A stretch of DNA of 64,000 nucleotides from Crenalkalicoccus roseus (GTDB taxonomy: Bacteria; Pseudomonadota; Alphaproteobacteria; Acetobacterales; Acetobacteraceae): NCBI RefSeq assembly GCF_004761865.1, contig NZ_SJDM01000007.1, positions 1 to 64,000 on the forward strand, written 5' to 3'. Positions 1-64,000 of the stretch are shown one piece after another (within the stretch, counting starts at the first letter, position 1; every line of letters begins with the position of its first letter). Both the position numbers and the translations under genes were made by a program. The notes below the pieces were generated by a model. The model saw only the letters and a program-made list of their open reading frames with translations, was not told where the DNA came from and searched no databases.

Positions 1-179
1 CCGCGCCAGTCCTGCTGGCCGAACTGCTGTCCGCCACGCCAGTCCTGCTGGCCAGCTCCGTAGCGGTCCTGACCCCAGCCCATGCCCTGCTGCCCCTGGG
101 CCAGGACGGGCGCCGAGGCCAAGGCGAGACCACCCGCCACCGCCGCCGTGAGCGCGAAGCGCCTCCACATCCGATCCAT
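1..179 (-). CDS. Secreted Gln/Gly-rich repeat protein, N-terminal part only
   Basis: This is the first 59 residues or so of a protein that runs off the left edge. It starts with ATG at 179, behind a good ribosome site (AGGGAGAG). The N-terminus is a clear signal peptide: a basic MDRMWRR, then a hydrophobic Ala/Leu/Val stretch ending VLA before a Gln. The mature part is rich in Gln, Gly and Trp and has a repeating GQQDWR / GQQF unit; the DNA for it repeats 17 bp exactly (4-20 and 37-53). No domain is recognisable in the visible part. The gene lies downstream of the PRC-barrel gene on the same strand, and both encode exported Gln-rich proteins, so a shared envelope or stress role is plausible but is inference. 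An EcfG-type promoter match lies about 100 bases upstream. Confidence 0.72.
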   Translation of the reverse strand, partial: MDRMWRRFALTAAVAGGLALASAPVLAQGQQGMGWGQDRYGAGQQDWRGGQQFGQQDWR

Positions 180-274
180 GTCTCTCTCCCTTTTGCTTGA
201 ACGGGTGTGCCGGATCTACCGCCTGAAGGCGCCACCAAGGTGGCACCCGGCCTGCCACCGGCCCTCAGGCGCAA

Positions 275-306
275 CTGGAACGGAGGCACCCGCGCCTCCG
301 TTCCAG
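275..306 (-). promoter_or_regulatory. Perfect 13-bp inverted repeat with an EcfG-like promoter match
   Basis: Arms CTGGAACGGAGGC (275-287) and GCCTCCGTTCCAG (294-306) flank a 6-base loop. The repeat lies just past the stop of the PRC-barrel gene, where a hairpin terminator would sit, but there is no T tract. Read on the minus strand it also contains GGAAC, 17 bases, CGTT, which matches the alphaproteobacterial general-stress sigma (EcfG) consensus GGAAC-N16-17-CGTT. It points at the secreted-protein gene that starts at 179. Because of the symmetry the same match exists on the plus strand. It may be a terminator, a promoter, or both. Confidence 0.5.
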
Positions 307-320
307 GCTGTGTCAGCCGT

Positions 321-1517
321 CTAGCGGGCGAGCCTGACTTCGCCCCACCCCTGCTGGCGCCCCACATCGGCCACGCGGTCACGCTCGAAACGCGGCTGCT
401 GCTCGAGCTGCTCCCGCGTCATGTTCAGCCGCGCCCTCTCGCCAGGCCGGGTGAACTCGATGCTCTCGATCGGCACCACCGCCTGGCGGGAGCCGATGCC
501 GAGGAAGCCGCCCCACTCGACCACCGCGGCCCGCACATTGCCCTGCTGGTCTATGAGGAGGTTCTCGACCTCACCCGTGTTCTGCCCGTCGGCGCCGACG
601 AGGTTGGTCCCGATCAGGTCCCGCACGCTTGCGAGGGGCACGCCGGTGGCGGTTCCGGCCTGGGCCGGGCGCGGCTCGGCCGTCGCGCCGGCCGCCGCGT
701 CCTGCTGACGGACCTGGGCTTGGCCTTCGCGCTGCACCTGCACCTGAGCCTGACCCTCACGCTGCACCTGCACCTGGGGCTGGCCCTCGCGCTGCACCTG
801 CACCTGGGGTGGCGCCTGCTGCACCTGCACCTGCGGCTCCGGCTGCCGCACCGTCACCTGGGGTTCAGGCTGCCGCACCGTCACCTGCGGCTGCGGCTGG
901 GTCACCGTCACCTGGGGCTGCGGCTGCTGGACGGTGATCTGCGGCTGCGGCTGCTGGACGGTGATCTGCGCGCCCGCCTGCTGCTGGCCAGCTTGGCCCG
1001 CCTGCTGCTGGCCAGGGGCCTGCGCCATCTGCTGCTGCAGCCGTGCGATCGCGTCTGCCGCACCGCCAAGCCGCTCGGCCATCTGCTGCGGCTGCGCCTG
1101 GGCCTGCTGCGACGCCTCCCGCGCCTCGTTCACCTGCCGCCGGGCGTCCTGATAGGCCTGCTGCTGCTGCATCTGCTGCGGCACGCGCTCGAGCGCCTGC
1201 TGCGCCTGGGTAAGGGCCTGGCGCGCCGTCTCCATGCCCTGCTGCGCCTGGCCTGCCTGCTGCTGGCCTGCCGCCTGCTGCTGGCCCGAAAGCTGCTGCT
1301 GGGCCTGGCGGAGCTGCTGCTCGGCCTGGCGGAGCGCCTGCGCCGCCTGCTGCTGGCCCTGCTGCGCCTGGCCCGCCTGCTGCCCCGCCTGCGGCGGCTG
1401 CGCCTGGCCCTGCGGCGCCGTCTGCGCCATCACGGCGCCACCGTAGCCGAACATCACCGCCGCGGCGGTTGCGAGCAGCCACGCCCTGGTCAGGCCCGGC
1501 CTGTTGCCTTCGGTCAT
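321..1517 (-). CDS. Exported Gln-rich protein with C-terminal PRC-barrel domain
   Basis: Residues 1-31 are a signal peptide ending VMA before Gln. Residues about 35-180 are Gln/Ala-rich with coiled-coil character. Residues about 180-270 are a tandem low-complexity array of QPQPQ(V/I)TV, then QPEPQVTV, then VQVQREGQ units (DNA about 705-970). The last 100 residues or so form a PRC-barrel domain, recognisable from SVRDLIGTNLVGADGQNTGE followed by NLLIDQQGNVRAAVVEWGG. PRC-barrels are small beta-barrels found in RNA-processing, photosynthetic and envelope or stress proteins; the role here is unknown. I chose the ATG at 1517 over the one at 1565 because AGGGAG lies 8 bases before it and it opens directly onto the signal peptide. 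The repeat array is likely to vary in length between strains. Confidence 0.8.
   Translation of the reverse strand: MTEGNRPGLTRAWLLATAAAVMFGYGGAVMAQTAPQGQAQPPQAGQQAGQAQQGQQQAAQALRQAEQQLRQAQQQLSGQQQAAGQQQAGQAQQGMETARQALTQAQQALERVPQQMQQQQAYQDARRQVNEAREASQQAQAQPQQMAERLGGAADAIARLQQQMAQAPGQQQAGQAGQQQAGAQITVQQPQPQITVQQPQPQVTVTQPQPQVTVRQPEPQVTVRQPEPQVQVQQAPPQVQVQREGQPQVQVQREGQAQVQVQREGQAQVRQQDAAAGATAEPRPAQAGTATGVPLASVRDLIGTNLVGADGQNTGEVENLLIDQQGNVRAAVVEWGGFLGIGSRQAVVPIESIEFTRPGERARLNMTREQLEQQPRFERDRVADVGRQQGWGEVRLAR
705..970 (-). repeat. In-gene tandem repeats coding QPQPQVTV / VQVQREGQ units
   Basis: Successive degenerate 24-27 base units inside the PRC-barrel gene encode alternating Pro/Gln and Val/Thr strands. 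Seen 5' to 3' on the coding strand: two ITV units, VTV units, two QPEP units, then three QREGQ units with nearly identical DNA (about 718-805). Such arrays change copy number by slippage. Confidence 0.8.
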
Positions 1518-1767
1518 CACGGTCTCCCTTTCTTGCCTTGCCGCCATGCGGCCTGCGCAAAGCAACGCATGACGGACGGGGAGTTGCCCGTGAAAGGTTC
1601 AAGGCACAGGCGCGGAGAAGACGCCGCCCGCTGGTCTGTGCGCCGATCCGAACCGGTTCCGCCTCGTATCTCCACGCGACCGATGCCGTTTCGGAGGAGC
1701 GGGCGACCGGCTTCTAGCCCCCGGGTCGGGCGGCGCGCGGCCGGCTTCGGGCACCGCGATGGAAGGC

Positions 1768-3111
1768 TCAGCCGCCGGCGCCGGCCAGCGCCGCCTCCAC
1801 CGCGTCCCCGAAACGCTCCGCGATCATGTCCACCTGCGCCGCCGTCACGATGTAGGGCGGGGCGAGGATCACATGGTCGCCATGGCGGCCGTCGATCGTG
1901 CCGCCCATGGGATAGCAGGCGAGGCCGCGGCGGAATGCTTCCTGCTTCACCCGCTCGTTCAGCTTGAGGGCGGGGTCGAACGCCTGCTTCGTCGCCCGGT
2001 CCCGCACCAGCTCCACCGCCCAGAACAGGCCGCGGCCGCGGATGTCGCCGACATGGCGGTGGTTGCCGAGGCGCTCCGTCAGCCGCTCCTCCAGCCGCCG
2101 CCCCATGACGCGGACGTTCTCGAGCAGGTTTTCCTCCCGGATCACCTCCTGCACCGCGACGGCGGCGGCGCAGGCGATGGGGTGGGCCTGGTAGGTGTGG
2201 CCGTGCATGAAGGCGCCGCTGCCGCCGGCCAGACCCTCGATGACCCGCCCGCTCACCAGGATGCCGCCGATCGGCTGGTAGCCGCCGCCCAGCCCCTTCG
2301 CCACCACCTGGATGTCGGGCGCGATGCCCTCCTGCTCCCAGGCGTGCATGGTGCCGCAGCGGCCCATGCCGCTCATCACCTCGTCGAGGATCAGCAGCGC
2401 ACCGTGGCGGTCGCAGATCTCGCGCACCGCGCGGAAATAGCCGGGCAGGGCGGCGACGCAGCCGAGGGTCGCGCCCACCACCGTCTCGGCGATGAAGGCG
2501 ATGACGGTGTCGGGGCCGAGCCGCTGGAACTCCGCCTCCAGCTCCCCGGCGAGCCGCGCCACGTACTCCGCCTCGGTCTCGCCCTCGCGGCGGTCGCGAT
2601 AGGCGTAGCAGGGGGAGACATGGCTGAAGGCCGGCGACAGCAGCGGCTGGTAGGGCGCGCGCCGCATCGCGTTGCCGCCGGCCGCGAGTGCCCCGAGCGT
2701 GTTGCCGTGATAGCTCTGCCGCCGCGCGATGAAGCGGGTGCGCTGCGGCTGGCCGATCTCCAGGAAGTACTGGCGCGCCATCTTCAGCGCCGCCTCGTTA
2801 CCCTCGCTGCCGGAGGAGCAGAAATAGGCGTGCGTCAGCCCGCCCGGCGCGTCGCCCACCAGCAGGTCGGCCAGACGCTCCGCGCTTTCGCAGGAAAAGA
2901 GCGCGGTATGGGCATAGGCGAGCCTGTCGATCTGCGCCTTCAGCGCCGCGTTCACCTTGGGATGCGCGTGGCCGAGGCAGGCCACCGCGGCGCCGCCCGA
3001 GCCGTCTATCACCGCATGCCCGTCGCGGTCGTGGAGCCAGATGCCCTCGCCGCGCACGGCGACGGGCGGATCGGCGCGCAGGCTGCGGTGGACGAGGCGG
3101 CTGGCGGTCAC
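1768..3111 (-). CDS. PLP-dependent class III aminotransferase (aspartate aminotransferase family)
   Basis: A 447-residue fold-type I aminotransferase of the class III (ornithine / omega-amino acid) type. It transfers an amino group from an omega-amino acid or amine to a keto acid in the cytoplasm. Visible family marks are SGSEGNEAALKMARQ around residue 100, SYHGNT near 134, LILDEVMSGMGR near 240 (the Asp that contacts the PLP ring nitrogen), and AKGLGGGYQPIG with the PLP lysine at Lys272. It starts with GTG at 3111, supported by GGGAGGA just upstream; the overlapping ATG runs into a stop at once. The substrate cannot be told from sequence. The downstream neighbour is a frameshifted DUF4336 gene. 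Confidence 0.88.
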   Translation of the reverse strand: MTASRLVHRSLRADPPVAVRGEGIWLHDRDGHAVIDGSGGAAVACLGHAHPKVNAALKAQIDRLAYAHTALFSCESAERLADLLVGDAPGGLTHAYFCSSGSEGNEAALKMARQYFLEIGQPQRTRFIARRQSYHGNTLGALAAGGNAMRRAPYQPLLSPAFSHVSPCYAYRDRREGETEAEYVARLAGELEAEFQRLGPDTVIAFIAETVVGATLGCVAALPGYFRAVREICDRHGALLILDEVMSGMGRCGTMHAWEQEGIAPDIQVVAKGLGGGYQPIGGILVSGRVIEGLAGGSGAFMHGHTYQAHPIACAAAVAVQEVIREENLLENVRVMGRRLEERLTERLGNHRHVGDIRGRGLFWAVELVRDRATKQAFDPALKLNERVKQEAFRRGLACYPMGGTIDGRHGDHVILAPPYIVTAAQVDMIAERFGDAVEAALAGAGG

Positions 3112-3180
3112 GGCATCCTCCCGGAACGGTTTCGGCAGGCGCGCAGGGTTCCATGCCGCGCCGCCCGCGGCAATGCGGGA

Positions 3181-3911
3181 TCAGCCGAGCAGCCAGCCGA
3201 GCGCCCGCCGCAGCCGCGCCGCCCCGTCCTCGGCGAAGAAGGCGCCATGCGCGAAGATCACGCGCGCGGGGCCGAGCGCCAGCAGCCGCTCCGCCGCGGC
3301 GCGGTTCTCCTCCCGCCGGCGGTTGAGCAGCAGGCGCAGATGCGCGGGCGTGTCGCCCCCCGACGCCGCGCCCACCATGCGCGCGAGCAGCCCGGTGCCG
3401 AGGGGCAGGCGCGAGACCTCCATCGCCTGCACCAGATCGGTCAGCACCAGGCTGCGGCTCGCATGGTGGAAGAAGGCGATCTCGGCGAAGCCCGGGCCGC
3501 CGAACGCCACCTGCTCGATCTCGCCGGCCCAGGGCGGAGGCGGGAGGCCGGCAGTTCGCCCGCCGCGCGCAGCTCCGTGCCCTGGTCGCGGGCGCGGCCC
3601 ATCACGCCGGGCGCGGCCCAGAGCGACGCCTCGGGAAAGGCCTTCTGCCAGGGCGAGAGGTGCGTCCAGTGCGCGGTGTTCGGCGCCACCAGATGCGCGA
3701 TGGGCCCGAGCTCGGTCAGTGCGGCGGCGAGCCTCGGCGTGTGCCGCGTCGGCGAGTGCAGCCAGAGCCCGCCGCCGGCCAGGCGCAGCACCGTCATGCG
3801 CACCGGCAGGCGGAGGCCGAGCACGCGCTGCGGCCCGCTGTCCACCACCCAGACCTCCTCCGCCACCCGCTTCGGGGTGTCGAGCGGGGGGTAGCTCGCC
3901 TCCTGGGCCAT
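3181..3911 (-). pseudogene. DUF4336 family protein, frameshifted
   Basis: Two overlapping reading frames together make one DUF4336-like protein, a metallo-beta-lactamase-fold relative. The first part (from 3911) contains TPKRVAEEVWVVDSGP and HLVAPNTAHWTH. The second part (to 3181) contains FAEIAFFHHASRSLVLTDL and ARVIFAHGAFF. The frame changes between about 3540 and 3590, where the first frame reads GELPASRLRPGP and the other reads GLPPPPPWAGEIEQ; one missing base (or two extra) explains it. The remaining sequence shows no other decay, so a recent mutation or an assembly error are equally possible. If intact it would be a cytoplasmic protein of about 240 residues of unknown function. Confidence 0.75.
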
Positions 3912-4026
3912 CTGCCGCCTCCGATGCGCGAACTTGGCCTGCCAGCGCCGGCGGCCGCGGCCGGTTCCGGGGCGGTAAGGCCGTTCCGCCCGACCGGGGC
4001 GGTGGCGGGCCCGCGGCGCGCCCCGC

Positions 4027-5055
4027 CTACTCCGCGGCGCGGACCGGCGCCGGCGTATCCTCCGGCTCCAGGGCGGCGATGCGCGCCCCGGCGGCGGCGA
4101 TCCTCTGCGCCGTGATCTCGATCTGGTGCAGGTCGGCCTGCGCCTCGGCGAAGTGGCGCTTCAGGTTGGCCACCCGCCGGTCCAGCCGCTCCGTCTCCTC
4201 CGCCAGCCGGGCGAGCTCCCCGCGCAGCCGCCGCGCCTCGGCGCGCAGCCGCACGTCGTGCAGCAGGGCACGCATGGTGCCGAGTACCGCCCACATGGTG
4301 CCGGGCGAGACGAGATAGACGCCGCGCCGCGCCGCCTCGGCCACCAGCGCCGGGTGATGGGTGGCGAGGTCGGCGTGCAGCGCCTCGGAGGGAAGGAAGA
4401 TCAGCGCCCCCTCCGCCGTCTCGCCCGGGCGGATGTACTTCCCGGCCACGTCCTCGACATGGCGGCGGATGTCGGCGGCGAGGCGGCGCTGCGCGGCGAG
4501 GCGGGCGGCCTCGTCCGCCGCCTCGCGCCAGGCGCGCCAGGCCTCGAGCGGGAATTTGCTGTCCACGGCGATGGGGCCGGGCGGGAAGGGCAGGCGGATC
4601 AGCGCGTCGCAGCGCGTGCCGTTGGCGAGGGTGTGCTGCCAGGCCCAGCTTCCCGCCGGCAGGCGGTCGGCCAGCATCTCGCGCAGCGCCACCTCGCCGA
4701 AGGCGCCGCGCGCCTGCTTGTTGCCGAGGAGGGAGGCGAGGGAGGTCACCTGCGTCCCCAGCGCCTCCAGCCTGGTGCGGGCGGCGTCTATCACCGCCAG
4801 GCGCTCGTGGATGCGGCGCGCGCTGTCCTGGGCGCGCTCGGCGCTGTCGGCGAGGGCGCGGGACAGGCGCTCGTTCTGCGCCGCCACCGCGGCGTCGAGC
4901 CGGTCGGAGAGCGCGTCCATGCGCTCGGCGAGCAGCGAGGCCGTCTCGGCCCCGGCGCGGGGACCGCGCAGGGCGAGGACGAGCGCGCCCACCAGCAGCC
5001 CGCCGGCGAGCGCGGCGGCGAGCGGCACCAAGAGCGGCAGCAGCGAGTCGGTCAA
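4027..5055 (-). CDS. rmuC: DNA recombination protein RmuC
   Basis: 342 residues, shorter than E. coli RmuC (about 475) but typical of the alphaproteobacterial form. RmuC is a nuclease-fold protein that limits inversion of short inverted repeats. The N-terminus has one membrane segment (residues about 5-28), then a long coiled coil (about 40-110), then the RmuC core with GNKQARGAFGEVALREMLAD, PIAVDSKFPLEAW, YIRPGETAEGALIFLPSE and YLVSPGTMWAVLGTM, and a second coiled coil near the end. The start is TTG at 5055, supported by GGAGAGG just upstream; the next in-frame Met would remove the membrane anchor. Confidence 0.93.
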   Translation of the reverse strand: MTDSLLPLLVPLAAALAGGLLVGALVLALRGPRAGAETASLLAERMDALSDRLDAAVAAQNERLSRALADSAERAQDSARRIHERLAVIDAARTRLEALGTQVTSLASLLGNKQARGAFGEVALREMLADRLPAGSWAWQHTLANGTRCDALIRLPFPPGPIAVDSKFPLEAWRAWREAADEAARLAAQRRLAADIRRHVEDVAGKYIRPGETAEGALIFLPSEALHADLATHHPALVAEAARRGVYLVSPGTMWAVLGTMRALLHDVRLRAEARRLRGELARLAEETERLDRRVANLKRHFAEAQADLHQIEITAQRIAAAGARIAALEPEDTPAPVRAAE

Positions 5056-5149
5056 GCGCCTCTCCGCAACGGGATCCCGGCACCGCGCGATTCGGGCCGG
5101 CCCGCGAGACTACCGCGTGATCCCCCCATGTGGGCCACGCTTCCGCGGA

Positions 5150-5749
5150 TCAGGCCCGACGCCCTCCCCTCCAGACCTTCCAGGCGATCAGGCTGAGCAC
5201 CACGGCCGTGACGGCGAGGCCGACCGGCCCGGCCCAGTGCTCCACCTTGTGGAATTGCTCCCCGAGCAGGTAGCCGGCGAGCGCCAGCCCCCCGGTCCAG
5301 ATCGAGGTGCCGAGCGCGGTCCAGAGGTAGAAGACGCGGCGCGGCAGCTCCACGAGACCCGCCGGGATGGAGACGGCGGTGCGCACTCCCGGCATGCAGC
5401 GCGCGATGAACACGGCGAAGGGGCCGTTGCGGCGCATCGTCGCCTCGGCCTGTGCCACCTTCCCCTCGGTCAGGCCGATCCACCGCCCGTGGCGCTTGAG
5501 GATGGCGCGGGTGCGGGCTGTGCCGTAGGCGCGCGCCAGCTCGAACCACACCGCATTGCCGGTGACCGAGCCCGCGATGCCGGCGAGGACCACGCCGAGG
5601 ATCGGCATCTTGCCCTGGGCGGCGGCGAAGCCGGCGAGCGGCATGATCGCCTCGGACGGCATGGGCGGGAACAGGTTCTCCGCCACCATCAGCAGGAACA
5701 CGCCGACCAGCCCGCCGGCGGCGATCAGGTCGGTCGCCCATTCCACCAT
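5150..5749 (-). CDS. DedA family inner-membrane protein
   Basis: 199 residues with four to five hydrophobic segments. The DedA/VTT pattern is visible: ENLFPPMPSEAIMPLAGF at residues about 24-41, the motif FIARCMPGVRTAVSIPAG around 113-130, and a conserved Gly-rich segment in between. DedA proteins act as undecaprenyl-phosphate or phospholipid flippases and affect membrane potential and antimicrobial-peptide resistance. It lies 24 bases downstream of the GT39-type glycosyltransferase on the same strand. Coupling of a lipid-phosphate-using glycosyltransferase to a possible polyprenyl-phosphate flippase is functionally sensible, but is inference. Confidence 0.9.
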   Translation of the reverse strand: MVEWATDLIAAGGLVGVFLLMVAENLFPPMPSEAIMPLAGFAAAQGKMPILGVVLAGIAGSVTGNAVWFELARAYGTARTRAILKRHGRWIGLTEGKVAQAEATMRRNGPFAVFIARCMPGVRTAVSIPAGLVELPRRVFYLWTALGTSIWTGGLALAGYLLGEQFHKVEHWAGPVGLAVTAVVLSLIAWKVWRGGRRA

Positions 5750-5773
5750 CCGATCCGCTCCCGCTTGCGCCGC

Positions 5774-7465
5774 TCAGCCCGGCGTCCTGTAGAGGACAAG
5801 CGTGACCCAGCGGCCACGCGAGTAGTTGAACCCCGCCACGGTGCCGATCTCCTCCGGGGCGAGGCCGCGCGCCGCGGCCTCCCGCCGGAAGTCGGCCTCC
5901 GCCCGGTCGCCCACCGCGGCGACGCGGCCGGGCGCGGCGGCGAGGAAACGCGCGGCGTCGGCGCCGGTGCGCAGCAGCGCCACCTCGCCCCCCACCGCGA
6001 ACAGCACCGAGGGTTCGTGATGGCCGGTGATGCCGAACTCCGCCGCGGCGAGGCCCGGCGCCCGCGCCTCCAGCGTCGCGGCGAGGCGCGGGGCGATCCA
6101 GAACGGGTCGAGGCGCGGCGCCACCCCCTCCAGCACCGTGGCGTAGAGCGGCGCCGCCAGCAGCGCCCCGAGCAGCCCGGCCCGGCCCCAGGCGCCGGCG
6201 CGCGCGGCGCGCAGCACCACCAGCACCAGCAGCGCGGCGAGGGGGATCGCCAGCAGGGCCGCCGTCGGCAGGTCGCGGCTGAGATAGAGGGGCAACGCCA
6301 GCGCCAGCAGGGCCAGCCCCGCCGCCACCCCGGCCAGCGCCACGACCGCCACCGCCCGCCACCAGCGGCGCGGCATGGACCGCAGCGGGTCCAGCGCCCA
6401 GGCGGCGCCGAGCAGCATCAGCGCCGGGAGCATCGGCAGGGTGTAGTGGGGCAGCTTGGTCTGCACCGCCTCGAACACCAGCCAGGAGGGCACGATCCAG
6501 GCCAGAAGGAAGCGCGTCGACGGGCGCATCCGGTCCCGCCAGGCGGCGGGCAGGGCCAGCAGCACGATCCAGGCGGCGGGGAAGGCGGCGATCGGGAAGG
6601 TGAGCAGGTAGTAGCCCGGCGGGCCCCAGTGGCTCTCCTCGCCCGAGCCGACCTTGGCGAGCATGTCGCCGCCCACCGCCTCGGCGAAGAAGCGCCCCTC
6701 GGTCGCGAGGCCGATGGCGACGAACCACGGCGCGGCGGCGGCGAGCATCAGCGGCAGCCCCCAGGCCGGGCGCAGCGCCCGCAGCCAGGGGGCGCGGCCG
6801 CGATCGGCCACCGCCAGCGTCACGGCGGCGAGCAGCGCCACCATCGGCCCGATCGGCCCCTTGAGCAGCACGGAGAGGCCGAGCACCAGCCAGAACGCCG
6901 CCGCCTGCCGCGCCGTGAGCGCCTCGGGGCGCAGATAGGCGAGGCCGAACAGGCCCATGGCGGCGACGACGCTCGCCAGCAGCGCCGCGTCGGTCTTGGC
7001 GATGTGCGCCTCCGCCACCAGCACGAGCGAGGAGGCGAGCATCGCCGCCCCCAGCAGCGCCGCCCGCCGCCCGACCAGGGCGCGGCCGAAATGGAAGGTG
7101 GCGAGCACGGCGAGCAGCGCGCCGCCGAGGCTTGGCAGGCGATAGACCCAGATGTCGGCCCGGTCGCCGAGCCCCGTCGCCTCCGCCGCGTGGACCGAGG
7201 CGGCCTGCAGCCAGTGGATGCCGGCGGGCTTCTTGTTCCGCTCCTCCTGCCCGAAGCGGATGCGGACATAGTCGCCGCTCTCCACCATCTGGCGGCTGGC
7301 CTGGGCGAAGCGGGCCTCGTCGCGGTCGGTGGCGGGCAGGGTGAAGAAGCCCGGCAGCCAGAGCAGCAGGCAGAGCAGCGCCAGCGCCAGCCGGGGCCGG
7401 CGCAGCAGCGGCTCGGGCACGGTGCCGAGCGAGCGGTCCGGGCCGGCGGGCGGGGCGATGTGCAT
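5774..7465 (-). CDS. Glycosyltransferase family 39 (ArnT/PMT-like) membrane protein
   Basis: 563 residues. An N-terminal PMT domain carries about ten or more transmembrane segments. The first periplasmic loop has the family's acidic motif within TLPATDRDEARFAQASRQM (residues about 45-63), and NKKPAGIHWLQ follows. Enzymes of this family transfer a sugar from a polyprenyl-phosphate donor to lipid A, protein or another acceptor on the periplasmic face; ArnT adds aminoarabinose. Which acceptor is used here cannot be told. It is followed by the DedA gene and preceded by the FkbM methyltransferase, a small cell-surface cluster. Confidence 0.87.
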   Translation of the reverse strand: MHIAPPAGPDRSLGTVPEPLLRRPRLALALLCLLLWLPGFFTLPATDRDEARFAQASRQMVESGDYVRIRFGQEERNKKPAGIHWLQAASVHAAEATGLGDRADIWVYRLPSLGGALLAVLATFHFGRALVGRRAALLGAAMLASSLVLVAEAHIAKTDAALLASVVAAMGLFGLAYLRPEALTARQAAAFWLVLGLSVLLKGPIGPMVALLAAVTLAVADRGRAPWLRALRPAWGLPLMLAAAAPWFVAIGLATEGRFFAEAVGGDMLAKVGSGEESHWGPPGYYLLTFPIAAFPAAWIVLLALPAAWRDRMRPSTRFLLAWIVPSWLVFEAVQTKLPHYTLPMLPALMLLGAAWALDPLRSMPRRWWRAVAVVALAGVAAGLALLALALPLYLSRDLPTAALLAIPLAALLVLVVLRAARAGAWGRAGLLGALLAAPLYATVLEGVAPRLDPFWIAPRLAATLEARAPGLAAAEFGITGHHEPSVLFAVGGEVALLRTGADAARFLAAAPGRVAAVGDRAEADFRREAAARGLAPEEIGTVAGFNYSRGRWVTLVLYRTPG

Positions 7466-7541
7466 GGGGAGGGCGGACTAGCACGGGCCATGCCCGGCGG
7501 CCATCATGCCTGGAGCGGATCGCGGAGGGCCGGCAACGGCC

Positions 7542-7586
7542 GGAAGCGTGGCGCCGCCCCGCGGACGACGGGGCGGCGCCGCTTCC
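7542..7586 (-). terminator. GC hairpin after the FkbM gene
   Basis: A perfect 12-bp stem GGCGCCGCCCCG / CGGGGCGGCGCC with a 7-base loop (7550-7580). It is extended by GGAAGC / GCTTCC across a two-base bulge. It lies 27 bases past the stop of the methyltransferase gene, with no T tract, which is common for terminators in such GC-rich genomes. Confidence 0.55.
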
Positions 7587-7612
7587 GCGAGCACAGCCGG
7601 GTGGAAACGGCT

Positions 7613-8536
7613 CTAACGCGGCGCCTCGCGCGCGAGGTAGAGCGTCGCCTCCCCGCCCGCGAGCAGGGCCGCCGCCTCGCAGGGGCGGGCGATGCCGTCA
7701 TGGTCCAGGCGGCGCAGCGGGAAGCGGCGCGCCAGCGCCTCGAGCCAGGCCGCCGGGGCGCGGCAGCGCGCCGGATCGAAGCCGAGCAGCAGGCGCAGCC
7801 CCGGCCGTGCCGCGAGCATCCCCTGCATGCCCGCCCAGGCGGCTTCCTCCCCCCCGTTCAGGTCCAGCCTGACCAGATCGGCCCCGCCGGGCAGCAGCGC
7901 ATCGAGGGTGGTGGCGGGAACCTCCTGCGTCGCCTCGCCCGCCGCCTCCTCGGCCACCACCCGCCCGCCCGCCGGCGCGTCGGGCGGCACCGCGAACAGG
8001 GCGCGCCCCGCCCCGCCGGGACCGACCAGCGCCGCCTGATGGCGCTCCGTCCGGCCCTCGAAGCCGTTGAGGCGCAGGTTGCGCGGCAGCAGGGTGGCGA
8101 GGCGCGGATGCGGCTCCACCGCCACCACCCGCCCCGTCGGCCCGACCAGGTCGGCGGCGAGCAGCGTGAAGTAGCCATAGGCCGCGCCGCCATCCACCAC
8201 CGTCTCGCCGGGGCGGATGTTGCGGGCGAGGAAGGCGGTGACCCACCACTTCCAGAAGCCGTCGAGCGCCAGATGCGGCGCCAGCGCGGCATCCCCGGCG
8301 TCCAGCAGCATCTTGTAGCGGCCGAGCGCGCGGCAGAGCAGGGTGCCGCCGGCCATGGGCAGGGCCGTCGCCAGGGCGCGGACCGCGGCCTGGACCTCCG
8401 CCTCCGGTCCCGGCTCGCGCAGCCGCCGCAGCGGCAGGAGCGGCAGGCGCCGCTCGCCGAAGCCGGCCAGGCGGGCGCGCCATGCGGCGGGGCGGGGCAG
8501 CGCCGCGGCGGCGGGATCAGGGCTGTCGGGCGGCAC
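7613..8536 (-). CDS. FkbM family SAM-dependent methyltransferase
   Basis: 307 residues from a GTG at 8536. I preferred it to the upstream ATG (8566) because GGGAGAG sits 5 bases before the GTG. The SAM-binding part shows IRPGETVVDGGAAYGYFTLL (motif I), VGPTGRVVAVEPHPRLATLL (motif II) and, further on, the FkbM-typical LVRLDLNGGEEAAWAGM. FkbM-family enzymes methylate hydroxyls of sugars, polyketides and surface polysaccharides. The neighbouring GT39-type enzyme suggests a cell-surface glycan as substrate, which is inference. Confidence 0.85.
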   Translation of the reverse strand: MPPDSPDPAAAALPRPAAWRARLAGFGERRLPLLPLRRLREPGPEAEVQAAVRALATALPMAGGTLLCRALGRYKMLLDAGDAALAPHLALDGFWKWWVTAFLARNIRPGETVVDGGAAYGYFTLLAADLVGPTGRVVAVEPHPRLATLLPRNLRLNGFEGRTERHQAALVGPGGAGRALFAVPPDAPAGGRVVAEEAAGEATQEVPATTLDALLPGGADLVRLDLNGGEEAAWAGMQGMLAARPGLRLLLGFDPARCRAPAAWLEALARRFPLRRLDHDGIARPCEAAALLAGGEATLYLAREAPR

Positions 8537-8683
8537 CGGAACTCTCCCTTGGCGGCAGCTTTCCACGGCCTTCTACCGGCACCGCCGCGCAGGGTGAAGT
8601 CCGTCGCGCCATCGCTCGCCGCGGTTGTGCCGGCGCGGCGGCCGGCGGTTCCCGCCTCGGCGCGGCCGGGATAGGCTCGCGCC

Positions 8684-9799
8684 ATGTCCGAGGAAGAGCC
8701 GATCCCGCCCGCCCACCCGGCGCCCTGGCCGGAACGGCCCGCCGCCGAGGCGGGCCTCGATCCCGACCGTCTGGCGGAGGCCGTGGCCTTCGCCGAGTCG
8801 CACGAGACCCCCTGGCCGCGCGACCTGCGCGCCCAGCTGGAGAACCGGCATTTCGAGCCGCCGCCGCACAACGCCATCATCGGCCCCGTGGCGCCGCGCG
8901 GCGGGCCGAACGGGCTGATCCTGCGCCACGGCCGCCTGGTCGCCCGCTGGGGCGACACGCGCCGGGTGGACATGACCTTCAGCGTCACGAAATCCTACCT
9001 GGCGATGCTGGCGGGCCTCGCCCTCGCCGACGGGCTGATCCCCGACCTCGACGCGCGCGTGGCGGAGACGGTGCAAGACGGCGGCTTCGAGGGGCCGCAG
9101 AACGGCGCCATCACCTGGCGGCACCTGCTGCAGAACACCTCCGAGTGGGAGGGCACGCTGTTCGGCAAGAGCGACGTCATCGACCGCGGCCGCGACCTGG
9201 CGCTGGAGGGGCGCGGGCCGAAGGGGTTCGAGCGGCCCCTGCGGCCGCCCGGCACCTACTGGGAGTACAACGACGTCCGGGTGAACCGCCTCTCCCTCGC
9301 CCTGCTGCGCCGCTTCGGCCGCGCGCTGCCGGAGGTGTTCGCGGAACGGATCATGCGCCCCATCGGCGCCTCCGCCGACTGGTCCTGGCATGGCTACGAG
9401 ACCTCCTGGGTCGAGGTGGAGGGGCGCCGGGTGCAGAGCGTCTCGGGCGGCGGCCACTGGGGCGGGGGCGTGTTCATCCACGCCGAGGACCAGGCGCGCC
9501 TCGGGCTGATGGCGCTGCGCGGCGGGCGCTGGGGGGAGCGGCGGATCCTGCCCGAGGGCTGGGTCGCCGCCTGCCGCACCCCCTGCGACCTCAACCCGCA
9601 TTACGGGCTGCTGTGGTGGCTGAACACCGGGCGGAGCAAGTGGCCCTCGGCCAGCGCCGCCTCGGCCTGCTTCGTCGGCGCCGGCGGCAACGTCACCTGG
9701 ATGGATCCGGAGCACGACCTGGTGGCGGTGGCGCGCTGGCTCGATCCCGCGCATCTCGACGGCTTCATGGCCAGGGTGACGGGCGCGGTCCGCGGCTGA
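8684..9799 (+). CDS. Serine hydrolase, beta-lactamase (class C / esterase) family
   Basis: 371 residues, no signal peptide, so probably cytoplasmic. The class C beta-lactamase/EstB fold is recognised from the SxxK nucleophile motif Ser100-Val-Thr-Lys103 (in MTFSVTKSYLAMLAGLA), the second motif around Tyr195 (EYND), and the glycine-rich GAGGN near residue 325. Members are esterases, D-aminopeptidases or transpeptidase relatives; true beta-lactamase activity is unlikely without export. It stands alone, divergent from the FkbM gene and convergent with the unknown-function gene that ends at 9832. Confidence 0.85.
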   Translation: MSEEEPIPPAHPAPWPERPAAEAGLDPDRLAEAVAFAESHETPWPRDLRAQLENRHFEPPPHNAIIGPVAPRGGPNGLILRHGRLVARWGDTRRVDMTFSVTKSYLAMLAGLALADGLIPDLDARVAETVQDGGFEGPQNGAITWRHLLQNTSEWEGTLFGKSDVIDRGRDLALEGRGPKGFERPLRPPGTYWEYNDVRVNRLSLALLRRFGRALPEVFAERIMRPIGASADWSWHGYETSWVEVEGRRVQSVSGGGHWGGGVFIHAEDQARLGLMALRGGRWGERRILPEGWVAACRTPCDLNPHYGLLWWLNTGRSKWPSASAASACFVGAGGNVTWMDPEHDLVAVARWLDPAHLDGFMARVTGAVRG

Positions 9800-9831
9800 G
9801 CGTTTTCCGGCCCCACCCTCCGCCGCCCGCC

Positions 9832-11259
9832 CTATGCGGCGCGGCGGCTGGCCCCGGCCGCGGCCTCGAGGCCGTGGAACCGCACCTCCGGGAAGCGGTG
9901 GCCGTGACGGTCGAGGAAGTCGAGGAACCGCCCGATGCCGAGCGGACCCGGAATCGGGTAGCGCGCCGGCAGGCGCTCGAGCGCGTCGTGGAAGCGGGTC
10001 AGCACGGCGAAGTCGCGCGGATACTCCCGCTCGTCCACGCCGAGGAAGCGGCCGGCGCGCCGCGCATGGCCGAGGAGGCGCCGCCAGCGCCCGATCGGCG
10101 GCAGGCCGACGCACTCCACCCCGTGGGCGAACAGCGTCAGGTTGATCTCGTCGAAGGGCTCGGCGGCCCTCAGGTAGCGCTCCGCCGCCTCGGCCGAGGG
10201 CTCCATGTTGAACTTCATCCAGAAGGGCGCGCTGCCGGTGCGCAGCGCCAGCAGCGGGTCGAGCAGGATGAAGCTCTCGATCAGCAGCCGGCTGGCAGGG
10301 ATGCGCCGCTCCCGGTACCACCAGCGGTACAGCTCCGCAACCAGGGGGCTCGGATCCTCCGGCTCGTCGAAGACGATGCGCGCGACGCGGTAGCCGTGCG
10401 CGGCGGCGAAGCGCTCGATGTCCTCGCCGAGGCGCGGCTCGAAGCCCCATTCGGCCTCCGGCGCCTCCTCGGTCGGCGCCGGCGGATCCCAGCGGCGGCG
10501 GTGGGAGCCGTAGCGCGCGAGATACTCCTCGACGCGCGGGCCGCCGTGCAGGAACTCCTCCGGCGTCGCCCCGCCGAGGGCGCCGAACTGGAAGACGTGG
10601 CGGTCGGAGAGGCGGGTGACGGGGAAGCGCCGGCGGCAGTCGCTGACGATGATGGTCCCCCCCGGCGGCAGCACGCGCTGCAGGAACGCCTCGTAGGCGG
10701 GGCCGAGGCGCAGCCGCTTGACCCGGAAGTAGGTCATCAGGTGCAGCATCAGCCGGTCCTGGTTCGGGTCGTGCATGTGGTGGAGCTGCAGGTCCGGGTT
10801 GTGCGCCAGCAGCCGCCGCCCCGGCTCCAGCCCGCTCTCCAGCCCCTCTTTCGCGTCGTCCGGATGCACCTCCGTCTGCCGTACCGGGATGAACAGGGTC
10901 TGCGGCAGCCAGGGCAGGCCGAGGGCGCAGCAGAGATGCACCAGCGCCCCGCTCGCCGAGCCGACCACCACCGCCGGGTAGGGGCGCTGCGGGTAGAGCC
11001 CCGTCGCCCAGCGCGCCAGCGCCTCCGAATCCACGTTGTCGGTGTTGCGCTCGAGGATCGCCTCGCCGACGCCGCCGACGGCGTAGAGCGCCTCCCGCGC
11101 GCGCCGCGGCAGCAGGTTGGCGAGCGGCACCACGCGCTTGAGGGGGCGGGGCAGGCCGAGGGCGGGGATGTCCTTGCCCTTCAGGAAGCGCGCCGTGGCG
11201 CGCAGCATGGCGCTGCCGGAGTCGAAATTGGCGATGTAGCCGGGCGGCATCGGCCTCAT
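9832..11259 (-). CDS. Protein of unknown function, 475 aa, coupled to hydrolase and SDR
   Basis: I do not recognise a family. The protein has no signal peptide and no obvious membrane segment. Notable stretches are VVVGSASGALVHLCCALGLP (about 95-115, a Gly/Ser loop before a hydrophobic helix), LLAHNPDLQLHHMHDPNQDR (about 150-170), GGTIIVSDCRRRFPVTRLSD (about 200-220) and LGIGRFLDFLDRHGHRFPEV near the end. The central GGTIIVSDCRR after a conserved-looking strand is faintly like the strand-4 region of a Rossmann methyltransferase, but no SAM motif I is evident. The ATG at 11259 overlaps the TGA of the upstream hydrolase by four bases (ATGA), so the two are translationally coupled. Length and context suggest a cytoplasmic enzyme working with the SDR and the hydrolase. 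Confidence 0.7.
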   Translation of the reverse strand: MRPMPPGYIANFDSGSAMLRATARFLKGKDIPALGLPRPLKRVVPLANLLPRRAREALYAVGGVGEAILERNTDNVDSEALARWATGLYPQRPYPAVVVGSASGALVHLCCALGLPWLPQTLFIPVRQTEVHPDDAKEGLESGLEPGRRLLAHNPDLQLHHMHDPNQDRLMLHLMTYFRVKRLRLGPAYEAFLQRVLPPGGTIIVSDCRRRFPVTRLSDRHVFQFGALGGATPEEFLHGGPRVEEYLARYGSHRRRWDPPAPTEEAPEAEWGFEPRLGEDIERFAAAHGYRVARIVFDEPEDPSPLVAELYRWWYRERRIPASRLLIESFILLDPLLALRTGSAPFWMKFNMEPSAEAAERYLRAAEPFDEINLTLFAHGVECVGLPPIGRWRRLLGHARRAGRFLGVDEREYPRDFAVLTRFHDALERLPARYPIPGPLGIGRFLDFLDRHGHRFPEVRFHGLEAAAGASRRAA

Positions 11260-12083
11260 GCGGCTCTCCCCTGCGCTGCCCCGCCGGCGGCGGGCGGGAG
11301 GTCGAGAAGGAAGGCCCGCGCCACGCGCGCGAGCTCGAGGGCGCTGGCGGAAATCATCTGGTGCGCGGCGCCGGGGATGACGCGGCAGGCGCCGCGCGGC
11401 GCCGCCCGCGCCAGGCGCTCGCACCACCCGGGCGGGGCGATCGGGTCGCGCGAGCCGCCGACCACCAGCACCGGCACGGAGACGCCGAGGATCCGCTCCT
11501 CGATGCGGTGGCGGCGCATCTCGTTCTGGGTGAACCGGCCGCGGAAGGGGCTGGTGCGGAGCTGGTCGAGCAGGCCGGTGCGCCATTCCCGCGCCCAGTC
11601 CAGCAGGCCGCGGGCGGCGAGGCGCGGTCCGCTCTCGCGCAGCTCGGGCGGCGCGGTCGGTCCCTGCAGCACCAGGGCGCGGACCAGCTCCGGGTGGCGC
11701 AGCGCGCACTCCACGGCGATCTGGCAGCCGTAGGAGTTGCCGAGCAGCGCCGCCGGCGCCATGCCCTCCGCGCGCATCCAGGCGGCGAGCGCGTCGGCGA
11801 GGCCGCCCGTGTCCAGCGGCCGTTCCGGCGCGTCGGAGCGGCCGAAGCCCGGCAGGTCGGGGCAGGCGGCGGGGAAGTCGCGCCCCAGCCGCTCCAGCAG
11901 GGGCACGAAATAGAGGCTGGAGATGACGAGCCCCTGCGCCATCACCACCGGCACGCGCCCGGGCGGCGGCGCGCCCGCGGCGATGCGGGCGTGCATCCGC
12001 CATGGCCCCGCCTGCCGCCGGGCGCTGCGGAGCGGCACCAGCCGCTCCCGTCCCTTCGCCCGCCCGCCGAGCAGCGCCAGCAT
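11256..12083 (-). CDS. Alpha/beta hydrolase
   Basis: 275 residues from ATG at 12083, chosen because GAGGG precedes it 11-14 bases past the SDR stop; the longer upstream frame is low-complexity Arg/Ala. The alpha/beta hydrolase fold shows an oxyanion region VVMAQGLVISS (47-57), CPDLPGFGRSD (74-84), the nucleophile elbow GNSYG with Ser117, the acid in VGGSRDPIAPP and the His in GAAHQM. Substrate unknown. It sits in the middle of a three-gene set, SDR, hydrolase, unknown, with the last two overlapping by four bases. Confidence 0.85.
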   Translation of the reverse strand: MLALLGGRAKGRERLVPLRSARRQAGPWRMHARIAAGAPPPGRVPVVMAQGLVISSLYFVPLLERLGRDFPAACPDLPGFGRSDAPERPLDTGGLADALAAWMRAEGMAPAALLGNSYGCQIAVECALRHPELVRALVLQGPTAPPELRESGPRLAARGLLDWAREWRTGLLDQLRTSPFRGRFTQNEMRRHRIEERILGVSVPVLVVGGSRDPIAPPGWCERLARAAPRGACRVIPGAAHQMISASALELARVARAFLLDLPPAAGGAAQGRAA

Positions 12084-12094
12084 CGCCCGCGCCC

Positions 12095-13183
12095 TCAGTA
12101 GGGGAGCAGCCGGCCGGCCCAGGCGGCGCGCCGGCGCCAGGGCATTGCCCGCGCCAGCAGCCCCCGCGGGCGCCGGCGCGGCAGCCAGCCGCCCCGGTGC
12201 CCGCCGCCAGTGCCGAGGGCAAGGGCGAGGGGCACCGCCGCCAGCAGCAGCGCCGCCGCGCCGGCGAGCGCCGCCCCGCCGCCGCGCGGCGCGGTCTCGC
12301 GCGCCTGCCAGCCGCCGGTGATGCGGGCCCATTCGGGCATCGGCTCGAACAGGTTGCCGCGGGTCGGCGGCGCCGGCGTGTCGCCGAGGTGCTGGCTGTC
12401 CACGTTGCGCGCCATCACCGCGTCCACGGCGGCGGGCGCGAGGTGGCGGGCGGCGGCCATGACGCGGCCGGCGCGGCCGACGAAGACCTCGCGCCGCGGG
12501 TGGCGCACCAGGCCGAGGATCGCCGCCGCCACCTCGGTCGGCGGGATCACCGGCGGCATCGCCTTCACGGCGCGGCCGGTGTAGTTGGCCGCCTCCTGGA
12601 ACAGGGGCGTGTCTATGGTCGCCGGCAGGACGGTGCAGACATGGATGTGCCGCGCGTCGCGCAGCTCCTGCCGCCAGCAGTCGGACAGCGCGCGGATCGC
12701 CGCCTTCGAGGCGACGTAGGCGCTGGTGTAGGGCTGCGGCACATGGGCGACGATCGAGGAGAGGTTCACCAGGACGCCGTGCCCCTGCTCGCGGAAGAAG
12801 GGGATCACGCTGCGCGCGCCGTTCACCGTGCCGAGGATGTTGGTGCGGATCACCTCGTCATAGGCTTCCGGGGGCGTCTCCTCGACGCGGCCGAACAGGG
12901 TGACGGCGGCGTTGTTCACCCAGACGTCGATGCGGCCGAAATGGGCGATGGCCTTCTGCGCGAGGGCGCGGACCTCCGCCTCCTCCCGCACGTCGGTCGG
13001 CACCGCGAGCGCCCGGCCGCCGTCGCGGCGGCACTCCTCCGCCAGCAGCTCCAGCGCCTCCCGCCGGCGCGCGGCGAGCACGAGGGCGGCGCCCCTGCCG
13101 GCGAAGGCACGGGCGGTGGCGCGGCCGATGCCGCTCGACGCGCCGGTGATGACCACCACGCTGTCCCGGATGGATGGGCGCAT
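12095..13183 (-). CDS. SDR family oxidoreductase with hydrophobic, Arg-rich C-terminal extension
   Basis: 362 residues, about 100 longer than a classical short-chain dehydrogenase. NAD(P)-binding TGASSGIG is at residues 13-20, NNAA at 90-93, and the catalytic Ser142/143, Tyr156 and Lys160 lie in LSSIVAHVPQPYTSAYVASK. After the usual end there is a linker, then a hydrophobic segment (about 304-324) and a tail with many Arg and Trp. This suggests membrane tethering with the tail in the cytoplasm. Similar long SDRs act on lipid or aromatic substrates, but the substrate here is unknown. First gene of the set with the hydrolase and the unknown-function gene. Confidence 0.86.
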   Translation of the reverse strand: MRPSIRDSVVVITGASSGIGRATARAFAGRGAALVLAARRREALELLAEECRRDGGRALAVPTDVREEAEVRALAQKAIAHFGRIDVWVNNAAVTLFGRVEETPPEAYDEVIRTNILGTVNGARSVIPFFREQGHGVLVNLSSIVAHVPQPYTSAYVASKAAIRALSDCWRQELRDARHIHVCTVLPATIDTPLFQEAANYTGRAVKAMPPVIPPTEVAAAILGLVRHPRREVFVGRAGRVMAAARHLAPAAVDAVMARNVDSQHLGDTPAPPTRGNLFEPMPEWARITGGWQARETAPRGGGAALAGAAALLLAAVPLALALGTGGGHRGGWLPRRRPRGLLARAMPWRRRAAWAGRLLPY

Positions 13184-13325
13184 CGCCTCGGACCTCCTCT
13201 GCGGTGCGGGGCGCCGCCCGGGGATGCGCCCCGGCTGGGCGCGAGGGGCGCCGGTGGGCCATGAACCATGACAGGCGGTTCATGTTCCCTCGCGACTTGG
13301 TGGGGAGGGGGGTCCGCGGCTCCGC

Positions 13326-13871
13326 TCAGGCCGGCAGGGGGTATTTGCGGAGATAGGGCATGTAGCTCTCCTCCACGTCGATCTCGAAGGTGGCGAGCAG
13401 CCGCACCACGGCGCAGTAGAAGGTGGCGGTGACCACCAGATCCATCAGCGCGGCGTCGTCCAGGTGCCGGCGCAGGGCGGCGAAGGTTCCGGCCGACATG
13501 GCGCCCTCGTAGATCTCGCGCGTCCCCTGCAGCACCAGCTTCGCCGCCGGCTCGAGCGCGTTCGGCCTGCCTTCGCTGTCGGCGATCAGCGCCTCGATGT
13601 CGGCATCGGTGACGCCGAAATCGTAGCCGATCTTGATGTGGTGCGACCATTCGTAGGGCGAGCGCGCCTGCCAGCCGACCTGCAGGATGGCCAGTTCGCG
13701 CAGCCGCGGATCCAGCCTGGTGTGGTGGCGGATGTACTGGCCGAGGGTGCCGAAGGCGCGGGCCGCCTCGGGGTTGTGGACCAACACGCGGTGCAGGTTG
13801 ATGTTGCGGGCGAGCAGCCCCTGGTCCTCGGGCTTCAGGTCGGCGGCGTCGAGATAGGGCAGCCTGGCCAT
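13326..13871 (-). CDS. Carboxymuconolactone decarboxylase family protein
   Basis: 181 residues of the AhpD/CMD fold. The family pattern is visible: RLRELAILQVGWQARSPYEW (about 80-99), HHIKIGYDFGVTDADIEAL, and a later helix DAALMDLVVTATFYCAVVRL. The AhpD-type redox CxxC is absent; the corresponding place reads RSPYEWSHH, as in gamma-carboxymuconolactone-decarboxylase-like and unknown-function members. It may be a peroxidase-type or decarboxylase protein; the substrate is unclear. The gene is divergent from the DUF445 gene. Confidence 0.85.
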   Translation of the reverse strand: MARLPYLDAADLKPEDQGLLARNINLHRVLVHNPEAARAFGTLGQYIRHHTRLDPRLRELAILQVGWQARSPYEWSHHIKIGYDFGVTDADIEALIADSEGRPNALEPAAKLVLQGTREIYEGAMSAGTFAALRRHLDDAALMDLVVTATFYCAVVRLLATFEIDVEESYMPYLRKYPLPA

Positions 13872-13936
13872 CGGATCGTCCTCGCTGGTCTGTCGCTTCG
13901 GGGGCGGCGCCGGCGGGCCGCGCCGCCTGGCGAGCC

Positions 13937-13949
13937 TGTGACGATCACA
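13937..13949. promoter_or_regulatory. TGTGA-CGA-TCACA palindrome in a 341-bp divergent intergenic region
   Basis: The region 13872-14212 between the divergent CMD-family and DUF445 genes holds no gene I can support. It contains one perfect 13-bp palindrome, TGTGACGATCACA, placed 66 bases upstream of the CMD-family start. It may bind a dimeric regulator; CRP/FNR sites use TGTGA/TCACA half-sites but with a 6-base spacer, so it is not a normal CRP site. Confidence 0.3.
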
Positions 13950-14212
13950 TGGCCGCTGGCGAACCGCCGCGTGCCGCCTTCCTCCCCGGGCGAGAGCCTA
14001 GCGCCTGATCCGCGAAGGCGGGAGCGCCTGCGGCGGCGAACCGGCCGCCCGATGAAGGGCGGAGGGCCGGAGGCGTGCCTTCGCGCGGCGTGCAAAGGCA
14101 TGGCGCCCTCGTCATGGGCGGGCGCGGCGGAGCGGATGGCGCGCCCGTGCGCCGGAAGGGAGTGGCCGGGCGCCCTCGTCAGGCGCCCCCGCCGCCCCTA
14201 GCTTCCGCCGTC

Positions 14213-15493
14213 ATGCACGGCCCCCTCCCGACCGATCCCGACGCCCCGCTGCGGGCGGCCCTGGCCCGCCATCGCGCCATCGCGACCCTGCTCCTCCTGG
14301 TGATGGCGGGGCTGATGCTCGGCTCCTACGCGCTGCCTCCGGGCTACTGGACCGACCTGCTGCAGGCCGCGGCCAAGGCCGGCGTGGTCGGCGGCCTCGC
14401 GGACTGGTTCGCGGTGACGGCGCTGTTCCGCCGCCCGCTCGGCCTGCCGATCCCGCACACCGCCATCATCCCGGCGCAGAAGGAGCGGCTGGGCCAGGGT
14501 CTCGGCCGCTTCGTCGCCAACCACGTCTTCACCGAGGCCGAGATCCAGCGGGTGATGGGCAAGCTCGACCTCTCCGGCATCCTGCGCGGCTTCCTCGCCG
14601 ACCCGGTGGCCGCGCGCCCGGCGGCGCAGGCGCTGGCCGCGACCCTGCCGCGGGTGCTGGCGAGCCTGGAGGACGGTCGTGCGCGGCGGCTGATGGGCCG
14701 GCTGCTGCCGCGGCTGGCCGGGGGGCCGGGCGGGGCCCGCATCCTGGCGCGCGCGCTGCGCGCCCTGGTGGAGGGTGGGCGGCACCAGCAGGTCTTCGAC
14801 CTGGCGGTGGCCCAACTCCGCGCCCTGCTCGCCGAGAAGGAGGACCAGCTCCGCACCGCGATCGAGGCGCGGGTGCGGGCCGAGGGCGGGGCGCTGATCG
14901 GCTGGCTGGCCGGTGCCGCCGTGGCGCGGCGCGTGCTCTCCCACGTCAACGCCGAACTCGCCCGCATCGAGCCGACGGATTCCGACCTCCGCGCCGCCTT
15001 CGAGGTCTGGCTGCGCAACGAGATAGACCGGCTGGAGAACGATCCGGAGCGCATCGCCCAGGTCGGGCGGGCGCTGCGTGACGCCCTCTCCCACCCGACC
15101 GTTGCCGCCTGGCTGGCCGATGTCTGGGCCCGGCTGCGCACCGCGCTGGAGGCGGACGCGGCCAATCCGCAGGGGCGGACGGTGGCGCTGCTGGAAGCCG
15201 GCTTTGCCAATGCCGGCCGCCTCCTGGCCGAGGACGAGGCGGCGCGGGCGCGCCTCAACCGCGCCGTGGAGAGCGTGCTGATGACCCTGCTGCCCTCCGC
15301 CCGGCTGCGCCTCGCGGACTTCATCGCCGGTGTGGTGCGCGGCTGGGACACGCGGCAGGTGACCGAGAAGATCGAGCTGCGGGTCGGGCGCGACCTGCAG
15401 TATGTGCGCATGAACGGCACGCTGGTCGGCTTCCTGGTCGGCGGCGTGCTCTACGTGGTGCTGACGGCGGCCTTCGGGCGCGTCGCGTTCTGA
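14213..15493 (+). CDS. DUF445 family membrane protein
   Basis: 426 residues. An N-terminal transmembrane hairpin (LLLVMAGLMLGSYALP, about residues 24-39) is followed by AAAKAGVVGGLADWFAVTAL and LFRRPLGLPIPHTAIIPAQK, which mark DUF445 (YheB/YjiN-like). The rest is a long helical domain, and the last 20 residues form a second membrane segment (VGFLVGGVLYVVLTAAFG). The function of the family is not established; it is an inner-membrane protein. The ATG at 14213 was chosen because the earlier in-frame region is low complexity; no clear ribosome site precedes it. Confidence 0.85.
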   Translation: MHGPLPTDPDAPLRAALARHRAIATLLLLVMAGLMLGSYALPPGYWTDLLQAAAKAGVVGGLADWFAVTALFRRPLGLPIPHTAIIPAQKERLGQGLGRFVANHVFTEAEIQRVMGKLDLSGILRGFLADPVAARPAAQALAATLPRVLASLEDGRARRLMGRLLPRLAGGPGGARILARALRALVEGGRHQQVFDLAVAQLRALLAEKEDQLRTAIEARVRAEGGALIGWLAGAAVARRVLSHVNAELARIEPTDSDLRAAFEVWLRNEIDRLENDPERIAQVGRALRDALSHPTVAAWLADVWARLRTALEADAANPQGRTVALLEAGFANAGRLLAEDEAARARLNRAVESVLMTLLPSARLRLADFIAGVVRGWDTRQVTEKIELRVGRDLQYVRMNGTLVGFLVGGVLYVVLTAAFGRVAF

Positions 15494-15552
15494 ATGGGCG
15501 GGTAGGCAGCAAGCGGCGGGTGCCCTAGCCTGCCGGGGACGAGGAGGAAGCG

Positions 15553-16485
15553 ATGGCGGCCGAGATCGACCAGGCGCTGGGCTTCGCGCCGGATTACGAC
15601 AGCCCGATCCCCTACATGCTGCGCACTCGGGAATATTACCGCGCCATCGGCTACGAGCCCTATCGCTGGGCCCATTACGTCGAGGTGCCGTTCCAGCCGC
15701 TGCGCAGGCCGCTCGCGGAAAGCCGCGTGGCGCTCATCACCACCGCCGCGCCCTACCAGCCGGACAAGGGCGACCAGGGGCCGGGCGCCCCCTACAACGC
15801 CGCCGCGAAGTTCTACCGGGTCTATTCTGGGGACACGGCGCAGGACCACGACCTGCGCATCTCCCACATCGCCTACGACCGCAAGCACACCACCGCCGAG
15901 GACCCGAACACCTGGTTCCCGCTGCCGGCGCTGCGGCGCATGGCCGCGGCGGGGCGGATCGGCGAGGTGGCGCTGCGCTTCCACGGCGCGCCGACCAACC
16001 GCAGCCACCGCCACACCCTGGCCGTGGACTGCCCCGAGATCCTGGCGCGGCTGCGCGAGGACGCCGCCGACGTGGCGGTGCTGGTGCCGAACTGCCCGGT
16101 CTGCCACCAGACCTGCAGCCTGGTCGCGCGGCACCTGGAGGCGAACGGCATCCCGACCGTGGTGATGGGCTGCGCCAAGGACATCGTCGAGCATTGCGGC
16201 GTGCCGCGCTTCCTGTTCAGCGACTTCCCGCTCGGCAACGGCGCCGGCCGCCCGCACGACCGGGAGAGCCAGGACCTGACGCTGGAACTCGCGCTGCGCG
16301 TGCTGGAGGCGGCGCCCGCGCCGCGCACCACCGTGCAGTCGCCGCTGCGCTGGGCGACGGACGGGCGGTGGAAGCTCGACTACCTGAACCTGGAACAGAT
16401 CCCGCCCCAGGAGCTCCAGCGCCTGCGCGAGGAGTTCAGCCGCCAGAAGGAGATCGCGCGCCGCCTCCGCGAGCAGGCCGCCTGA
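15553..16485 (+). CDS. Glycine/sarcosine/betaine reductase component B-like protein (GrdB/PrdB family)
   Basis: 310 residues. It resembles the selenoprotein B family of glycine, betaine and D-proline reductases: VALITTAAPYQPDKGDQG near 60-77, ISHIAYDRKHTTAEDPNTWF near 116-135, and LVPNCPVCHQTCSLVARHLE (177-196) followed by GIPTVVMGCAKDIVEHCGVP. In clostridial GrdB the active residue is a selenocysteine followed by GTC. By spacing to the conserved GIP, Cys181 of the CPVC here occupies that place, with Cys184 and Cys188 close by. So this is a cysteine form in what looks like an aerobe without the other Grd subunits. Its reaction is unknown; reductive C-N or C-X cleavage is a guess from the family. 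The CoA-transferase gene starts 3 bases after the stop. Confidence 0.75.
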   Translation: MAAEIDQALGFAPDYDSPIPYMLRTREYYRAIGYEPYRWAHYVEVPFQPLRRPLAESRVALITTAAPYQPDKGDQGPGAPYNAAAKFYRVYSGDTAQDHDLRISHIAYDRKHTTAEDPNTWFPLPALRRMAAAGRIGEVALRFHGAPTNRSHRHTLAVDCPEILARLREDAADVAVLVPNCPVCHQTCSLVARHLEANGIPTVVMGCAKDIVEHCGVPRFLFSDFPLGNGAGRPHDRESQDLTLELALRVLEAAPAPRTTVQSPLRWATDGRWKLDYLNLEQIPPQELQRLREEFSRQKEIARRLREQAA

Positions 16486-16488
16486 GCC

Positions 16489-17691
16489 ATGATGCCCGAC
16501 GCGCGGCCCTTCGAGGGGGTGCGGATCCTCGACTTCACCCAGGTCCTGGCCGGCCCCTTCGCCAGTTTCCAGCTTGCCCTGCTGGGCGCCGAGGTGGTGA
16601 AGGTGGAGCGGCGCGAGGGCGAGGAGATGCGGCGCTTCCCGCTCTCCCCCGAATGGACCGCGCGCGGCATGGCGCCGATGTGGATGGCCGCCAACGCCGG
16701 CAAGCGCAGCCTGACGCTCGACCTGCGGAGGCCCCAGGCGGTGGAGGTGGTGCGCCGCCTTGCCGCCGGGGCCGATGTGGTGATGGAGAATTTCCGCCCC
16801 GGCGTGATGGACCGCCTCGGCATCGGCCATGCGGCGCTCTCGGAGATCAATCCGAGGCTGATCTACTGCGCCATCTCCGGCTTCGGCCAGGATGGGCCGG
16901 ACCGGCTGGAGGCGGGCTATGACGGCCGCATCCAGGCGATGTCCGGCATCATGGCGATGACGGGCGAGCCGGGGGCGGGGCCGATGCGCGCCGGCTTCGC
17001 GGTGTGCGACCTGCTCACCGGCATGACGGCGGCCTATGCGGTGGCGGGCGCGCTGTTCCAGCGCACCCACACCGGCCGCGGGCAGTTCGTGGACGTCTCG
17101 ATGCTGGACTCCACCCTCTCCTTCCTGGGCGGCGCGGTGGCGGAGTGGACGGCGGCGGGACACGTGCAGGCGCAATGGGGCAACCAGGCGGTCAGCCGCT
17201 GCGCCACCGCCAACCTGTTCCGCGCCGGGGAGGGGCACCTCCTGCTCGCCGTGAACGCGGAGAAGCACTATCGCCTGCTGTTCCAGGCGCTCGGCCGCGA
17301 GGAGGTGCTGGCCGACCCGCGCTTCGCCGACTGGACCTTGCGCTACGAGAACCGCGAGGCGCTGCGCGCCATCATCGAGGAGGCGCTGGCCGATGCCGAC
17401 GCCGCCACCTGGGAGCGGCGCCTGACCGGGGCGGGCGTGCCCTGCGCCTGCGTCCGCCGCGTGGACGAGGCGATCGCGCACCGCCAGGTCGAGGCGCGCG
17501 GCCTGCTGCAGGAGGTGGAGACGGCGTGGGGTCCGCTCCGCCTCGCCACCAGCGGCTTCCGCCTGGCGCATGGGGGTGCCCGCCTCGACCGGCCGCCGCC
17601 CGCCCTGGGCGAGCATACGGAGGAGATCCTCGCCGAGGCCGGCTATACGGCGGAGGAGATCGCGCGGCTGCGCGCCGAGGCGGCGATCTGA
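16489..17691 (+). CDS. CaiB/BaiF family CoA transferase
   Basis: 400 residues of a class III CoA transferase. It shows GVRILDFTQVLAGPFASFQL at the start, NAGKRSLTLDL near 70, VMENFRPGVMDRLGI, NPRLIYCAISGFGQDGP, and YDGRIQAMSG with the catalytic Asp at residue 145. The enzyme moves CoA between carboxylates such as formate, oxalate, succinate or carnitine without free energy input. It is the second gene of the GrdB-like operon and probably activates or recycles the acid handled by that pathway. The substrate is unknown. Confidence 0.9.
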   Translation: MMPDARPFEGVRILDFTQVLAGPFASFQLALLGAEVVKVERREGEEMRRFPLSPEWTARGMAPMWMAANAGKRSLTLDLRRPQAVEVVRRLAAGADVVMENFRPGVMDRLGIGHAALSEINPRLIYCAISGFGQDGPDRLEAGYDGRIQAMSGIMAMTGEPGAGPMRAGFAVCDLLTGMTAAYAVAGALFQRTHTGRGQFVDVSMLDSTLSFLGGAVAEWTAAGHVQAQWGNQAVSRCATANLFRAGEGHLLLAVNAEKHYRLLFQALGREEVLADPRFADWTLRYENREALRAIIEEALADADAATWERRLTGAGVPCACVRRVDEAIAHRQVEARGLLQEVETAWGPLRLATSGFRLAHGGARLDRPPPALGEHTEEILAEAGYTAEEIARLRAEAAI

Positions 17692-17743
17692 GCCTTTCCG
17701 CCCGCGCTGCTCCGCGCCATCCTCGCCGCCGAAGGAGACCTGC

Positions 17744-19102
17744 ATGACCGCCACCGTCGTCGATTCCGTCATCTTCCGCGACATCTTCAGCACCGAGGCG
17801 ATGCGCCGGATCTTCTCGGACGAGGCGCGGGTGCAGTACTACCTCGACATCGAGGCGGCGCTGGCGCGGGTGCAGGCGCGGCTTGGCATCATCCCCGCCG
17901 AGGCGGCGGAGGAGATCTGCCGCCACTGCGACGCCAAGCGGTTCGACTTCGCCCGGCTGAAGGTGCAGACCGAGCGCATCGGCTATCCGGTGCTGCCGGT
18001 GGTGCAGCAGCTCGTCGCGCTCTGCCGCGACGGCCTTGGCGAGTGGTGCCACTGGGGCGCGACCACGCAGGACATCACCGACACCGCGACGGTGCTGCAG
18101 ATCCGCGACGGGCTGGCGCTGGTGGAGCAGGATCTGCGGGCGATCGCGGACCATCTGGCCGATCTCGCGCGGCGCCACCGCGACACGCCGATGGCCGGGC
18201 GCAGCAACCTGCAGCAGGCGACGCCCATCACCTTCGGCTACAAATGCGCCGTGCTGCTAGCCGGCTTCCAGCGCCACCTGCGGCGGCTGGAGGAGATGCG
18301 CCCGCGCGTGCTGGTGGGCGAGTTCGGCGGCGCCACCGGCACCCTCGCCTCGCTCGGCGCGGACGGGCTGCGCGTGCAGGAGGCGCTGATGGCGGAGCTC
18401 GGCCTCGGCCAGCCGGAGATCGCCTGGCACACCATGCGCGACCGCATCGCGGAGGTGGGCTGCTTCCTCGGCCTCATCACCGGCACCCTCGGCAAGATCA
18501 GCATGGACGTGAAGCTGCTGATGCAGACCGAGGTGGAGGAGGTGTACGAGCCCTTCCACGAGGGGCGCGGCAGCTCCAGCACCATGCCGCAGAAGCGCAA
18601 CCCGATCTCCTCCAACTACATCCACGCCTGCGTCGCCATGGTGCGCCAGCACGTCGCCGCGCTTCTGGATGCGATGGTCGAGGACCATGAGCGCTCCACC
18701 GGACCATGGGAGATCGAGTGGGTCGCGGTGCCGGAGATCTTCTGCCTCTCCGCCGGGGCGCTGGCGCATGCGCGCACGGTGACGGCCGGGCTGCAGGTGG
18801 ATCCCGCGCGGATGCGCGCCAACCTCGACGCGCAGAAGGGCATGATCGTCTCGGAGGCGGTGATGATGGGCCTCGGCCCCGCCCTCGGTCGCCAGCGCGC
18901 GCACGATCTGGTCTACGACATCTGCCGCGAGGTGATCGCCGGCAAGGGCGGCTTCCTCGACCTGCTGGCGGAGCACCCCGAGATCAGGCCGCACATGGGG
19001 CGCGAGCAGCTTGTCGCGCTGCTCGATCCCGCGAACTATACGGGGCTGGCCGGAGAGATGGTGGACCGGGTGCTGGCCCGGCAGGAGCGTGGCCATGGCT
19101 GA
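17744..19102 (+). CDS. Lyase of the adenylosuccinate lyase / carboxymuconate cycloisomerase family
   Basis: 452 residues from ATG at 17744, with GAAGGAGA before it. The fumarase/aspartase superfamily signature G276-SSSTMPQKRNP is complete, and WGATTQDITDTA near 105 and GRSNLQQATPITFGYK near 155 are the other conserved blocks. These match the PurB/PcaB subgroup (adenylosuccinate lyase, 3-carboxymuconate cycloisomerase, methylaspartate-type lyases). Linkage to a CoA transferase, a GrdB-like reductase and a CnbZ-like protein argues for a catabolic lyase splitting a C-N or C-O bond rather than purine synthesis, but this is inference. Confidence 0.85.
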   Translation: MTATVVDSVIFRDIFSTEAMRRIFSDEARVQYYLDIEAALARVQARLGIIPAEAAEEICRHCDAKRFDFARLKVQTERIGYPVLPVVQQLVALCRDGLGEWCHWGATTQDITDTATVLQIRDGLALVEQDLRAIADHLADLARRHRDTPMAGRSNLQQATPITFGYKCAVLLAGFQRHLRRLEEMRPRVLVGEFGGATGTLASLGADGLRVQEALMAELGLGQPEIAWHTMRDRIAEVGCFLGLITGTLGKISMDVKLLMQTEVEEVYEPFHEGRGSSSTMPQKRNPISSNYIHACVAMVRQHVAALLDAMVEDHERSTGPWEIEWVAVPEIFCLSAGALAHARTVTAGLQVDPARMRANLDAQKGMIVSEAVMMGLGPALGRQRAHDLVYDICREVIAGKGGFLDLLAEHPEIRPHMGREQLVALLDPANYTGLAGEMVDRVLARQERGHG

Positions 19103-19850
19103 GACGATCGCGCTTGCGGATGCCGGCTACCGCTTCATCCCGGCGGTGTTCCAGTACTCCGCCGGCGTCGTCGCGCTGCCCGGCTTCCGCATCGAGCGCG
19201 CGCGCTTCGCCGAGCCGGTGCCGATGGCCGAGGGCTGGCGCCGCATCGCCGCGCATCTCGCGGCGTTCGGCCGTCCGCGCACTGCCTTCTGCGCCTGCGA
19301 GCTGCGCTCCCCCGCGCCCTTCACCGAGGAGAGCTTCATCGCCTTCAACCGCGGCTACGCCGCCGTGCTGGGGGAGTGGGGCGTGCTGCGCGAGGGACGC
19401 AACCCGGTGGCGCGCAGCAATGTCTGCCCCGAGATCACCCCGCCCGCGGAGCCCTGCTTCCACGCCTTCTGCTACACCATGCCCGACCCGGCGGCGGCAG
19501 CATCCTTCGTCGTCTCCGGCAGCGGCGAGACGCGGGAGGGGCAGGGCAACTACCGCGACCACACCGTTGCCCCGGGCGACACCTCGCCCGCGGGGATGCG
19601 GGCCAAGGCGCGCTTCGTGCTCGGCGAGATGGAGCGGCGCATGGCGGCGCTCGGCGCCGGCTGGGGCGCCACCACCGCCGTGCAGGCCTACACCGTGCAC
19701 GACATCCACCCCTTCCTGGCGGAGGAGGTGGTACGACGCGGCGCGGCGCGCCACGGGCTCACCTGGCAGTTCTGCCGCCCGCCCGTGGTGGGCCTCGACT
19801 TCGAGATGGACTGCCGCGGCCTGCCGCTGGAACGCGTGCTACCCGCCTGA
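19095..19850 (+). CDS. CnbZ-like protein (2-amino-5-chloromuconate deaminase family, tentative)
   Basis: 251 residues. The start ATG at 19095 lies inside the 3' end of the lyase gene (8-base overlap). The protein reads as an enzyme with GYRFIPAVFQYSAGVVALPG at the N-terminus, FCACELRSPAPFTEESF near 75-91, NPVARSNVCPEITPPAEP near 108-125 and a paired late domain AVQAYTVHDIHPFL. From memory this pattern matches proteins named after CnbZ, a deaminase of 2-amino-5-chloromuconate in chloronitrobenzene degradation; the match is at family level only and I cannot verify it. Two RidA-like halves are another possible reading. Last gene of the operon. Confidence 0.6.
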   Translation: MAETIALADAGYRFIPAVFQYSAGVVALPGFRIERARFAEPVPMAEGWRRIAAHLAAFGRPRTAFCACELRSPAPFTEESFIAFNRGYAAVLGEWGVLREGRNPVARSNVCPEITPPAEPCFHAFCYTMPDPAAAASFVVSGSGETREGQGNYRDHTVAPGDTSPAGMRAKARFVLGEMERRMAALGAGWGATTAVQAYTVHDIHPFLAEEVVRRGAARHGLTWQFCRPPVVGLDFEMDCRGLPLERVLPA

Positions 19851-19866
19851 TGCCCCCGACCGCGGA

Positions 19867-20922
19867 TCAGGCGCCGGTGGCCGGCTTTTCGCCCAGGCTT
19901 CCCGGCGGCGCCGCAGCCTCCCGGTGCGGGCCGGGCTGCGGCACCCGCGCCGCCGGCCGCCGCTCCAGCAGCCCGGCGATGCCGCGCGGCAGGAACAGCA
20001 TGAACATCACCAGCAGCAGACCGTAGACGAGAGGAGCGGCGCCGATGAACTGCGTGCCGAAGAAGACGCGCAGGGATTCGTCGAGCCCGATGGTGATGAG
20101 CGCGCCGATGGTCGGGCCGATCGGGCTGAACATGCCGCCGGCGATGGCGCCGAAGACGATCTGCAGCGACGGCGCGAGACCGGCCAGGGATTCCGGGTTC
20201 AGGTACATGCGGTACTGCGCCGTCAGCGCCCCCGCGAGCGCGGCGAGCGCAACCGAGATCATCATCACCTTCAGCTTCTCGCGCGTCACGCGGATGCCGA
20301 TCGAGGCCGCCGCATCCTCGTCCTCGGCGATCGCCGCGAGGGCCCTGGACGACATGGAGCGGTCTAGCAGGCGCCAGGCCAGCAGCCCGCCCGCCCAGGC
20401 GGCCAGCGCCAGCCACCAGAAGCCCGCCTTGCCGAACTGCATGGCGGCGAAGGCGGCCTCCGGCGGCGCCTGCTGCGGGGTCATGCCGAGAGAGCCGCCG
20501 GTGACGCCGCGCAGCGCCACGATCAGGATGCGCACGATCTCGCCCGCGGCGAGCGTGACCAGCGCGAAGTAGTGCCCCACCACGCGCAGCCGGAAGCTGG
20601 GGTAGCCGAGCATCACGCCCACCGCCATCGCCGCCGCGACGCCGAGGGGGATGCCGATCCAGGGCGTGATTCCGTACAGGTTCCACAGCAGGGCCATGGT
20701 GTAGGCGCCGATGCCGAGGAAGGCTCCGTGGCCGAAGGAGACGAGGCCGAAGCGGCCCATCAGCGCCCAGCCGGTGCCCGCCACCGCGGTCAGCAGCATG
20801 GTGATGAGCACGTGCATGAAGTAGTCGGGCAGCGACAGCAGCGGCACCGCCGCCAGCGCCAGCACCGCCGCTGCCCCGAGGGCCGTTCCGCCCATCGCCG
20901 AGATGTTCCTTCCCTCCGTCAT
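19867..20922 (-). CDS. Liv-type ABC transporter permease (LivM)
   Basis: 351 residues with about nine hydrophobic segments. The branched-chain amino-acid permease signature is visible: GRFGLVSFGHGAFLGIGAYT near 55-74, LRVVGHYFALVTLAAGEIVR, and EDEDAAASIGIRVTREKLK in the conserved cytoplasmic EAA-like loop. It ends with a Pro/Gly-rich tail. The ATG at 20922 overlaps the stop of the LivH gene by four bases (ATGA). Part of a receptor-G-F-H-M operon whose receptor gene is frameshifted. Confidence 0.9.
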   Translation of the reverse strand: MTEGRNISAMGGTALGAAAVLALAAVPLLSLPDYFMHVLITMLLTAVAGTGWALMGRFGLVSFGHGAFLGIGAYTMALLWNLYGITPWIGIPLGVAAAMAVGVMLGYPSFRLRVVGHYFALVTLAAGEIVRILIVALRGVTGGSLGMTPQQAPPEAAFAAMQFGKAGFWWLALAAWAGGLLAWRLLDRSMSSRALAAIAEDEDAAASIGIRVTREKLKVMMISVALAALAGALTAQYRMYLNPESLAGLAPSLQIVFGAIAGGMFSPIGPTIGALITIGLDESLRVFFGTQFIGAAPLVYGLLLVMFMLFLPRGIAGLLERRPAARVPQPGPHREAAAPPGSLGEKPATGA

Positions 20923-21773
20923 CGCGCGAACAGCCCCCGCGGCCTCAGGAAGATCACCAGGATGAAGAACAGGAAGGCGACCACGTAGGACATCTCGGTG
21001 TTCCACCAGAAGCCCCCGGTGGAGACGATCAGCCCCATCAGGAAGGCCGCCAGGAAGCCGCCCAGCATGTTGCCGAGGCCGCCCATGACGCAGATCATGA
21101 AGGTGATCGGACCGAAGGAGAGGCCGACGAAGGGATGCATGTCGAGCTGCACCACCAGCAGGCAGGCCGCCAGCCCCGCCAGCGCGCCGCCGACGGCGGA
21201 TGCGATCAGGTAGATCCGGCGGGGGTCCACGCCCATGAGCGGCATCACCTCGCGGTCGCGGGCGATGGCGCGGATGGCGGTGCCGACATAGGTGAACTTC
21301 AGGAACGCCCACAGCGCCGCCGCGCCGAGCAGCGCCGCGACGAAGGCGGCGAGCTTGGTGCCGGAGACGAACACCTCGCCCATCTCCATCGGCGGCATCT
21401 CGACGCCGAGGCTGCGGAAGTCTGTGGAGAAGACCAGGGTCGCCGAGCCCTGCAGCACGAACAGCACGCCGCCCGTGGCCAGCACCTGGTTGATCGGCGG
21501 CCGGCCGAGCAGCGGCCGCACCACCAGGAGATGCAGCAGCAGCCCGAGCACCGCGATCGCCGGCAGGCACACCGCGAAGGCGAGGCCGAGCGGCCAGCCG
21601 GCCTGGGTGTGCAGGAACCAGACGGTGTACATGCCGACCATCACCAGCTCCGCGTAGCAGAGCCAGATCACGTCCACCACGCCGAACACCAGGTTCAGCC
21701 CCAGCACCGGAAGGGCGAAGACGCCGCCGAGCAGCACGCCGTTCAGCAGGGCCTCGAGCAGGAAGGGATCCAT
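20919..21773 (-). CDS. Liv-type ABC transporter permease (LivH)
   Basis: 284 residues, about eight membrane segments. Family marks: LNGVLLGGVFALPVLGLNLV at the N-terminus, VVRPLLGRPPINQVLATGGV near 85-104, TYVGTAIRAIARDREVMPLM (the cytoplasmic coupling loop) and FGPITFMICVMGGLGNMLGG. It forms the heterodimeric channel with the LivM-type protein. Substrates of this transporter class extend beyond branched-chain amino acids to amides, urea and aromatic acids; here the substrate is unknown. 22 bases separate it from the LivF-type gene upstream. Confidence 0.9.
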   Translation of the reverse strand: MDPFLLEALLNGVLLGGVFALPVLGLNLVFGVVDVIWLCYAELVMVGMYTVWFLHTQAGWPLGLAFAVCLPAIAVLGLLLHLLVVRPLLGRPPINQVLATGGVLFVLQGSATLVFSTDFRSLGVEMPPMEMGEVFVSGTKLAAFVAALLGAAALWAFLKFTYVGTAIRAIARDREVMPLMGVDPRRIYLIASAVGGALAGLAACLLVVQLDMHPFVGLSFGPITFMICVMGGLGNMLGGFLAAFLMGLIVSTGGFWWNTEMSYVVAFLFFILVIFLRPRGLFAR

Positions 21774-21795
21774 CGTCGCTCCTCGCCGGCGGAGT

Positions 21796-22508
<713 letters not shown>

Positions 22509-22512
<4 letters not shown>

Positions 22513-23258
22513 GCGGCGCGGCTCTCCGGCGGGCCGAGATAGACCTCCGCCACCCGCTCATCCTCCTGCGCGGCCTGCGGCGCGCCCTCGAAGATGACCG
22601 CGCCGTGGTCGAGCACCACCACGCGGTCCACGACCGAGAGCAGCACGCCCATGATGTGTTCGACCCAGACGATGGTGATGCCGCGCTCGTCCCGGATGCG
22701 CTTCAGCATCTGCGCCGCGGCCCGCATCTCGGCGGCGTCCAGCCCGCCCAGGGACTCGTCGGCCAGCAGCAGGCGCGGCTGGGTGGCGAGGGCGCGCGCC
22801 AGCTCCAGCTTCTTGAGGCCTGCGGCGCCAAGCCCGTGCACGCCGGCCCCCGGATCGTCGGGAAGCTGGGCGAGGCGCAGCGCGTCACGCGCCCGCGCCT
22901 TGGCCTCCTCGCGGCCGATCGCCCCGCCGGCGCCGTAATGCGCCGCGAGCACGGCGTTCTCCAGCAGCGACAGGTTGCGGAACGGGCGGGGAATCTGGAA
23001 GGTGCGGCCGATGCCGCGCCGGCACACCTCGTCCGCGGTGAGGCCGGCGATCTCCCGTCCCTCGAAGCGGACGGAGCCGGCCGTGGGCTTCAGCATGCCC
23101 GCGATGCATTTGAAGGTGGTGCTCTTTCCCGAGCCGTTCGGGCCGAGCAGCCCCAGAATCTCCCCCTTCGCCACCGAGAAGGAGACCCCGTCCACTGCGG
23201 TGAAGCCGCCGAAGCGCTTGGTCAGCCCCTCGACGGCCAGCAGCGGCGCATCGCTCAC
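22509..23258 (-). CDS. Liv-type ABC transporter ATP-binding protein (LivG)
   Basis: 249 residues from GTG at 23258, which overlaps the receptor's TGA by four bases (GTGA). Walker A is GPNGSGKSTTFK, GIGRTFQIPRPFRNLSLLEN follows, Walker B is RLLLADESLGGLD, and the switch His is in IVWVEHIMGVL. The ABC signature is unusual: where LSxGxQ is expected the protein reads LGAAGLKKLELARAL, a divergent form tolerated in some LivG proteins. It couples ATP hydrolysis to the permease pair encoded downstream. Confidence 0.9.
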
Positions 23259-24578
23259 GAGCGGGCCGCGAAGGGGCTCGAGGACGGCAGCGGCAGCACC
23301 GGCGGGCCGGCGGCGATCTCGGTCGGCCACACGACGCAGCCCTTGCCATCCTCGAACTGCATCACCATGGGAAAGGCGCGTTCGTTCTGGCCCGCCATCG
23401 CATGGCCGGGCGGGGCGAACTTCACCCCCGTATCCCTGGATGGTGCCCCCGATCGGGATGTCCACCTCCAGCGCCGCCTCGCGCAGCGCATCGGGCGACA
23501 TGTCGCCGGTCTTGCGCACGGCGGGCTTCAGCACGTGCTCGAGGAAGATCCAGGTGTTGTTGAAGCCCATGGAGGCGTGCGCGGGCAGGTCGCGCACCCG
23601 GTGCTTGGCCTGATAGCGCTCGACGAAGGCCTTCGCCAGATCCGCGACGCCCGGCCCGAGCCGCGACCAGTCGAGCATCTGCGTCCCCACCGGGTCCACG
23701 TTGTAGAAGTGGTTCACGTCGTTGCCGAAGGTGTCGGTCAGGCGGTCTATCTGCGCATAGCCGGCGCCGTGGCCGATCAGCGCCTTGAAGCGCAGGCCGC
23801 CGGCCTTGGCCTGGCGCAGGAACAGCGTGATGTCGGGGTTGTAGCCGACATGCAGCATCACGTCCGGCCGCTCCCGCCGCAGCTTGGTCACCAGGGTGGA
23901 GAGGTCGGGCGCGGTGGCGGCGTAGCCCTCCTTCAGCACCAGCGGCATGTTGCGCGCCCGGGCATTGGCCTCGATCGCCGCGGCGACACCGGTGCCGTAG
24001 GGCCCGTCCTCGTAGATGGCGGCGAGGCGCACCCGCTCCGGAGGCGCGCCTGCGCATGCTCGTGCACGAAGGCGACCGAGGCCGCGCCGTACTGGTCGGA
24101 ATGGACGGTGGGGCGGAACACGTAGCGCAGGTTGCGGTCCTTCAGCACCGCGACCGAGATGGCGCTGGTGATCCACATGATCCTGCGCGCCGCCTCGAAG
24201 CGCTGCGCCAGCGGCACGGCGTGGGCGGAGGAGTAGATGCCGGTGACGACCTCCAGCCCCTCCTGGCCGAGCAGGCGCTCGGCCTCGTTGATGGCGACGT
24301 CGGCCTTGCTCTGGCTGTCGGCGGTGACGGCCTGGACCATCCGCCCGTCCACCCCGCCCCTTTCGTTGAACAGCCCGATCGCCACCTCCCCGCCCCCAGA
24401 ACAGCGGCTGGCTGCCGGCGCCGGCGAAGGGGCCCGAGAGATCGGTCATGATGCCGACGCGCAGCGGCGGCCCACCCGCCTGGCCCTGGGCTCGCGCCCG
24501 TGCCGGCACGGTCGCCGCGAGGCCGATCCCCGCCCCCGCCTGCAGCAGGCCGCGCCGCGTCGTTCCCTTGCCCTGCAT
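23255..24578 (-). pseudogene. Liv-type ABC transporter substrate-binding protein, three frameshifts
   Basis: A receptor of the periplasmic type-1 (LivJ-like) family. ATG at 24578 follows AGGGAG and opens a Tat-like signal (TTRRGLLQAGAGIGLAATVP, cut near ARA). The frame breaks three times: near 24390-24400 in a GGGGGCGGGG run (between GSQPLFWG and VAIGLFNERGGVDG), near 24045-24055 (between AFVHEHAQ and PPERVRLAAIYEDG), and near 23426-23430 in a run of five G (between IQGYG and VKFAPPGHAMAGQ). One extra, one missing and one extra base explain them, and removing them gives exactly 441 codons. Two of three lie in G runs, so sequencing error is a real alternative to true decay. The protein sequence between the breaks is well preserved. 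Confidence 0.8.
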
Positions 24579-24594
24579 CGCCTTGGAACTCCCT

Positions 24595-24615
24595 TTCGCC
24601 TGTCCGGAAGGCGAA
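24595..24615 (-). promoter_or_regulatory. 7-bp inverted repeat just upstream of the receptor gene
   Basis: TTCGCCT, 7 bases, AGGCGAA, placed immediately upstream of the ribosome site of the Liv receptor gene that starts at 24578. It could be an operator or a leader hairpin; no regulator gene is nearby to test it against. Confidence 0.25.
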
Positions 24616-24762
24616 GATCCCGCGCCTGCCACCCTCCGGCCGCCGGTGTTCCGGCTGCGTGACGCAAGAAGGACGCCGGGCCGCCAGCCGTTAAGCACGG
24701 CCTTGAGCCGGAGGCGCGGAGCGCTGAAACTGGCGCCGACCCGTAAAACGAGGACGTCCAGG

Positions 24763-25836
24763 ATGCATTTCGGCCAGTTCAACCTGATGGGCTATCGCAT
24801 GCCGGGCACCCCGACCCACCGGATCTACGACGAGACGGTGGCGCAGGTAAGCGCGGCGGAACAGGCAGGCTTCGAGATCTCCTGGTTCGCCGAGCACCAC
24901 TTCTCCAACTACTGCGTCTGTCCCTCGCCGCTGATGATGGTGGCGCGCCTGGCGGGGGAGACGCGGCGGATCCGCCTGGGCACCGGCGTGGTCATCGTTC
25001 CGCTCTACGCGCCGGCGCGCCTGCTCGCCGAGATTGGCATGGTGGATGCGCTCACCCATGGCCGGCTCGTCCTCGGCATCGGCAGCGGCTACCAGCCTTA
25101 CGAATTCGAGCGCTTCCACGAAGATCTGCGGGATTCCACCCCCAAGGTGATCGAGTTCATGGAGATGCTCGAGCGGGCCATGGCGCAGGAGACCTTCAGC
25201 TTCGAGGGGCGCCACTACCGCCTGCCGGAGACCCACATCGCGCCGCGCCCCGTGCAGGGCATGCCCGACGTCTGGGTGGCCGGCGACAACCGGGAGCTGC
25301 ATCGCCTCGCCGCGCGCAAGGGATACGCGGTGATGGTCACGCCGCGCCACTACACGGCGGAGATGCTGGCGACGGCGCGGGAGCGCTTCGCCGAGATCTG
25401 GCGCGGCGAGGGGCGCGACCCGGACGGCATGCGCTTCGCCGCGCTGCGCCACCTCTGCGTCACCGACAGCAGGGCGGAGGCGGAGGCGTTCCTCGAGAAC
25501 ATCCGCTACCAGATACGCCTGTCGCAGAGCCTGCGCTTCCGCGAGCAGGTGATGCAGGGCGGCATGCTGATGGAGAAGCCATGGAGCGGGGAGATGAGCC
25601 TCGAGGACATGGCGCGGCACATGCTGGTCGGCGACGCGGAGACGATCGCCGAGCGGATGGCGGAGGAGATCCGCCGCGCGCGGCCCTGCCACTACCTGCT
25701 GCAGTTCCAGGCCGGCGGTTCGGATCTGGCGCTGGCGCTCCGCTCCATGGAACGCTTCGCCACCGAGGTGCGGCCGCTGCTGGAGCGCAGCCTCGGCCCC
25801 CTCGACCGTCTCGGCGGCCGGGCGGCGGCCGCCTGA
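24763..25836 (+). CDS. LLM class flavin-dependent oxidoreductase
   Basis: 357 residues of the bacterial luciferase-like (alpha/beta barrel, FMNH2/F420) family. Typical blocks are AGFEISWFAEHHFSNYCVCP near 40-59, RIRLGTGVVIVPLYAPARLL near 72-91, ALTHGRLVLGIGSGYQPYEF near 100-119 and GDAETIAERM near the end. Such enzymes oxygenate aldehydes, sulfonates, EDTA-like chelators, pyrimidines and other N-heterocycles with reduced flavin made by a separate reductase. No flavin reductase is nearby. The amidase gene starts 28 bases after the stop, so the pair is likely co-transcribed: oxidative ring or C-N opening followed by amide hydrolysis is a reasonable guess. Confidence 0.88.
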   Translation: MHFGQFNLMGYRMPGTPTHRIYDETVAQVSAAEQAGFEISWFAEHHFSNYCVCPSPLMMVARLAGETRRIRLGTGVVIVPLYAPARLLAEIGMVDALTHGRLVLGIGSGYQPYEFERFHEDLRDSTPKVIEFMEMLERAMAQETFSFEGRHYRLPETHIAPRPVQGMPDVWVAGDNRELHRLAARKGYAVMVTPRHYTAEMLATARERFAEIWRGEGRDPDGMRFAALRHLCVTDSRAEAEAFLENIRYQIRLSQSLRFREQVMQGGMLMEKPWSGEMSLEDMARHMLVGDAETIAERMAEEIRRARPCHYLLQFQAGGSDLALALRSMERFATEVRPLLERSLGPLDRLGGRAAAA

Positions 25837-25864
25837 GCGCCGCGGCCGGGCTTCGCGCGGCGGC

Positions 25865-27160
25865 ATGGACCGGCCGCTCCATGCCCTGACGGCCATCGAG
25901 GCCGCGGGGCAGATCAGGCGAGGGCGCCTCTCCTCCCTCGACTATGCCGAGGCGCTGCTGGCGCAGGCAGCCGCGCGCGAGCCGGTGCTGCGCGCCTTCG
26001 CGCATCTCGACGCTGGGGCGGTGCGTGCGCAGGCGAGGCGACGCGACGCGCAGGCGCCGGGCGGGCGCGGCGCGCTGCACGGCGTGCCGCTTGCCGTGAA
26101 GGACGTGATCGACACCGCCGACATGCCCACGACCTATGGCTCGCCGATCCATGCGGGGCACGTGCCGCGGCGCGACGCGGCGGTGGTGGCGCTGGCGCGG
26201 GCGGCGGGCGGCATCGTCTTCGGCAAGGCGGTGACGGCAGAGTTCGCCAACCGCGCACCGGGCCCCACCACCAATCCGCATGATCCGGAGCGCACGCCGG
26301 GCGGCTCCTCCTCCGGCTCGGCGGCGGCGGTCGGGGCCGGGATCGTGCCGCTCGCCCTCGGCACCCAGACCACCGCGAGCGTGATCCGCCCCGCCTCCTA
26401 TTGCGGGGTGCACGGCTTCAAGCCGAGCTGGGGCGAGATCAGCTATGCGGGCATACAGCTCACCGCAGCCAGCCTGGACACGGTCGGGCTCTATGCGCGC
26501 TCGGTCCCCGACCTCGCGCTGCTGCACGCGGTGCTGACCGCGACGCCCTTCCTCGCCCCCATGCCCGGCAATGTCGCAGCGCCGCGGATCGGCCTCTGCC
26601 GCACGCCCTTCGCGGATCAGGCGGAGCCCTGCGTGCACGCCTTGCTCGACGAGGCGGCGCGGGCGGCGGAGAAGGCCGGCGCGACGGTGGTGGAATGCGT
26701 GCTGCCGAGGCCGTTCGCGGGCCTCGCGGACGCGCATCGCTGGGTATCGGCCTGGGAGGGCGCGCGCAGCCTAGCCTTCGAGGCCACCCGCCACCGCGAC
26801 CGCCTCTCCGCCGACATCCTGGAGGGACGCATCCGCGACGGCGAGGCGTGCAGCGTCGAACTCTACCGCGCCTCCGCCAGGCTCGGCGAGCGCTGTCGTC
26901 TCGAAATGGACGCGCTGTTCGCCGAGTACGACGCGCTGATCACCCCGGCGGCGGCGGGGGAGGCGCCGAAGGGCCTCGCCTTCACCGGCAATGCCGTGTT
27001 CGGCGGCCTGTGGACGCTGCTGCACGTACCCTGCCTTTCCCTCCCCGGCGCCAGGGGGCCGGCGGGAATGCCGATCGGGCTGCAGCTCGTCGGTCCGCGC
27101 GGCGGCGACCGCCGCCTGCTGGAGCTTGCCGCCTGGCTGGAGCGCGCGGTGTTCGGCTGA
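25865..27160 (+). CDS. Amidase (amidase signature family)
   Basis: 431 residues. The Ser-cisSer-Lys triad is in place: Lys79 in GVPLAVKDVIDTADMP, the cis-Ser in PGGSSSGSAAAVGAG (145-159), and the nucleophile Ser172 in LGTQTTASVIRPASYCG. The last motif normally reads TxGSxxRPA; an Ala replaces the Gly before the Ser. The family hydrolyses amides, including those of urea derivatives, indoleacetamide, malonamate and Glu-tRNA-bound Gln. Not GatA, since GatC and GatB are absent. Likely partner of the LLM oxidoreductase upstream. Confidence 0.9.
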   Translation: MDRPLHALTAIEAAGQIRRGRLSSLDYAEALLAQAAAREPVLRAFAHLDAGAVRAQARRRDAQAPGGRGALHGVPLAVKDVIDTADMPTTYGSPIHAGHVPRRDAAVVALARAAGGIVFGKAVTAEFANRAPGPTTNPHDPERTPGGSSSGSAAAVGAGIVPLALGTQTTASVIRPASYCGVHGFKPSWGEISYAGIQLTAASLDTVGLYARSVPDLALLHAVLTATPFLAPMPGNVAAPRIGLCRTPFADQAEPCVHALLDEAARAAEKAGATVVECVLPRPFAGLADAHRWVSAWEGARSLAFEATRHRDRLSADILEGRIRDGEACSVELYRASARLGERCRLEMDALFAEYDALITPAAAGEAPKGLAFTGNAVFGGLWTLLHVPCLSLPGARGPAGMPIGLQLVGPRGGDRRLLELAAWLERAVFG

Positions 27161-27212
27161 GCGGGGCCTGCCCGTCGGGACGGAACCGCGCGCCACTTCG
27201 GCACGGAAGCCG

Positions 27213-28532
27213 TCATGCCGCAAGCCGGTCCATGCGGTCGCGCAGCCGGTACCAGCCGCCGACCAGGGGCAGGAACCAGGAGGGATCGCCCGAATAGAGC
27301 GGCCGTGTCGGAAAGGGCAGGCCGTCGAGCGCGAAGCGCTCGTTTGCCGCGCCCGCGACCTTCAGCGCCGCGTTGTGGCCGAGCCAGGTCGCCATGGCGA
27401 CGCCGTTGCCCTGACAGCCGGCGGCATAGTGGACGCCCTCCTGCACGCCGATATGCGGCAGCCAGTCGAAGGTGAAGGCGACGTTGCCGGTCCAGGCGTG
27501 GGTGATCCGCACTGAGCGCAGCTCGGGGAAGCATTCGGCCATGTAGCCGTGCAGGGCGGGGGCGGTGTCCTCCGCCGTCGCGGCGCGGAAGCTGGCCCGG
27601 CCGCCCCAGAGCACCCGCTTCCCGTCCGGGCTGGGACGGAAGTAGTTCAGCACCCGCTTGGTGTCGCTAATCACGCGCCGCCCGGGAAACAGGCGGTCGA
27701 TCATCCCCTCCGGCAGCTCCTCGGTGGCGATGATATAGGAGTTGAGCGGGATCAGCCGCCGCGCCAGCCAGGGCAGGGCCGTGCCGCGCGGATCGAGGGT
27801 GTAGCCGTTGGTCGCCACCAGCACGGCGTCGGCGCGAAGCTCGCCGCGCTCCGTGCGCAGGCGGAAGCCGCTGCCTTCGGGCGCGATGCCCCGCACGCGC
27901 ACCTGGTCCACCAGCGTCGCGCCGGCGCGCTCCGCCGCCGCGGCCAGCCCGCGCGCGTACTTGCCGGGATGCAGGCTGCCGGTGGCGGCGACCTTCATGC
28001 CGCCGTGGTAGTGGTCGCTGCCCAGCACCTCGCGCTGGCGGGATCTCGGCACCATCTCGGTCGGCATGCCAGTGATCTCGGCCAGGTATTCCGCGCGCGC
28101 GGCCAGCGCGTCGTAGTGTCGCCGCGACCAGGCGGCGGTGAAGCGGCCGCAGCGGACATAGTCGCAGGCGATGCCCTCGCGGGCGATGGTCTCCTCGAGA
28201 AAGGGGAAGCTCGCCGCGGCGGCGAGCACGATCTGCCGTGCGCGCTCCCTGCCGAAGGCGCGCTCCAGCCCCGCCACGGGCACCTTCAGCCCGCCCGAGA
28301 CGTGCCCGCCATTGCGCGAGGAGGCGCCCCAGCCGATCCGCTCCGCGTCCAGCACCGCCACCTCGTGGCCGAGGCGGCGCAGCGTCAGTGCCGCGGAGAG
28401 CCCGGCATAGCCGCCGCCGACGACGGCGACGCCGGTGCGGTCGGGCAGGGGGGCGTCGCGGTCCGGCGGTTCCGCCGCCTCCCACCACCAGGGACGTGCC
28501 TTGAAGTCAGGGGCGAAGAGGGGGTGGGACAT
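27213..28532 (-). CDS. FAD-dependent oxidoreductase (DAO family, PuuB-like)
   Basis: 439 residues. FAD-binding GVAVVGGGYAGLSAALTLRR is at 34-53 and WGASSRNGGHVSGG at 68-81, the latter typical of gamma-glutamylputrescine oxidase and related amine oxidases (PuuB/OrdL type). The C-terminal flavin-contact region reads VHYAAGCQGNGVAMATWLGH. It oxidises a secondary amine or amino acid to an imine, which hydrolyses to an aldehyde plus amine, with oxygen as acceptor. Convergent with the amidase gene, divergent from the aldolase gene. Confidence 0.87.
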   Translation of the reverse strand: MSHPLFAPDFKARPWWWEAAEPPDRDAPLPDRTGVAVVGGGYAGLSAALTLRRLGHEVAVLDAERIGWGASSRNGGHVSGGLKVPVAGLERAFGRERARQIVLAAAASFPFLEETIAREGIACDYVRCGRFTAAWSRRHYDALAARAEYLAEITGMPTEMVPRSRQREVLGSDHYHGGMKVAATGSLHPGKYARGLAAAAERAGATLVDQVRVRGIAPEGSGFRLRTERGELRADAVLVATNGYTLDPRGTALPWLARRLIPLNSYIIATEELPEGMIDRLFPGRRVISDTKRVLNYFRPSPDGKRVLWGGRASFRAATAEDTAPALHGYMAECFPELRSVRITHAWTGNVAFTFDWLPHIGVQEGVHYAAGCQGNGVAMATWLGHNAALKVAGAANERFALDGLPFPTRPLYSGDPSWFLPLVGGWYRLRDRMDRLAA

Positions 28533-28690
28533 CGGGCCTCCCGTCGGGCGTTCCGGTCGTGTTTTGCGCCAGCCTCACGCGGAGCGTCGCGCCCCGCAAG
28601 GGGGTGGCCGCGCTGGCACGGCGCGGTAGCATGCCGGGGGTGCGGGAGCGGCCGGTCCGGGCCCTCCGCCGCGAATGGGAGGCGTTTGCG

Positions 28691-29497
28691 ATGCGCATCT
28701 TCACCTCCGGTCCGCATGTCGGTCCCGGCCTGCCGCCGCCGCCGGTCCGGCCCGATCCGAGCCGCGTGCCGGAGGAGCGCGAGATCCGCGAGGATCTCGC
28801 CGCCGCCTACCGGCTGCTCGCCCTGTTCGGGATGACCGACCTGGTGTTCACCCACCTCTCCGCGCGGCTGCCGGGGCCGGGGCATCGCTTCCTGGTCAAC
28901 CCCTATGGCCTGCTGTTCGAGGAGGTCACCGCCTCCTCCCTGGTGGTGGTGGATGCCGCGGGGGCACCGGCGCAGCCGACCGCTTGGCCGGTGAACCCGG
29001 CCGGCTTCGTCATCCACTCCGCCGTGCATCTCGGCCGCGCGGACGCGATGTGCGTGATGCACACCCACACCCTCGCCGGCATGGCGGTCGCGGCGCAGGA
29101 AGGCGGGCTGCTGCCGCTGAACCAGATCTCCATGGAGTTCGAGGGGCGCGTCGCCTGGCACGACTACGAGGGCATCGCCGCGGACGACAACCTCTCGGAG
29201 CGCGAGCGGCTGGTGCGCGACCTCGGCGACAGGCCCTGCATGGTGCTGCGCCACCACGGCCTGCTGACGGTCGGAGGCAGCGTCGCCGAGGCCTTCTACT
29301 GGATGTACTATCTGGAGCAGGCCTGCCGCATCCAGCTTGCCGCCCAGGCCTCCGGCGCGCCGCTCGCCCTGCCCTCGCGGGCGACGGTGGAGCGGGCTCG
29401 GGCGCAGTTCGATGCCGAGGAGGGGCCGCGAGGCTGGCTGCCCTGGCAGGCGCTGCGCCGCAAGCTCGACCGCGAGCAGCCGGACTACAGGGCATGA
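28691..29497 (+). CDS. Class II aldolase/adducin family protein
   Basis: 268 residues from ATG at 28691 with GGGAGG 9 bases before it; longer upstream frame rejected. The zinc-dependent class II aldolase fold shows LFGMTDLVFTHLSARLPGPG near 47-66, the metal ligands in MHTHTLAGMAV, and LRHHGLLTVGGSVAEAFYWM. Members include fuculose-phosphate aldolase, ribulose-phosphate epimerases and many proteins whose substrate is not known. It may process a product of the neighbouring oxidase. Confidence 0.87.
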   Translation: MRIFTSGPHVGPGLPPPPVRPDPSRVPEEREIREDLAAAYRLLALFGMTDLVFTHLSARLPGPGHRFLVNPYGLLFEEVTASSLVVVDAAGAPAQPTAWPVNPAGFVIHSAVHLGRADAMCVMHTHTLAGMAVAAQEGGLLPLNQISMEFEGRVAWHDYEGIAADDNLSERERLVRDLGDRPCMVLRHHGLLTVGGSVAEAFYWMYYLEQACRIQLAAQASGAPLALPSRATVERARAQFDAEEGPRGWLPWQALRRKLDREQPDYRA

Positions 29498-29531
29498 TGC
29501 CCGCTTCCCGCGCCGGCGCCGACGAAGTGTG

Positions 29532-29537
29532 TTGACG
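29532..29537 (+). promoter_or_regulatory. Possible -35 element (TTGACG) before the peptide-type ABC operon
   Basis: TTGACG lies 137 bases upstream of the first permease start, in the only gap (29498-29673) before the six-gene operon. Seventeen bases later the sequence reads GAGGCT, a weak -10. The assignment rests on the -35 match and position. Confidence 0.25.
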
Positions 29538-29673
29538 TTTCGCGGCGCGCGGGCGAGGCTGCCGCGAGCCGCGGGAACCCTTGCGGGAGGCGGGTTTCCG
29601 GCCGCATCGCGCCGCTCCGGCGCGGCGGTGCCGCATGGCCGCGGCAGGGACGAAGGAGGACGACCGCACCGCG

Positions 29674-30615
29674 ATGCTCCGCCATGCGCTGCACCGCCTG
29701 CTGCTGGCCATTCCCGTCCTGTTCGGCGTGCTCCTGATCGGCTTCCTGCTGATGCAGGTGGTGCCGACCGATGCCGCGGTGGTGCGTGCGGGCCCGACGG
29801 CGACCCCGGACGTGATCGAGGCGATCCGCCGCGACCTCGGCCTGGATCGGCCCCTCTACGTGCAGTTCGGCCTGTATCTGTGGCGGCTGGCGCATGGGGA
29901 TCTCGGCGTCTCCATCATCAACAACGTGCCGGTGACGCAGGAACTGGCGGCGACGATCGGCCCGACGCTCGAGTTGATGGCGGCGAGCCTGATCTGGGCG
30001 ATCCCGCTCGGCATCCTGCTCGGCACTGTCGCCGCCTATTACCGCGGCTCGGTCGCGGACCGGCTGATCATGGCCTTCTCGGTGGCGGGCGTGTCGGTGC
30101 CGGTGTTCTTCGTCGGCTTGGTGCTGATCTGGTTCGTCGGCTTCAAGTGGCAGCTCCTGCCCTTCACCGGCCGCGGTGGGCCACTGTGGACGGCGGATGG
30201 GCTGCGGGCGATCATCCTGCCCGCGCTGACGCTCGGCGGCGTCTTCGTCGGGCCGGTGGCACGCATGACGCGCACCTCGGTGCTCGACGTGCTCTCGGCC
30301 GATCACGTGCGCACGGCTCGCGCTAAGGGGCTGAGCGAGCGGCTGGTGGTGCTGCACCACGCGCTGCGCAACGCGCTGATTCCGGTGGTCACCCTGGTCG
30401 GGCTGCAGATCGGCTTCCTGCTCGGCGGCGCGGTGGTGACGGAGACCGTCTTTTCCTGGCCCGGCGTGGGGCGGCTTGCCGTGGGCGCGATCTTGTCGTC
30501 CGACCTGCCAATGGCGCAGGGGGCGATCATCGTGCTGTCGCTCGGCTTCATTGTCGTCAACCTGCTGGTGGACGTGCTCTACGCGGGTCTTGATCCCAGG
30601 GTTCGCGCCGCATGA
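29674..30615 (+). CDS. Peptide/opine-type ABC transporter permease (DppB-like)
   Basis: 313 residues from ATG at 29674. It starts directly with the amphipathic LRHALHRLLLAIPVLFGVLL typical of DppB/OppB; an in-frame ATG at 29635 is the alternative. The conserved PTDAAVVRAGPTATPDVIEA loop, QLLPFTGRGG, and the EAA motif in AKGLSERLVVLHHALRNALI are visible, with six membrane segments. With the DppC-like partner it forms the channel. The next gene starts inside this one's last codons (4-base overlap). Confidence 0.9.
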   Translation: MLRHALHRLLLAIPVLFGVLLIGFLLMQVVPTDAAVVRAGPTATPDVIEAIRRDLGLDRPLYVQFGLYLWRLAHGDLGVSIINNVPVTQELAATIGPTLELMAASLIWAIPLGILLGTVAAYYRGSVADRLIMAFSVAGVSVPVFFVGLVLIWFVGFKWQLLPFTGRGGPLWTADGLRAIILPALTLGGVFVGPVARMTRTSVLDVLSADHVRTARAKGLSERLVVLHHALRNALIPVVTLVGLQIGFLLGGAVVTETVFSWPGVGRLAVGAILSSDLPMAQGAIIVLSLGFIVVNLLVDVLYAGLDPRVRAA

Positions 30616-31493
30616 GCGCCACCACCGCACAGCCCGCCGCCGAGGTCAGGCCGCCAAGGCGGGCCGGCCTGCTGCGGCGCCTGCTGCGCGACCCTGGCGC
30701 CGCCGTGGCCCTCGTCTTTGCCGTGCTGATCGTACTGGCCGCGGTGTTCGCGCCGCTGCTGGCGCCGACCGATCCCTACGACAACGACCTCTCCCTCGCC
30801 ATGCAGCCGCCAGGGAGCCCCGGCCTTCCGCTCGGCGCCGACAGCCAGGGGCGAGACATGATCACCCGCCTGCTCTACGGGCTGCGTGTCTCGCTGCTGA
30901 TGGGCGTGGCAGCGGTGGCGTTCGGGGGCAGCATCGGCGCCCTGCTCGGCTTCCTCGCCGCCTTCTACCAGCGCTGGCTGGACGGGCCGATCATGCGGCT
31001 GATGGACATGATGCTGTCCTTCCCGGCCATCCTGGTTGGGCTGGCCATCGCCGCCATCTTCGGGCCGGGCATCTTCTCGGTCGTGCTGGCGCTCTCCATC
31101 GCTACGGTGCCGCTGATGGCGCGCATCGCCCGCAGCAGCGCGCTGGTGGTGATGCGCCTCGACTACATCGAGGCGGCGCGGGCCACGGGCATGACCGATT
31201 TCCGGCTGATCTGGCGCCACCTCGCGCCCAACTGCCTCTCGGCCATCTTCGTGTTCGGCACGCTGCGCTTCGGACAGGTGATCCTGCTGGGCTCAGCCCT
31301 GTCCTTCCTCGGACTCGGCGCGCAGCCGCCGACCCCGGAGCTCGGCGCCATGGCCAGCGAGGGGCGGAACTTCCTGTTCTTCGCGCCGCACATCGCGGTG
31401 ATCCCCTGCGTGGTGATCTTCGCCATCGTCCTCGCCTTCAACGTGCTGGGGGACGCGCTGCGCGACGCGCTCGACCCGAGGCTTCGCGTCTAG
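30612..31493 (+). CDS. Peptide/opine-type ABC transporter permease (DppC-like)
   Basis: 293 residues, six membrane segments, with the N-terminal OppC extension. Marks: LGADSQGRDMITRLLYGLRV near 76-95 and the coupling EAA loop EAARATGMTDFRLIWRHLAP followed by the SALSFLGLGAQPPTPELGAM block. The ATG overlaps the DppB-like stop (ATGA). The receptor gene follows after 24 bases. Confidence 0.92.
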   Translation: MSATTAQPAAEVRPPRRAGLLRRLLRDPGAAVALVFAVLIVLAAVFAPLLAPTDPYDNDLSLAMQPPGSPGLPLGADSQGRDMITRLLYGLRVSLLMGVAAVAFGGSIGALLGFLAAFYQRWLDGPIMRLMDMMLSFPAILVGLAIAAIFGPGIFSVVLALSIATVPLMARIARSSALVVMRLDYIEAARATGMTDFRLIWRHLAPNCLSAIFVFGTLRFGQVILLGSALSFLGLGAQPPTPELGAMASEGRNFLFFAPHIAVIPCVVIFAIVLAFNVLGDALRDALDPRLRV

Positions 31494-31517
31494 AACAATG
31501 ATCCGGGAGACCAGGAC

Positions 31518-33110
31518 ATGAAGAGGATGCTGGGCGCCGCGCTGCTGGCGCTCTCCGTCGCGGCGCCGGTCGCCGACACCTGGGCGCAGCCCGCGCCCCG
31601 GAACACGCTGGTGATCCTGCGCGAGATCGACGCCGACCGCTTCGATCCGCACCGCACCACCGCGCGCAGCGCCGGCGAGAGCCTCTACATGATGAGCGAC
31701 ACGCTCGTCTCCCTCGATTTCGACATGCGGACCATCCGCCCCGGCCTCGCCGAACGGTGGGACGTCAGCGAGGACGGCAGGCTCTACACCTTCCACCTGC
31801 GGCGCGACGTCACCTTCTGCGACGGCCGCCCGATGACCGCGCAGGACGTCGTCTACTCCATCAACCGGTGGATCGACCCCGCCACGCGCAGCCCGGTGCG
31901 CTGGCGCGCCGGCCCGGTGAAGGAGGTGCGCGCGAAGGACGATCACACCGTCGAGTACGAGCTGAACGAGCCCTTTGGAGAGCTGCTCTACCAGCTCACC
32001 CTGTTCTTCGCCTCGGTCGTGGACCGCAACGCGGTGGAGCGGCTTGGCGATAACTTCGGTGTGCAGGGCTTCAACGGCACTGGCCCCTATTGCTGGGTAA
32101 GCTGGACGCCGCGGCAGGAGCTGGTGCTGCAGCGCCACCCGAACTACAGCTGGGGACCGCCGATCTACCAGAACCCGCGGCCGCAGGTGGAGCGCGTGAT
32201 CTGGCGCATCGTGCCGGAGAGCCAGACCCGCATCGCCGCGCTGCAGACCGGCCAGGCCGACATCACGCAGTACATCCCGCACATCGCCATCCCGCAGATG
32301 CGGCAGATGCCGAATGTGCGCATGTCCACCCAGGAGAACTATTTCTGGGACTATTTCCTCGGCTTCAAGGTGGACAAGCCGGTGGTGAGCGACCCGGCGA
32401 TCCGCCGCGCCGTGAACCAGGCCGTGAACCGCGAGGCGATCGTGCGGGCCGTGTTCTTCGGCCAGGCACAGCCCGCCGACGCCTATCTCAACCCCAATGT
32501 CGAGGGTTTCGACGCGGAGGCGGCGAAGCTCGTTCCCCGCTTCGACCCCGATGCGGCCCGGCGCACCCTGGATGAGGCCGGCTGGCGCATGGGGCCCGAC
32601 AATGTGCGGGTGAAGGACGGCCAGCGGGCCAGCTTCCTGGTCTACGCCATCAACACCCAGATCGCGCGCCAGAGCCTGGAGGCGATCCAGGCGGATCTTC
32701 GCCGCGTCGGCATCGAGATGCGCATCCAGCTCTGGGACGCGACAGTGGGATGGGGCAGGCTGGCGACTCAGGAGTTCGACGCCTTCACCATGTCCTACCC
32801 TTACGTGACCGCGACGGACGCCTTCTCGCTGTATTTCGACAGCCAGAACAGGCCGACACCGAACCGCATGAACTGGGCCGATCCGGCGACCGACGAGGCG
32901 CTGCGCAAGGCGCGGACGGCCGTGGACCCGGAGGTGCGCCAGCGCGCCATCGCCGAGGCGCAGCGCATCATCGCCAGCAACTACGTGTGGCTGCCGATCG
33001 CGCGCGACCAGATATGGGTGGCCTCCTCGCAGCGCGTGGAGGGCGTGCGCGCGCACGGCATCTACGGCGTCGGGCTCTACAAGGGGCTCGACATCCGGCT
33101 GACGCGCTAA
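31518..33110 (+). CDS. ABC transporter substrate-binding protein, family 5 (DppA-like)
   Basis: 530 residues. A signal peptide (residues 1-23, ending TWA before Gln) leads to the periplasm. The family 5 pattern is clear: GLAERWDVSEDGRLYTFHLR near 75-94, GRPMTAQDVVYSINRWIDP, QGFNGTGPYCW, and DPAIRRAVNQAVNREAIV. Such receptors bind di- and oligopeptides, opines, nickel chelates, glutathione or other amide compounds. The ligand is unknown, but the amidohydrolase encoded 14 bases downstream within the same operon probably acts on it after import. Confidence 0.9.
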   Translation: MKRMLGAALLALSVAAPVADTWAQPAPRNTLVILREIDADRFDPHRTTARSAGESLYMMSDTLVSLDFDMRTIRPGLAERWDVSEDGRLYTFHLRRDVTFCDGRPMTAQDVVYSINRWIDPATRSPVRWRAGPVKEVRAKDDHTVEYELNEPFGELLYQLTLFFASVVDRNAVERLGDNFGVQGFNGTGPYCWVSWTPRQELVLQRHPNYSWGPPIYQNPRPQVERVIWRIVPESQTRIAALQTGQADITQYIPHIAIPQMRQMPNVRMSTQENYFWDYFLGFKVDKPVVSDPAIRRAVNQAVNREAIVRAVFFGQAQPADAYLNPNVEGFDAEAAKLVPRFDPDAARRTLDEAGWRMGPDNVRVKDGQRASFLVYAINTQIARQSLEAIQADLRRVGIEMRIQLWDATVGWGRLATQEFDAFTMSYPYVTATDAFSLYFDSQNRPTPNRMNWADPATDEALRKARTAVDPEVRQRAIAEAQRIIASNYVWLPIARDQIWVASSQRVEGVRAHGIYGVGLYKGLDIRLTR

Positions 33111-33124
33111 GGAGGGGGGGTGAC

Positions 33125-34558
33125 ATGGCGGCCACCGTCATACGCAACGCCGATGTCGTCCTGGCCTGGGACGGGGCGGCCGGGCAGCATGTCTACCTGA
33201 CTGGCGCCGACCTCGCCTTCGAGGACGGGAAGCTCACCTTCGTCGGGCGCGGCTACGGCGGCCCGGCGGGGGAGGAGATCCCGGGCGCCGGCCTCATGGT
33301 CATGCCTGGCCTGGTCAACATCCACTCCCATCCCTCGAGCGAGCCCCTGAACAAGGGCTTCACCGACGAGGTGGGCACGCCCGGCCTCTACAATTCCTCA
33401 CTCTACGAGTACCTGCCGATCTTCCGCCCGGATCCGGAAGCGGTGCATGACTGCGTGCGGGTGGCGCTGAGCGAGCTTCTGCTCTCCGGCGTCACTACGG
33501 TGGCGGACCTTTCCGTGGCGCATCCCGGCTGGCTCGACCTGCTGGCGGAAAGCGGCATGCGGGTCTGCGTCGCGCCGATGTTCCGTTCCGCGCGCTGGTT
33601 CACGCGGAACGGCCATGTGGTCGAATATGCCTGGGACGAGAAGGCGGGCGAGAAGGCGATGGCGGAGGCCTTCTCCCTGGTCGAACGCGCCGAGCAGCAC
33701 CCGTGCGGACGCCTGTTCGGCATGGCGGTGCCGGCGCAGATAGACACCTGCACGCCCCAGCTCCTGAAGGACAGCCGCGACGAGGCACGGCGCCGGGGCC
33801 TGTCCTGGCAGATCCACGCCGCGCAGTCCGTCGTGGAGTTCCACGAGATCACGCGCCGCCACGGCTTCACCCCGATCGGCTGGCTGCACGAGCAGGGGCT
33901 GCTGGACAGCCGCGCCATCATCGGCCACGGCATCTTCCTCGACCACCACCCCTCCACGCCCTGGCACACCGACCGCGACCTTGTGATCCTGGCGGAGACC
34001 GGCACCACCGTCGCCCATTGCCCGACGGTCTTCGCCCGCCGCGGCATCACCATGAAGCATTTCGGCAGGTACAGGCGCGCCGGGGTGAACATGGGCGTCG
34101 GCACCGACACCTATCCGCACAACATGCTCGATGAGATGCGGCTTGCCGCCTATCTCGCGCGCACGCAGGCCAACGATCCGCGCAGCCTGACCACGACCGA
34201 GCTGTTCGAGGCGGCGACCGTCGGTGGCGCCAAGGCGCTCGGGCGCGACGACATCGGCCGCCTCGCGCCGGGATGCCGCGCCGATTTCGTGCTGGTGGAC
34301 ATCACCCACCCGATGATGCGCCCCGCCCGCGACCCGGTGCGCTCGCTCATCTACGCCGCGGGCGACCGGGCGCTGAAGGCGGTCTATGTGGACGGGCGGA
34401 AGGTCGTCGAGGATGGCGAGGTGCTGACCATGGATTACCGCGCCGCCGCTGCGCATCTGCACGAGGCGCAGAAGCGCGTCGCCGCCCGGGTGCCGGAGCT
34501 CGACTGGGCGCACCGCCCGGTCGAGAAGATCGCGCCGCCGAGCTTCCTCTGGCGCTGA
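33125..34558 (+). CDS. Amidohydrolase family protein (TrzA/AtzB/SsnA-like)
   Basis: 477 residues, from ATG at 33125 behind a GGAGGGGGGG ribosome site. The metal-dependent amidohydrolase barrel shows the first ligands in NIHSHP (His67, His69), then [24 protein letters not shown] and the catalytic Asp in [16 protein letters not shown]. This set fits the chlorohydrolase/deaminase branch, which removes amino, chloro or alkylamine groups from triazines, purines and pyrimidines. It lies between the receptor and the two ATPase genes of an ABC importer, with its stop overlapping the next start (TGATG), so its substrate is very likely the imported compound. Confidence 0.9.
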
Positions 34559-35547
34559 TGCGGGAGCCGCTTCTCCGCATCGAGGGCCTGAGGACGGTCT
34601 TCCGCATTCCGGGCGGCGAGTTCGCCGCCGTGGACGGGGTGGATCTCGAGGTGCCGCGCGGCCGCACCCTCGGCGTGGTCGGGGAGAGCGGCTGCGGCAA
34701 GTCCGTTCTCTCGCTTTCCGTCATGCGCCTGGTGCCGCCGCCCGGGCGCGTCGCCGCGGGCCATGTGTGGCTTGAGGGGCGCGACCTGCTCGCCCTGCCG
34801 ATGGAGCAGATGCGCCAGGTGCGCGGCAGCCGGGTGGCGATGATCTTCCAGGAGCCGATGACCTCGCTGAACCCGGTGCACAGCGTGGGCGCGCAGATCG
34901 TCGAGGCGATGCGCGCGCACGACCCCGGCGCCTCCGCAGCCGCGCTGAAGGAGCGGGCGATCGAGGCGCTGCGGCGCGTGCGCATACCGGCACCCGAACG
35001 CCGCTTCGAGGAGTATCCGCACCAGCTTTCGGGCGGGATGCGCCAGCGGGTCATGATCGCGATGGCCCTCGCCTGCAGCCCGCGCCTGCTGATCGCCGAC
35101 GAGCCGACCACGGCGCTCGACGTCACCGTGCAGGCGCAGATCCTCGACCTGCTGCGCGAGTTGCAGGCGGAAACCGGCATGTCCATCATCCTCATCACCC
35201 ATGATCTCGGCGTGGTGGCCGAGATGGCGGACGAGGTCGCGGTGATGTATGCCGGCCGCGTGGTCGAGCGTGCCGCCGCCCGGGCGCTGTTCGAGGACCC
35301 GCAGCACCCCTACACCCTCGGCCTGCTCGGCTCCGTGCCGCGGCTCGACGAGGAGCGGGAGCGGCTGCTGGCGATCGAGGGCGTGGTCCCGCCACCCTTC
35401 GCCCTGCCGAAAGGGTGCCGCTTCCATCCGCGCTGCCCCTTCGCCATCGAGGCCTGCCGCATGGCTCCGCCCGCCCTGGAGGAGATCGCGCCCGGCCATC
35501 TCGCCGCCTGCATCCGCGCACCCGTCGAACAGTCGGTGGCGGCATGA
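34558..35547 (+). CDS. Peptide-type ABC transporter ATP-binding protein (DppD-like)
   Basis: 329 residues. Walker [12 protein letters not shown], signature [15 protein letters not shown], Walker [14 protein letters not shown] and the switch His in [14 protein letters not shown] are all present. The C-terminal oligopeptide-transporter domain keeps the Cys pattern [14 protein letters not shown] that ligates an iron-sulfur cluster in DppD/OppD proteins. Its ATG overlaps the amidohydrolase stop, and its own stop overlaps the next start. Confidence 0.93.
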
Positions 35548-36668
35548 GCGCAGCCGAGATCCTGACGGCACCCGAGCGCGCCGGGCACGAGGGCGCATCG
35601 CCGCTGCTGGAGGTGGAGGATCTCGCCAAGCATTGGCCGGTGCGCCGCGGGCTGATCCTGGCGCGGCAGGTCGGCACGGTACGGGCGGTGGATGGTGTTT
35701 CCTTCCACCTGAGGCGCGGCGAGACGCTGGCGCTGGTCGGCGAATCCGGATGCGGCAAGTCCACCACTGCGCGCCTGGTGCTGCGGCTGATCGAGCCCTC
35801 TCGCGGCGCGCTGCGCTTCGACGGAGAGGACATCACCGCCCTCTCCGGCGCGTCGCTGCGCCGCATGCGTCGGCGGATGCAGATCATCTTCCAGGACCCC
35901 TACGCCTCCCTGAACCCGCGCCTGACCGTCGGCGAGGCGATCGCGGAGCCGATGCTCGTGCACGGCATCGGCGACGCCGCCTCGCGCGCGGCGCGGGTGC
36001 GGGAGCTGCTCGGCCTGGTCGGCCTCGCCTCCTTCCACGCGGAGCGCTATCCGCACGAGTTCAGCGGCGGCCAGCGCCAGCGTATCGGCATCGCGCGCGC
36101 GCTGTCCGTGCAGCCGGAGCTGATCGTCTGCGACGAGCCCGTCTCGGCGCTCGACGTCTCGATCCAGGCGCAGGTGGTGAACCTGCTGAAGGACCTGCAG
36201 GCGCGGTTCGGCCTCGCCTACCTGTTCATCGCCCACGACCTCGCCGTGGTGAAGCACATGGCGGACCGCGTGGCGGTGATGTATCTCGGCCGGATCGTGG
36301 AGATCGCGGACAAGCGCGCGCTCTTCGCCGATCCGCGCCACCCCTACACGCGTGCCCTCCTCTCCGCCATTCCGCACCCGGATCCGGCACGGCGCGGGCG
36401 CGTGAAGCCCCTTGGCGGCGACGTGCCAAGCCCGATGAACCCGCCGCCGGGATGCCGCTTCCATACGCGCTGTCCCCACGCCGCGGCGATCTGCCGGGAG
36501 CGGGAGCCGCCAGCGGTCGAGGTCGCCCCCGGCCATCGCAGCGCCTGCCACTTCGCCCGGGAACTGCCACCGGCCGGCCTCGACTTTTCCGGGGGGCTGA
36601 CGCCGGCCGCGGCGCGGCGCCTCGCTCTCTTCGCCAGCGCCGGGCGGCCCGCGGCGGCTTCGGTGTAG
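35544..36668 (+). CDS. Peptide-type ABC transporter ATP-binding protein (DppF-like)
   Basis: 374 residues. Walker A is [13 protein letters not shown], the signature [15 protein letters not shown], Walker [14 protein letters not shown], and the switch His lies in [14 protein letters not shown]. The C-terminal Cys block [14 protein letters not shown] is present. The start ATG overlaps the DppD-like stop (ATGA). Last gene of the six-gene transporter operon; a 178-base gap with no recognisable terminator separates it from the alcohol dehydrogenase gene. Confidence 0.93.
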
Positions 36669-36846
36669 GGCGCATTCCGTTCCGGTCGCGTCGCCCGAAC
36701 GGGTCAAGATGCTCGCGCATCACGGAGCCGCCTCATCCGCCGCGAGCCAAGGCGGACGGAGAGCGCTCCAGGCGAAGGGCCGCCCCGTCGCAGTGGCGGC
36801 CACGCGGCCCGCCCCCTAATCTCTGCCCGAATCGGGAGGAAGGCGC

Positions 36847-38016
36847 ATGACAGTGGCGCAGATCGTCTCGCCGCGGCTGATGCGGATCGGCGGCGGTGCG
36901 GTCAACCAGGTGGCGGAGGTGCTGGCGACGTTCGGCCTCTCGCGCCCGCTGGTGGTGACCGATCCCTGGATGGTGTCTTCCGGCACCATCGAGCGCTGCC
37001 TCGCGCCCCTGCGCAAGGCGGGCATCGCCGCGCAGGTGTTCTCCGACACCGTGCCGGACCCGACCGACACGGTGGTGGAGGCCGGCGTCGCCATCCTGCT
37101 CTCCGGCGCGTTCGACTGTCTGATCGGCTTCGGCGGCGGCAGCCCCATGGACACGGCGAAGGCAATGGCGATCCTCGCCGCCGCCCCGCCGGGGACGAAG
37201 ATGCGCCAGTTCAAGGTGCCGGCCCAGGCGGATGCGGCGAAGCTGCCGGTGATCTGCATCCCTACCACCGCGGGCACCGGCAGCGAGGCCACCCGATTCA
37301 CCGTGGTGACCGATACCGAGACCGAGGAGAAGATGCTGATCGCGGGGCTCGGCGCCCTGCCGCTCGCGGCGCTCGTGGATTTCGAGCTGACCTACACCGT
37401 CCCGCCCCGCATCACCGCCGATACCGGCATAGACAGCCTGACCCACGCGCTGGAGGCCTATGTCTCGAAGCGCGCCAACCCGCACGCGGACAGCCTGGCG
37501 CTCTCCGCCATGCGGCTGATCGGGTCCAGCCTGCGCCGGGCCTTCCATCATCCGCGCGACGCCGCGGCGCGGGAGGCGATGATGCTCGGCGCCATGCAGG
37601 CGGGACTCGCCTTCTCCAACAGCTCGGTCGCGCTGGTGCACGGGATGTCGCGGCCGATCGGGGCGCATTTCCACGTGCCGCACGGTCTGTCCAACGCCAT
37701 GCTGCTGCCGGCGGTGACCGAGTTCAGCCTGAACGCCGCGCTTCCCCGCTATGCCGAGGCGGCGCGCGCCATCGGCGTGGCGCGGCGCGAGGATGCCGAC
37801 CAGCTCGCCGGGGCGAAGCTGCTCGAGGAGCTGCGCGCGCTGAACCAGGAGCTGCAGGTCCCGACCCCGCGCGGCTACGGCATCGCCGCCGACGAGTGGG
37901 AGCGGCGCCTGCCCGTCATGGCGCAGCAGGCCATCGCCTCGGGCAGCCCGGCCAACAATCCGCGCGTGCCGACCGAGGAGGAGATCCTCGCGCTGTACCG
38001 CCGCGTCTACGGCTGA
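36847..38016 (+). CDS. Iron-containing (type III) alcohol dehydrogenase
   Basis: 389 residues, NAD(P)-dependent, cytoplasmic. The start is well supported by GGGAGGAAGG. The nucleotide-binding GFGGGSPMDTAKAMA is near residue 98, IPTTAGTGSEATRF near 140, and metal-site residues lie in DTGIDSLTHALEAYVS and in HGMSRPIGAHFHVPHGLSNA. The family oxidises or reduces simple alcohols/aldehydes and includes hydroxybutyrate, lactaldehyde and maleylacetate reductases. It may finish the aldehyde products of the catabolic genes upstream, which is inference. Confidence 0.9.
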   Translation: MTVAQIVSPRLMRIGGGAVNQVAEVLATFGLSRPLVVTDPWMVSSGTIERCLAPLRKAGIAAQVFSDTVPDPTDTVVEAGVAILLSGAFDCLIGFGGGSPMDTAKAMAILAAAPPGTKMRQFKVPAQADAAKLPVICIPTTAGTGSEATRFTVVTDTETEEKMLIAGLGALPLAALVDFELTYTVPPRITADTGIDSLTHALEAYVSKRANPHADSLALSAMRLIGSSLRRAFHHPRDAAAREAMMLGAMQAGLAFSNSSVALVHGMSRPIGAHFHVPHGLSNAMLLPAVTEFSLNAALPRYAEAARAIGVARREDADQLAGAKLLEELRALNQELQVPTPRGYGIAADEWERRLPVMAQQAIASGSPANNPRVPTEEEILALYRRVYG

Positions 38017-38131
38017 GGCGGACCGCCACCGCTGGAGGCGCGGTTCCGGGAACCGGCACCGCACATGCCGGAGGCGAGCGGGCGCGGCCGTTCCCGCTCG
38101 GCCGCGCCTGCGGGAACGGCGCCAGCGCCAC

Positions 38132-38161
38132 GCTCCGGCCGGATTTGGCCGGCTTCGGAGC
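38132..38161. terminator. Hairpin between convergent ADH and Bug receptor genes
   Basis: Two competing stems: CCGGCC / GGCCGG around GGATTT (38135-38152), and an outer GCTCCG / CGGAGC. It lies just past the end of the Bug gene (38168, minus strand) and 115 bases past the ADH stop. Weak because it has no T tract. Confidence 0.35.
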
Positions 38162-38167
38162 CGCCGG

Positions 38168-39109
38168 TCAGTCGCGGCGCTCGGTCCACGGGTCGGTCGG
38201 CCAGCGCGCCGCGAGCGAGGCGAGCTCCTCGCGCAGCATCGGCTCCCATTCCGGCTGGTCGCGGAAGACGGGCGGGACGCCGAGGGCCTGCCCCTGCGCC
38301 TCGAACTCCGGATCCGCGACGGCCGCGCGCAGCGCCCGCCGCAGCGCCTCCTGCATCCGGGGCGGGGAAGCGGCGGCGGCGGCGAAGCCGCGGCGGACCA
38401 GCAGCGCCACGTCCAGCCCCTGCTCCCGCAGCGTGGGCAGGTCGGGCAGGAGCGGGCTGCGCCGCAGGCCCGTGCTTCCGATGGCGGAGAGCCGGCCCTC
38501 GCGCAGGGCGCCCAGCGCCTCGGACGCCACCATCACCGCATAGGGGACGTGCCCCGCCAGCACCGCCTGGCGGGTCGCCGGGGCACTGGGGAAGGGCAGG
38601 GGATCGAGCGGCAGCGCGCGGCCGAGGGCCAGCGCGGCCAGATGGGCGCCGCTGCCGGCCGGCGGGGTGCCGAGGATCGCCCTCGCGTCCAGGGCACGCA
38701 GCGCGGCCAGGCTCTCGGCGGCGCCGGGGTGGGCCAGCAGCAGCACCGCTTCCTCGGCCACCGCGCCGAGGAAGGCGAGCCGCCCGAGCAGGCCGGCCTC
38801 CCCCCGCTCCACCGCGCGGGCGAGCAGGAGCGGCGTGTTCACGGCCAGGATCAGCCGCTCCTCCGGCGGCGCGGCAAGCAGGGCGCGGATGGCGGCGAGG
38901 CCGCCCTCTCCCGGCAGGTTCGCCACCCTGATCGTGTTGCGCGGCCAATGCCGCTCCAGGAACGGGGCGAAGCCGCGGGCCCAGCGATCCGGGCCGCTGC
39001 CGGGCGCGGCCGGGACCAGTAGCGTCGCCCGATCGGGCCGCCCCGCCGCGACGGGAGGCGCGAGCAGGGCGGCGAGAGCGACGCCGAGGCAGCGCCGGCC
39101 CGGAAGCAT
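38168..39109 (-). CDS. Bug family tripartite tricarboxylate transporter receptor
   Basis: 313 residues. The signal peptide (MLPGRRCLGVALAALLAPPVAAG) is followed by the Bug/TctC fold with TLLVPAAPGSGPDRWARGFA, PRNTIRVANLPGEGGLAAIR and SPLLPDLPTLREQGLDV. Bug proteins bind carboxylates in the periplasm and are far more numerous than TctAB channels in such genomes. No TctA or TctB gene is adjacent, so it is an orphan receptor. It lies 10 bases downstream of secDF on the same strand. Confidence 0.87.
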   Translation of the reverse strand: MLPGRRCLGVALAALLAPPVAAGRPDRATLLVPAAPGSGPDRWARGFAPFLERHWPRNTIRVANLPGEGGLAAIRALLAAPPEERLILAVNTPLLLARAVERGEAGLLGRLAFLGAVAEEAVLLLAHPGAAESLAALRALDARAILGTPPAGSGAHLAALALGRALPLDPLPFPSAPATRQAVLAGHVPYAVMVASEALGALREGRLSAIGSTGLRRSPLLPDLPTLREQGLDVALLVRRGFAAAAASPPRMQEALRRALRAAVADPEFEAQGQALGVPPVFRDQPEWEPMLREELASLAARWPTDPWTERRD

Positions 39110-39119
39110 CCGTCCCCGC

Positions 39120-41687
39120 TCAGACCTGGGCGGTCGCCCCGCTCTTCGGCTGCGGCGCCGCCGGCTCGCCGCGGCGCAGCCGGTCCTTGCCGGTGAACAG
39201 CACGATCGGCGCCGCGATGAAGATGGAGGAGGAGGTGCCGACGATGACGCCGAAGGTCATCACCCAGGCGAAGCCCGCCAGCGCCGGCCCGCCGAACAGC
39301 GCCAGCGGCACCGAGCAGAGCAGCAGCGTCATCGAGGTGCCGACGGTGCGGTTCAGCGTCTCGTTGATCGAGAGGTCTACCAGCTCCCGCAGCGGCATCT
39401 GTTTGTACTTGCGCAGGTTCTCCCGCATCCGGTCGAACACCACCACCTTGTCGTTCACCGTGAAGCCGATGATGGTGAGGATGGCCGCGACCGTGGCCAG
39501 GTTGAACTCGATCCCGGTCAGCACCATGAAGCCGACCGCCTTGGTGGTGTCGAGCGTCAGGGTGATGATGGCGGCGACGGCGAACTGCCACTCGAAGCGG
39601 AACCAGATGTAGAGCAGCATCGCCAGGAAGGAGAGGCCGAGGGCGATCATGCCGCCGCGGAACAGCTCGTCTGACACGCGGTTGCCCACCGCCTCGACGC
39701 GCAGGATGCGGGCGCCGGGCGCCACCTCCTCCAGCGCCGTCCGCACGGCGCTGACCGCCTGCTGAGTGCCGGCTTCCTCCGCCTGGACGGGCAGGCGGAC
39801 CAGCACGGTATGGGGGTCGCCGAATTCCTGCAGCCCCACCTCGCCGAGGCCGAGCCCCGCGGTCGCCGCCCGCATCCGCGCCAGGTCGGCGCGGTCGGGC
39901 GTGCGCACCTCCATGATGATGCCGCCGCGGAAGTCGATGCCCTTCTCGAGGCCCGGATAGATCGCGCCGATGACCGCGGCGGTGGAGATGACCGCCGAGA
40001 CCAGGATGCCGATCCGCGCCCCGCGCATGAAGGGGATGCGGGTGCCGTCCGGCACCACCCGGAACAGCGGCCGGGCGAGCCGGCCGAACAGGCCACGCCC
40101 GGTGCCGGCCACCGGCAGCTCCTTCGGCCGCTTCCAGCGGTACCAGGTGGAGACCATCAGCCGCACCAGCGTGGTCGCGGTCCACATCTGGATGATGGTG
40201 CCGATCGCCACCGTCACCGCGAAGCCGCGGATCGGCCCGCTGCCGAAGGCGTAGAGGCAGGCCATGGCGATCAGGTTGGTCAGGTTGCTGTCGATGATGG
40301 TGCCGCGGGCGCGGGTGAAGCCGGCCTCCAGCGCGCTGACCGGCGGTCGACCGTTCCTCACCTCCTCACGGATCCGTTCGTTGATCAGGATGTTGGCGTC
40401 CACCGCCGTGCCCAGGGTGAGCACGATGCCGGCGATGCCGGGCAGCGTCAGCGTCGCCTCCAAAAGGGAGAGCGCCGCCATCAGCAGCACGATGTTCACC
40501 ACCAGCGCGAGGTTGGCGAACCAGCCGAACAGGCCGTAGGCGAAGCCCATGTAGAGCAGCACCAGGCTGGCGCCGACCGCGAGGGTGATCATGCCGGCGC
40601 GGATCGCGTCCGCCCCGAGTTCCGGCCCGACCGTACGCTCCTCCACCACCGTCAGCGGCGCCGGCAGGGCGCCGGCGCGCAGCAGCACGGCGAGGTCGTT
40701 GGCGGTGCGGACGGTGAACTGGCCGCTGATCTGCCCGCGTCCGCCGGTGATCGGCTCGCGGATCACCGGCGCGGTGATCACCCGCTCGTCCAGCACGATG
40801 GCGAAGGGGCGGCCGACATTCTGCCGCGTCACCTCGGCGAAGCGGCGGGTGCCGATCGAGTCGAAGGCGAAATTCACCACCCATTCGCCGGTGCGGGGGT
40901 CCTGCCCGGCGCGGGCATCAGTGAGGTTGGCCCCGTCCACCTCCACCCGCCGGCGGACGGCGTAGCGCTCCTCGCCCCGCTCGCCGGGGAGGAACATCAC
41001 CCCGGGCGGCGGGGTGGCCGCCATGGGATTCGCCGTCTCGTCCAGCAGGTGGAAGGTCATCCGGGCGGTCCGGCCCAGGAGCTGCTTGATCCGGTCCGGA
41101 TCGTCCACGCCCGGAAGCTGCACCAGGATGCGGTTCTGCCCCTGCCGCGCGATCAGGGGCTCCACCACCCCGGTCTCGTCGATGCGGCGGCGGACGATCT
41201 CGATGGACTGCTCGACGGCGTTGGTCGCCTTGGCGCGCAGCCCGGCCTCGGTCAGCGTCGCGGTGATGGTGCCGTCGGGGGCGGCGCTCACCTCGAGGTC
41301 GGGCACCGAGCCGCCCATGCCGGTCGGGATAGGGTTGGCGAGTTCGCGCACCAGCCGCACCGCCTCCTGCGCCTGGGCGGGGTCGCGCACCCGGAAGGAG
41401 GCGCGGCGCGCGGCCGGGTCGGTGGACAGGTTCACATAGCCGATGTTGGCGGCGCGCAGCCGGGTGCGGGTGCCGTCGGCGATACTGTCGAGCCGCTCGC
41501 GCACCACCGCCTCGGTGTCCACCTCGAGCAGCAGGTAGGAGCCGCCGCGGAGGTCGAGGCCAAGGGAGAAGGTGCGCGCCCAGCTCGGCAGGTCGGCACG
41601 CGGGAACAGGTTCGGCAGGGCGAAGAGCGCCCCGATCAGCACGATGGCGAGGATCGTGGCCGACTTCCAGCGCGGGAAGAACATCAT
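39120..41687 (-). CDS. secDF: Protein translocase subunit SecDF (fused)
   Basis: 855 residues joining SecD (about 1-520) and SecF (about 540-840) in one chain. SecD marks: FSLGLDLRGGSYLLLEVDTE near 34-53, the periplasmic P1 region, and AGIVLTLGTAVDANILINER in the fourth membrane helix. SecF marks: KGIDFRGGIIMEVRTPD and FTVNDKVVVFDRMRENLRKY. Twelve membrane segments are expected. The protein uses the proton gradient to pull secreted proteins through SecYEG. The fused form is common in alphaproteobacteria and Gram-positives, while E. coli has two genes. No yajC is seen upstream; the neighbour is the divergent Gfo/Idh/MocA gene. Confidence 0.95.
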   Translation of the reverse strand: MMFFPRWKSATILAIVLIGALFALPNLFPRADLPSWARTFSLGLDLRGGSYLLLEVDTEAVVRERLDSIADGTRTRLRAANIGYVNLSTDPAARRASFRVRDPAQAQEAVRLVRELANPIPTGMGGSVPDLEVSAAPDGTITATLTEAGLRAKATNAVEQSIEIVRRRIDETGVVEPLIARQGQNRILVQLPGVDDPDRIKQLLGRTARMTFHLLDETANPMAATPPPGVMFLPGERGEERYAVRRRVEVDGANLTDARAGQDPRTGEWVVNFAFDSIGTRRFAEVTRQNVGRPFAIVLDERVITAPVIREPITGGRGQISGQFTVRTANDLAVLLRAGALPAPLTVVEERTVGPELGADAIRAGMITLAVGASLVLLYMGFAYGLFGWFANLALVVNIVLLMAALSLLEATLTLPGIAGIVLTLGTAVDANILINERIREEVRNGRPPVSALEAGFTRARGTIIDSNLTNLIAMACLYAFGSGPIRGFAVTVAIGTIIQMWTATTLVRLMVSTWYRWKRPKELPVAGTGRGLFGRLARPLFRVVPDGTRIPFMRGARIGILVSAVISTAAVIGAIYPGLEKGIDFRGGIIMEVRTPDRADLARMRAATAGLGLGEVGLQEFGDPHTVLVRLPVQAEEAGTQQAVSAVRTALEEVAPGARILRVEAVGNRVSDELFRGGMIALGLSFLAMLLYIWFRFEWQFAVAAIITLTLDTTKAVGFMVLTGIEFNLATVAAILTIIGFTVNDKVVVFDRMRENLRKYKQMPLRELVDLSINETLNRTVGTSMTLLLCSVPLALFGGPALAGFAWVMTFGVIVGTSSSIFIAAPIVLFTGKDRLRRGEPAAPQPKSGATAQV

Positions 41688-41818
41688 GGAGGCTTGTCCA
41701 CCCTCAGGGGGGCGGCCCCCCTTGCAAAGAGGCCCGGAATGTGACCGCCGGGGGGCGGGTATGCAAGCCCGCGGGCGGGCTGCTAGACCCCGCCCGGTCC
41801 CGGTTCGGGAAGGGGCGG

Positions 41819-42763
41819 ATGCGGCTCAGGATCGGCGTTCTCGGGGTGGGGCATTTCGGGCGCTTCCATGCGCTGAAGCTCGCCGCGCGGGGCTGCCTCG
41901 CCGGGGTGCACGACACCGACCCCGCCCGCGCCGCCGCCGTGGCAGCCGAGCTGGGTGTCCCGGCGCTCGGTGCCGAGGCGCTGATCGCCGCCAGCGAGGC
42001 GGTGGTGGTTGCGGCGCCGACCCGCTTCCACCACGCCCTGGCGATGCGGGCGATCGCGGCCGGGCGCCACCTGCTGGTGGAGAAGCCGCTCGCCGCCACC
42101 ATGGCCGAGGCGGAGGAGATCGCCGCCGCCGCCCAGGCCCGTGGCCTGGTGCTGCAGGTGGGCCATATCGAGCGCTACTCCGCCGCCATCCGGGCGCTGC
42201 GCGACAGTGGCGCCGGGCGCGGCGCGCTCGCCTACGAGGCGACCCGCGTCGCCCCCTTCCGGCCGCGCGCGCTGGACGTCTCGGTGGTGCTGGATCTGAT
42301 GATCCACGACCTCGACCTGGTGCTGGCCCTGGCCGACGCCCCGCTGGCCGAGGTGCGGGCGGTGGGGGCGCGGGTGATGTCCGGCCACCCGGATTTCGCG
42401 GTGGCGCAGCTTGGCTTCGCCAACGGTGCCGCGGCGACGGTGACCGCCAGCCGGATCAGCGCCGGGTTCGAGCGGCGCCTTCGGGTGCTGGGGCCGGAGG
42501 GGGAGATGCGGGTGGACTTCCTCGCCCGCAGTCTGGAGGTGCTGCGGCCGGGGAAGGGGGGGGAGCAGGTGGCCGCCATGCCCGGCTGGGGGCTGGAGCG
42601 CGGCACCTGGGTCGAGCATGACAGCCTGGAGGCGGAGCAGGCCGCCTTCCTCGCCAGCGTGGCCGAGGGCGCGCCGGTGGAGGCGGATGCGACGGTCGGG
42701 CTGCGGGCGCTGGACGCGGCGCTGCGCGTGGAGCGGGCGATCGCCGCCGGGAGCGCATCGTAA
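41819..42763 (+). CDS. Gfo/Idh/MocA family oxidoreductase
   Basis: 314 residues from ATG at 41819 (GGGAAGGGG before it). N-terminal Rossmann fold RIGVLGVGHFGRFHALKLAA, then the EKP motif in LLVEKPLAATMAEAEEIA (Lys-Pro at about 94) and VLQVGHIERYSAAIRAL. C-terminal substrate half with LDVSVVLDLMIHDLDLVLAL, whose HD pair matches the catalytic His/Asp of sugar dehydrogenases in this family. Position next to lpxB suggests a UDP-GlcNAc 3-dehydrogenase of the GnnA type, which makes the diamino sugar of some lipid A; no GnnB aminotransferase is next to it, so this stays a hypothesis. Confidence 0.87.
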   Translation: MRLRIGVLGVGHFGRFHALKLAARGCLAGVHDTDPARAAAVAAELGVPALGAEALIAASEAVVVAAPTRFHHALAMRAIAAGRHLLVEKPLAATMAEAEEIAAAAQARGLVLQVGHIERYSAAIRALRDSGAGRGALAYEATRVAPFRPRALDVSVVLDLMIHDLDLVLALADAPLAEVRAVGARVMSGHPDFAVAQLGFANGAAATVTASRISAGFERRLRVLGPEGEMRVDFLARSLEVLRPGKGGEQVAAMPGWGLERGTWVEHDSLEAEQAAFLASVAEGAPVEADATVGLRALDAALRVERAIAAGSAS

Positions 42764-42781
42764 TACCGGATTCCGGAGTAA

Positions 42782-42870
42782 GCGCGACCCGCGCCCGCAG
42801 GGCCGCGAGCCTCTCTGGTGGTGCGGCTGTCCGGCATGGTGGGCGCGACCCGCGCCCGCAGGGCCGCGAG
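42782..42870. repeat. 28-bp direct repeat between convergent Gfo/Idh and lpxB genes
   Basis: An exact 28-bp sequence, from GCGCGACCCGCG to GGGCCGCGAG, occurs at 42782-42809 and again at 42843-42870, a 61-base period. It fills most of the 137-base gap between two convergent genes. It could be a duplicated terminator-like or REP-like intergenic element; I see no open reading frame in it. Confidence 0.7.
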
Positions 42871-42900
42871 GCTTGGCATAAGGGGTCGAGCCCTGGGGGC

Positions 42901-44052
42901 TCAACCCTCCGCCACCTCCAGCACCGCCTGCGCCGCGGCGGCGCTCGGCACGCCCTCGGGCGGGCGCAGCCGCGCCAGCGCCTCGGCGAAGCCCAGGCGC
43001 TGGGCGACGGCGAGGCACGGCTCCTCCATCGGGCGCAGCAGCGCCTCGGCCAGCGCTTCCGGCGTGCAGGCCTCCTGCAGCCGCTCCGGCACCACCTCCC
43101 GCTCCACCAGCAGGTTCACCAGCGAGGCGTGCGGCACCCGGATCAGCCGGCGGACGATCGCCGCGGTCAACGGGTTGACCCGGTAGGCGACCACGTGCGG
43201 GATGCCGGCCAGCGCCATCTCCAGACTGGAGGTGCCGGACTTGACCAGCCCCGCCCCGCCGCCCGCCGCCACGGCGGCGAAGGCGTCATGCTTCTCCGCC
43301 ATCTCCGTCACCAGGATCGGCGCCGCGGGCCAGCCCCGGGCGGCGGCCTCCACCGCCTCGCGCACCAGCGCCCCCACCGCCACCACCGGGCGGAGCCCCG
43401 GCGCCCGCCGCGCCGCCAGGTGCAGCGCCGCCCCGAACACCGGGAGCAGCCGCCGCACCTCGGTCCGGCGGCTGCCGGGCATGACGATGACCGGGCGCTC
43501 TCCCTCCCCGATCCCGTGCCGGGCGTGGAAGCGGGCGGCGTCGCCGGCGTCGGCGCCGCTCTCCAGCACCGGATGGCCGACGAAGCTGACGGGGATCCCG
43601 GCCGCTTCGAAGAAGGGGGGCTCGAAGGGCAGGAGGGCGAGAATGCGGTCCACCCGCTCCGCCAGCCTGCGCACCCGGCCCGGGCGCCAGGCCCAGAGCT
43701 GCGGCGCAACGTAGTGCACCACCTTCACCCCCGCCGGCCGCACCCGCCCGGCGAGGCGCAGGGTGAAGCTCGGCGCGTCGATGGTGACGAGCACCGCCGG
43801 GCGGCGGGCGAGGATGTCCGCCTCGGCCTCGCGCATCCGCCGGGCCAGGCGGCGGAGGTTCGGCAGCACCTCCAGCAGCCCCATCAGCGCCAGCTCCCGC
43901 ATCGGGAACAGGCTGGCGAGGCCCTGCTCCGCCATGCGCTCCCCGCCGACCCCGGCAAAGGCGATCTCCGGGCGGCGCTGGCGCAGCGCGGCCATCAGCC
44001 GGGCGCCGAGGATGTCGCCCGAAGCCTCCCCGGCGCAGATCCAGACCAGCAC
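42901..44052 (-). CDS. lpxB: Lipid-A-disaccharide synthase
   Basis: 383 residues, the usual LpxB length. It condenses UDP-2,3-diacylglucosamine with lipid X to the lipid A disaccharide, at the inner face of the inner membrane. GT-B family 19 marks: GEASGDILGARLMAAL at 8-23, GVGGERMAEQGL, FPMRELALMGLLEVLP, VTIDAPSFTLRLA, HYVAPQLWAWRPGR, FVGHPVLE, MPGSRRTEVRRLLP and LVKSGTSSLEMALAGIPHVV. It starts with GTG at 44052. Here it follows nitrilase-family and GNAT genes rather than lpxA, with a Gfo/Idh/MocA gene convergent on the other side. Confidence 0.96.
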   Translation of the reverse strand: MLVWICAGEASGDILGARLMAALRQRRPEIAFAGVGGERMAEQGLASLFPMRELALMGLLEVLPNLRRLARRMREAEADILARRPAVLVTIDAPSFTLRLAGRVRPAGVKVVHYVAPQLWAWRPGRVRRLAERVDRILALLPFEPPFFEAAGIPVSFVGHPVLESGADAGDAARFHARHGIGEGERPVIVMPGSRRTEVRRLLPVFGAALHLAARRAPGLRPVVAVGALVREAVEAAARGWPAAPILVTEMAEKHDAFAAVAAGGGAGLVKSGTSSLEMALAGIPHVVAYRVNPLTAAIVRRLIRVPHASLVNLLVEREVVPERLQEACTPEALAEALLRPMEEPCLAVAQRLGFAEALARLRPPEGVPSAAAAQAVLEVAEG

Positions 44053-44062
44053 CGCCGACGCC

Positions 44063-44962
44063 TCAGGCGAATTCGGCCGGCAGGGGCGGCGGAAAGGGCT
44101 GGTGCGGCCAGTCGCGGTGGTTGCGCACCGCGCCCCCCTCCCGCACCGCGGCGATGCGCGCGGGATCGAGGGTGCAGAACACCCAGCCCGGCGCGTCCAG
44201 CGCGCCCCGGGCCAGCACCCCGTCCTCCGGGAAGCCGCGGTCCACCGGGCCGAAGACGCCGGCGAAGCCGCGATTGACGTCGAGCGCCGCCGACCACGGC
44301 GCCTCGCCCACCGTCGGCGTGATGGCGACGTAGCACTGGTTCTCCATCGCCCGCGCCTGGGCGGCGATGCGCACCCGGTTGAAGCCGTGCATCGTGTCGG
44401 TGCAGGCCGGGGCCAGCACCAGCCAGGCGCCGGCCTCCACCTGGGCGCGCACGTGCTTCGGGAACTCCACGTCGTAGCAGATGGAGACGCCGATCCGCCC
44501 CCAGGGGGTGTCGAACACCGCCGGCGGGGCGCCGGCGGAGATGCCCCAGCGCTCGCGCTCGAAGCGCGTCATCATGCGCTTGTCCTGGAAGGCGAGGCGC
44601 CCCTCCGGGTCCAGCAGCGGGGCGCGGTTCACCACCCGCCCGTCCCCGGCCCGCACCGGCAGGCTGCCGGCCAGCAGCCAGACGCGGTGGCGCCGCGCCG
44701 CCTCGCGCATGGCGGCGAGCACCGCCTCCGCCGCGCCGACCATGGCGGCGAGTTCCGCGGCCTCGTCGGGCATGGCGGTGGGGGCGAGGGCGGCGCCGAG
44801 CTCGACGCAGGCGTATTCCGGCAGCACCAGCAGGTCGGCGCGGCCTTCCGCGCCGGCGATCCAGCGGTCGAGCTTCGCCGCCCAGGCGGCGACGCCCTCC
44901 GGCCGCTCCACCGGGTATTGCAGCAGGCCCAGGCGGAGCGGGCGCGCGGCGGCGCGGGCCAT
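44063..44962 (-). CDS. Carbon-nitrogen hydrolase (nitrilase superfamily)
   Basis: 299 residues. The Glu-Lys-Cys triad is visible as Glu49 (LLVLPEY), Lys128 (FQDKRMMT) and Cys162 (SICYDVEFP). The cysteine block with the following DVEFP suggests an amidase or carbamoylase-type member rather than a true nitrilase. The protein is cytoplasmic. The gene lies 4 bases after the GNAT gene and 10 bases before lpxB, so all three are probably one transcript. The pairing of a GNAT acetyltransferase with a nitrilase-like amidase is a recurrent arrangement. Confidence 0.88.
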   Translation of the reverse strand: MARAAARPLRLGLLQYPVERPEGVAAWAAKLDRWIAGAEGRADLLVLPEYACVELGAALAPTAMPDEAAELAAMVGAAEAVLAAMREAARRHRVWLLAGSLPVRAGDGRVVNRAPLLDPEGRLAFQDKRMMTRFERERWGISAGAPPAVFDTPWGRIGVSICYDVEFPKHVRAQVEAGAWLVLAPACTDTMHGFNRVRIAAQARAMENQCYVAITPTVGEAPWSAALDVNRGFAGVFGPVDRGFPEDGVLARGALDAPGWVFCTLDPARIAAVREGGAVRNHRDWPHQPFPPPLPAEFA

Positions 44963-44966
44963 CCGC

Positions 44967-45581
44967 TCAGCCCTTCCCGCCCTCGAGCGGGTCCTTCAGC
45001 CAGAAGGAGAGGCGATGCGGCGTCTCCTCCGCCTGGCCGATCTCCTTCCAGGAGAGGGTGCAGGCGATGTCCGGCCGCGGCACGTAGCCGCGCCGGCGCC
45101 AGAAGGCGTCGAGCGGGACGTGGCCGGGCGGCCGGCGCGGATCGTCCGGGTCCCGCACCACGGCGCAGAAGCAGGCGGCCGGCAGGCCGAGGCGGCGCGC
45201 ATGCGCCTCCCGCGCCGTGAAGAAGCCGACCCCGGCGCCGCGGCCGCGCCAGGCCGGCAGCAGCACCGACTCGCCGAAATAGCAGAAGCGCGCCGGATCG
45301 AGGCCGGCGCCGGCGAGCGCCCGGCGGAACTCCGCCGCCGCCTCCTGCATCGGCTGGCAGGTGGAGACGCCGACCGGCTCCTCCCCGTCGAAGGCGACCA
45401 CCAGCGCGGCGCCGGGGCTGGTGGCGTAGCTCGCGAGGTAGCGCTCCTCATAGGCCATGTCGCCCTCGTAGAGGTAGGGCCACTCGCGGAACACGGCGAT
45501 GCGCAGCCGCGCCAGCGCCGGCAGCAGCGGCGCGATGGCGGCGCCGGAGACGGTCTCCAGCCGCAGGGCAGGGGGGCTCAT
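44967..45581 (-). CDS. GNAT family N-acetyltransferase
   Basis: 204 residues from ATG at 45581; no strong ribosome site is visible, and an upstream ATG at 45617 would add 12 low-complexity residues. The acetyl-CoA-binding region reads SVLLPAWRGRGAGVGFFTAR (R/Q-x-x-G-x-G/A form), preceded by FDGEEPVGVSTCQPM. The acceptor is unknown. The nitrilase-family gene follows after 4 bases, suggesting the two act on the same amine or amide. Confidence 0.8.
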   Translation of the reverse strand: MSPPALRLETVSGAAIAPLLPALARLRIAVFREWPYLYEGDMAYEERYLASYATSPGAALVVAFDGEEPVGVSTCQPMQEAAAEFRRALAGAGLDPARFCYFGESVLLPAWRGRGAGVGFFTAREAHARRLGLPAACFCAVVRDPDDPRRPPGHVPLDAFWRRRGYVPRPDIACTLSWKEIGQAEETPHRLSFWLKDPLEGGKG

Positions 45582-45650
45582 GCCGGGAGGGATAGGGTGG
45601 CGCCCGCCCCGGCGCAAATGCCGCGCCGGGGGGATGCGCGCCCGGCCCTC

Positions 45651-46709
45651 TCAGCCCCGGCCCGCCGCGGCGATCCCGGCCTGCTCCCGCGCGCTGGCGA
45701 GGAAGGCGTCGAGCCCCTTCTCCACCGCCGCGCGGTCGAGGTCGCGCAGGATGAACACCAGGCGGGACCGGCGATCCTCCCGCCCGTCCTCCCCCCGCGG
45801 CCAGGCGGCGAGCCGCACCGGGGGATGGAACAGGTGCTGCACGCCGTGGATGGCGACCGGCCGCTCCTCCCCCTGCAGGTGCAGGATGCCCTTGACGCGC
45901 AGCACGCTCTCGCCGCGGGTCATGGCCAGCACCTCGAGCCAGGTGGCGAGGCCGTCCCAGGGCAGGGGCTCCTCGAAGGTGAGGCAGAAGGCGCGGATGC
46001 GCGCGTCGTGCCGGTTCGGGTCGTGGTGATGCCCGTGCGCATGGGCCGCCCCGGCCTCCGCCGCCAGCCAGCGCGCCACCTCCGGCGCCTTGCCCGCGGC
46101 GTCGAACGGGCCGCAGCCGAGCAGCGCCGCGGGCGCGATCTCCCCCCGCACCGCCTCGAGCAGCGGCGCGCCGGGATTGAGCGCGGCGAGGCGCGCGCGC
46201 AGCGCCGCCACCCGGTCCGGGGCCGCGCGGTCGGTCTTGGTGAGCACCAGCCGGTCGGCGACCGCGGCCTGCTTCACCGCCTCGGGCTGCGCGTCCAGCG
46301 TGGCCATGCCGGCCACCGCGTCCACCAGCGTCACCACGCCGTCGAGGCGGAAATGCCGCAGCAGCAGCGGCTCGGCCATCAGCGTCTGCAGGATCGGCGC
46401 CGGGTCGGCGAGGCCCGTGGTCTCGATCGCGACGCGCCGGAGGGGCCGGCCCGCCTCCATCCGCGCGGCGAGGCCGCGCAGCGCCCGCACCAGGTCGCCG
46501 CGCACGGTGCAGCAGAGGCAGCCGGCGTTGAGCAGCACCGTGTCCTCGTCCAGCGCCTCCACCAGCAGGTGGTCGAGGCCGATCTCGCCGAACTCGTTGA
46601 CCAGCACGGCGGTGTCCGCCATGTCCGGATGCCTGAGCAGCCGGTTCAGCAGCGTGGTCTTGCCGGCGCCGAGGAAGCCGGTGAGCAGGGTGACGGGAAC
46701 CGGCGTCAT
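45651..46709 (-). CDS. CobW/COG0523 family GTP-binding metallochaperone
   Basis: 352 residues. GTPase motifs: GFLGAGKTT at 11-19 (Walker A), the metal-binding GCLCC with Cys64, Cys66 and Cys67, ETTGLADPAP, and the NKxD equivalent TKTD. A His-rich loop AHAHGHHHDPNRH links the G domain to the C-terminal CobW domain. The family inserts or carries zinc, cobalt or other metals. Context decides: it is encoded directly downstream of hisI (ATGA overlap), and both are divergent from zur, so this is most likely a zinc chaperone of the ZNG1/YeiR kind, made when zinc is low. Confidence 0.9.
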   Translation of the reverse strand: MTPVPVTLLTGFLGAGKTTLLNRLLRHPDMADTAVLVNEFGEIGLDHLLVEALDEDTVLLNAGCLCCTVRGDLVRALRGLAARMEAGRPLRRVAIETTGLADPAPILQTLMAEPLLLRHFRLDGVVTLVDAVAGMATLDAQPEAVKQAAVADRLVLTKTDRAAPDRVAALRARLAALNPGAPLLEAVRGEIAPAALLGCGPFDAAGKAPEVARWLAAEAGAAHAHGHHHDPNRHDARIRAFCLTFEEPLPWDGLATWLEVLAMTRGESVLRVKGILHLQGEERPVAIHGVQHLFHPPVRLAAWPRGEDGREDRRSRLVFILRDLDRAAVEKGLDAFLASAREQAGIAAAGRG

Positions 46710-47128
46710 CGCCCGTACAGCGCCTCCGGATCGGCCTCGGGCGCGGCGATGGCGGCGAGCTCGCCGTCGCGCAGCGCCTGGAAGAAGCAGGTGCGCCGCC
46801 CGGTGTGGCAGGCGACGCCGTGCTGGTCCACGAGCGCGAGCAGCGTGTCGCCGTCGCAGTCGAGGCGGAGATCCACCAGGCGCTGCACCTGGCCCGAGGT
46901 CTCGCCCTTGCGCCACAGCCCGCCGCGGCTGCGGGAGAAGTAGCAGACGCGGCCGGTCGCCAGCGTCTCCTCCACCGCCTCGCGGCTCATCCAAGCCATC
47001 ATCAGCACCTCGCCCGTGTCGTGCTGCTGGGCGATGCAGGGCACGAGGCCGCGCTCGTCGAAGCGGATGGCGGCGATCAGCCGCCCGCGCAGGGCAGCGT
47101 CGGCGACCTGGCAGGGCGCTTGGGACAT
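46706..47128 (-). CDS. hisI: Phosphoribosyl-AMP cyclohydrolase
   Basis: 140 residues, a stand-alone HisI. It opens the purine ring of phosphoribosyl-AMP in histidine biosynthesis. The zinc ligands are intact: Cys91 in LDCDGD, Cys107 and Cys114 in VACHTGRRTCF. The ribosome site GAGGAGG is 7 bases from ATG at 47128. Its position upstream of a COG0523 metallochaperone and opposite zur is unusual for a histidine gene and suggests that supply of zinc to HisI is protected during starvation. Whether another hisI exists elsewhere in the genome cannot be seen here. Confidence 0.93.
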   Translation of the reverse strand: MSQAPCQVADAALRGRLIAAIRFDERGLVPCIAQQHDTGEVLMMAWMSREAVEETLATGRVCYFSRSRGGLWRKGETSGQVQRLVDLRLDCDGDTLLALVDQHGVACHTGRRTCFFQALRDGELAAIAAPEADPEALYGR

Positions 47129-47145
47129 GCGGAACCTCCTCGGAC

Positions 47146-47158
47146 GATATAATGTATC
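47146..47158. promoter_or_regulatory. Zur/Fur-type operator candidate between hisI and zur
   Basis: GATATAATGTATC is a 6-1-6 inverted repeat with one mismatch. It is an AT-rich island in GC-rich DNA, in the middle of the 58-base divergent gap. It contains TATAAT, an exact sigma-70 -10 hexamer on the plus strand, so a bound repressor would cover the zur promoter. The spacing and symmetry fit Fur-family operators. It probably serves both directions. Confidence 0.6.
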
Positions 47159-47186
47159 TCTCTGCGGCCGCGAGAGGAGGAACCGC

Positions 47187-47657
47187 ATGGCACGCACGGT
47201 GGAGGCGGTGCTGGACCACGCCGCGGCGGCCTGCGCCCGGCGCGGGGCGCAGCTCACCCCGCTGCGGCGGGAGGTGCTGCGCCTGGTGCTGGAGGCGGAA
47301 GGGCCGGTCGGTGCCTACGCCCTGCTCGACCGGCTGAAGGAGACGCGCGCCGGTGCCGCGCCGCCCACCGTCTACCGCGCGCTCGACTTCCTGCTGGAGC
47401 AGGGGCTGATCCACAAGGTGGAGCGGCTGAACGCCTTCGTCGGCTGCGCCGAGGCGCCGCACGGCCATGCCGGGGCGGGGGACGGGCATGGGCATCCGCA
47501 CCAGTTCCTGATCTGCCGCCGCTGCGGCGCCACCACCGAGATCAGCGACGCGGCGGTGACGCAGGCCCTGGCCGCGGCCGCCGGCCGCGCCGGCTTCGTC
47601 CTGCACGGCGCCACGGTGGAGGCCGAGGGGCTCTGCGCCCGCTGCGCGCAGGGCTGA
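47187..47657 (+). CDS. zur: Fur family transcriptional regulator, probably Zur
   Basis: 156 residues from ATG at 47187 with AGAGGAGG before it. The winged-helix part shows LTPLRREVLRLVLEAEGPVG and PPTVYRALDFLLEQGLIHKV (recognition helix region, about 58-78). The His-rich HGHAGAGDGHGHPHQFLICR leads into structural zinc pairs Cys110/Cys113 and Cys150/Cys153. These, and the His-rich segment, are seen in Zur proteins. The neighbouring hisI-COG0523 pair supports zinc, and the operator between them suggests autoregulation. A Fur or Mur assignment is less likely on context. Confidence 0.85.
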   Translation: MARTVEAVLDHAAAACARRGAQLTPLRREVLRLVLEAEGPVGAYALLDRLKETRAGAAPPTVYRALDFLLEQGLIHKVERLNAFVGCAEAPHGHAGAGDGHGHPHQFLICRRCGATTEISDAAVTQALAAAAGRAGFVLHGATVEAEGLCARCAQG

Positions 47658-47673
47658 CGCCCGGCGCGCGCGA

Positions 47674-47698
47674 AGGCGCCCGGCGGCGCCGGGCGCCT
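47674..47698. terminator. Bidirectional GC hairpin between convergent zur and metC
   Basis: A perfect 25-bp palindrome, AGGCGCCCGGC-GGC-GCCGGGCGCCT (11-bp stem, 3-base loop). It fills the 46-base gap between the two stop codons. No T tract on either side, but position and stability fit a shared terminator. Confidence 0.65.
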
Positions 47699-47703
47699 CA
47701 GCC

Positions 47704-48906
47704 TCAGCCTTCCAGCCGCCGCAGGCCCTGCTCCAGATCCGCGATGAGGTCGGCCGGATCCTCGAGCCCGATGTGGAAGCGCGCCATCGGCCCGCCGAAA
47801 TCGCCGGTGCCGGCGGTGCGGGTGATGAAGCCGGTGGTGGGCAGGGCCAGGCTCTCATACCCGCCCCAGCTCGCGCCGATGCCGAACAGGCGGAGGCCGT
47901 CTATGCAGCGCATCACGTCCTCCATCGCGTAGCGGGGCTGGAACACCACGCCGAACAGGCTGCAGGCACCGGTGAAGTCGCGCCGCCACAGGTGGTGCTG
48001 CGGGTGCGAGGGCAGGGCCGGGTGCAGCACCCTCAGCACCTCGGGCCGCCCGGCGAGCCAGCGCGCCACCTCGAGCCCGCTCGCCTCCTGGCGCTGCAGC
48101 CGCACCGCGAGGGTGCGGACGCCGCGCAGCGCCAGCCACACATCGTCCGGCGAGGCGTACTGGCCGAGCTGCGAGGCGGCACCGCGCACCGCCTTCCAGT
48201 CCTCCTCGCCGTTGACGGTGACGCTGCCGAGCAGGATGTCGGAATGCCCGCCGACATACTTGGTCAGCGCCTGGATCGAGACGTCCACCCCGTGCCGGAA
48301 GGGCTGGAAGTGGTGGATGCCCCAGGTGTTGTCCATCAGCACCTTCGCCCCGGCCGCATGGGCGGCGCGGGCGATGGCGGGGATGTCCTGGATCTCGAAG
48401 GTGTGGCTGCCGGGGCTCTCGGTATAGACCACGCGCGTGTTCGGGCGGATCAGGGCGCGCATTCCCGCCTCGTCCACGCAGGGGTCGTAATAGGTGGTCT
48501 CGATCCCCCAGCCCTTCAGCAGCCCGTCGCAGAGGCTGCGCGCGGGACCGTAGACGCTGTCCGGCACCAGGCAGTGGTCGCCGGCCTTGAGGTAGGCAAG
48601 CAGCGGCACGGCCACGGCGGCGAGGCCGGTGCCGACGATCAGGCAGCGCGTGCCGCCCTCGATCTCGGCCACCACGTCCTCGAGCGCGTAGTGGGTCGGC
48701 CCGCCCTGGGTGCCGTAGGTCATCACCTGGTCGTAGCGGTGCTTTGCCGCCTCGCGCCGGTGCAGGCAGTTCTCGTACAGCACGGTGGAGCCGCGGTGCA
48801 CCGGCGGGTTGACGAAGCCATAGGCCCGGGTGCCGGCCCGGCCGGCATGGCTCATGCGGGTGGCGAAGCCCTGGCCGGGGTGCTTGGGGGAGGAATCGTC
48901 GGGCAT
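47704..48906 (-). CDS. metC: Cystathionine beta-lyase
   Basis: 400 residues, a PLP fold-type I Cys/Met-metabolism enzyme that splits cystathionine to homocysteine, pyruvate and ammonia. Marks: NPPVHRGSTVLYENC near 34-48, YGTQGGPTHYALEDVVAEIE, VYTESPGSHTFEIQDIPAIA, VLMDNTWG, and the PLP lysine Lys216 in SIQALTKYVGGHSD. The ESPGS/TFE pattern favours MetC over cystathionine gamma-synthase. The start overlaps the stop of the sulfurtransferase gene by one base (TGATG), so the two are coupled. Confidence 0.92.
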   Translation of the reverse strand: MPDDSSPKHPGQGFATRMSHAGRAGTRAYGFVNPPVHRGSTVLYENCLHRREAAKHRYDQVMTYGTQGGPTHYALEDVVAEIEGGTRCLIVGTGLAAVAVPLLAYLKAGDHCLVPDSVYGPARSLCDGLLKGWGIETTYYDPCVDEAGMRALIRPNTRVVYTESPGSHTFEIQDIPAIARAAHAAGAKVLMDNTWGIHHFQPFRHGVDVSIQALTKYVGGHSDILLGSVTVNGEEDWKAVRGAASQLGQYASPDDVWLALRGVRTLAVRLQRQEASGLEVARWLAGRPEVLRVLHPALPSHPQHHLWRRDFTGACSLFGVVFQPRYAMEDVMRCIDGLRLFGIGASWGGYESLALPTTGFITRTAGTGDFGGPMARFHIGLEDPADLIADLEQGLRRLEG

Positions 48907-49751
48907 CAGGCGGTCACCTTCGGGGTCTCGGGCCGGCTGGCCCATTCGGTCCAGGATCCGTCGTAGACGGCAGCCTCGGGGAAGCCGGCGCGCTTCAGGC
49001 CGAGGGCGAGGATGCAGGCGGTGACGCCGCTGCCGCAGGAGGTCACCACCGGCTGCTCCTGCGTGACGCCCGCCCCCTCGAACAGGCGGCGCAGCGCGGT
49101 GGGGTCCTTCATGGTCTGGTCGGGGTTCAGCAGCTCCGTATAGGGCAGGCTGACCGCGCCGGGCATGTGGCCGGAGGGCAGGTCGGGGCGCGGCTCGGGC
49201 GCCGTGCCGTCGAAGCGCCCCTTGGCGCGGGCGTCGAGGATCAGCGCCCCGCCCCCGCCCTGGCGGACGATGCGCTTGACGTCGCCGATGCCCCGGATGC
49301 GCTCGGCCTGGAAGTCGGGCACGAAGTGGGCGGGAGGGGGGGCGGGCGGCTCTCCGGCTTCGGTGGGGCGGCCCTCCTTCACCCATTTCGGCAGGCCGCC
49401 ATCCAGCACCGCCGCGCGCTCATGGCCGAACAGGCGCATCAGCCACCAGCCGCGCGCCGCGCTGGCGAGGCCCTTCTGGTCATAGAACACCACCCGCGAG
49501 GCGTTGGAGACGCCGAGCGCCCCCATCAGCCGCGCGAAGCGCCCCGCGGTCGGGGCCATGTGCGGCAGGTCGGTGTCGGGATCGGCGATCTCGTCGATGT
49601 CGAAGTAGCGGGCGCCGGCGATGCGGGCCTCGCGGAATTTCGCGCGCCCGTCGAAGGGCTCGTTCGGCAGGTATTTGGTGGCGTCGAAGACGACGAGGTC
49701 GGGGCTGCCGAGCTCCGCCGCCAGCCATTCCGTGGAAACCAGCTCGTCCAT
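48906..49751 (-). CDS. sseA: Sulfurtransferase (rhodanese, 3-mercaptopyruvate type)
   Basis: 281 residues with two rhodanese domains. The catalytic Cys239 is in the C-terminal domain loop CGSGVTA, which matches the 3-mercaptopyruvate sulfurtransferase loop (CGSGVTA) rather than the thiosulfate type (CRKGVTA). Other marks: DIDEIADPDTDLPHM near 50, FYDQKGLASAARGWWLMRLF near 90, and VLDGGLPKWVKEG. It moves sulfur from mercaptopyruvate to cyanide or a thiol acceptor. Coupled to metC downstream and 5 bases after the AlaX gene. Confidence 0.92.
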   Translation of the reverse strand: MDELVSTEWLAAELGSPDLVVFDATKYLPNEPFDGRAKFREARIAGARYFDIDEIADPDTDLPHMAPTAGRFARLMGALGVSNASRVVFYDQKGLASAARGWWLMRLFGHERAAVLDGGLPKWVKEGRPTEAGEPPAPPPAHFVPDFQAERIRGIGDVKRIVRQGGGGALILDARAKGRFDGTAPEPRPDLPSGHMPGAVSLPYTELLNPDQTMKDPTALRRLFEGAGVTQEQPVVTSCGSGVTACILALGLKRAGFPEAAVYDGSWTEWASRPETPKVTA

Positions 49752-49756
49752 GGCGT

Positions 49757-50491
49757 TCACTCCCCGACCAGCGCGACATAGACGCGCCGGTTCTGCCTGC
49801 CCTTGCTCTCCAGCTTCGTCACCGCGACCTGCCCGATCTCCCGCGTCGAGCGCACATGCGTCCCGCCGCAGGGCTGCAGGTCCACGGGCGCCGCCTCGGG
49901 GCCGATGCGGATCAGGCGGATGCGCCCGGCGCCGCGCGGCGGCTGCACGGAAAGGGTGCGCACCAGGCCCGGGCTGGCGTCGAGCTCGGCCTCCTCGATC
50001 CAGCGCTCGCCCACCGGGTGGTCGGCGGCGATCAGGGCGTTCAGCCGCTCCGTCAGCCATTCCTTCGCCGGCGGGTCCGGCAGGTCGAAGTCGAGGCGCG
50101 ACCGTTCGGCGCCGATCTGCCCGCCGGTGACGCCGGCACCCGGGATCAGGCTGCACAGCAGGTGCAGGGTGGTGTGCATGCGCATGTGCCGGTGGCGCCG
50201 TGCCCAGTCCAGCACCGCGACCACCTCGGCGCCCATAGGAGGCAGGGCCGCGCCCGCCGCGGGCAGGTGCAGCACGCTCTCCCCCGGCCCCTTCACGGCG
50301 TTGGCGACGGGCATCTCGCCCCCCGCCCAGCGCAGCAGGCCGGCATCGCCGGGCTGGCCGCCGGCCTGGGGGTAGAAGACGGAGCGGTCGAGCACCACGC
50401 CCTCCGGCCCGGCGGCGAGCACCCGGGCGGCGCATTCGCTTGCATAGGCATCGGCGCGGTAGAGCGGTTCGGTCGGCATGGCCCCGTTCAT
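49757..50491 (-). CDS. Alanyl-tRNA editing protein (AlaX-like)
   Basis: 244 residues. It resembles the editing and C-terminal parts of alanyl-tRNA synthetase without the aminoacylation domain. The zinc-site motifs are present: the HxxxH region in RHMRMHTTLHLLCSL (about 103-117) and CGGTHVRSTREIG (about 208-220). It hydrolyses Ser- or Gly-mischarged tRNA-Ala in trans. A second ATG at 50479 is an equally good start (GGGG just before). It heads the AlaX-sseA-metC string; the link to sulfur amino acids is unexplained. Confidence 0.9.
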   Translation of the reverse strand: MNGAMPTEPLYRADAYASECAARVLAAGPEGVVLDRSVFYPQAGGQPGDAGLLRWAGGEMPVANAVKGPGESVLHLPAAGAALPPMGAEVVAVLDWARRHRHMRMHTTLHLLCSLIPGAGVTGGQIGAERSRLDFDLPDPPAKEWLTERLNALIAADHPVGERWIEEAELDASPGLVRTLSVQPPRGAGRIRLIRIGPEAAPVDLQPCGGTHVRSTREIGQVAVTKLESKGRQNRRVYVALVGE

Positions 50492-50531
50492 CGCCCGGCC
50501 CGCCCCCCGCCGGCAAGGCGGGGGAGGGGGA

Positions 50532-51170
50532 TCAGGCCCATTCGCGCCGCAGCCTCTCCCGGTGCTGGCGCAGCCAGTGGAGGCAGACCGCGGCGGTCAC
50601 GTTCTCGATCCGGTTGGCGTCGAGGGCGGCGAAAGCCTCCGCCGCCGGCAGGATCAGCAGTCGGGTGTCCTCGTTCTCGGCAGATAGGCCGTGGGTGCCG
50701 GCCTCCCCGGGCGGGGGGAGGGAGACCCGGGCGGCGTAGTAGAACATCACCTCGTCGCAGCCGCCCTGCATCAGCATGAAGCGCCCGATCCGCTCGAAGC
50801 GGTCCGGGCGGAGGCCGGTCTCCTCCGCGATCTCCCGGCGCGCCGCCGCCTCCGGGTCCTCCTCCGGCTCCAGCAGGCCGGCGGCGCATTCGATCATCAC
50901 CGGGCCGAGTCCGGCGGCCAGGGCCGGCAGGCGGAACTGCTCGATCAGCGCCACCGCATCGGCCACCGGGTCGTAGGGGAGGATGGCCACGCCGCGGCCG
51001 CGGCGCCACATCTCCCAGGTGAGTTCGCCGGACTGGGTGCCGTCGAAGCGCGTGTAGCGGAACCGCACGCGCTGCAGCGGGAAACGGCCGTCCCAGACCA
51101 CCGCGTCGTCGAGGATGGTGAGGCCGGGATGCGCCGGCACGGGCGGCGCCTTCGCTGGTCTGGCTTTCAT
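50532..51170 (-). CDS. Nudix hydrolase (ADP-ribose/GDP-mannose pyrophosphatase type)
   Basis: 212 residues. The Nudix box is complete: GLLEPEEDPEAAARREIAEE then TGL, near residues 98-120. The preceding AILPYDPVADAVALIEQFRL and the N-terminal strand typical of NudF/NudK place it with ADP-ribose or GDP-mannose pyrophosphatases. It cleaves a nucleotide-sugar diphosphate to two monophosphates in the cytoplasm. It stands alone, divergent from the DMT transporter gene. Confidence 0.9.
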   Translation of the reverse strand: MKARPAKAPPVPAHPGLTILDDAVVWDGRFPLQRVRFRYTRFDGTQSGELTWEMWRRGRGVAILPYDPVADAVALIEQFRLPALAAGLGPVMIECAAGLLEPEEDPEAAARREIAEETGLRPDRFERIGRFMLMQGGCDEVMFYYAARVSLPPPGEAGTHGLSAENEDTRLLILPAAEAFAALDANRIENVTAAVCLHWLRQHRERLRREWA

Positions 51171-51207
51171 GCGGCGCGGACCCTAGCCTTGGGGCGGAAC
51201 GCCGTCC

Positions 51208-52107
51208 ATGCGCACAATCCCAGATCTCGCCTCGCTCCGGCGCAGCCGGCGCCGCGCCGTCCTCCTCGTGCTCGGGGCGGCGGCGGTGTTCTCGATCGCC
51301 GCGGCCTTCGTCAAGGGGCTGGGCGGGGAGGTGCCGCTCGCCCAGGTGGTGTTCTGCCGCAACCTCTTCGCGATTCCCGTGCTGCTGCCGCTGCTGCTTG
51401 CCCAGGGCGGCGTCCGGGCGCTGCGCACCAGCCGGCCGGGGCTGCACCTGGCGCGGCTCGCCGCCGGGCTGATGGGCATGTTCGGCGCCTTCTACGGCTA
51501 CGCCCACCTGCCGCTGGCGACGGTGACGGCGCTCGGCTTCACCATGCCGCTGTTCCTGACGCTGCTCTCCGTGCCGCTGCTCGGGGAGCGCGTCGGGCCG
51601 CGGCGCGGCGCGGCGGTCGCCGTCGGCTTCGCCGGCGTGCTGCTGATGACCGGCCCCTTCGACGGCCATGGCGACCTCACGGCCATGGGCGTCGTGCTGC
51701 TCGGCGCCCTCGGCTGGGCGCTGGCGATGATCACCATCCGCCGCATGGGCGCGGCCGGGGAGAGCAATGTCGCGATCGTGCTGTGGTTCGCGATCGGCTC
51801 GGCCGTGGTGTCGGGGCTGCTCTGCCTGCCGGTCTGGGTCTGGCCGAGTCCCGGTCAATGGATGCTGCTGATCGGCACCGGCGTGGTCTCGGCGCTGGCC
51901 CAGATCATGATGACCGAGGGCTACCGGCGCGGCGAGCCGACCCTGCTCGCGCCCTTCGAGTATTCCGCCATCCTCTGGACCACGCTGATGGGAGTGCTGC
52001 TCTGGGCCGAGCTGCCGGACGGGTGGGATTTCGCCGGCATTGCGGTGCTGATCGCCTCGGGCCTCTATATCTGGCGCCGCGAGGTGGCGCTCGGGATTCG
52101 GCGGTGA
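51208..52107 (+). CDS. DMT family transporter (EamA domains)
   Basis: 299 residues with ten hydrophobic segments forming two EamA repeats. Repeat one carries VVFCRNLFAIPVLLPLLLAQ and FYGYAHLPLATVTALGFTMP; repeat two carries ALAQIMMTEGYRRGEPTLLA and FEYSAILWTTLMGVLLWAEL. Drug/metabolite transporters export amino acids, nucleobases or drugs. The substrate is unknown. It is followed 93 bases later by boxR on the same strand, but an inverted repeat in that gap suggests they are separate units. Confidence 0.9.
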   Translation: MRTIPDLASLRRSRRRAVLLVLGAAAVFSIAAAFVKGLGGEVPLAQVVFCRNLFAIPVLLPLLLAQGGVRALRTSRPGLHLARLAAGLMGMFGAFYGYAHLPLATVTALGFTMPLFLTLLSVPLLGERVGPRRGAAVAVGFAGVLLMTGPFDGHGDLTAMGVVLLGALGWALAMITIRRMGAAGESNVAIVLWFAIGSAVVSGLLCLPVWVWPSPGQWMLLIGTGVVSALAQIMMTEGYRRGEPTLLAPFEYSAILWTTLMGVLLWAELPDGWDFAGIAVLIASGLYIWRREVALGIRR

Positions 52108-52140
52108 GGTGGCGCTGGTGGCCCCATCCCCTTGTCCGCG

Positions 52141-52187
52141 GGGCAGATCCGCGTTTCCCGGTGATTCCAGGTCCCCGCGATCTGCCC
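52141..52187 (+). promoter_or_regulatory. Inverted repeat just upstream of boxR
   Basis: GGGCAGATC (52141-52149) and GATCTGCCC (52179-52187) are exact inverted arms, extended by GCG/CGC across a one-base bulge, with about 29 bases between. The downstream arm ends 13 bases before the boxR start codon. It could be a terminator for the transporter gene, a boxR operator, or a leader hairpin hiding the start. No TGCA element is present. Confidence 0.4.
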
Positions 52188-52200
52188 TAGGCTTGCCGCC

Positions 52201-53106
52201 GTGAATCATACCGACCCCCTTCCCGGGCGCGGGGACCGCGAGGCGGAGGACGACGCCTTCCTGCAGGGCCTTGGTCGGCGCCTGCGCACCCTCCGCGCGC
52301 GGCGCGGCGTGACCCGGCGCGACCTGTCGCGGCGCAGCGGCGTCTCGGAGCGCCACATCGCGCAGCTCGAATCGGGTCAGGGCAACATCTCTGTGCTGCT
52401 GCTGCGCCGCATCGCCCGCGCGCTCGGCATCGGCATCGAGGAGCTGGTGGCCGAGCGGGCGGAGCGCACGGTGGAGCGGATGCTGCTCGAGCAGATGGTC
52501 TCGCGCCTGCCGGAGGCGCAGCTCGCCGAGGCGCGGGGGCTGCTGCAGCGCCATCTCGGGCGGCACGAGGCGCGCTCGCGCGGCCAGCGCCTGGCCCTGA
52601 TCGGGCTGCGGGGAGCGGGGAAGTCCACCCTCGGGCGCAGGCTCGCCGACCGGCTCGGCATCCCCTTCGTCGAGCTCGACCGCGAGGTGGAGCGCGAGGG
52701 GCGGATGGAGCTTTCCGACATCTTCGCCCTGCAGGGGCAGGAAGGCTTCCGGAGGCTGGAACGCGCGGTGCTGGAGCGCCTGGTGCGGGAGGGCACGCGG
52801 GCGGTGATCGCCACCGGCGGCGGCATCGTCGCCGAGCCCGCCACCTTCGAGTTCCTGCTCGACACCTGCGTCACCGTCTGGCTGCGCGCCTCGCCCGAGG
52901 AGCACATGCGCCGCGTGGTGGCGCAGGGTGACACGCGGCCGATGCGCGACAACAGCCGCGCGATGGAGGATCTGCGCGCGATCCTGGCCAGCCGCGAGGC
53001 GCTCTACGCCAAGGCCGACTTCGTCGTGGACACGAGCGGCCGCAGCGAGGAGGAGAGCCTGGAGGCGCTGCTCGCGCTTCAGCCGGCGGTGGCGCCCGCC
53101 GCCTGA
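52201..53106 (+). CDS. boxR: BoxR: HTH regulator fused to a shikimate-kinase-like domain
   Basis: 301 residues from GTG at 52201. Residues about 22-85 are an XRE-type helix-turn-helix (RRDLSRRSGVSERHIAQLES). Residues about 125-290 are a shikimate-kinase-like domain with the P-loop GLRGAGKST (135-143), ELDREVEREGRMELSDIFAL and ATGGGIVAEPAT. This two-domain build defines BzdR/BoxR, which represses benzoate genes and is released by benzoyl-CoA bound in the kinase-like domain. The box genes lie convergent next door, which confirms the assignment. Its last 28 bases overlap the 3' end of the thioesterase gene on the opposite strand. No clear ribosome site precedes the GTG. Confidence 0.92.
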   Translation: MNHTDPLPGRGDREAEDDAFLQGLGRRLRTLRARRGVTRRDLSRRSGVSERHIAQLESGQGNISVLLLRRIARALGIGIEELVAERAERTVERMLLEQMVSRLPEAQLAEARGLLQRHLGRHEARSRGQRLALIGLRGAGKSTLGRRLADRLGIPFVELDREVEREGRMELSDIFALQGQEGFRRLERAVLERLVREGTRAVIATGGGIVAEPATFEFLLDTCVTVWLRASPEEHMRRVVAQGDTRPMRDNSRAMEDLRAILASREALYAKADFVVDTSGRSEEESLEALLALQPAVAPAA

Positions 53107-53537
53107 GCCAGCGCCGCCTCCGCCTCCAGCGCCGGGCGGAAGCGTTCCGGCACCGGGACGGGGCGCATCACCCTGTTGTCCACGAAGACGCAGGCCAGCC
53201 TGCCCTCGTAGACCAGCCGCGTCCCGCCATCGGCGCGGCCGGCGACAGCGAAGCGGAGGGAGGAGCCGCCGAGGCGGGTCAGCAGCACCGCGCTTTCCAG
53301 CGTGTCGCGCGGCGTGACCGGGCTGCGGAAGTCGAGCGAGGCGTGCACGAAGGGCGTGCCGATGCCGAGGTCGAGGTTCAGCTCGTACCAGCCCATGCCC
53401 ATGCGCTCGACGAACCAGGCCTCCGTCGCCTCCATGGCGAAGTCGAGGAAGCGGGCGGTGTAGGCGATGTGCGCCGCATCCGTCTCCCCCCACAGGATGC
53501 GGCGGCGGTGGACGAAGGGCTCAGTAGGTCTCGACAT
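53079..53537 (-). CDS. Acyl-CoA thioesterase (4-hydroxybenzoyl-CoA thioesterase family)
   Basis: 152 residues, hot-dog fold. The family motif is in LWGETDAAHIAYTARFLDFA (residues 15-34), where the Asp of the 4HBT family's active site is Asp20. The gene overlaps the 3' end of boxA by 17 bases and is the last gene of the box operon. In box clusters such thioesterases are thought to free CoA from dead-end benzoyl-CoA analogues; that role is inference here. Confidence 0.88.
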   Translation of the reverse strand: MSRPTEPFVHRRRILWGETDAAHIAYTARFLDFAMEATEAWFVERMGMGWYELNLDLGIGTPFVHASLDFRSPVTPRDTLESAVLLTRLGGSSLRFAVAGRADGGTRLVYEGRLACVFVDNRVMRPVPVPERFRPALEAEAALAQAAGATAG

Positions 53538-54732
53538 GGAAGCGGCCCTGTTCGCGCATCCTGGTGCGCAGCGCGGGCCAGTCCAGCCCGTGCGCGGCGG
53601 CGATCTCCGCGAAGGCCGCGTCCACCCCCTCTTCCAGCCCCTTCAGGCCGCAGACGTAGATGTGGGTGCCCTCCCTGCGCAGCAGCGCGGCGAGGTCGCC
53701 GGCGCGCCGCAGCATGCGGTGCTGCACATACTCCTTCGCCCGGCCGGGCAGGCGGCTGTAGACCAGCTCCTGGTCGAGCAGCGTGGCCGGCAGCTTCTGC
53801 AGCGGGCCGAAATAGGGCAGCTCCTCCGGCGTGCGGGCGCCGAAGAACAGGTGCAGCCGCCCGCGCCCGTGCCCGCCGAGGCGGCGCCGCCGCTCGGTGA
53901 AGCCGCGGAAGGGCGCGGCGCCGGTGCCGGTGCAGATCATCACGATGTCGGCGTCCGGGTCGTCCGGCATCAGGAAGGTGGCGCCGAAGGGGCCGATCAC
54001 CGGCACCGTCTCGCCAAGCTGGAGGTCGCAGAGCCAGTTGGAGGCGAGGCCGCGGAATGTCGTGCCGTCCGCGCGCGCCTCCACCACGCGCTTCACGGTC
54101 AGCGCCAGGTTGTTGGTGTTCGGCCGCTCCCCGTCGCGCGGGCTGCAGATGGAGTAGAGCCGCATCGCGTGCGGCCGCCCGTTGGCGTCCGTGCCCGGCG
54201 GCACGACGCCGATGCTCTGCCCCTCCAGCACCGGGAAGGGCTGGGTTCCGAAATCGAGGATGATGTGGTGCACGTCCGAGGAGGTGCCGGACTTGGTGAC
54301 CCGGTAATTGCCCGTGACCCGCGCCATGGCGGGGGCGGCGCGGCCGAACAGGTTCACCCGCGGCTTGCTGGCCGAGGCCGGGGCGCGCGCGTACCCGCCC
54401 GCGCCGCGATGCGCGTCGGCGATCAGCGCCGCCGCCTCCTCGTCCAGCGCGTCCACCGCCTCCTCACCGGTCGGATCGGCGGGGCGCGGGGGCAGCTCGT
54501 GCCAGGAGAGCTGCTCCTCCAGGCTGAAGGGCCGCGTCACCCGGAACCAGTTGTCGATGGCGCCGGTCGGGCAGGGCGGTACGCAGTCCATGCAGGCGTT
54601 GCAGCGGGAGGGATCCACGACATAGTTGTTGTCGTCGTGGGTGATGGCGCCGATCGGGCAGGTCGCCTCGCAGGTGTTGCAGCGGATGCAGATCTCGGGA
54701 TCGATGAGATGCTGCTTCAGCGTCGCGCCCAC
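53521..54732 (-). CDS. boxA: Benzoyl-CoA 2,3-epoxidase reductase subunit BoxA
   Basis: 403 residues. BoxA passes electrons from NADPH through FAD and two [4Fe-4S] clusters to BoxB. The N-terminal ferredoxin domain has Cys15-x2-Cys18-x2-Cys21-x3-Cys25-Pro and Cys44-x2-Cys47-x2-Cys50-x3-Cys54-Pro. The C-terminal half is a ferredoxin-NADP reductase: HAMRLYSICSPR (FAD), then CTGTGAAPFRGF (NADP), and EGTHIYVCGLKGLEEGVDAA near the end. The start is GTG at 54732, 15 bases after the boxB stop, with GGGGTGA before it. Length agrees with Azoarcus BoxA (about 414). Confidence 0.93.
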   Translation of the reverse strand: MGATLKQHLIDPEICIRCNTCEATCPIGAITHDDNNYVVDPSRCNACMDCVPPCPTGAIDNWFRVTRPFSLEEQLSWHELPPRPADPTGEEAVDALDEEAAALIADAHRGAGGYARAPASASKPRVNLFGRAAPAMARVTGNYRVTKSGTSSDVHHIILDFGTQPFPVLEGQSIGVVPPGTDANGRPHAMRLYSICSPRDGERPNTNNLALTVKRVVEARADGTTFRGLASNWLCDLQLGETVPVIGPFGATFLMPDDPDADIVMICTGTGAAPFRGFTERRRRLGGHGRGRLHLFFGARTPEELPYFGPLQKLPATLLDQELVYSRLPGRAKEYVQHRMLRRAGDLAALLRREGTHIYVCGLKGLEEGVDAAFAEIAAAHGLDWPALRTRMREQGRFHVETY

Positions 54733-54746
54733 GGCGTCACCCCGCC

Positions 54747-56195
54747 TCAGCCCCAGAGCTTCACGTATTCGAAGTCGCCCGGCTTGTTGTCGATGCCGAC
54801 CTTGGGCGGGGCGATCCAGGAGGCGAACTCGCCGGGCCGGCTCACCGGGCGCATCAGGCTCTCGATGAACAGGTTGTCGTCGGTCGAGGGCAGCCAGCGG
54901 TCGCGGCCCGCGGCCCATTCCGCGGCGGTGAGGACGCGACCTTCCGGATCGGCCTCGATGGCGGCGAACTCGCCGATCTTCCGGTTGAAGGCGACATGCG
55001 GCAGGCTCAGGCGGAAGGGGATGCCGGCCTTCTCGATCACCTTGTTCCAGCGGTTCACGCCGCCCTGGCAGTCCTGCACGAAGTCGTCGCGCAGCCGCAT
55101 GTTGAGCGAGGAGAGGGCGGGGACCTCCTCCCGCACGATGGCGCCGTCGCGGCAGCGCAGCACCGGATAGGTGGCGTCCAGCAGGCGGTGGTCGTCCTCC
55201 AGCCTGTCCTCGCGGTAGCGGCCCTTCAGCCCGGCGTTGTAGGCGTTCGCCGCGTTGGTGGAGACCTCGCTGCCGAACAGGTCGAGCGTCAGAGAGAAGT
55301 GCAGGTTCATCTTCTTCTGCAGGGTCGGCAGGTCGATGACACCAAGCGCGCGCACCCGCTCGGTGTCGGCCGGGTCCTCGATGCCCGCCTCCCTCATGGC
55401 GGCGCAGGTCCGCTCGATGATGCGCTGCACCCCGGTCTCGCCCACGAACATGTGGTGGGCCTCCTCGGTCAGCATGAAGCGGCAGGTGCGCGAGAGCGGG
55501 TCGAAGCCCGACTGCGCCAGCGCCTCGAGCTGCATCTTGCCGTCGCGGTCGGTGAAGAAGGTGAACATGAAGAAGCTCACCCAGTCCGGCGTCGCCTCGT
55601 TGAAGGCGCCCAGCATGCGCGGGCTGTCCTGGCTGCCGCTGCGCCGGCGCAGCAGCTCCTCCGCCTCCTCGCGGCCGTCGCGGCCGAAATACTTCTGCAG
55701 CAGGTAGACCATGGCCCAGAGGTGCCGCCCCTCCTCCACGTTCACCTGGAACAGGTTGCGCATGTCGTAGAGGGAGGGCGCGGTCTTGCCGAGGTGGCGC
55801 TGCTGCTCGACGCTCGCCGGCTCGGTGTCGCCCTGGATGGTGATGAGGCGGCGCAGCATGCCGCGATACTCGCCCGGCACCTCCTGCCAGGCGGGTTCGC
55901 CCTTGTGCTGGCCGAAGCCGATCAGCCGTCCTTCCACCTTCGGCGCCAGCAGGATGCCCCATTTGTATTCGGGCATCCGCACGTAGTCGAACTTCGCCCA
56001 GCCCTTCGGGTCCACGGAGACGGCGGTGCGCAGATAGACCAGCGCCTCCTGGAAGCCTTCCGGCCCCATGTCCTTCCACCAGTCGATGTAGCCGGGATGC
56101 CAGGTCTCCAGCGCCTTGCGCACGCGGGCGTCGGCGTTGAGGTCCACGTTGTTGGGGATCAGGCCGTCGTAGTTGACGGTCAGGCCGTCGGGCAT
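54747..56195 (-). CDS. boxB: Benzoyl-CoA 2,3-epoxidase oxygenase subunit BoxB
   Basis: 482 residues, close to the 473 of Azoarcus BoxB. BoxB is a class I di-iron protein that makes 2,3-epoxybenzoyl-CoA from benzoyl-CoA, oxygen and electrons from BoxA. Two ExxH iron motifs about 90 residues apart are visible: Glu155-Gly-Arg-His158 and Glu244/245 to His248 in TEEAHHMFVGE. Other typical stretches are GWAKFDYVRMPEYKWGILL and FRLSLPHVAFNRKIGEFAAI. It lies between boxC (12 bases upstream) and boxA. Confidence 0.95.
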   Translation of the reverse strand: MPDGLTVNYDGLIPNNVDLNADARVRKALETWHPGYIDWWKDMGPEGFQEALVYLRTAVSVDPKGWAKFDYVRMPEYKWGILLAPKVEGRLIGFGQHKGEPAWQEVPGEYRGMLRRLITIQGDTEPASVEQQRHLGKTAPSLYDMRNLFQVNVEEGRHLWAMVYLLQKYFGRDGREEAEELLRRRSGSQDSPRMLGAFNEATPDWVSFFMFTFFTDRDGKMQLEALAQSGFDPLSRTCRFMLTEEAHHMFVGETGVQRIIERTCAAMREAGIEDPADTERVRALGVIDLPTLQKKMNLHFSLTLDLFGSEVSTNAANAYNAGLKGRYREDRLEDDHRLLDATYPVLRCRDGAIVREEVPALSSLNMRLRDDFVQDCQGGVNRWNKVIEKAGIPFRLSLPHVAFNRKIGEFAAIEADPEGRVLTAAEWAAGRDRWLPSTDDNLFIESLMRPVSRPGEFASWIAPPKVGIDNKPGDFEYVKLWG

Positions 56196-56207
56196 CGCTG
56201 TCCTCCC

Positions 56208-57857
56208 TCACACCCGCTGCTTGTCGTAGCTCGGCTGCACGCCGGAGCCGTAGAGCCTGAGCGCGCCCCGCTCGCCCACCGCGTTGGGCCGCTGGAAGAT
56301 CCAGTTCTGCCAGGCGGTGAGGCGGCCGAAGATGCGCGTCTCCATCGTCTCCGGGCCGACGAAGCGCAGGTTGGCCTCCATGGCGGTGAGGGCGTCGGGC
56401 GAGAAGCTCGCCCGCTCCTCCAGCATGATGCGCAGCTCGTCGTCCCAGTCCGTCTCGTCGAGGGCGAAGGTGACGAGGCCGAGCGTCTCCGCCTCCTCCG
56501 CCCCGATCGGCTCGCCGATCCGCGCCTCGGCGCGCGCCAGGCTTTCCTTCTCGCCCCAGAAGCGCGCCTGCAGCCGGGTCAGCCCGTTCGCCATCGGGTA
56601 GGCGCCGAAATTGAGCGCCGAGAGGCGCAGCGTCGCGGCCGGCCGGTTGTCGCCCGCCCGGGCGCCGATCAGCATGGCGGAGCGGTCGGCGGCGAAGGCG
56701 AGCTCGGCGAGCGTGCCGGCGAAGCAGCTTCCCGGCTCTGCCAGCGCGATCAGGCTGCGCGAGGTCATGTCGAGCCGCTTCAGCACGCGCTTGAGGTGGA
56801 GCCGCACCTCGCGGATGAACCAGTCGCCCCCATGCGCCTCCAGGAAGGCGTCGTGCGCGAGGACATGCGCCGCCTCTCCCTGGGTGCGCAGCACCAGCAG
56901 GCCGAGCTCGGGCTCGTTCAGGCGGAGGTGCAGGATGGCGTCGTCGAGCTCGCGCGCCATCTGCAGCGGCCAGAAGGCGGCATCGCGTGCGGCCTCGAGC
57001 GTCGCGGGCGGCGGGCCGGGCGGGGCGGCGACGGTGAGGATGGCGCGGCCGGCTCCGCGGTCGAACTCCAGGGCGACATGGCCGTAGAACACGCCGCCCT
57101 CTTCGAAGCGGCGCGCGAGCGGCGTCAGCGCCACCCCCCTGGCGTCGCGCGGCCGGTCCGACCGCGCCGCCGCCTCCAGCGCCCGCTCGCGCAGCCGCGC
57201 CTCCCAGGCGGAGGGGGGCACCGCCTCGTCCACCAGGCGCCACTCGACGGCGCGGCGCCCGCGCACGCCCTCCTCGGTCGAGCAGAACAGGTCGGCGAGA
57301 TCGCGCCGCACCCGGCGCTTGTCGGTCACGCGGGTCAGCCCGCCGGTGCCGGGCAGCACGGCGAGCAGCGGCGTTTCCGGCAGCGCGACGGAGGAGCGGC
57401 GGTCGTCGATCAGCAGGATGCGGTCGGTGGCGAGCGCCAGCTCGTAGCCGCCGCCGGCGGCCGGGCCGCTGATGGCGCAGATCCAGGTCTGGCCCGAATT
57501 CTCCGTCGCATCCTCGATGGCGCAGCGGGTCTCGTTGGTGAATTTGCAGAAATTCACCTTGTGGCCGTGCGAGGCGCCGGCGAGCATGCGGATGTTGGCG
57601 CCGGCGCAGAACACGTTCTCCTTGCCGGAGCGGAGCACCACCGCGCCCACCTCCGGGTGCTCGAAGCGCAGGCGCTGCACCGCATCCGCCAGCTCGATGT
57701 CCACGCCGAGGTCGTAGGAGTTGAGCTTCAGCTCATAGCCCTCGAACAGGCCGCCCGCAGGGTCCACATCCATGATCAGGTGGGCGACCGGGCCGTCGAA
57801 TTGCAGCTTCCAATGCCTGTAGCGGCTGGGATCGGTCTGGAAATCGATGCGTGCCAT
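56208..57857 (-). CDS. boxC: 2,3-Epoxybenzoyl-CoA dihydrolase BoxC
   Basis: 549 residues against 555 in Azoarcus. It is a crotonase-superfamily protein with two enoyl-CoA-hydratase-like halves. The first has VVLRSGKENVFCAGANIRML near 95-115 (oxyanion region) and AISGPAAGGGYELALATDRI near 148-167. The second is more divergent, with DGLVTF-type sequence replaced by TLGLVTFALDETDWDDEL. BoxC opens the epoxide ring to 3,4-dehydroadipyl-CoA semialdehyde and formate, without oxygen. First gene of the boxCBA-thioesterase unit, downstream of a promoter with paired TGCA elements. Confidence 0.95.
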   Translation of the reverse strand: MARIDFQTDPSRYRHWKLQFDGPVAHLIMDVDPAGGLFEGYELKLNSYDLGVDIELADAVQRLRFEHPEVGAVVLRSGKENVFCAGANIRMLAGASHGHKVNFCKFTNETRCAIEDATENSGQTWICAISGPAAGGGYELALATDRILLIDDRRSSVALPETPLLAVLPGTGGLTRVTDKRRVRRDLADLFCSTEEGVRGRRAVEWRLVDEAVPPSAWEARLRERALEAAARSDRPRDARGVALTPLARRFEEGGVFYGHVALEFDRGAGRAILTVAAPPGPPPATLEAARDAAFWPLQMARELDDAILHLRLNEPELGLLVLRTQGEAAHVLAHDAFLEAHGGDWFIREVRLHLKRVLKRLDMTSRSLIALAEPGSCFAGTLAELAFAADRSAMLIGARAGDNRPAATLRLSALNFGAYPMANGLTRLQARFWGEKESLARAEARIGEPIGAEEAETLGLVTFALDETDWDDELRIMLEERASFSPDALTAMEANLRFVGPETMETRIFGRLTAWQNWIFQRPNAVGERGALRLYGSGVQPSYDKQRV

Positions 57858-57885
57858 GCCCCGGTCGTGCCTCCCTGGCGGCCCC

Positions 57886-57945
57886 GTGCCTGCGATATAA
57901 TGCAGAATTCCTCAGATCAACAAGAGAAGATGCATTATTCTGCCT
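57886..57945 (-). promoter_or_regulatory. boxC promoter: boxC promoter with paired TGCA operators (BoxR sites, predicted)
   Basis: On the plus strand two related elements occur 30 bases apart: TGCA-GAATTC-CTCA (57901-57914) and TGCA-TTATTC-TGCC (57931-57944). Both approach TGCA-N6-TGCA; ATAATGCA and TGCATTAT also form an inverted pair. Read toward boxC, TTGTTG and TATATC, 18 bases apart, make a sigma-70 promoter whose spacer overlaps the first element. TGCA repeats are the reported core of BzdR/BoxR operators. The AT-rich patch stands out against the surrounding DNA. The last codon of the hydrolase gene lies inside it. Confidence 0.65.
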
Positions 57946-58765
57946 GTGCGTGCCCGGCCCTCTCCCGCACGCCGAACAGCCGCGCGGAAAAATCGCGCAA
58001 GGCGTCCAGAACCGGCCCGGGGGACTCCAGATGCGGCGCATGGCGCACCCCGGGCAGCACCAGCGCCTCGACCGGGCAGTAGGCCTCGCGTTCCAGCATC
58101 CGCACCTGCTCGACCGTGCCGTAGGGGTCCGCCTCCCCCTGCACCACCAGCACCGGCACGCGGATATGCGCGATCTCCGGCTGCAGGTCGAAGAGGCGGG
58201 AGAAGCCGGGGTCGAGCCAGGCCCGGTTCCAGCCGAGGAAGGCGGCCTCCGGATCGCGGTGGTAGGCGGCGAGGCGCTGGCGCAGCTCCCCCGCCTCCCA
58301 GCGCTGCCTGGCTTCGGCGATGGCGGCGAGGGAAACCTCCTCGACGAAGAAGTGCGGCGCCAGCAGCGCAAGGCCATTCACCCGGAAATCCTGGCGCGAG
58401 CCCGCATAGATCGCGGCGATCGAGCCGCCGTCGGAATGGCCGAGCAGCAGCACGCGGCGCAGCCCGGCCGCGTCCAGCACGCGCGGCAGCACCTCCCGCG
58501 CCTCGTCGTGCATGTAGGTCAGCGGCCGCGGCAGCGCGACGCCGTCGGACTGCCCGTAGCCGAAGCGCGAATAGGCGAGCACCCCGCAGCCCGTGGCGGC
58601 GGCGAGCGCGGCCGGGAAGTCGCGCCAGAGGGCGACGCAGCCGAGCCCCTCATGCAGCAGCAGGATGGTCGGCGCCGCCTCCGGCCCCGGCCCCCACCAG
58701 GCGGTTTCCAGCCGCCGCCCGTCGAGCCGGATCTCGCCGCGGCGTCCTTCCACGGATGCGCTCAT
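57935..58765 (-). CDS. Alpha/beta hydrolase of the benzoate cluster
   Basis: 276 residues. The nucleophile elbow GHSDGGS has Ser111; the oxyanion region is LLLHEGLGCVALWRDFPAAL; the acid lies in VQGEADPYGTVEQV and the His in GVRHAPHLESP. Its ATG overlaps the ligase stop by four bases (ATGA), so the two are coupled. Hydrolases of this kind recur in box clusters, where ester or lactone side products may be the substrate; that role is not established. Confidence 0.86.
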   Translation of the reverse strand: MSASVEGRRGEIRLDGRRLETAWWGPGPEAAPTILLLHEGLGCVALWRDFPAALAAATGCGVLAYSRFGYGQSDGVALPRPLTYMHDEAREVLPRVLDAAGLRRVLLLGHSDGGSIAAIYAGSRQDFRVNGLALLAPHFFVEEVSLAAIAEARQRWEAGELRQRLAAYHRDPEAAFLGWNRAWLDPGFSRLFDLQPEIAHIRVPVLVVQGEADPYGTVEQVRMLEREAYCPVEALVLPGVRHAPHLESPGPVLDALRDFSARLFGVRERAGHAQAE

Positions 58766-60369
58766 CGCGTGCCCTCCAGCATGGCGCGCAGGCGGAAGCG
58801 CTGGATCTTGCCGGTGGCGGTCTTGGGCAGCTCCTCCACCACCTCGACCCAGCGCGGATACTTCCACGGCCCGGCCTCGGCCTTCACATGCGCCTGCAGC
58901 GCCTCGGTCAGCGCGGGGCCGGGCACCGCCGCCCCGGGCTTCAGCACGACGAAGGCCATGGGCTTGACGAGGCCGTCCGCATCCTCCCGCCCCACCACCG
59001 CCGCCTCCTGCACCGCGGAGTGGGAGGCGAGCGCCGCCTCCACCTCGAAGGGCGAGACCCAGATGCCGCTCACCTTGAACATGTCGTCGGCGCGGCCCTG
59101 GTAGCGGTAGCACCCGGCCTCGTCGCGCAGATATTTATCGCCGGTGCGCGTCCACTCGCCCTGGAAGGTGCGGCGCGACTTGTCGCGCTGGTTCCAGTAG
59201 CCCTCCGCCGCCGAGGGGCCGCGCACCAGCAGCTCCCCGATCTCGCCCGGCGGCAGGTCGCGGTCCTGCTCGTCCACAATGCGGAGCTCGTAGCCGGGCA
59301 CGGCGACGCCGCTGGTGCCGTGGCGCACCGCGCCGGGGCGGTTGCTGAGGAAGATGTGCAGCATCTCGGTGCTGCCGAGGCCGTCCAGGATCTCCACCCC
59401 CACCACCTCCTCCCAGCGGCGGCCGATCGGCTCGGGCAGCGCCTCGCCGGCGGAGACGCAGCGGCGCAGCCGGCCGGAGCCGGCGCCCGGCCCGAGGCCG
59501 GGATGCGCCAGCAGCCCGGCATAGAGCGTCGGCACGCCGCAGAAGATGCTCGGCCGGTGCGCGCGCATCACCGCGAGCACCGCCTCCGGCGTCGGCCGTT
59601 CCGGCAGCAGCACCGCGGCGGCGCCGACCGACATCGGGAAGGTCATGGCGTTGCCGAGGCCGTAGGCGAAGAACAGCTTGGCGGCGGAGAACACCAGGTC
59701 GTCGCGCGCGATGCCGAGCACCTGCGCGGCGTAGGTCTCGGCCGTCGCGCGCAGGCTGGAATGCACGTGCTTCACGCCCTTCGGCGCCCCGGTCGAGCCC
59801 GAGGAGTAGAGCCAGAACGCCACCTCGTCCGGGCTCGCCGGCTCCGGCTCCCGCGCCGGCGCGGCGGAGGCGAGGAAGGCGGGCAGCGCCTCCGCCCCCG
59901 GCGGCAGATCCCCGGGCGCCCCGCCATCGGGGGCCGCCACCAGCACGCGGCGGAGCGCGCGCGCCCCGGCCAGGGCCGGGCGCAGCGCCGGGAGCAGCGG
60001 GGCGGAGAGGCAGGCCGCCTCGGCGCGGCTGTCCTCCAGGATGTAGGCGACCTGCTCGGGCGGCAGCAGCGTGTTCACCGGCACCGGCACCACGCCGGCG
60101 CGCAGCGCGCCCCAGAACACGACGGGGAAGTCCACCGTGTCGAGCATCAGCATCGCCAGCCGCCGCTCCGGCCCGATGCCGGCGGCGCGCAGCGCGCCGG
60201 CGAAGCGGGCGCTGGCCTCGGCAAGCGCGGCGTAGCTCAGGCGCCGCCAGGGGTCGGCGAAGGCAAGGGCCTCGCCGCGCCCCTCGGCCAGGTGCCGGTC
60301 GAGGAACCAGCTCGCCGCGTTCGCTGCCGCCGAGCGGAGGCCCCGTCCTGCCGTCGCGCTGACCTGCAT
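58762..60369 (-). CDS. bclA: Benzoate-CoA ligase
   Basis: 535 residues from ATG at 60369, behind GGGAGGGAGATAGG. A GTG 18 bases further up is the alternative. The ANL family motifs are present: YSSGSTGAPKGVKHVH (AMP binding, about 180), SAGEALPEPIGRRWEEV, LDGLGSTEMLHIFLSN, YRYQGRADDMFKVSGIWVSP and the catalytic lysine in LPKTATGKIQRFRL. STEMLHIFLSN and WVSPFEVE with the box gene context mark it as benzoate-CoA ligase. It traps imported benzoate as benzoyl-CoA, the BoxAB substrate and BoxR effector. Confidence 0.93.
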   Translation of the reverse strand: MQVSATAGRGLRSAAANAASWFLDRHLAEGRGEALAFADPWRRLSYAALAEASARFAGALRAAGIGPERRLAMLMLDTVDFPVVFWGALRAGVVPVPVNTLLPPEQVAYILEDSRAEAACLSAPLLPALRPALAGARALRRVLVAAPDGGAPGDLPPGAEALPAFLASAAPAREPEPASPDEVAFWLYSSGSTGAPKGVKHVHSSLRATAETYAAQVLGIARDDLVFSAAKLFFAYGLGNAMTFPMSVGAAAVLLPERPTPEAVLAVMRAHRPSIFCGVPTLYAGLLAHPGLGPGAGSGRLRRCVSAGEALPEPIGRRWEEVVGVEILDGLGSTEMLHIFLSNRPGAVRHGTSGVAVPGYELRIVDEQDRDLPPGEIGELLVRGPSAAEGYWNQRDKSRRTFQGEWTRTGDKYLRDEAGCYRYQGRADDMFKVSGIWVSPFEVEAALASHSAVQEAAVVGREDADGLVKPMAFVVLKPGAAVPGPALTEALQAHVKAEAGPWKYPRWVEVVEELPKTATGKIQRFRLRAMLEGTR

Positions 60370-60383
60370 CCTATCTCCCTCCC

Positions 60384-61160
60384 TCACACGCCGAGGTGGC
60401 GGTGCATCAGCGCCGGATCGGTGCGCAGCCGCTCCGGCGGGCCGCTGAACACCACGGCGCCCTTCACCAGGATCTCCACCCGGTCCACCAGGGAGAGGAC
60501 CGCCTCCACCGTCTTGTCCACGATGATGGTGGCGATCCCGGCCTCCCGGATCATGCGCAGCGTCTGCCAGATGCCGTCGCGCACGATCGGCGCCAGACCC
60601 TCCGTCGCCTCGTCCAGGATGAGCAGCCGCGGGCTGGTCATCAGCGCGCGGCCGATGGCGAGCATCTGCTGCTCGCCGCCCGAGAGCTGGTCGCCGCGGT
60701 GCCCGGCGCGCTGGGCGAGGCGGGGGAACAGCGCCAGCACGCGCTCCTCAGGCCAGGGCAGGCTGCCATCCAGGGCGGGCCGCGCGGCGAGGCGCAGATT
60801 CTCCAGCACCGTCAGGCTGCCGAACACCCCGCGCCCCTCCGGCACCACGGCGATCCCGCGCCGCGCGCGGCGGAAGGGCGGCTCCCCGGTCACCGCCGCG
60901 CCGTCCACCAGCACCTCGCCGGCGCGGGCGGGAAGCTGGCCGAGCAGGGTGCGGATCAGCGTCGTCTTGCCCATGCCGTTGCGGCCCATCAGGCCGATCG
61001 CCTCGCCCGGCCGGACGGCGAGGTCCACCCCGCGCAGCACCAGCCCGGCGCCGTAGCCGGCCTCGAGGCCGCGCGCCTCCAGGATCGGCGCGGCCCCGTC
61101 CTGGCGCGGCCGGGCCGGGTCTGCGCGCCTCTCGGCGCTCCGCTCGCCGGCCGCGCTCAT
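60384..61160 (-). CDS. Liv-type ABC transporter ATP-binding protein (LivF) of the benzoate locus
   Basis: 258 residues. Walker A is GRNGMGKTTLIR, signature LSGGEQQMLAIGRALM, Walker B RLLILDEATEGLAP (LDEA rather than LDEP). An Ala/Arg-rich N-terminal extension of about 25 residues precedes the domain. Its ATG overlaps the LivG-type stop (ATGA), and its own stop lies 15 bases before the ligase start. The operon order indicates that the transporter feeds the ligase, so an aromatic carboxylate such as benzoate is the probable substrate. Confidence 0.92.
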   Translation of the reverse strand: MSAAGERSAERRADPARPRQDGAAPILEARGLEAGYGAGLVLRGVDLAVRPGEAIGLMGRNGMGKTTLIRTLLGQLPARAGEVLVDGAAVTGEPPFRRARRGIAVVPEGRGVFGSLTVLENLRLAARPALDGSLPWPEERVLALFPRLAQRAGHRGDQLSGGEQQMLAIGRALMTSPRLLILDEATEGLAPIVRDGIWQTLRMIREAGIATIIVDKTVEAVLSLVDRVEILVKGAVVFSGPPERLRTDPALMHRHLGV

Positions 61161-61900
61161 GCGCCCTGGCCCAGATAGGCCTCGCGCACCGCGGGCGAGG
61201 CGCGGATCTCGGCCGGCGTGCCGCGCTCCAGCACCCGCCCCTCCACCATCACCGTCAGCCGGTCGGCGACCGCGAAGACGACGTCCATGTCGTGCTCGAT
61301 CAGCAGCAGGGCATGGTCGCGCGCGAGCTGGCGCAGCAGGGCGGCGACGCGCTCGCCCTCCTCGGGGCCGAGTCCCGCCAGCGGCTCGTCGAGCAGCAGC
61401 ACGGTGGGGCGCATCGCCAGCGCCATGGCGATCTCGAGCAGGCGCAGCTCGCCGTGGCTGAGCGTGCCGGCGACGCGCTCCTCCGCCTCGCGCAGGCCGA
61501 CGCGGGTCAGCGCCCCGCGGGCGGCGCGGAGCGGCCCGTGCTCGCGCGCCGCGGGGCGCAGCCAGCGGCGCAGCGGGAACTCGCCCGCCTGCGCGGCGAG
61601 GCGCACGTTCTCGAGCACCGTCATGCCGCGCATCACGTTGCTGCGCTGGAAGGAGCGGCCGATGCCGGCCAGCGCCCGCCGCCAGGACGGCCAGGCGGTG
61701 ACCTCCTCCCTGCCCAGCCAGATCCGGCCGGCGCTCGGGCGCAGCTCGCCGGCCAGCAGGTTGACGAGCGTGCTCTTGCCCGCGCCGTTCGGGCCGATCA
61801 CCGCGTGCAGCTCGCCGATGGCGAGGGTGATGGAGACGTCGTCCACCGCCGTCAGCCCGCCGAAGCGGCGCGTCAGCCCCTCTGCCGCCAGCGCGCTCAT
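61157..61900 (-). CDS. Liv-type ABC transporter ATP-binding protein (LivG) of the benzoate locus
   Basis: 247 residues from ATG at 61900, overlapping the LivM-type stop by four bases. Walker A GPNGAGKSTLVN, GIGRSFQRSNVMRGMTVLEN, signature LSHGELRLLEIAMAL, Walker B TVLLLDEPLAGLGP and the switch His in LLIEHDMDVVF are all present. Together with the LivF-type protein it forms the ATPase pair. Confidence 0.93.
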   Translation of the reverse strand: MSALAAEGLTRRFGGLTAVDDVSITLAIGELHAVIGPNGAGKSTLVNLLAGELRPSAGRIWLGREEVTAWPSWRRALAGIGRSFQRSNVMRGMTVLENVRLAAQAGEFPLRRWLRPAAREHGPLRAARGALTRVGLREAEERVAGTLSHGELRLLEIAMALAMRPTVLLLDEPLAGLGPEEGERVAALLRQLARDHALLLIEHDMDVVFAVADRLTVMVEGRVLERGTPAEIRASPAVREAYLGQGA

Positions 61901-62880
61901 GGCCGCGCCGCCTCCACGGCGGCCGGGGCCGGCTGGCGGCGCTCCCTGCGCGGCAGGCGGAGCCCGGCGAGGCCGCCGGGCAGCGCCAGCACCGCGGCGA
62001 GGATCACGAGCCCCACCACCAGGCGCTGGCGCTCGGTGATCAGCGTGCCCGCCTCGGCTAGGCCGATGAAGGCGAAGGCGCCGAGGATCGGGCCGTGCAG
62101 CGCGCCGAGCCCGCCGAGCAGGATCATCAGCAGCCCCTCGGCCGAGCGGTGCCAGCCGAGCAGCTCCGGGTTCACGAAGGCCTCTGTCATCGCCTGCATG
62201 TGTCCGGCGACGCCGGCCAGCATGCCCGCCGCGACGAAGGCGGCGAGCTTCACCCGCCGCGTATTGTAGCCGAGGGCGCGCATCCGGTCCTCGTTGGCGC
62301 GGATGCCGAGCAGGGCGCGGCCGAACAGCGTGCGCATCAGCAGCGCGAGGCCCGCATACATCAGGACGAGGAGGCCGAGGTTCAGCCACAGCATCACCGC
62401 GGGGCGGGAGCGCCGCGGCACCTCCAGGACGAGGCCGAACAGCTCCAGCGCCGGGCGGGTGACGAACACGCCGTCCTTGCCGCCGCCGAGCGGGGTGTCG
62501 TGGAAGACGAAGAACAGCATCTGCCCGAAGGCGAGCGTCGTCATCAGGAAGAAGAAGCCGCGCGTGCGCAGCGACAGCGCGCCGACCACCGCCGCCGCGA
62601 GGCCCGCCAGCGCCGCCGCCGCCGGCAGGGTGGCCAGCACGGAAAGGCCGGGCGGCAGCAGGTGGATCGCATAGGCGCCGATGCCGAAGAAGGCGGCATG
62701 GCCGAGGCTGACCATGCCGCCCGCGCCCACCAGGAGCTGCAGGCTGAGCGCGAACATCGCCGCCACCAGCGCCGTGGAGGCGAGCTGCAGATGGTAGTGC
62801 GAGGCCCAGAGCGGCATGGTGGCGATCCCCGCCGCCGCCAGGGCCAGCAGCGCGTGGCCCGCGCGCCCCGCGACCACCAT
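61897..62880 (-). CDS. Liv-type ABC transporter permease (LivM) of the benzoate locus
   Basis: 327 residues, about nine membrane segments. Family signature LLVGAGGMVSLGHAAFFGIG near 49-68, RTRGFFFLMTTLAFGQMLFF and the coupling loop GIRANEDRMRALGYNTRRVK. It lies 3 bases after the LivH-type stop and overlaps the LivG-type start. Confidence 0.92.
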   Translation of the reverse strand: MVVAGRAGHALLALAAAGIATMPLWASHYHLQLASTALVAAMFALSLQLLVGAGGMVSLGHAAFFGIGAYAIHLLPPGLSVLATLPAAAALAGLAAAVVGALSLRTRGFFFLMTTLAFGQMLFFVFHDTPLGGGKDGVFVTRPALELFGLVLEVPRRSRPAVMLWLNLGLLVLMYAGLALLMRTLFGRALLGIRANEDRMRALGYNTRRVKLAAFVAAGMLAGVAGHMQAMTEAFVNPELLGWHRSAEGLLMILLGGLGALHGPILGAFAFIGLAEAGTLITERQRLVVGLVILAAVLALPGGLAGLRLPRRERRQPAPAAVEAARP

Positions 62881-62883
62881 CGC

Positions 62884-63747
62884 TCAGGCCCCCCGCGCGA
62901 ACAGGCCCGAGGGCCGCCAGAGCAGCACCGCGGCCATCAGCATGTACACGGCAAGCCCCGCCAGCTCCGGCAGGTAGGCCTTGCCGAGCGTGTCCACGAG
63001 GCCGATCAGCAGCGCCCCCCAGAACGCCCCGGCCACCGAGCCGACGCCGCCCACCACCACCACCACGAAGGAGATGATGAGGAACTTGTCGCCCATGCCG
63101 GGGTAGACCGACTGCAGCGGCGCGGCGAGCGCGCCCGCCAGCATCGCCAGCGCCGTGCCGAGGGCGAAGACGAGGGTGTGGATGCGCCGCGCGTCCAGGC
63201 CCAGCAGCTCCACCATCTCCGGCTTCTCCGCCGCGGCGCGCACCGCGCTGCCCATGCGCGTGCGCTCAAGGGCCAGGAACATCAGCGCCGCGACCAGCAC
63301 GCACAGCGCCAGCACCGCCAGCCGGTAGGCGGAATAGGCGAAGTCCGCCGTGACCGGCACCGAGAAGTCGAGCGCCGCCGGCACCGGCACGCTGTGGAAG
63401 TCGTTGCCGAGCAGCATGGAGCGCGCCTCCTCGAACAGCAGGATCAGCGCGAAGGTCAGCAGCACCTGGTCGAGGTGCTCGCGCGTCCGGAAGCGGCGGA
63501 ACAGCGTGCGCTCGAGCAGGGCGCCGAACAGGATGCCGCCCGCGATCGCCGCCGGCAGGGCCAGCCACAGCGAGCCGCTCCAGCGGGCGATGACGAAGGC
63601 GAGATAGGCGCCGATCATGAACAGGCTGCCATGGGCGAGGTTGATCACGCCCATCACGCCGAACACCAGCGTCAGTCCGCTGCTGATCAGGAACAGCAGC
63701 AGCCCGTACTGCAGCCCGTTCAGCACCTGCGCGAACAGGCCGCTCAT
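62884..63747 (-). CDS. Liv-type ABC transporter permease (LivH) of the benzoate locus
   Basis: 287 residues with about eight membrane segments. Marks: LNGLQYGLLLFLISSGLTLV at the N-terminus, FGVMGVINLAHGSLFMIGAY, LERTLFRRFRTREHLDQVLL, the coupling loop MGSAVRAAAEKPEMVELLGL, and VVVVGGVGSVAGAFWGALLI. First permease of the set, 60 bases after the receptor gene. Confidence 0.92.
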   Translation of the reverse strand: MSGLFAQVLNGLQYGLLLFLISSGLTLVFGVMGVINLAHGSLFMIGAYLAFVIARWSGSLWLALPAAIAGGILFGALLERTLFRRFRTREHLDQVLLTFALILLFEEARSMLLGNDFHSVPVPAALDFSVPVTADFAYSAYRLAVLALCVLVAALMFLALERTRMGSAVRAAAEKPEMVELLGLDARRIHTLVFALGTALAMLAGALAAPLQSVYPGMGDKFLIISFVVVVVGGVGSVAGAFWGALLIGLVDTLGKAYLPELAGLAVYMLMAAVLLWRPSGLFARGA

Positions 63748-63807
63748 CGCCTCCCCTCCGGGGCGCGCGCCCGGTCCCGGCGCGCCCCCTGCCGCCGCGG
63801 CGCCACG

Positions 63808-64000
63808 TCAGGCCATGCGGCAGCCGGTGCCGGGATCGGCCAGCGCCTCGGCGGCGATGCCGACCACGCGGTTCTGCCCGCCGCGCGCCTCGCGCAGGTA
63901 GATGTTCTGCACCGGGTTGTGGCTCGGCGAGAGGGTGAAGGCGCCGCGCGGGCTGTCGATGCGCGCGGCGCGCATCGCCCGCACCCATTCGCGCTCGGCC
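63808..64000 (-). CDS. Liv-type ABC transporter substrate-binding protein, C-terminal part
   Basis: The last 64 residues of a receptor that enters from beyond the right edge; the stop is TGA at 63808-63810. The visible end reads AARIDSPRGAFTLSPSHNPV followed by QNIYLREARGGQNRVVGIAA, matching the conserved C-terminus of LivJ-type receptors (RG-x-F-T ... HNP-x-Q-x-I-Y-x-R). It precedes the permease and ATPase genes of the benzoate locus in the usual order, so it is probably the aromatic-acid receptor. Confidence 0.85.
   Translation of the reverse strand, partial: AEREWVRAMRAARIDSPRGAFTLSPSHNPVQNIYLREARGGQNRVVGIAAEALADPGTGCRMA

Follow-up and report, generated by a model that had tools for sequence, protein, structure and literature searches.

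A compact operon in the window, the whole 64,000-nucleotide stretch of Crenalkalicoccus roseus DNA analyzed here, joins a short-chain dehydrogenase/reductase (SDR) and an alpha/beta-hydrolase (ABH) to a 475-aa protein (UNK) whose family, judged by sequence comparison, is well conserved, unclassified, and spread over many unrelated bacteria. The explanation we favor, with roughly even confidence, is a mobile, stress-induced accessory operon in which a hydrophobic substrate would be handled by ABH and UNK working as one unit, the redox step falling to an SDR tethered to the membrane.

All features of the cassette given here with coordinates lie on the reverse (-) strand. The SDR gene (12095-13183; 362 aa, of the PRK06139/PRK07109 kind) comes first, preceded 9 nt before its start by a ribosome-binding-site-like AGGAGG (13193-13198, read from the printed sequence). 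An 11-base gap (12084-12094) separates it from ABH (11256-12083; 275 aa), which overlaps UNK (9832-11259; an unclassified alpha/beta protein) by the 4 bases ATGA. The earlier note had described three co-directional genes with this gap and overlap, and its coordinates and lengths were exact. Base composition gives no sign of recent transfer, as the G+C contents of UNK (73.5%) and the window (73.4%) are nearly equal.

UNK had been noted as belonging to no recognized family, and profile searches agree: the window protein matched no family in Pfam or NCBIfam at E<=1, in PHROGs at E<=10, or in PADLOC at E<=0.01, and no PDB chain by sequence at E<=10. Scanning 55 sequences of the UNK family yielded scattered weak matches, with one member matching PF01048 (E 1.7e-6), two matching NF007550 (best E 1.5e-4), and three touching Pfam Esterase, PF00756 (best E 0.0094). 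As no curated cut-off was reached or approached, we rejected membership in a known family of these four libraries. The 80 relatives retained come from nine phyla at 39-62% identity, and for a protein of about 465 residues conserved to this degree across cyanobacteria, actinomycetes, Chloroflexi, and proteobacteria a name would be expected; the libraries searched hold none. The distribution is sparse and scattered; within its own bacterial family just 2 of 397 genomes have UNK. A profile search of 289 genomes of the class for distant relatives gave none that was convincing (best other match E 0.0023, with internal stops), and a literature search found no papers containing the UNK motif strings and nothing relevant by keyword. 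Two further candidates were rejected: phage origin, as searches of 50,697 phage records (E<=1) and of a viral fold library (E<=0.001) came back empty for UNK, and a role in anti-phage defence, as PADLOC gave only a 16.3-bit TAP-like match, to ABH.

The Gly/His/Asp-rich loops highlighted in the earlier note rank among the most conserved columns of an alignment of 55 sequences (the window plus 54 relatives, picked for spread and unbroken frame). Invariant positions include the whole FDS motif (residues 12-14; 11218-11226), G100, G104, and A105 of the glycine-rich loop GSASGA (residues 100-105; 10945-10962; family consensus GSSNGA), H160, D164, and D168 of HHMHDPNQDR (residues 160-169; 10753-10782), and E268, E270, W271, and G272 of EAEWG (residues 268-272; 10444-10458). 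Of 23 polar columns that are at least 95% conserved, 13 lie at the C-terminal ends of strands, compared with 53 of 208 polar residues; a count as high as the 13 came up in 8 of 10,000 draws. The AlphaFold2 model is confident (pLDDT 95) and includes a C-terminal domain (residues 298-440; 9940-10368) predicted to fold independently, with alternating helices and strands. No signal peptide was seen by eye. Self-comparison of the alignment for internal repeats returned nothing but the trivial self-match, and comparison of three slices, delimited by eye from DSSP, found nothing beyond residues common to overlapping slices. The earlier impression of a folded enzyme thus fares well: UNK is predicted to be well folded and soluble and is probably an enzyme of an unnamed family, its catalytic role being suggested by the conserved residues.

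Structural comparison raises two other readings of UNK. Foldseek found no match at E<=0.001 for the whole model or the C-terminal domain, and a second-look aligner given the whole model placed only CWB2 proteins above background (5j72 Z 10.1 over 208 residues at 3.7 A, 5j6q Z 9.3, 7acy Z 9.2, 8bby Z 8.3; next entry 3.2). PMC5842191 describes the toprim-fold modules of a CWB2 triplet as arranged in a trefoil, which binds PSII. UNK could by this likeness be no enzyme but a cytosolic binder or scaffold of several-lobed, CWB2-like build, keeping hold of a substrate or carrier on behalf of ABH, much as clostridial surface proteins bind an anionic polymer through their CWB2 modules. We consider this unlikely: hhalign comparison of UNK, whole or in three slices, with 21 CWB2 modules from seven proteins reached a best probability of 1.4%, leaving homology to CWB2 without support from profiles; the C-terminal domain alone drew SGNH hydrolases and other alpha/beta folds instead; and 23 near-invariant polar residues seem many for a scaffold. 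PF04122 is also absent from the seven families matched by the 55 UNK members at E<=0.1. CWB2 entries are unlisted for the C-terminal domain alone, which by the tool's own note is no evidence against the fold.

The matches of that C-terminal domain (best 4h08, Z 6.4; 1wab, Z 5.3), together with the members that touch Pfam Esterase, would fit UNK being itself a hydrolase or acyltransferase of SGNH-like or flavodoxin-like kind that has diverged very far, so that the operon would have two hydrolases in series; its nucleophile would be Ser14 of the FDS motif, which is invariant, or Ser329, conserved in at least 90% of the alignment. We regard this as quite improbable, because Z values near 6.4 are background by the aligner's own note, Foldseek was empty at its threshold, and S14 lies outside the SGNH-like domain, elsewhere in the chain.

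Returning to UNK as the probable enzymatic partner of a hydrolase, ABH itself is readily placed. It scores 79.5 bits against PF00561 (cut-off 25.8; E 3.9e-22) and carries a Ser-Asp-His triad (S117, D213, H241), the three positions being conserved in 48, 51, and 50 of 52 sequences, respectively. Three of the 52 have another residue in the nucleophile column (glycine in L058 and L068, alanine in L087), suggesting that hydrolysis may be dispensable in places, unless the alignment is off there.

The neighborhood is conserved, a point the earlier note had proposed to check, with other phyla showing this gene order as well; neither outcome that would have counted against its proposal, a strong match of UNK to a family of unrelated role or an unconserved neighborhood, was obtained. 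ABH lies upstream of UNK on the same strand within 400 nt at 52 of 81 loci with at least 1 kb of upstream sequence. The two genes overlap by exactly 4 bases at 27 of 51 measured loci and by any length at 33 of 51, although for L024 and L035 the ABH measured is a separate second hydrolase. Natural in-frame ABH-UNK fusions with no intervening stop occur at L024 and L035 (Pseudonocardia) and L027 (Methylococcaceae), and the last of these itself overlaps an SDR. An SDR of at least 43% identity lies upstream of UNK on the same strand within 1.5 kb at 19 of 77 loci with at least 3 kb upstream, and at 21 loci in all; the Nocardiopsis genome of L047 holds a second UNK copy with an SDR directly upstream, with one stop inside the matched stretch. 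UNK also co-varies with both partners: distance correlations are 0.685 with ABH (n=49) and 0.681 with the SDR (n=22), and 0 of 2000 permutations were as high in either case. Translational coupling of ABH and UNK, and their fusion in some bacteria, suggest that the two would work as one unit, most likely a complex that passes an intermediate between active sites.

The association has exceptions. By tblastn, 13 loci with at least 3 kb upstream showed neither an upstream ABH nor an SDR of at least 43% identity; an ABH is nevertheless present at three of them, just downstream at L026 and L038 and directly upstream at L081 (where ORF clustering found it), leaving 10 without ABH or an upstream SDR. 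At L085, on a Rhizobium plasmid, a cytochrome P450 takes the position of ABH.

The SDR scores above the curated cut-offs of NF004792 (324.2 bits; cut-off 308) and NF005495 (283.9 bits; cut-off 264). Members of the SDR superfamily have a TGxxxGxG cofactor motif and N-S-Y-K catalytic residues; the window SDR has TGASSGIG with N115, S143, Y156, and K160, and among 22 cassette SDRs the last three residues are present in all and N115 in 21. The unusual hydrophobic, Arg-rich tail that the earlier note had pointed out is there, and most cassette SDRs have one: residues 305-323 (12215-12271) form a 19-residue segment of mean Kyte-Doolittle value 2.37, probably a membrane anchor, and the residues after it are rich in Arg. 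Such a tail occurs in 14 of 21 scored cassette SDRs, the window included, but none of the 6 cyanobacterial SDRs in the set has it, so the tail is not essential. Usually tethered to the membrane by this C-terminal helix, the SDR would oxidize or reduce a hydrophobic carbonyl or alcohol.

SDRs, alpha/beta-hydrolases, and P450s are typical of catabolic routes, and the cassette could instead degrade or detoxify an outside compound, ABH opening an ester or lactone, the SDR reducing an aldehyde or ketone, and UNK serving as a further degradative enzyme. The P450 of L085, the CMD-family gene found by Pfam upstream of the window operon, the sparse distribution, and the plasmid records with a UNK match, three of five typed conjugative, are all consistent with such a route. 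This alternative also appears unlikely to us, as no transporter, regulator, or ring-cleavage family is prominent beside the cassette among the 25 commonest families listed per side, and the promoter motif described below points to general stress rather than substrate induction. ORF clustering covered 87 sequences (86 relatives and the window's first 25 kb; the tree leaves out three for length). Our Pfam tally took in 126 of 175 listed flanking ORFs (up to 800 aa; 66 downstream, 60 upstream) from 48 of the 87 sequences, 49 being omitted for small size, overlap, or brevity, and 20 of the 126 proteins were also read individually. The flanking ORFs were called by a crude home-made gene finder, and some may be spurious. 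Among the 126, and for the 25 commonest families listed per side, there was no recurrent third partner that would name a substrate and no prominent recurrent lipid gene that would bear on the earlier note's suggestion that the three genes may modify a membrane lipid or hydrophobic compound; of transporter and regulator types, the 66 downstream proteins included at most two each of the MFS, GntR/FCD, and sigma kinds. A recurrent fourth gene was likewise rejected, since the other clusters in the 87 sequences are mostly shadow ORFs of UNK, ABH, or SDR or lineage-bound sets; one generic ABC-transporter cluster appears in 11 of the 87.

Absent from the earlier note is a promoter-like motif, GGAAC-N17-GTT (13264-13288), 80 nt upstream of the SDR start, of the type recognized by the general stress sigma factor EcfG. 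The consensus GGAAC-N16/17-GTT and a table of motif-to-gene distances for S. melonis are given in PMC6599016. Of 7 loci taken as alphaproteobacterial, 4 have such a motif no more than 200 nt upstream of the first cassette gene, vs none of 77 others (3 of the 87 sequences dropped for short upstream; expectation 0.018 per locus), the window and L082 being assigned to this class by assumption, from tree neighbors and a NepR-like gene. The motif is missing at L078, L082, and L085, the last scanned only upstream of UNK. Just eight of its bases are fixed, it drew attention in the window before other loci were tested, and in the window 9 of 100 shuffles gave as many matches. No Sigma-70 promoter was found at the cassette. 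The window's genome encodes a NepR-like 87-aa ORF directly after an ORF with Sigma70_r2 and r4_2 (ECF-type sigma) domains, with a NepR score of 22.8 bits, below the Pfam cut-off of 25.7; no NepR match was found in the genome of L005, where the motif is present. In several alphaproteobacteria the cassette lies behind an apparent general-stress promoter, and putative general-stress regulation, unforeseen in the earlier note, is the stronger theme.

Taken together, SDR-ABH-UNK would be a portable accessory operon that in alphaproteobacteria is most likely turned on by EcfG; with such switching, its product, or removal of its substrate, should aid survival of osmotic, oxidative, or drying stress. 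A bolder version is doubtful: UNK may found an enzyme class of its own, its flavodoxin-like lobes combined in a new way, and catalyze an unrecorded reaction in tandem with the hydrolase, and a cassette traded between phyla, and EcfG-controlled in alphaproteobacteria, would make a previously unseen stress metabolite or membrane lipid. ABH-UNK fusions and overlaps indicate a purification partner, and the stress-type promoter indicates when to seek the product. If the product proves to be a protective lipid or small molecule, unrelated soil, saline, and desert bacteria would have a stress trait in common.

CWB2 (PF04122) triplets of C. difficile Cwp6, Cwp8, and SlpA superpose on 205-209 UNK residues at 3.5-3.7 A, a likeness of predicted structure, whereas UNK is encoded in an enzyme operon and lacks an evident signal peptide. 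The cassette would be tied to the EcfG general stress regulon by the motif, whose distance to the first cassette gene falls within the range tabulated for S. melonis in PMC6599016 and which turned up solely at loci taken as alphaproteobacterial. NCBIfam names the PRK06139/PRK07109 family of the SDR (NF004792, NF005495) without a function or a UNK-like partner, and no papers naming these models were found in literature text. SGNH hydrolases have a GDS block near the N-terminus; UNK has FDS instead, and its weak likeness to their fold, at best Z 6.4, was seen for the C-terminal domain only. ABH scores far under the cut-offs of all NCBIfam models listed (25 of 27 matched), so no substrate can be read from them. 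The nearest PDB sequence to ABH, 4g5x (phmmer E 6.1e-13, residues 30-148), shares its fold and Ser-Asp-His triad, while ABH has conserved positions of its own, such as Q121, T143, R149, and E166.

The cassette lies on the minus strand and comprises genes for a short-chain dehydrogenase/reductase (SDR; 13183-12095, 362 aa), an alpha/beta-hydrolase (ABH; 12083-11256, 275 aa) and a 475-aa unclassified protein (UNK; 11259-9832), with 11 bases between the first two and an ATGA overlap joining the last two, exactly the layout of three co-directional genes described in the earlier note. The SDR passes both NCBIfam models PRK06139 and PRK07109 and retains S143, Y156 and K160 in 22/22 sequences. Its hydrophobic tail (mean hydropathy of at least 1.2 across 19 residues) was found in 14 of 21 scored sequences, with locus L016 left out of scoring, and is borderline in L002 (1.09) and missing from all 6 cyanobacterial SDRs scored. 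The ABH is a plain alpha/beta-hydrolase, scoring under the cut-off of every one of the 25 NCBIfam models among the matches listed, with a conserved triad (S117 in 48, D213 in 51 and H241 in 50 of 52 sequences); at the nucleophile column L058 and L068 carry Gly and L087 Ala, the remaining misses being gaps. These three are Pantoea-clade cassettes, whose aligned sequences would fit a non-hydrolytic UNK partner that has perhaps lost its nucleophile, or an alignment slip. One close ABH paralogue (46%) occurs in the window's genome (L132, G000:C56, match 5673-4942); it bears an N-terminal hydrophobic stretch, with no UNK or SDR match nearby in the 8 kb fetched.

Facing UNK, with 32 bases between stop ends, is a beta-lactamase-fold serine hydrolase (8684-9799, plus strand), for which tblastn gave no match beside UNK at other loci. 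Also in the window, a 310-aa protein (15553-16485, plus strand) with a CPVCHQTC motif weakly matches glycine-reductase selenoprotein B (PF07355, 24.9 bits, cut-off 22) and is directly followed by a class III CoA-transferase (16489-17691); from its sequence it looks like an unusual thiol-chemistry gene within a small metabolic cluster.

At the level of gene order, ABH and UNK are coupled among the relatives: in 52 of the 81 loci whose upstream sequence reaches 1 kb or more, an ABH on the same strand has its end no more than 400 nt before UNK, while four further loci (Micromonospora) have it upstream in the opposite orientation and four others just downstream. The junction, measured at 51 loci, is an exact 4-base overlap in 27 and an overlap of any length in 33, the ABH measured in L024 and L035 being a separate second hydrolase. 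At L024, L027 and L035 ABH and UNK share a single open frame, and because the Pseudonocardia and Methylococcaceae carriers are far apart, this fusion either has two or more origins or spread by transfer. An SDR of at least 43% identity precedes UNK on its strand in 21 loci, either separated from it by the ABH or directly adjoining it, and does so within 1.5 kb in 19 of the 77 loci having at least 3 kb upstream. One Nocardiopsis genome with ABH-UNK has a second UNK copy with an SDR directly upstream and one stop within the copy's matched stretch. The proteins also co-vary, with distance correlations of 0.685 for UNK-ABH (n=49) and 0.681 for UNK-SDR (n=22), to which common species history contributes; none of 2,000 permutations was as high.

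By tblastn, 13 of 77 loci had neither ABH nor SDR upstream of UNK; three of these do have an ABH (L026 and L038 downstream, L081 by ORF clustering only), leaving 10. On a Rhizobium leguminosarum plasmid (L085), a cytochrome P450 (10628-12007; PF00067, E 1.4e-16) takes the ABH's place with the same 4-base UNK overlap, the gene annotated in the record beginning later, at 11081. Once shadow ORFs, a single generic ABC-transporter cluster and lineage-bound sets are set aside, no further gene recurred beside UNK. Stress-type genes flank UNK singly (a YflT-domain protein in Anabaena, an AidB-type protein and an erythromycin-esterase protein), and the neighbours of plasmid copies include Hsp20, YsnF and general stress proteins.

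No sigma-70-like site was found near the operon. A GGAAC-N17-GTT element (13288-13264, minus strand) lies 80 nt ahead of the SDR start; the window holds two matches against 0.43 expected, and 9 of 100 shuffles gave at least two. The element has the form of sites for EcfG, the general-stress sigma factor of alphaproteobacteria, as tabulated in PMC6599016. Across relatives, a candidate promoter motif of this type occurs in the 200 nt before the first cassette gene in four of seven loci taken as alphaproteobacterial and in none of 77 others, against a background expectation of 0.018 per locus, with 3 of 87 loci excluded for short upstream sequence. The positives are the window, L002, L005 and L038; L078, L082 and L085 are negative, the stretch tested in L085 being the one ahead of UNK, not of the P450. 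Going by the genera and families in their record titles, L002, L005, L038, L078 and L085 are alphaproteobacterial; the window and L082 were counted with them by assumption. At face value, chance would give four of seven about 3 times in a million, and three of six, without the window where the motif was first noticed, once in 10,000. The L085 plasmid stretch contains several EcfG-type motifs. The usual order in EcfG/NepR systems is sigma gene then NepR, and in the window's genome an 87-aa NepR-like ORF, slightly below the Pfam cut-off, directly follows an ORF with Sigma70_r2 and Sigma70_r4_2 domains; the motif-positive L005 genome gave no NepR match.

UNK is unclassified in all libraries searched: it had no match in Pfam, NCBIfam, PHROGs or PADLOC, none among PDB sequences by phmmer (profile search best E 0.29), and 55 family members scanned individually gave weak, scattered matches only. 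No published account of the system was found within the open-licence literature searched. The family is nonetheless real and old. A genome contig scan confirmed 89 UNK stretches, of which 80 (L002-L081; 39-62% identity) were retained, with carriers in Pseudomonadota, Actinomycetota, Cyanobacteriota, Chloroflexota, Thermomicrobiota, Myxococcota, Gemmatimonadota and Bacteroidota, and a further one in a bin titled Nitrospirae. It is also rare: counting the window's own genome each time, 1 of 60 relatives, 2 of 397 same-family genomes and 2 of 398 same-phylum genomes carry it, and among plasmid and phage records it turned up in 5 of 72,556 and 0 of 50,697, respectively. The window's UNK groups, in a tree of 84 rows, with Telmatospirillum, two Gemmatimonadota and Nitrosospira (support 100/96), whereas L082, the only other carrier found in the window's family, falls in a separate proteobacterial clade; because of this placement and of 14 phylum-label changes on the tree (minimum 7; shuffled-label mean 35.3), the data suggest transfer between phyla, with the caveat that metagenome bins may contain foreign contigs.

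Eight of the 80 relatives (L003, L004, L007, L008, L016, L017, L019 and L022) have 'CSSed' isolate names and apparently come from one sediment metagenome; other host names include alkaliphila and Halosaccharopolyspora, and a connection with saline-alkaline habitats may exist. The UNK frame is split or shortened in L066, L078 and L079, through either decay or sequencing error. A Micromonospora genome carries a second, strongly diverged copy (L131, G811:C55:55000-67000, at 5219-6532; about 30% identity) with no ABH or SDR match in the 12 kb fetched, possibly a sub-family with a different role.

We give an even chance to the cassette being an accessory pathway that is mobile and induced by stress: ABH and UNK would act together as a single working unit, and the membrane-tethered SDR would carry out a redox reaction on a hydrophobic substrate. 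The sequences themselves establish the coupling, the co-variation and the presence of the promoter motif, whereas a catalytic role of UNK, the kind of substrate and the benefit are what we infer. That the cassette is instead a catabolic route seems to us unlikely.

As to UNK within such an accessory pathway, an alignment of 55 sequences has 31 invariant columns, and its motifs are FDS, GSSNGA(L)xH, PWLPQT, HHMHDPNQDR, YFRVK, FQFGAxGG, EAEWGFEP, PFWxxF and LFxHG. In the AlphaFold2 model from this alignment (pLDDT 95.0, pTM 0.94), 13 of the 23 polar columns that reach at least 95% conservation lie at strand C-terminal ends, against 53 of 208 polar residues overall, an enrichment matched by 8 of 10,000 random draws. 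Since active sites of alpha/beta enzymes usually lie there, we infer that UNK would be an enzyme. Foldseek found no PDB or viral match to the whole model at E<=0.001, nor anything at that threshold for residues 298-440, the C-terminal domain, whose stand-alone prediction is confident (pLDDT 93.9). The domain's best hit was an SGNH-type hydrolase (Z 6.4), and UNK might on that account be a diverged SGNH-like hydrolase, but this score is background for the aligner and we find the idea quite improbable. The domain looks, in its predicted form, like a common flavodoxin-like one, and because the partners are ordinary enzymes too, we keep the system among known kinds; a new enzyme class is possible for UNK.

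The overall predicted arrangement was unmatched in the structure searches done, and a CWB2-like whole is suggestive only. A second-look structure aligner gave Z 8.3-10.1 to four C. difficile structures of CWB2, a cell-wall-binding module of surface proteins, the next entry scoring 3.2; as described in PMC5842191, CWB2 triplets form a trefoil of toprim-fold modules binding the polymer PSII. UNK could accordingly be a non-catalytic binder of this kind, but a profile of 21 CWB2 modules from 7 proteins in non-clostridial records had no relation to UNK, whole or in slices, and we regard such a role as doubtful.
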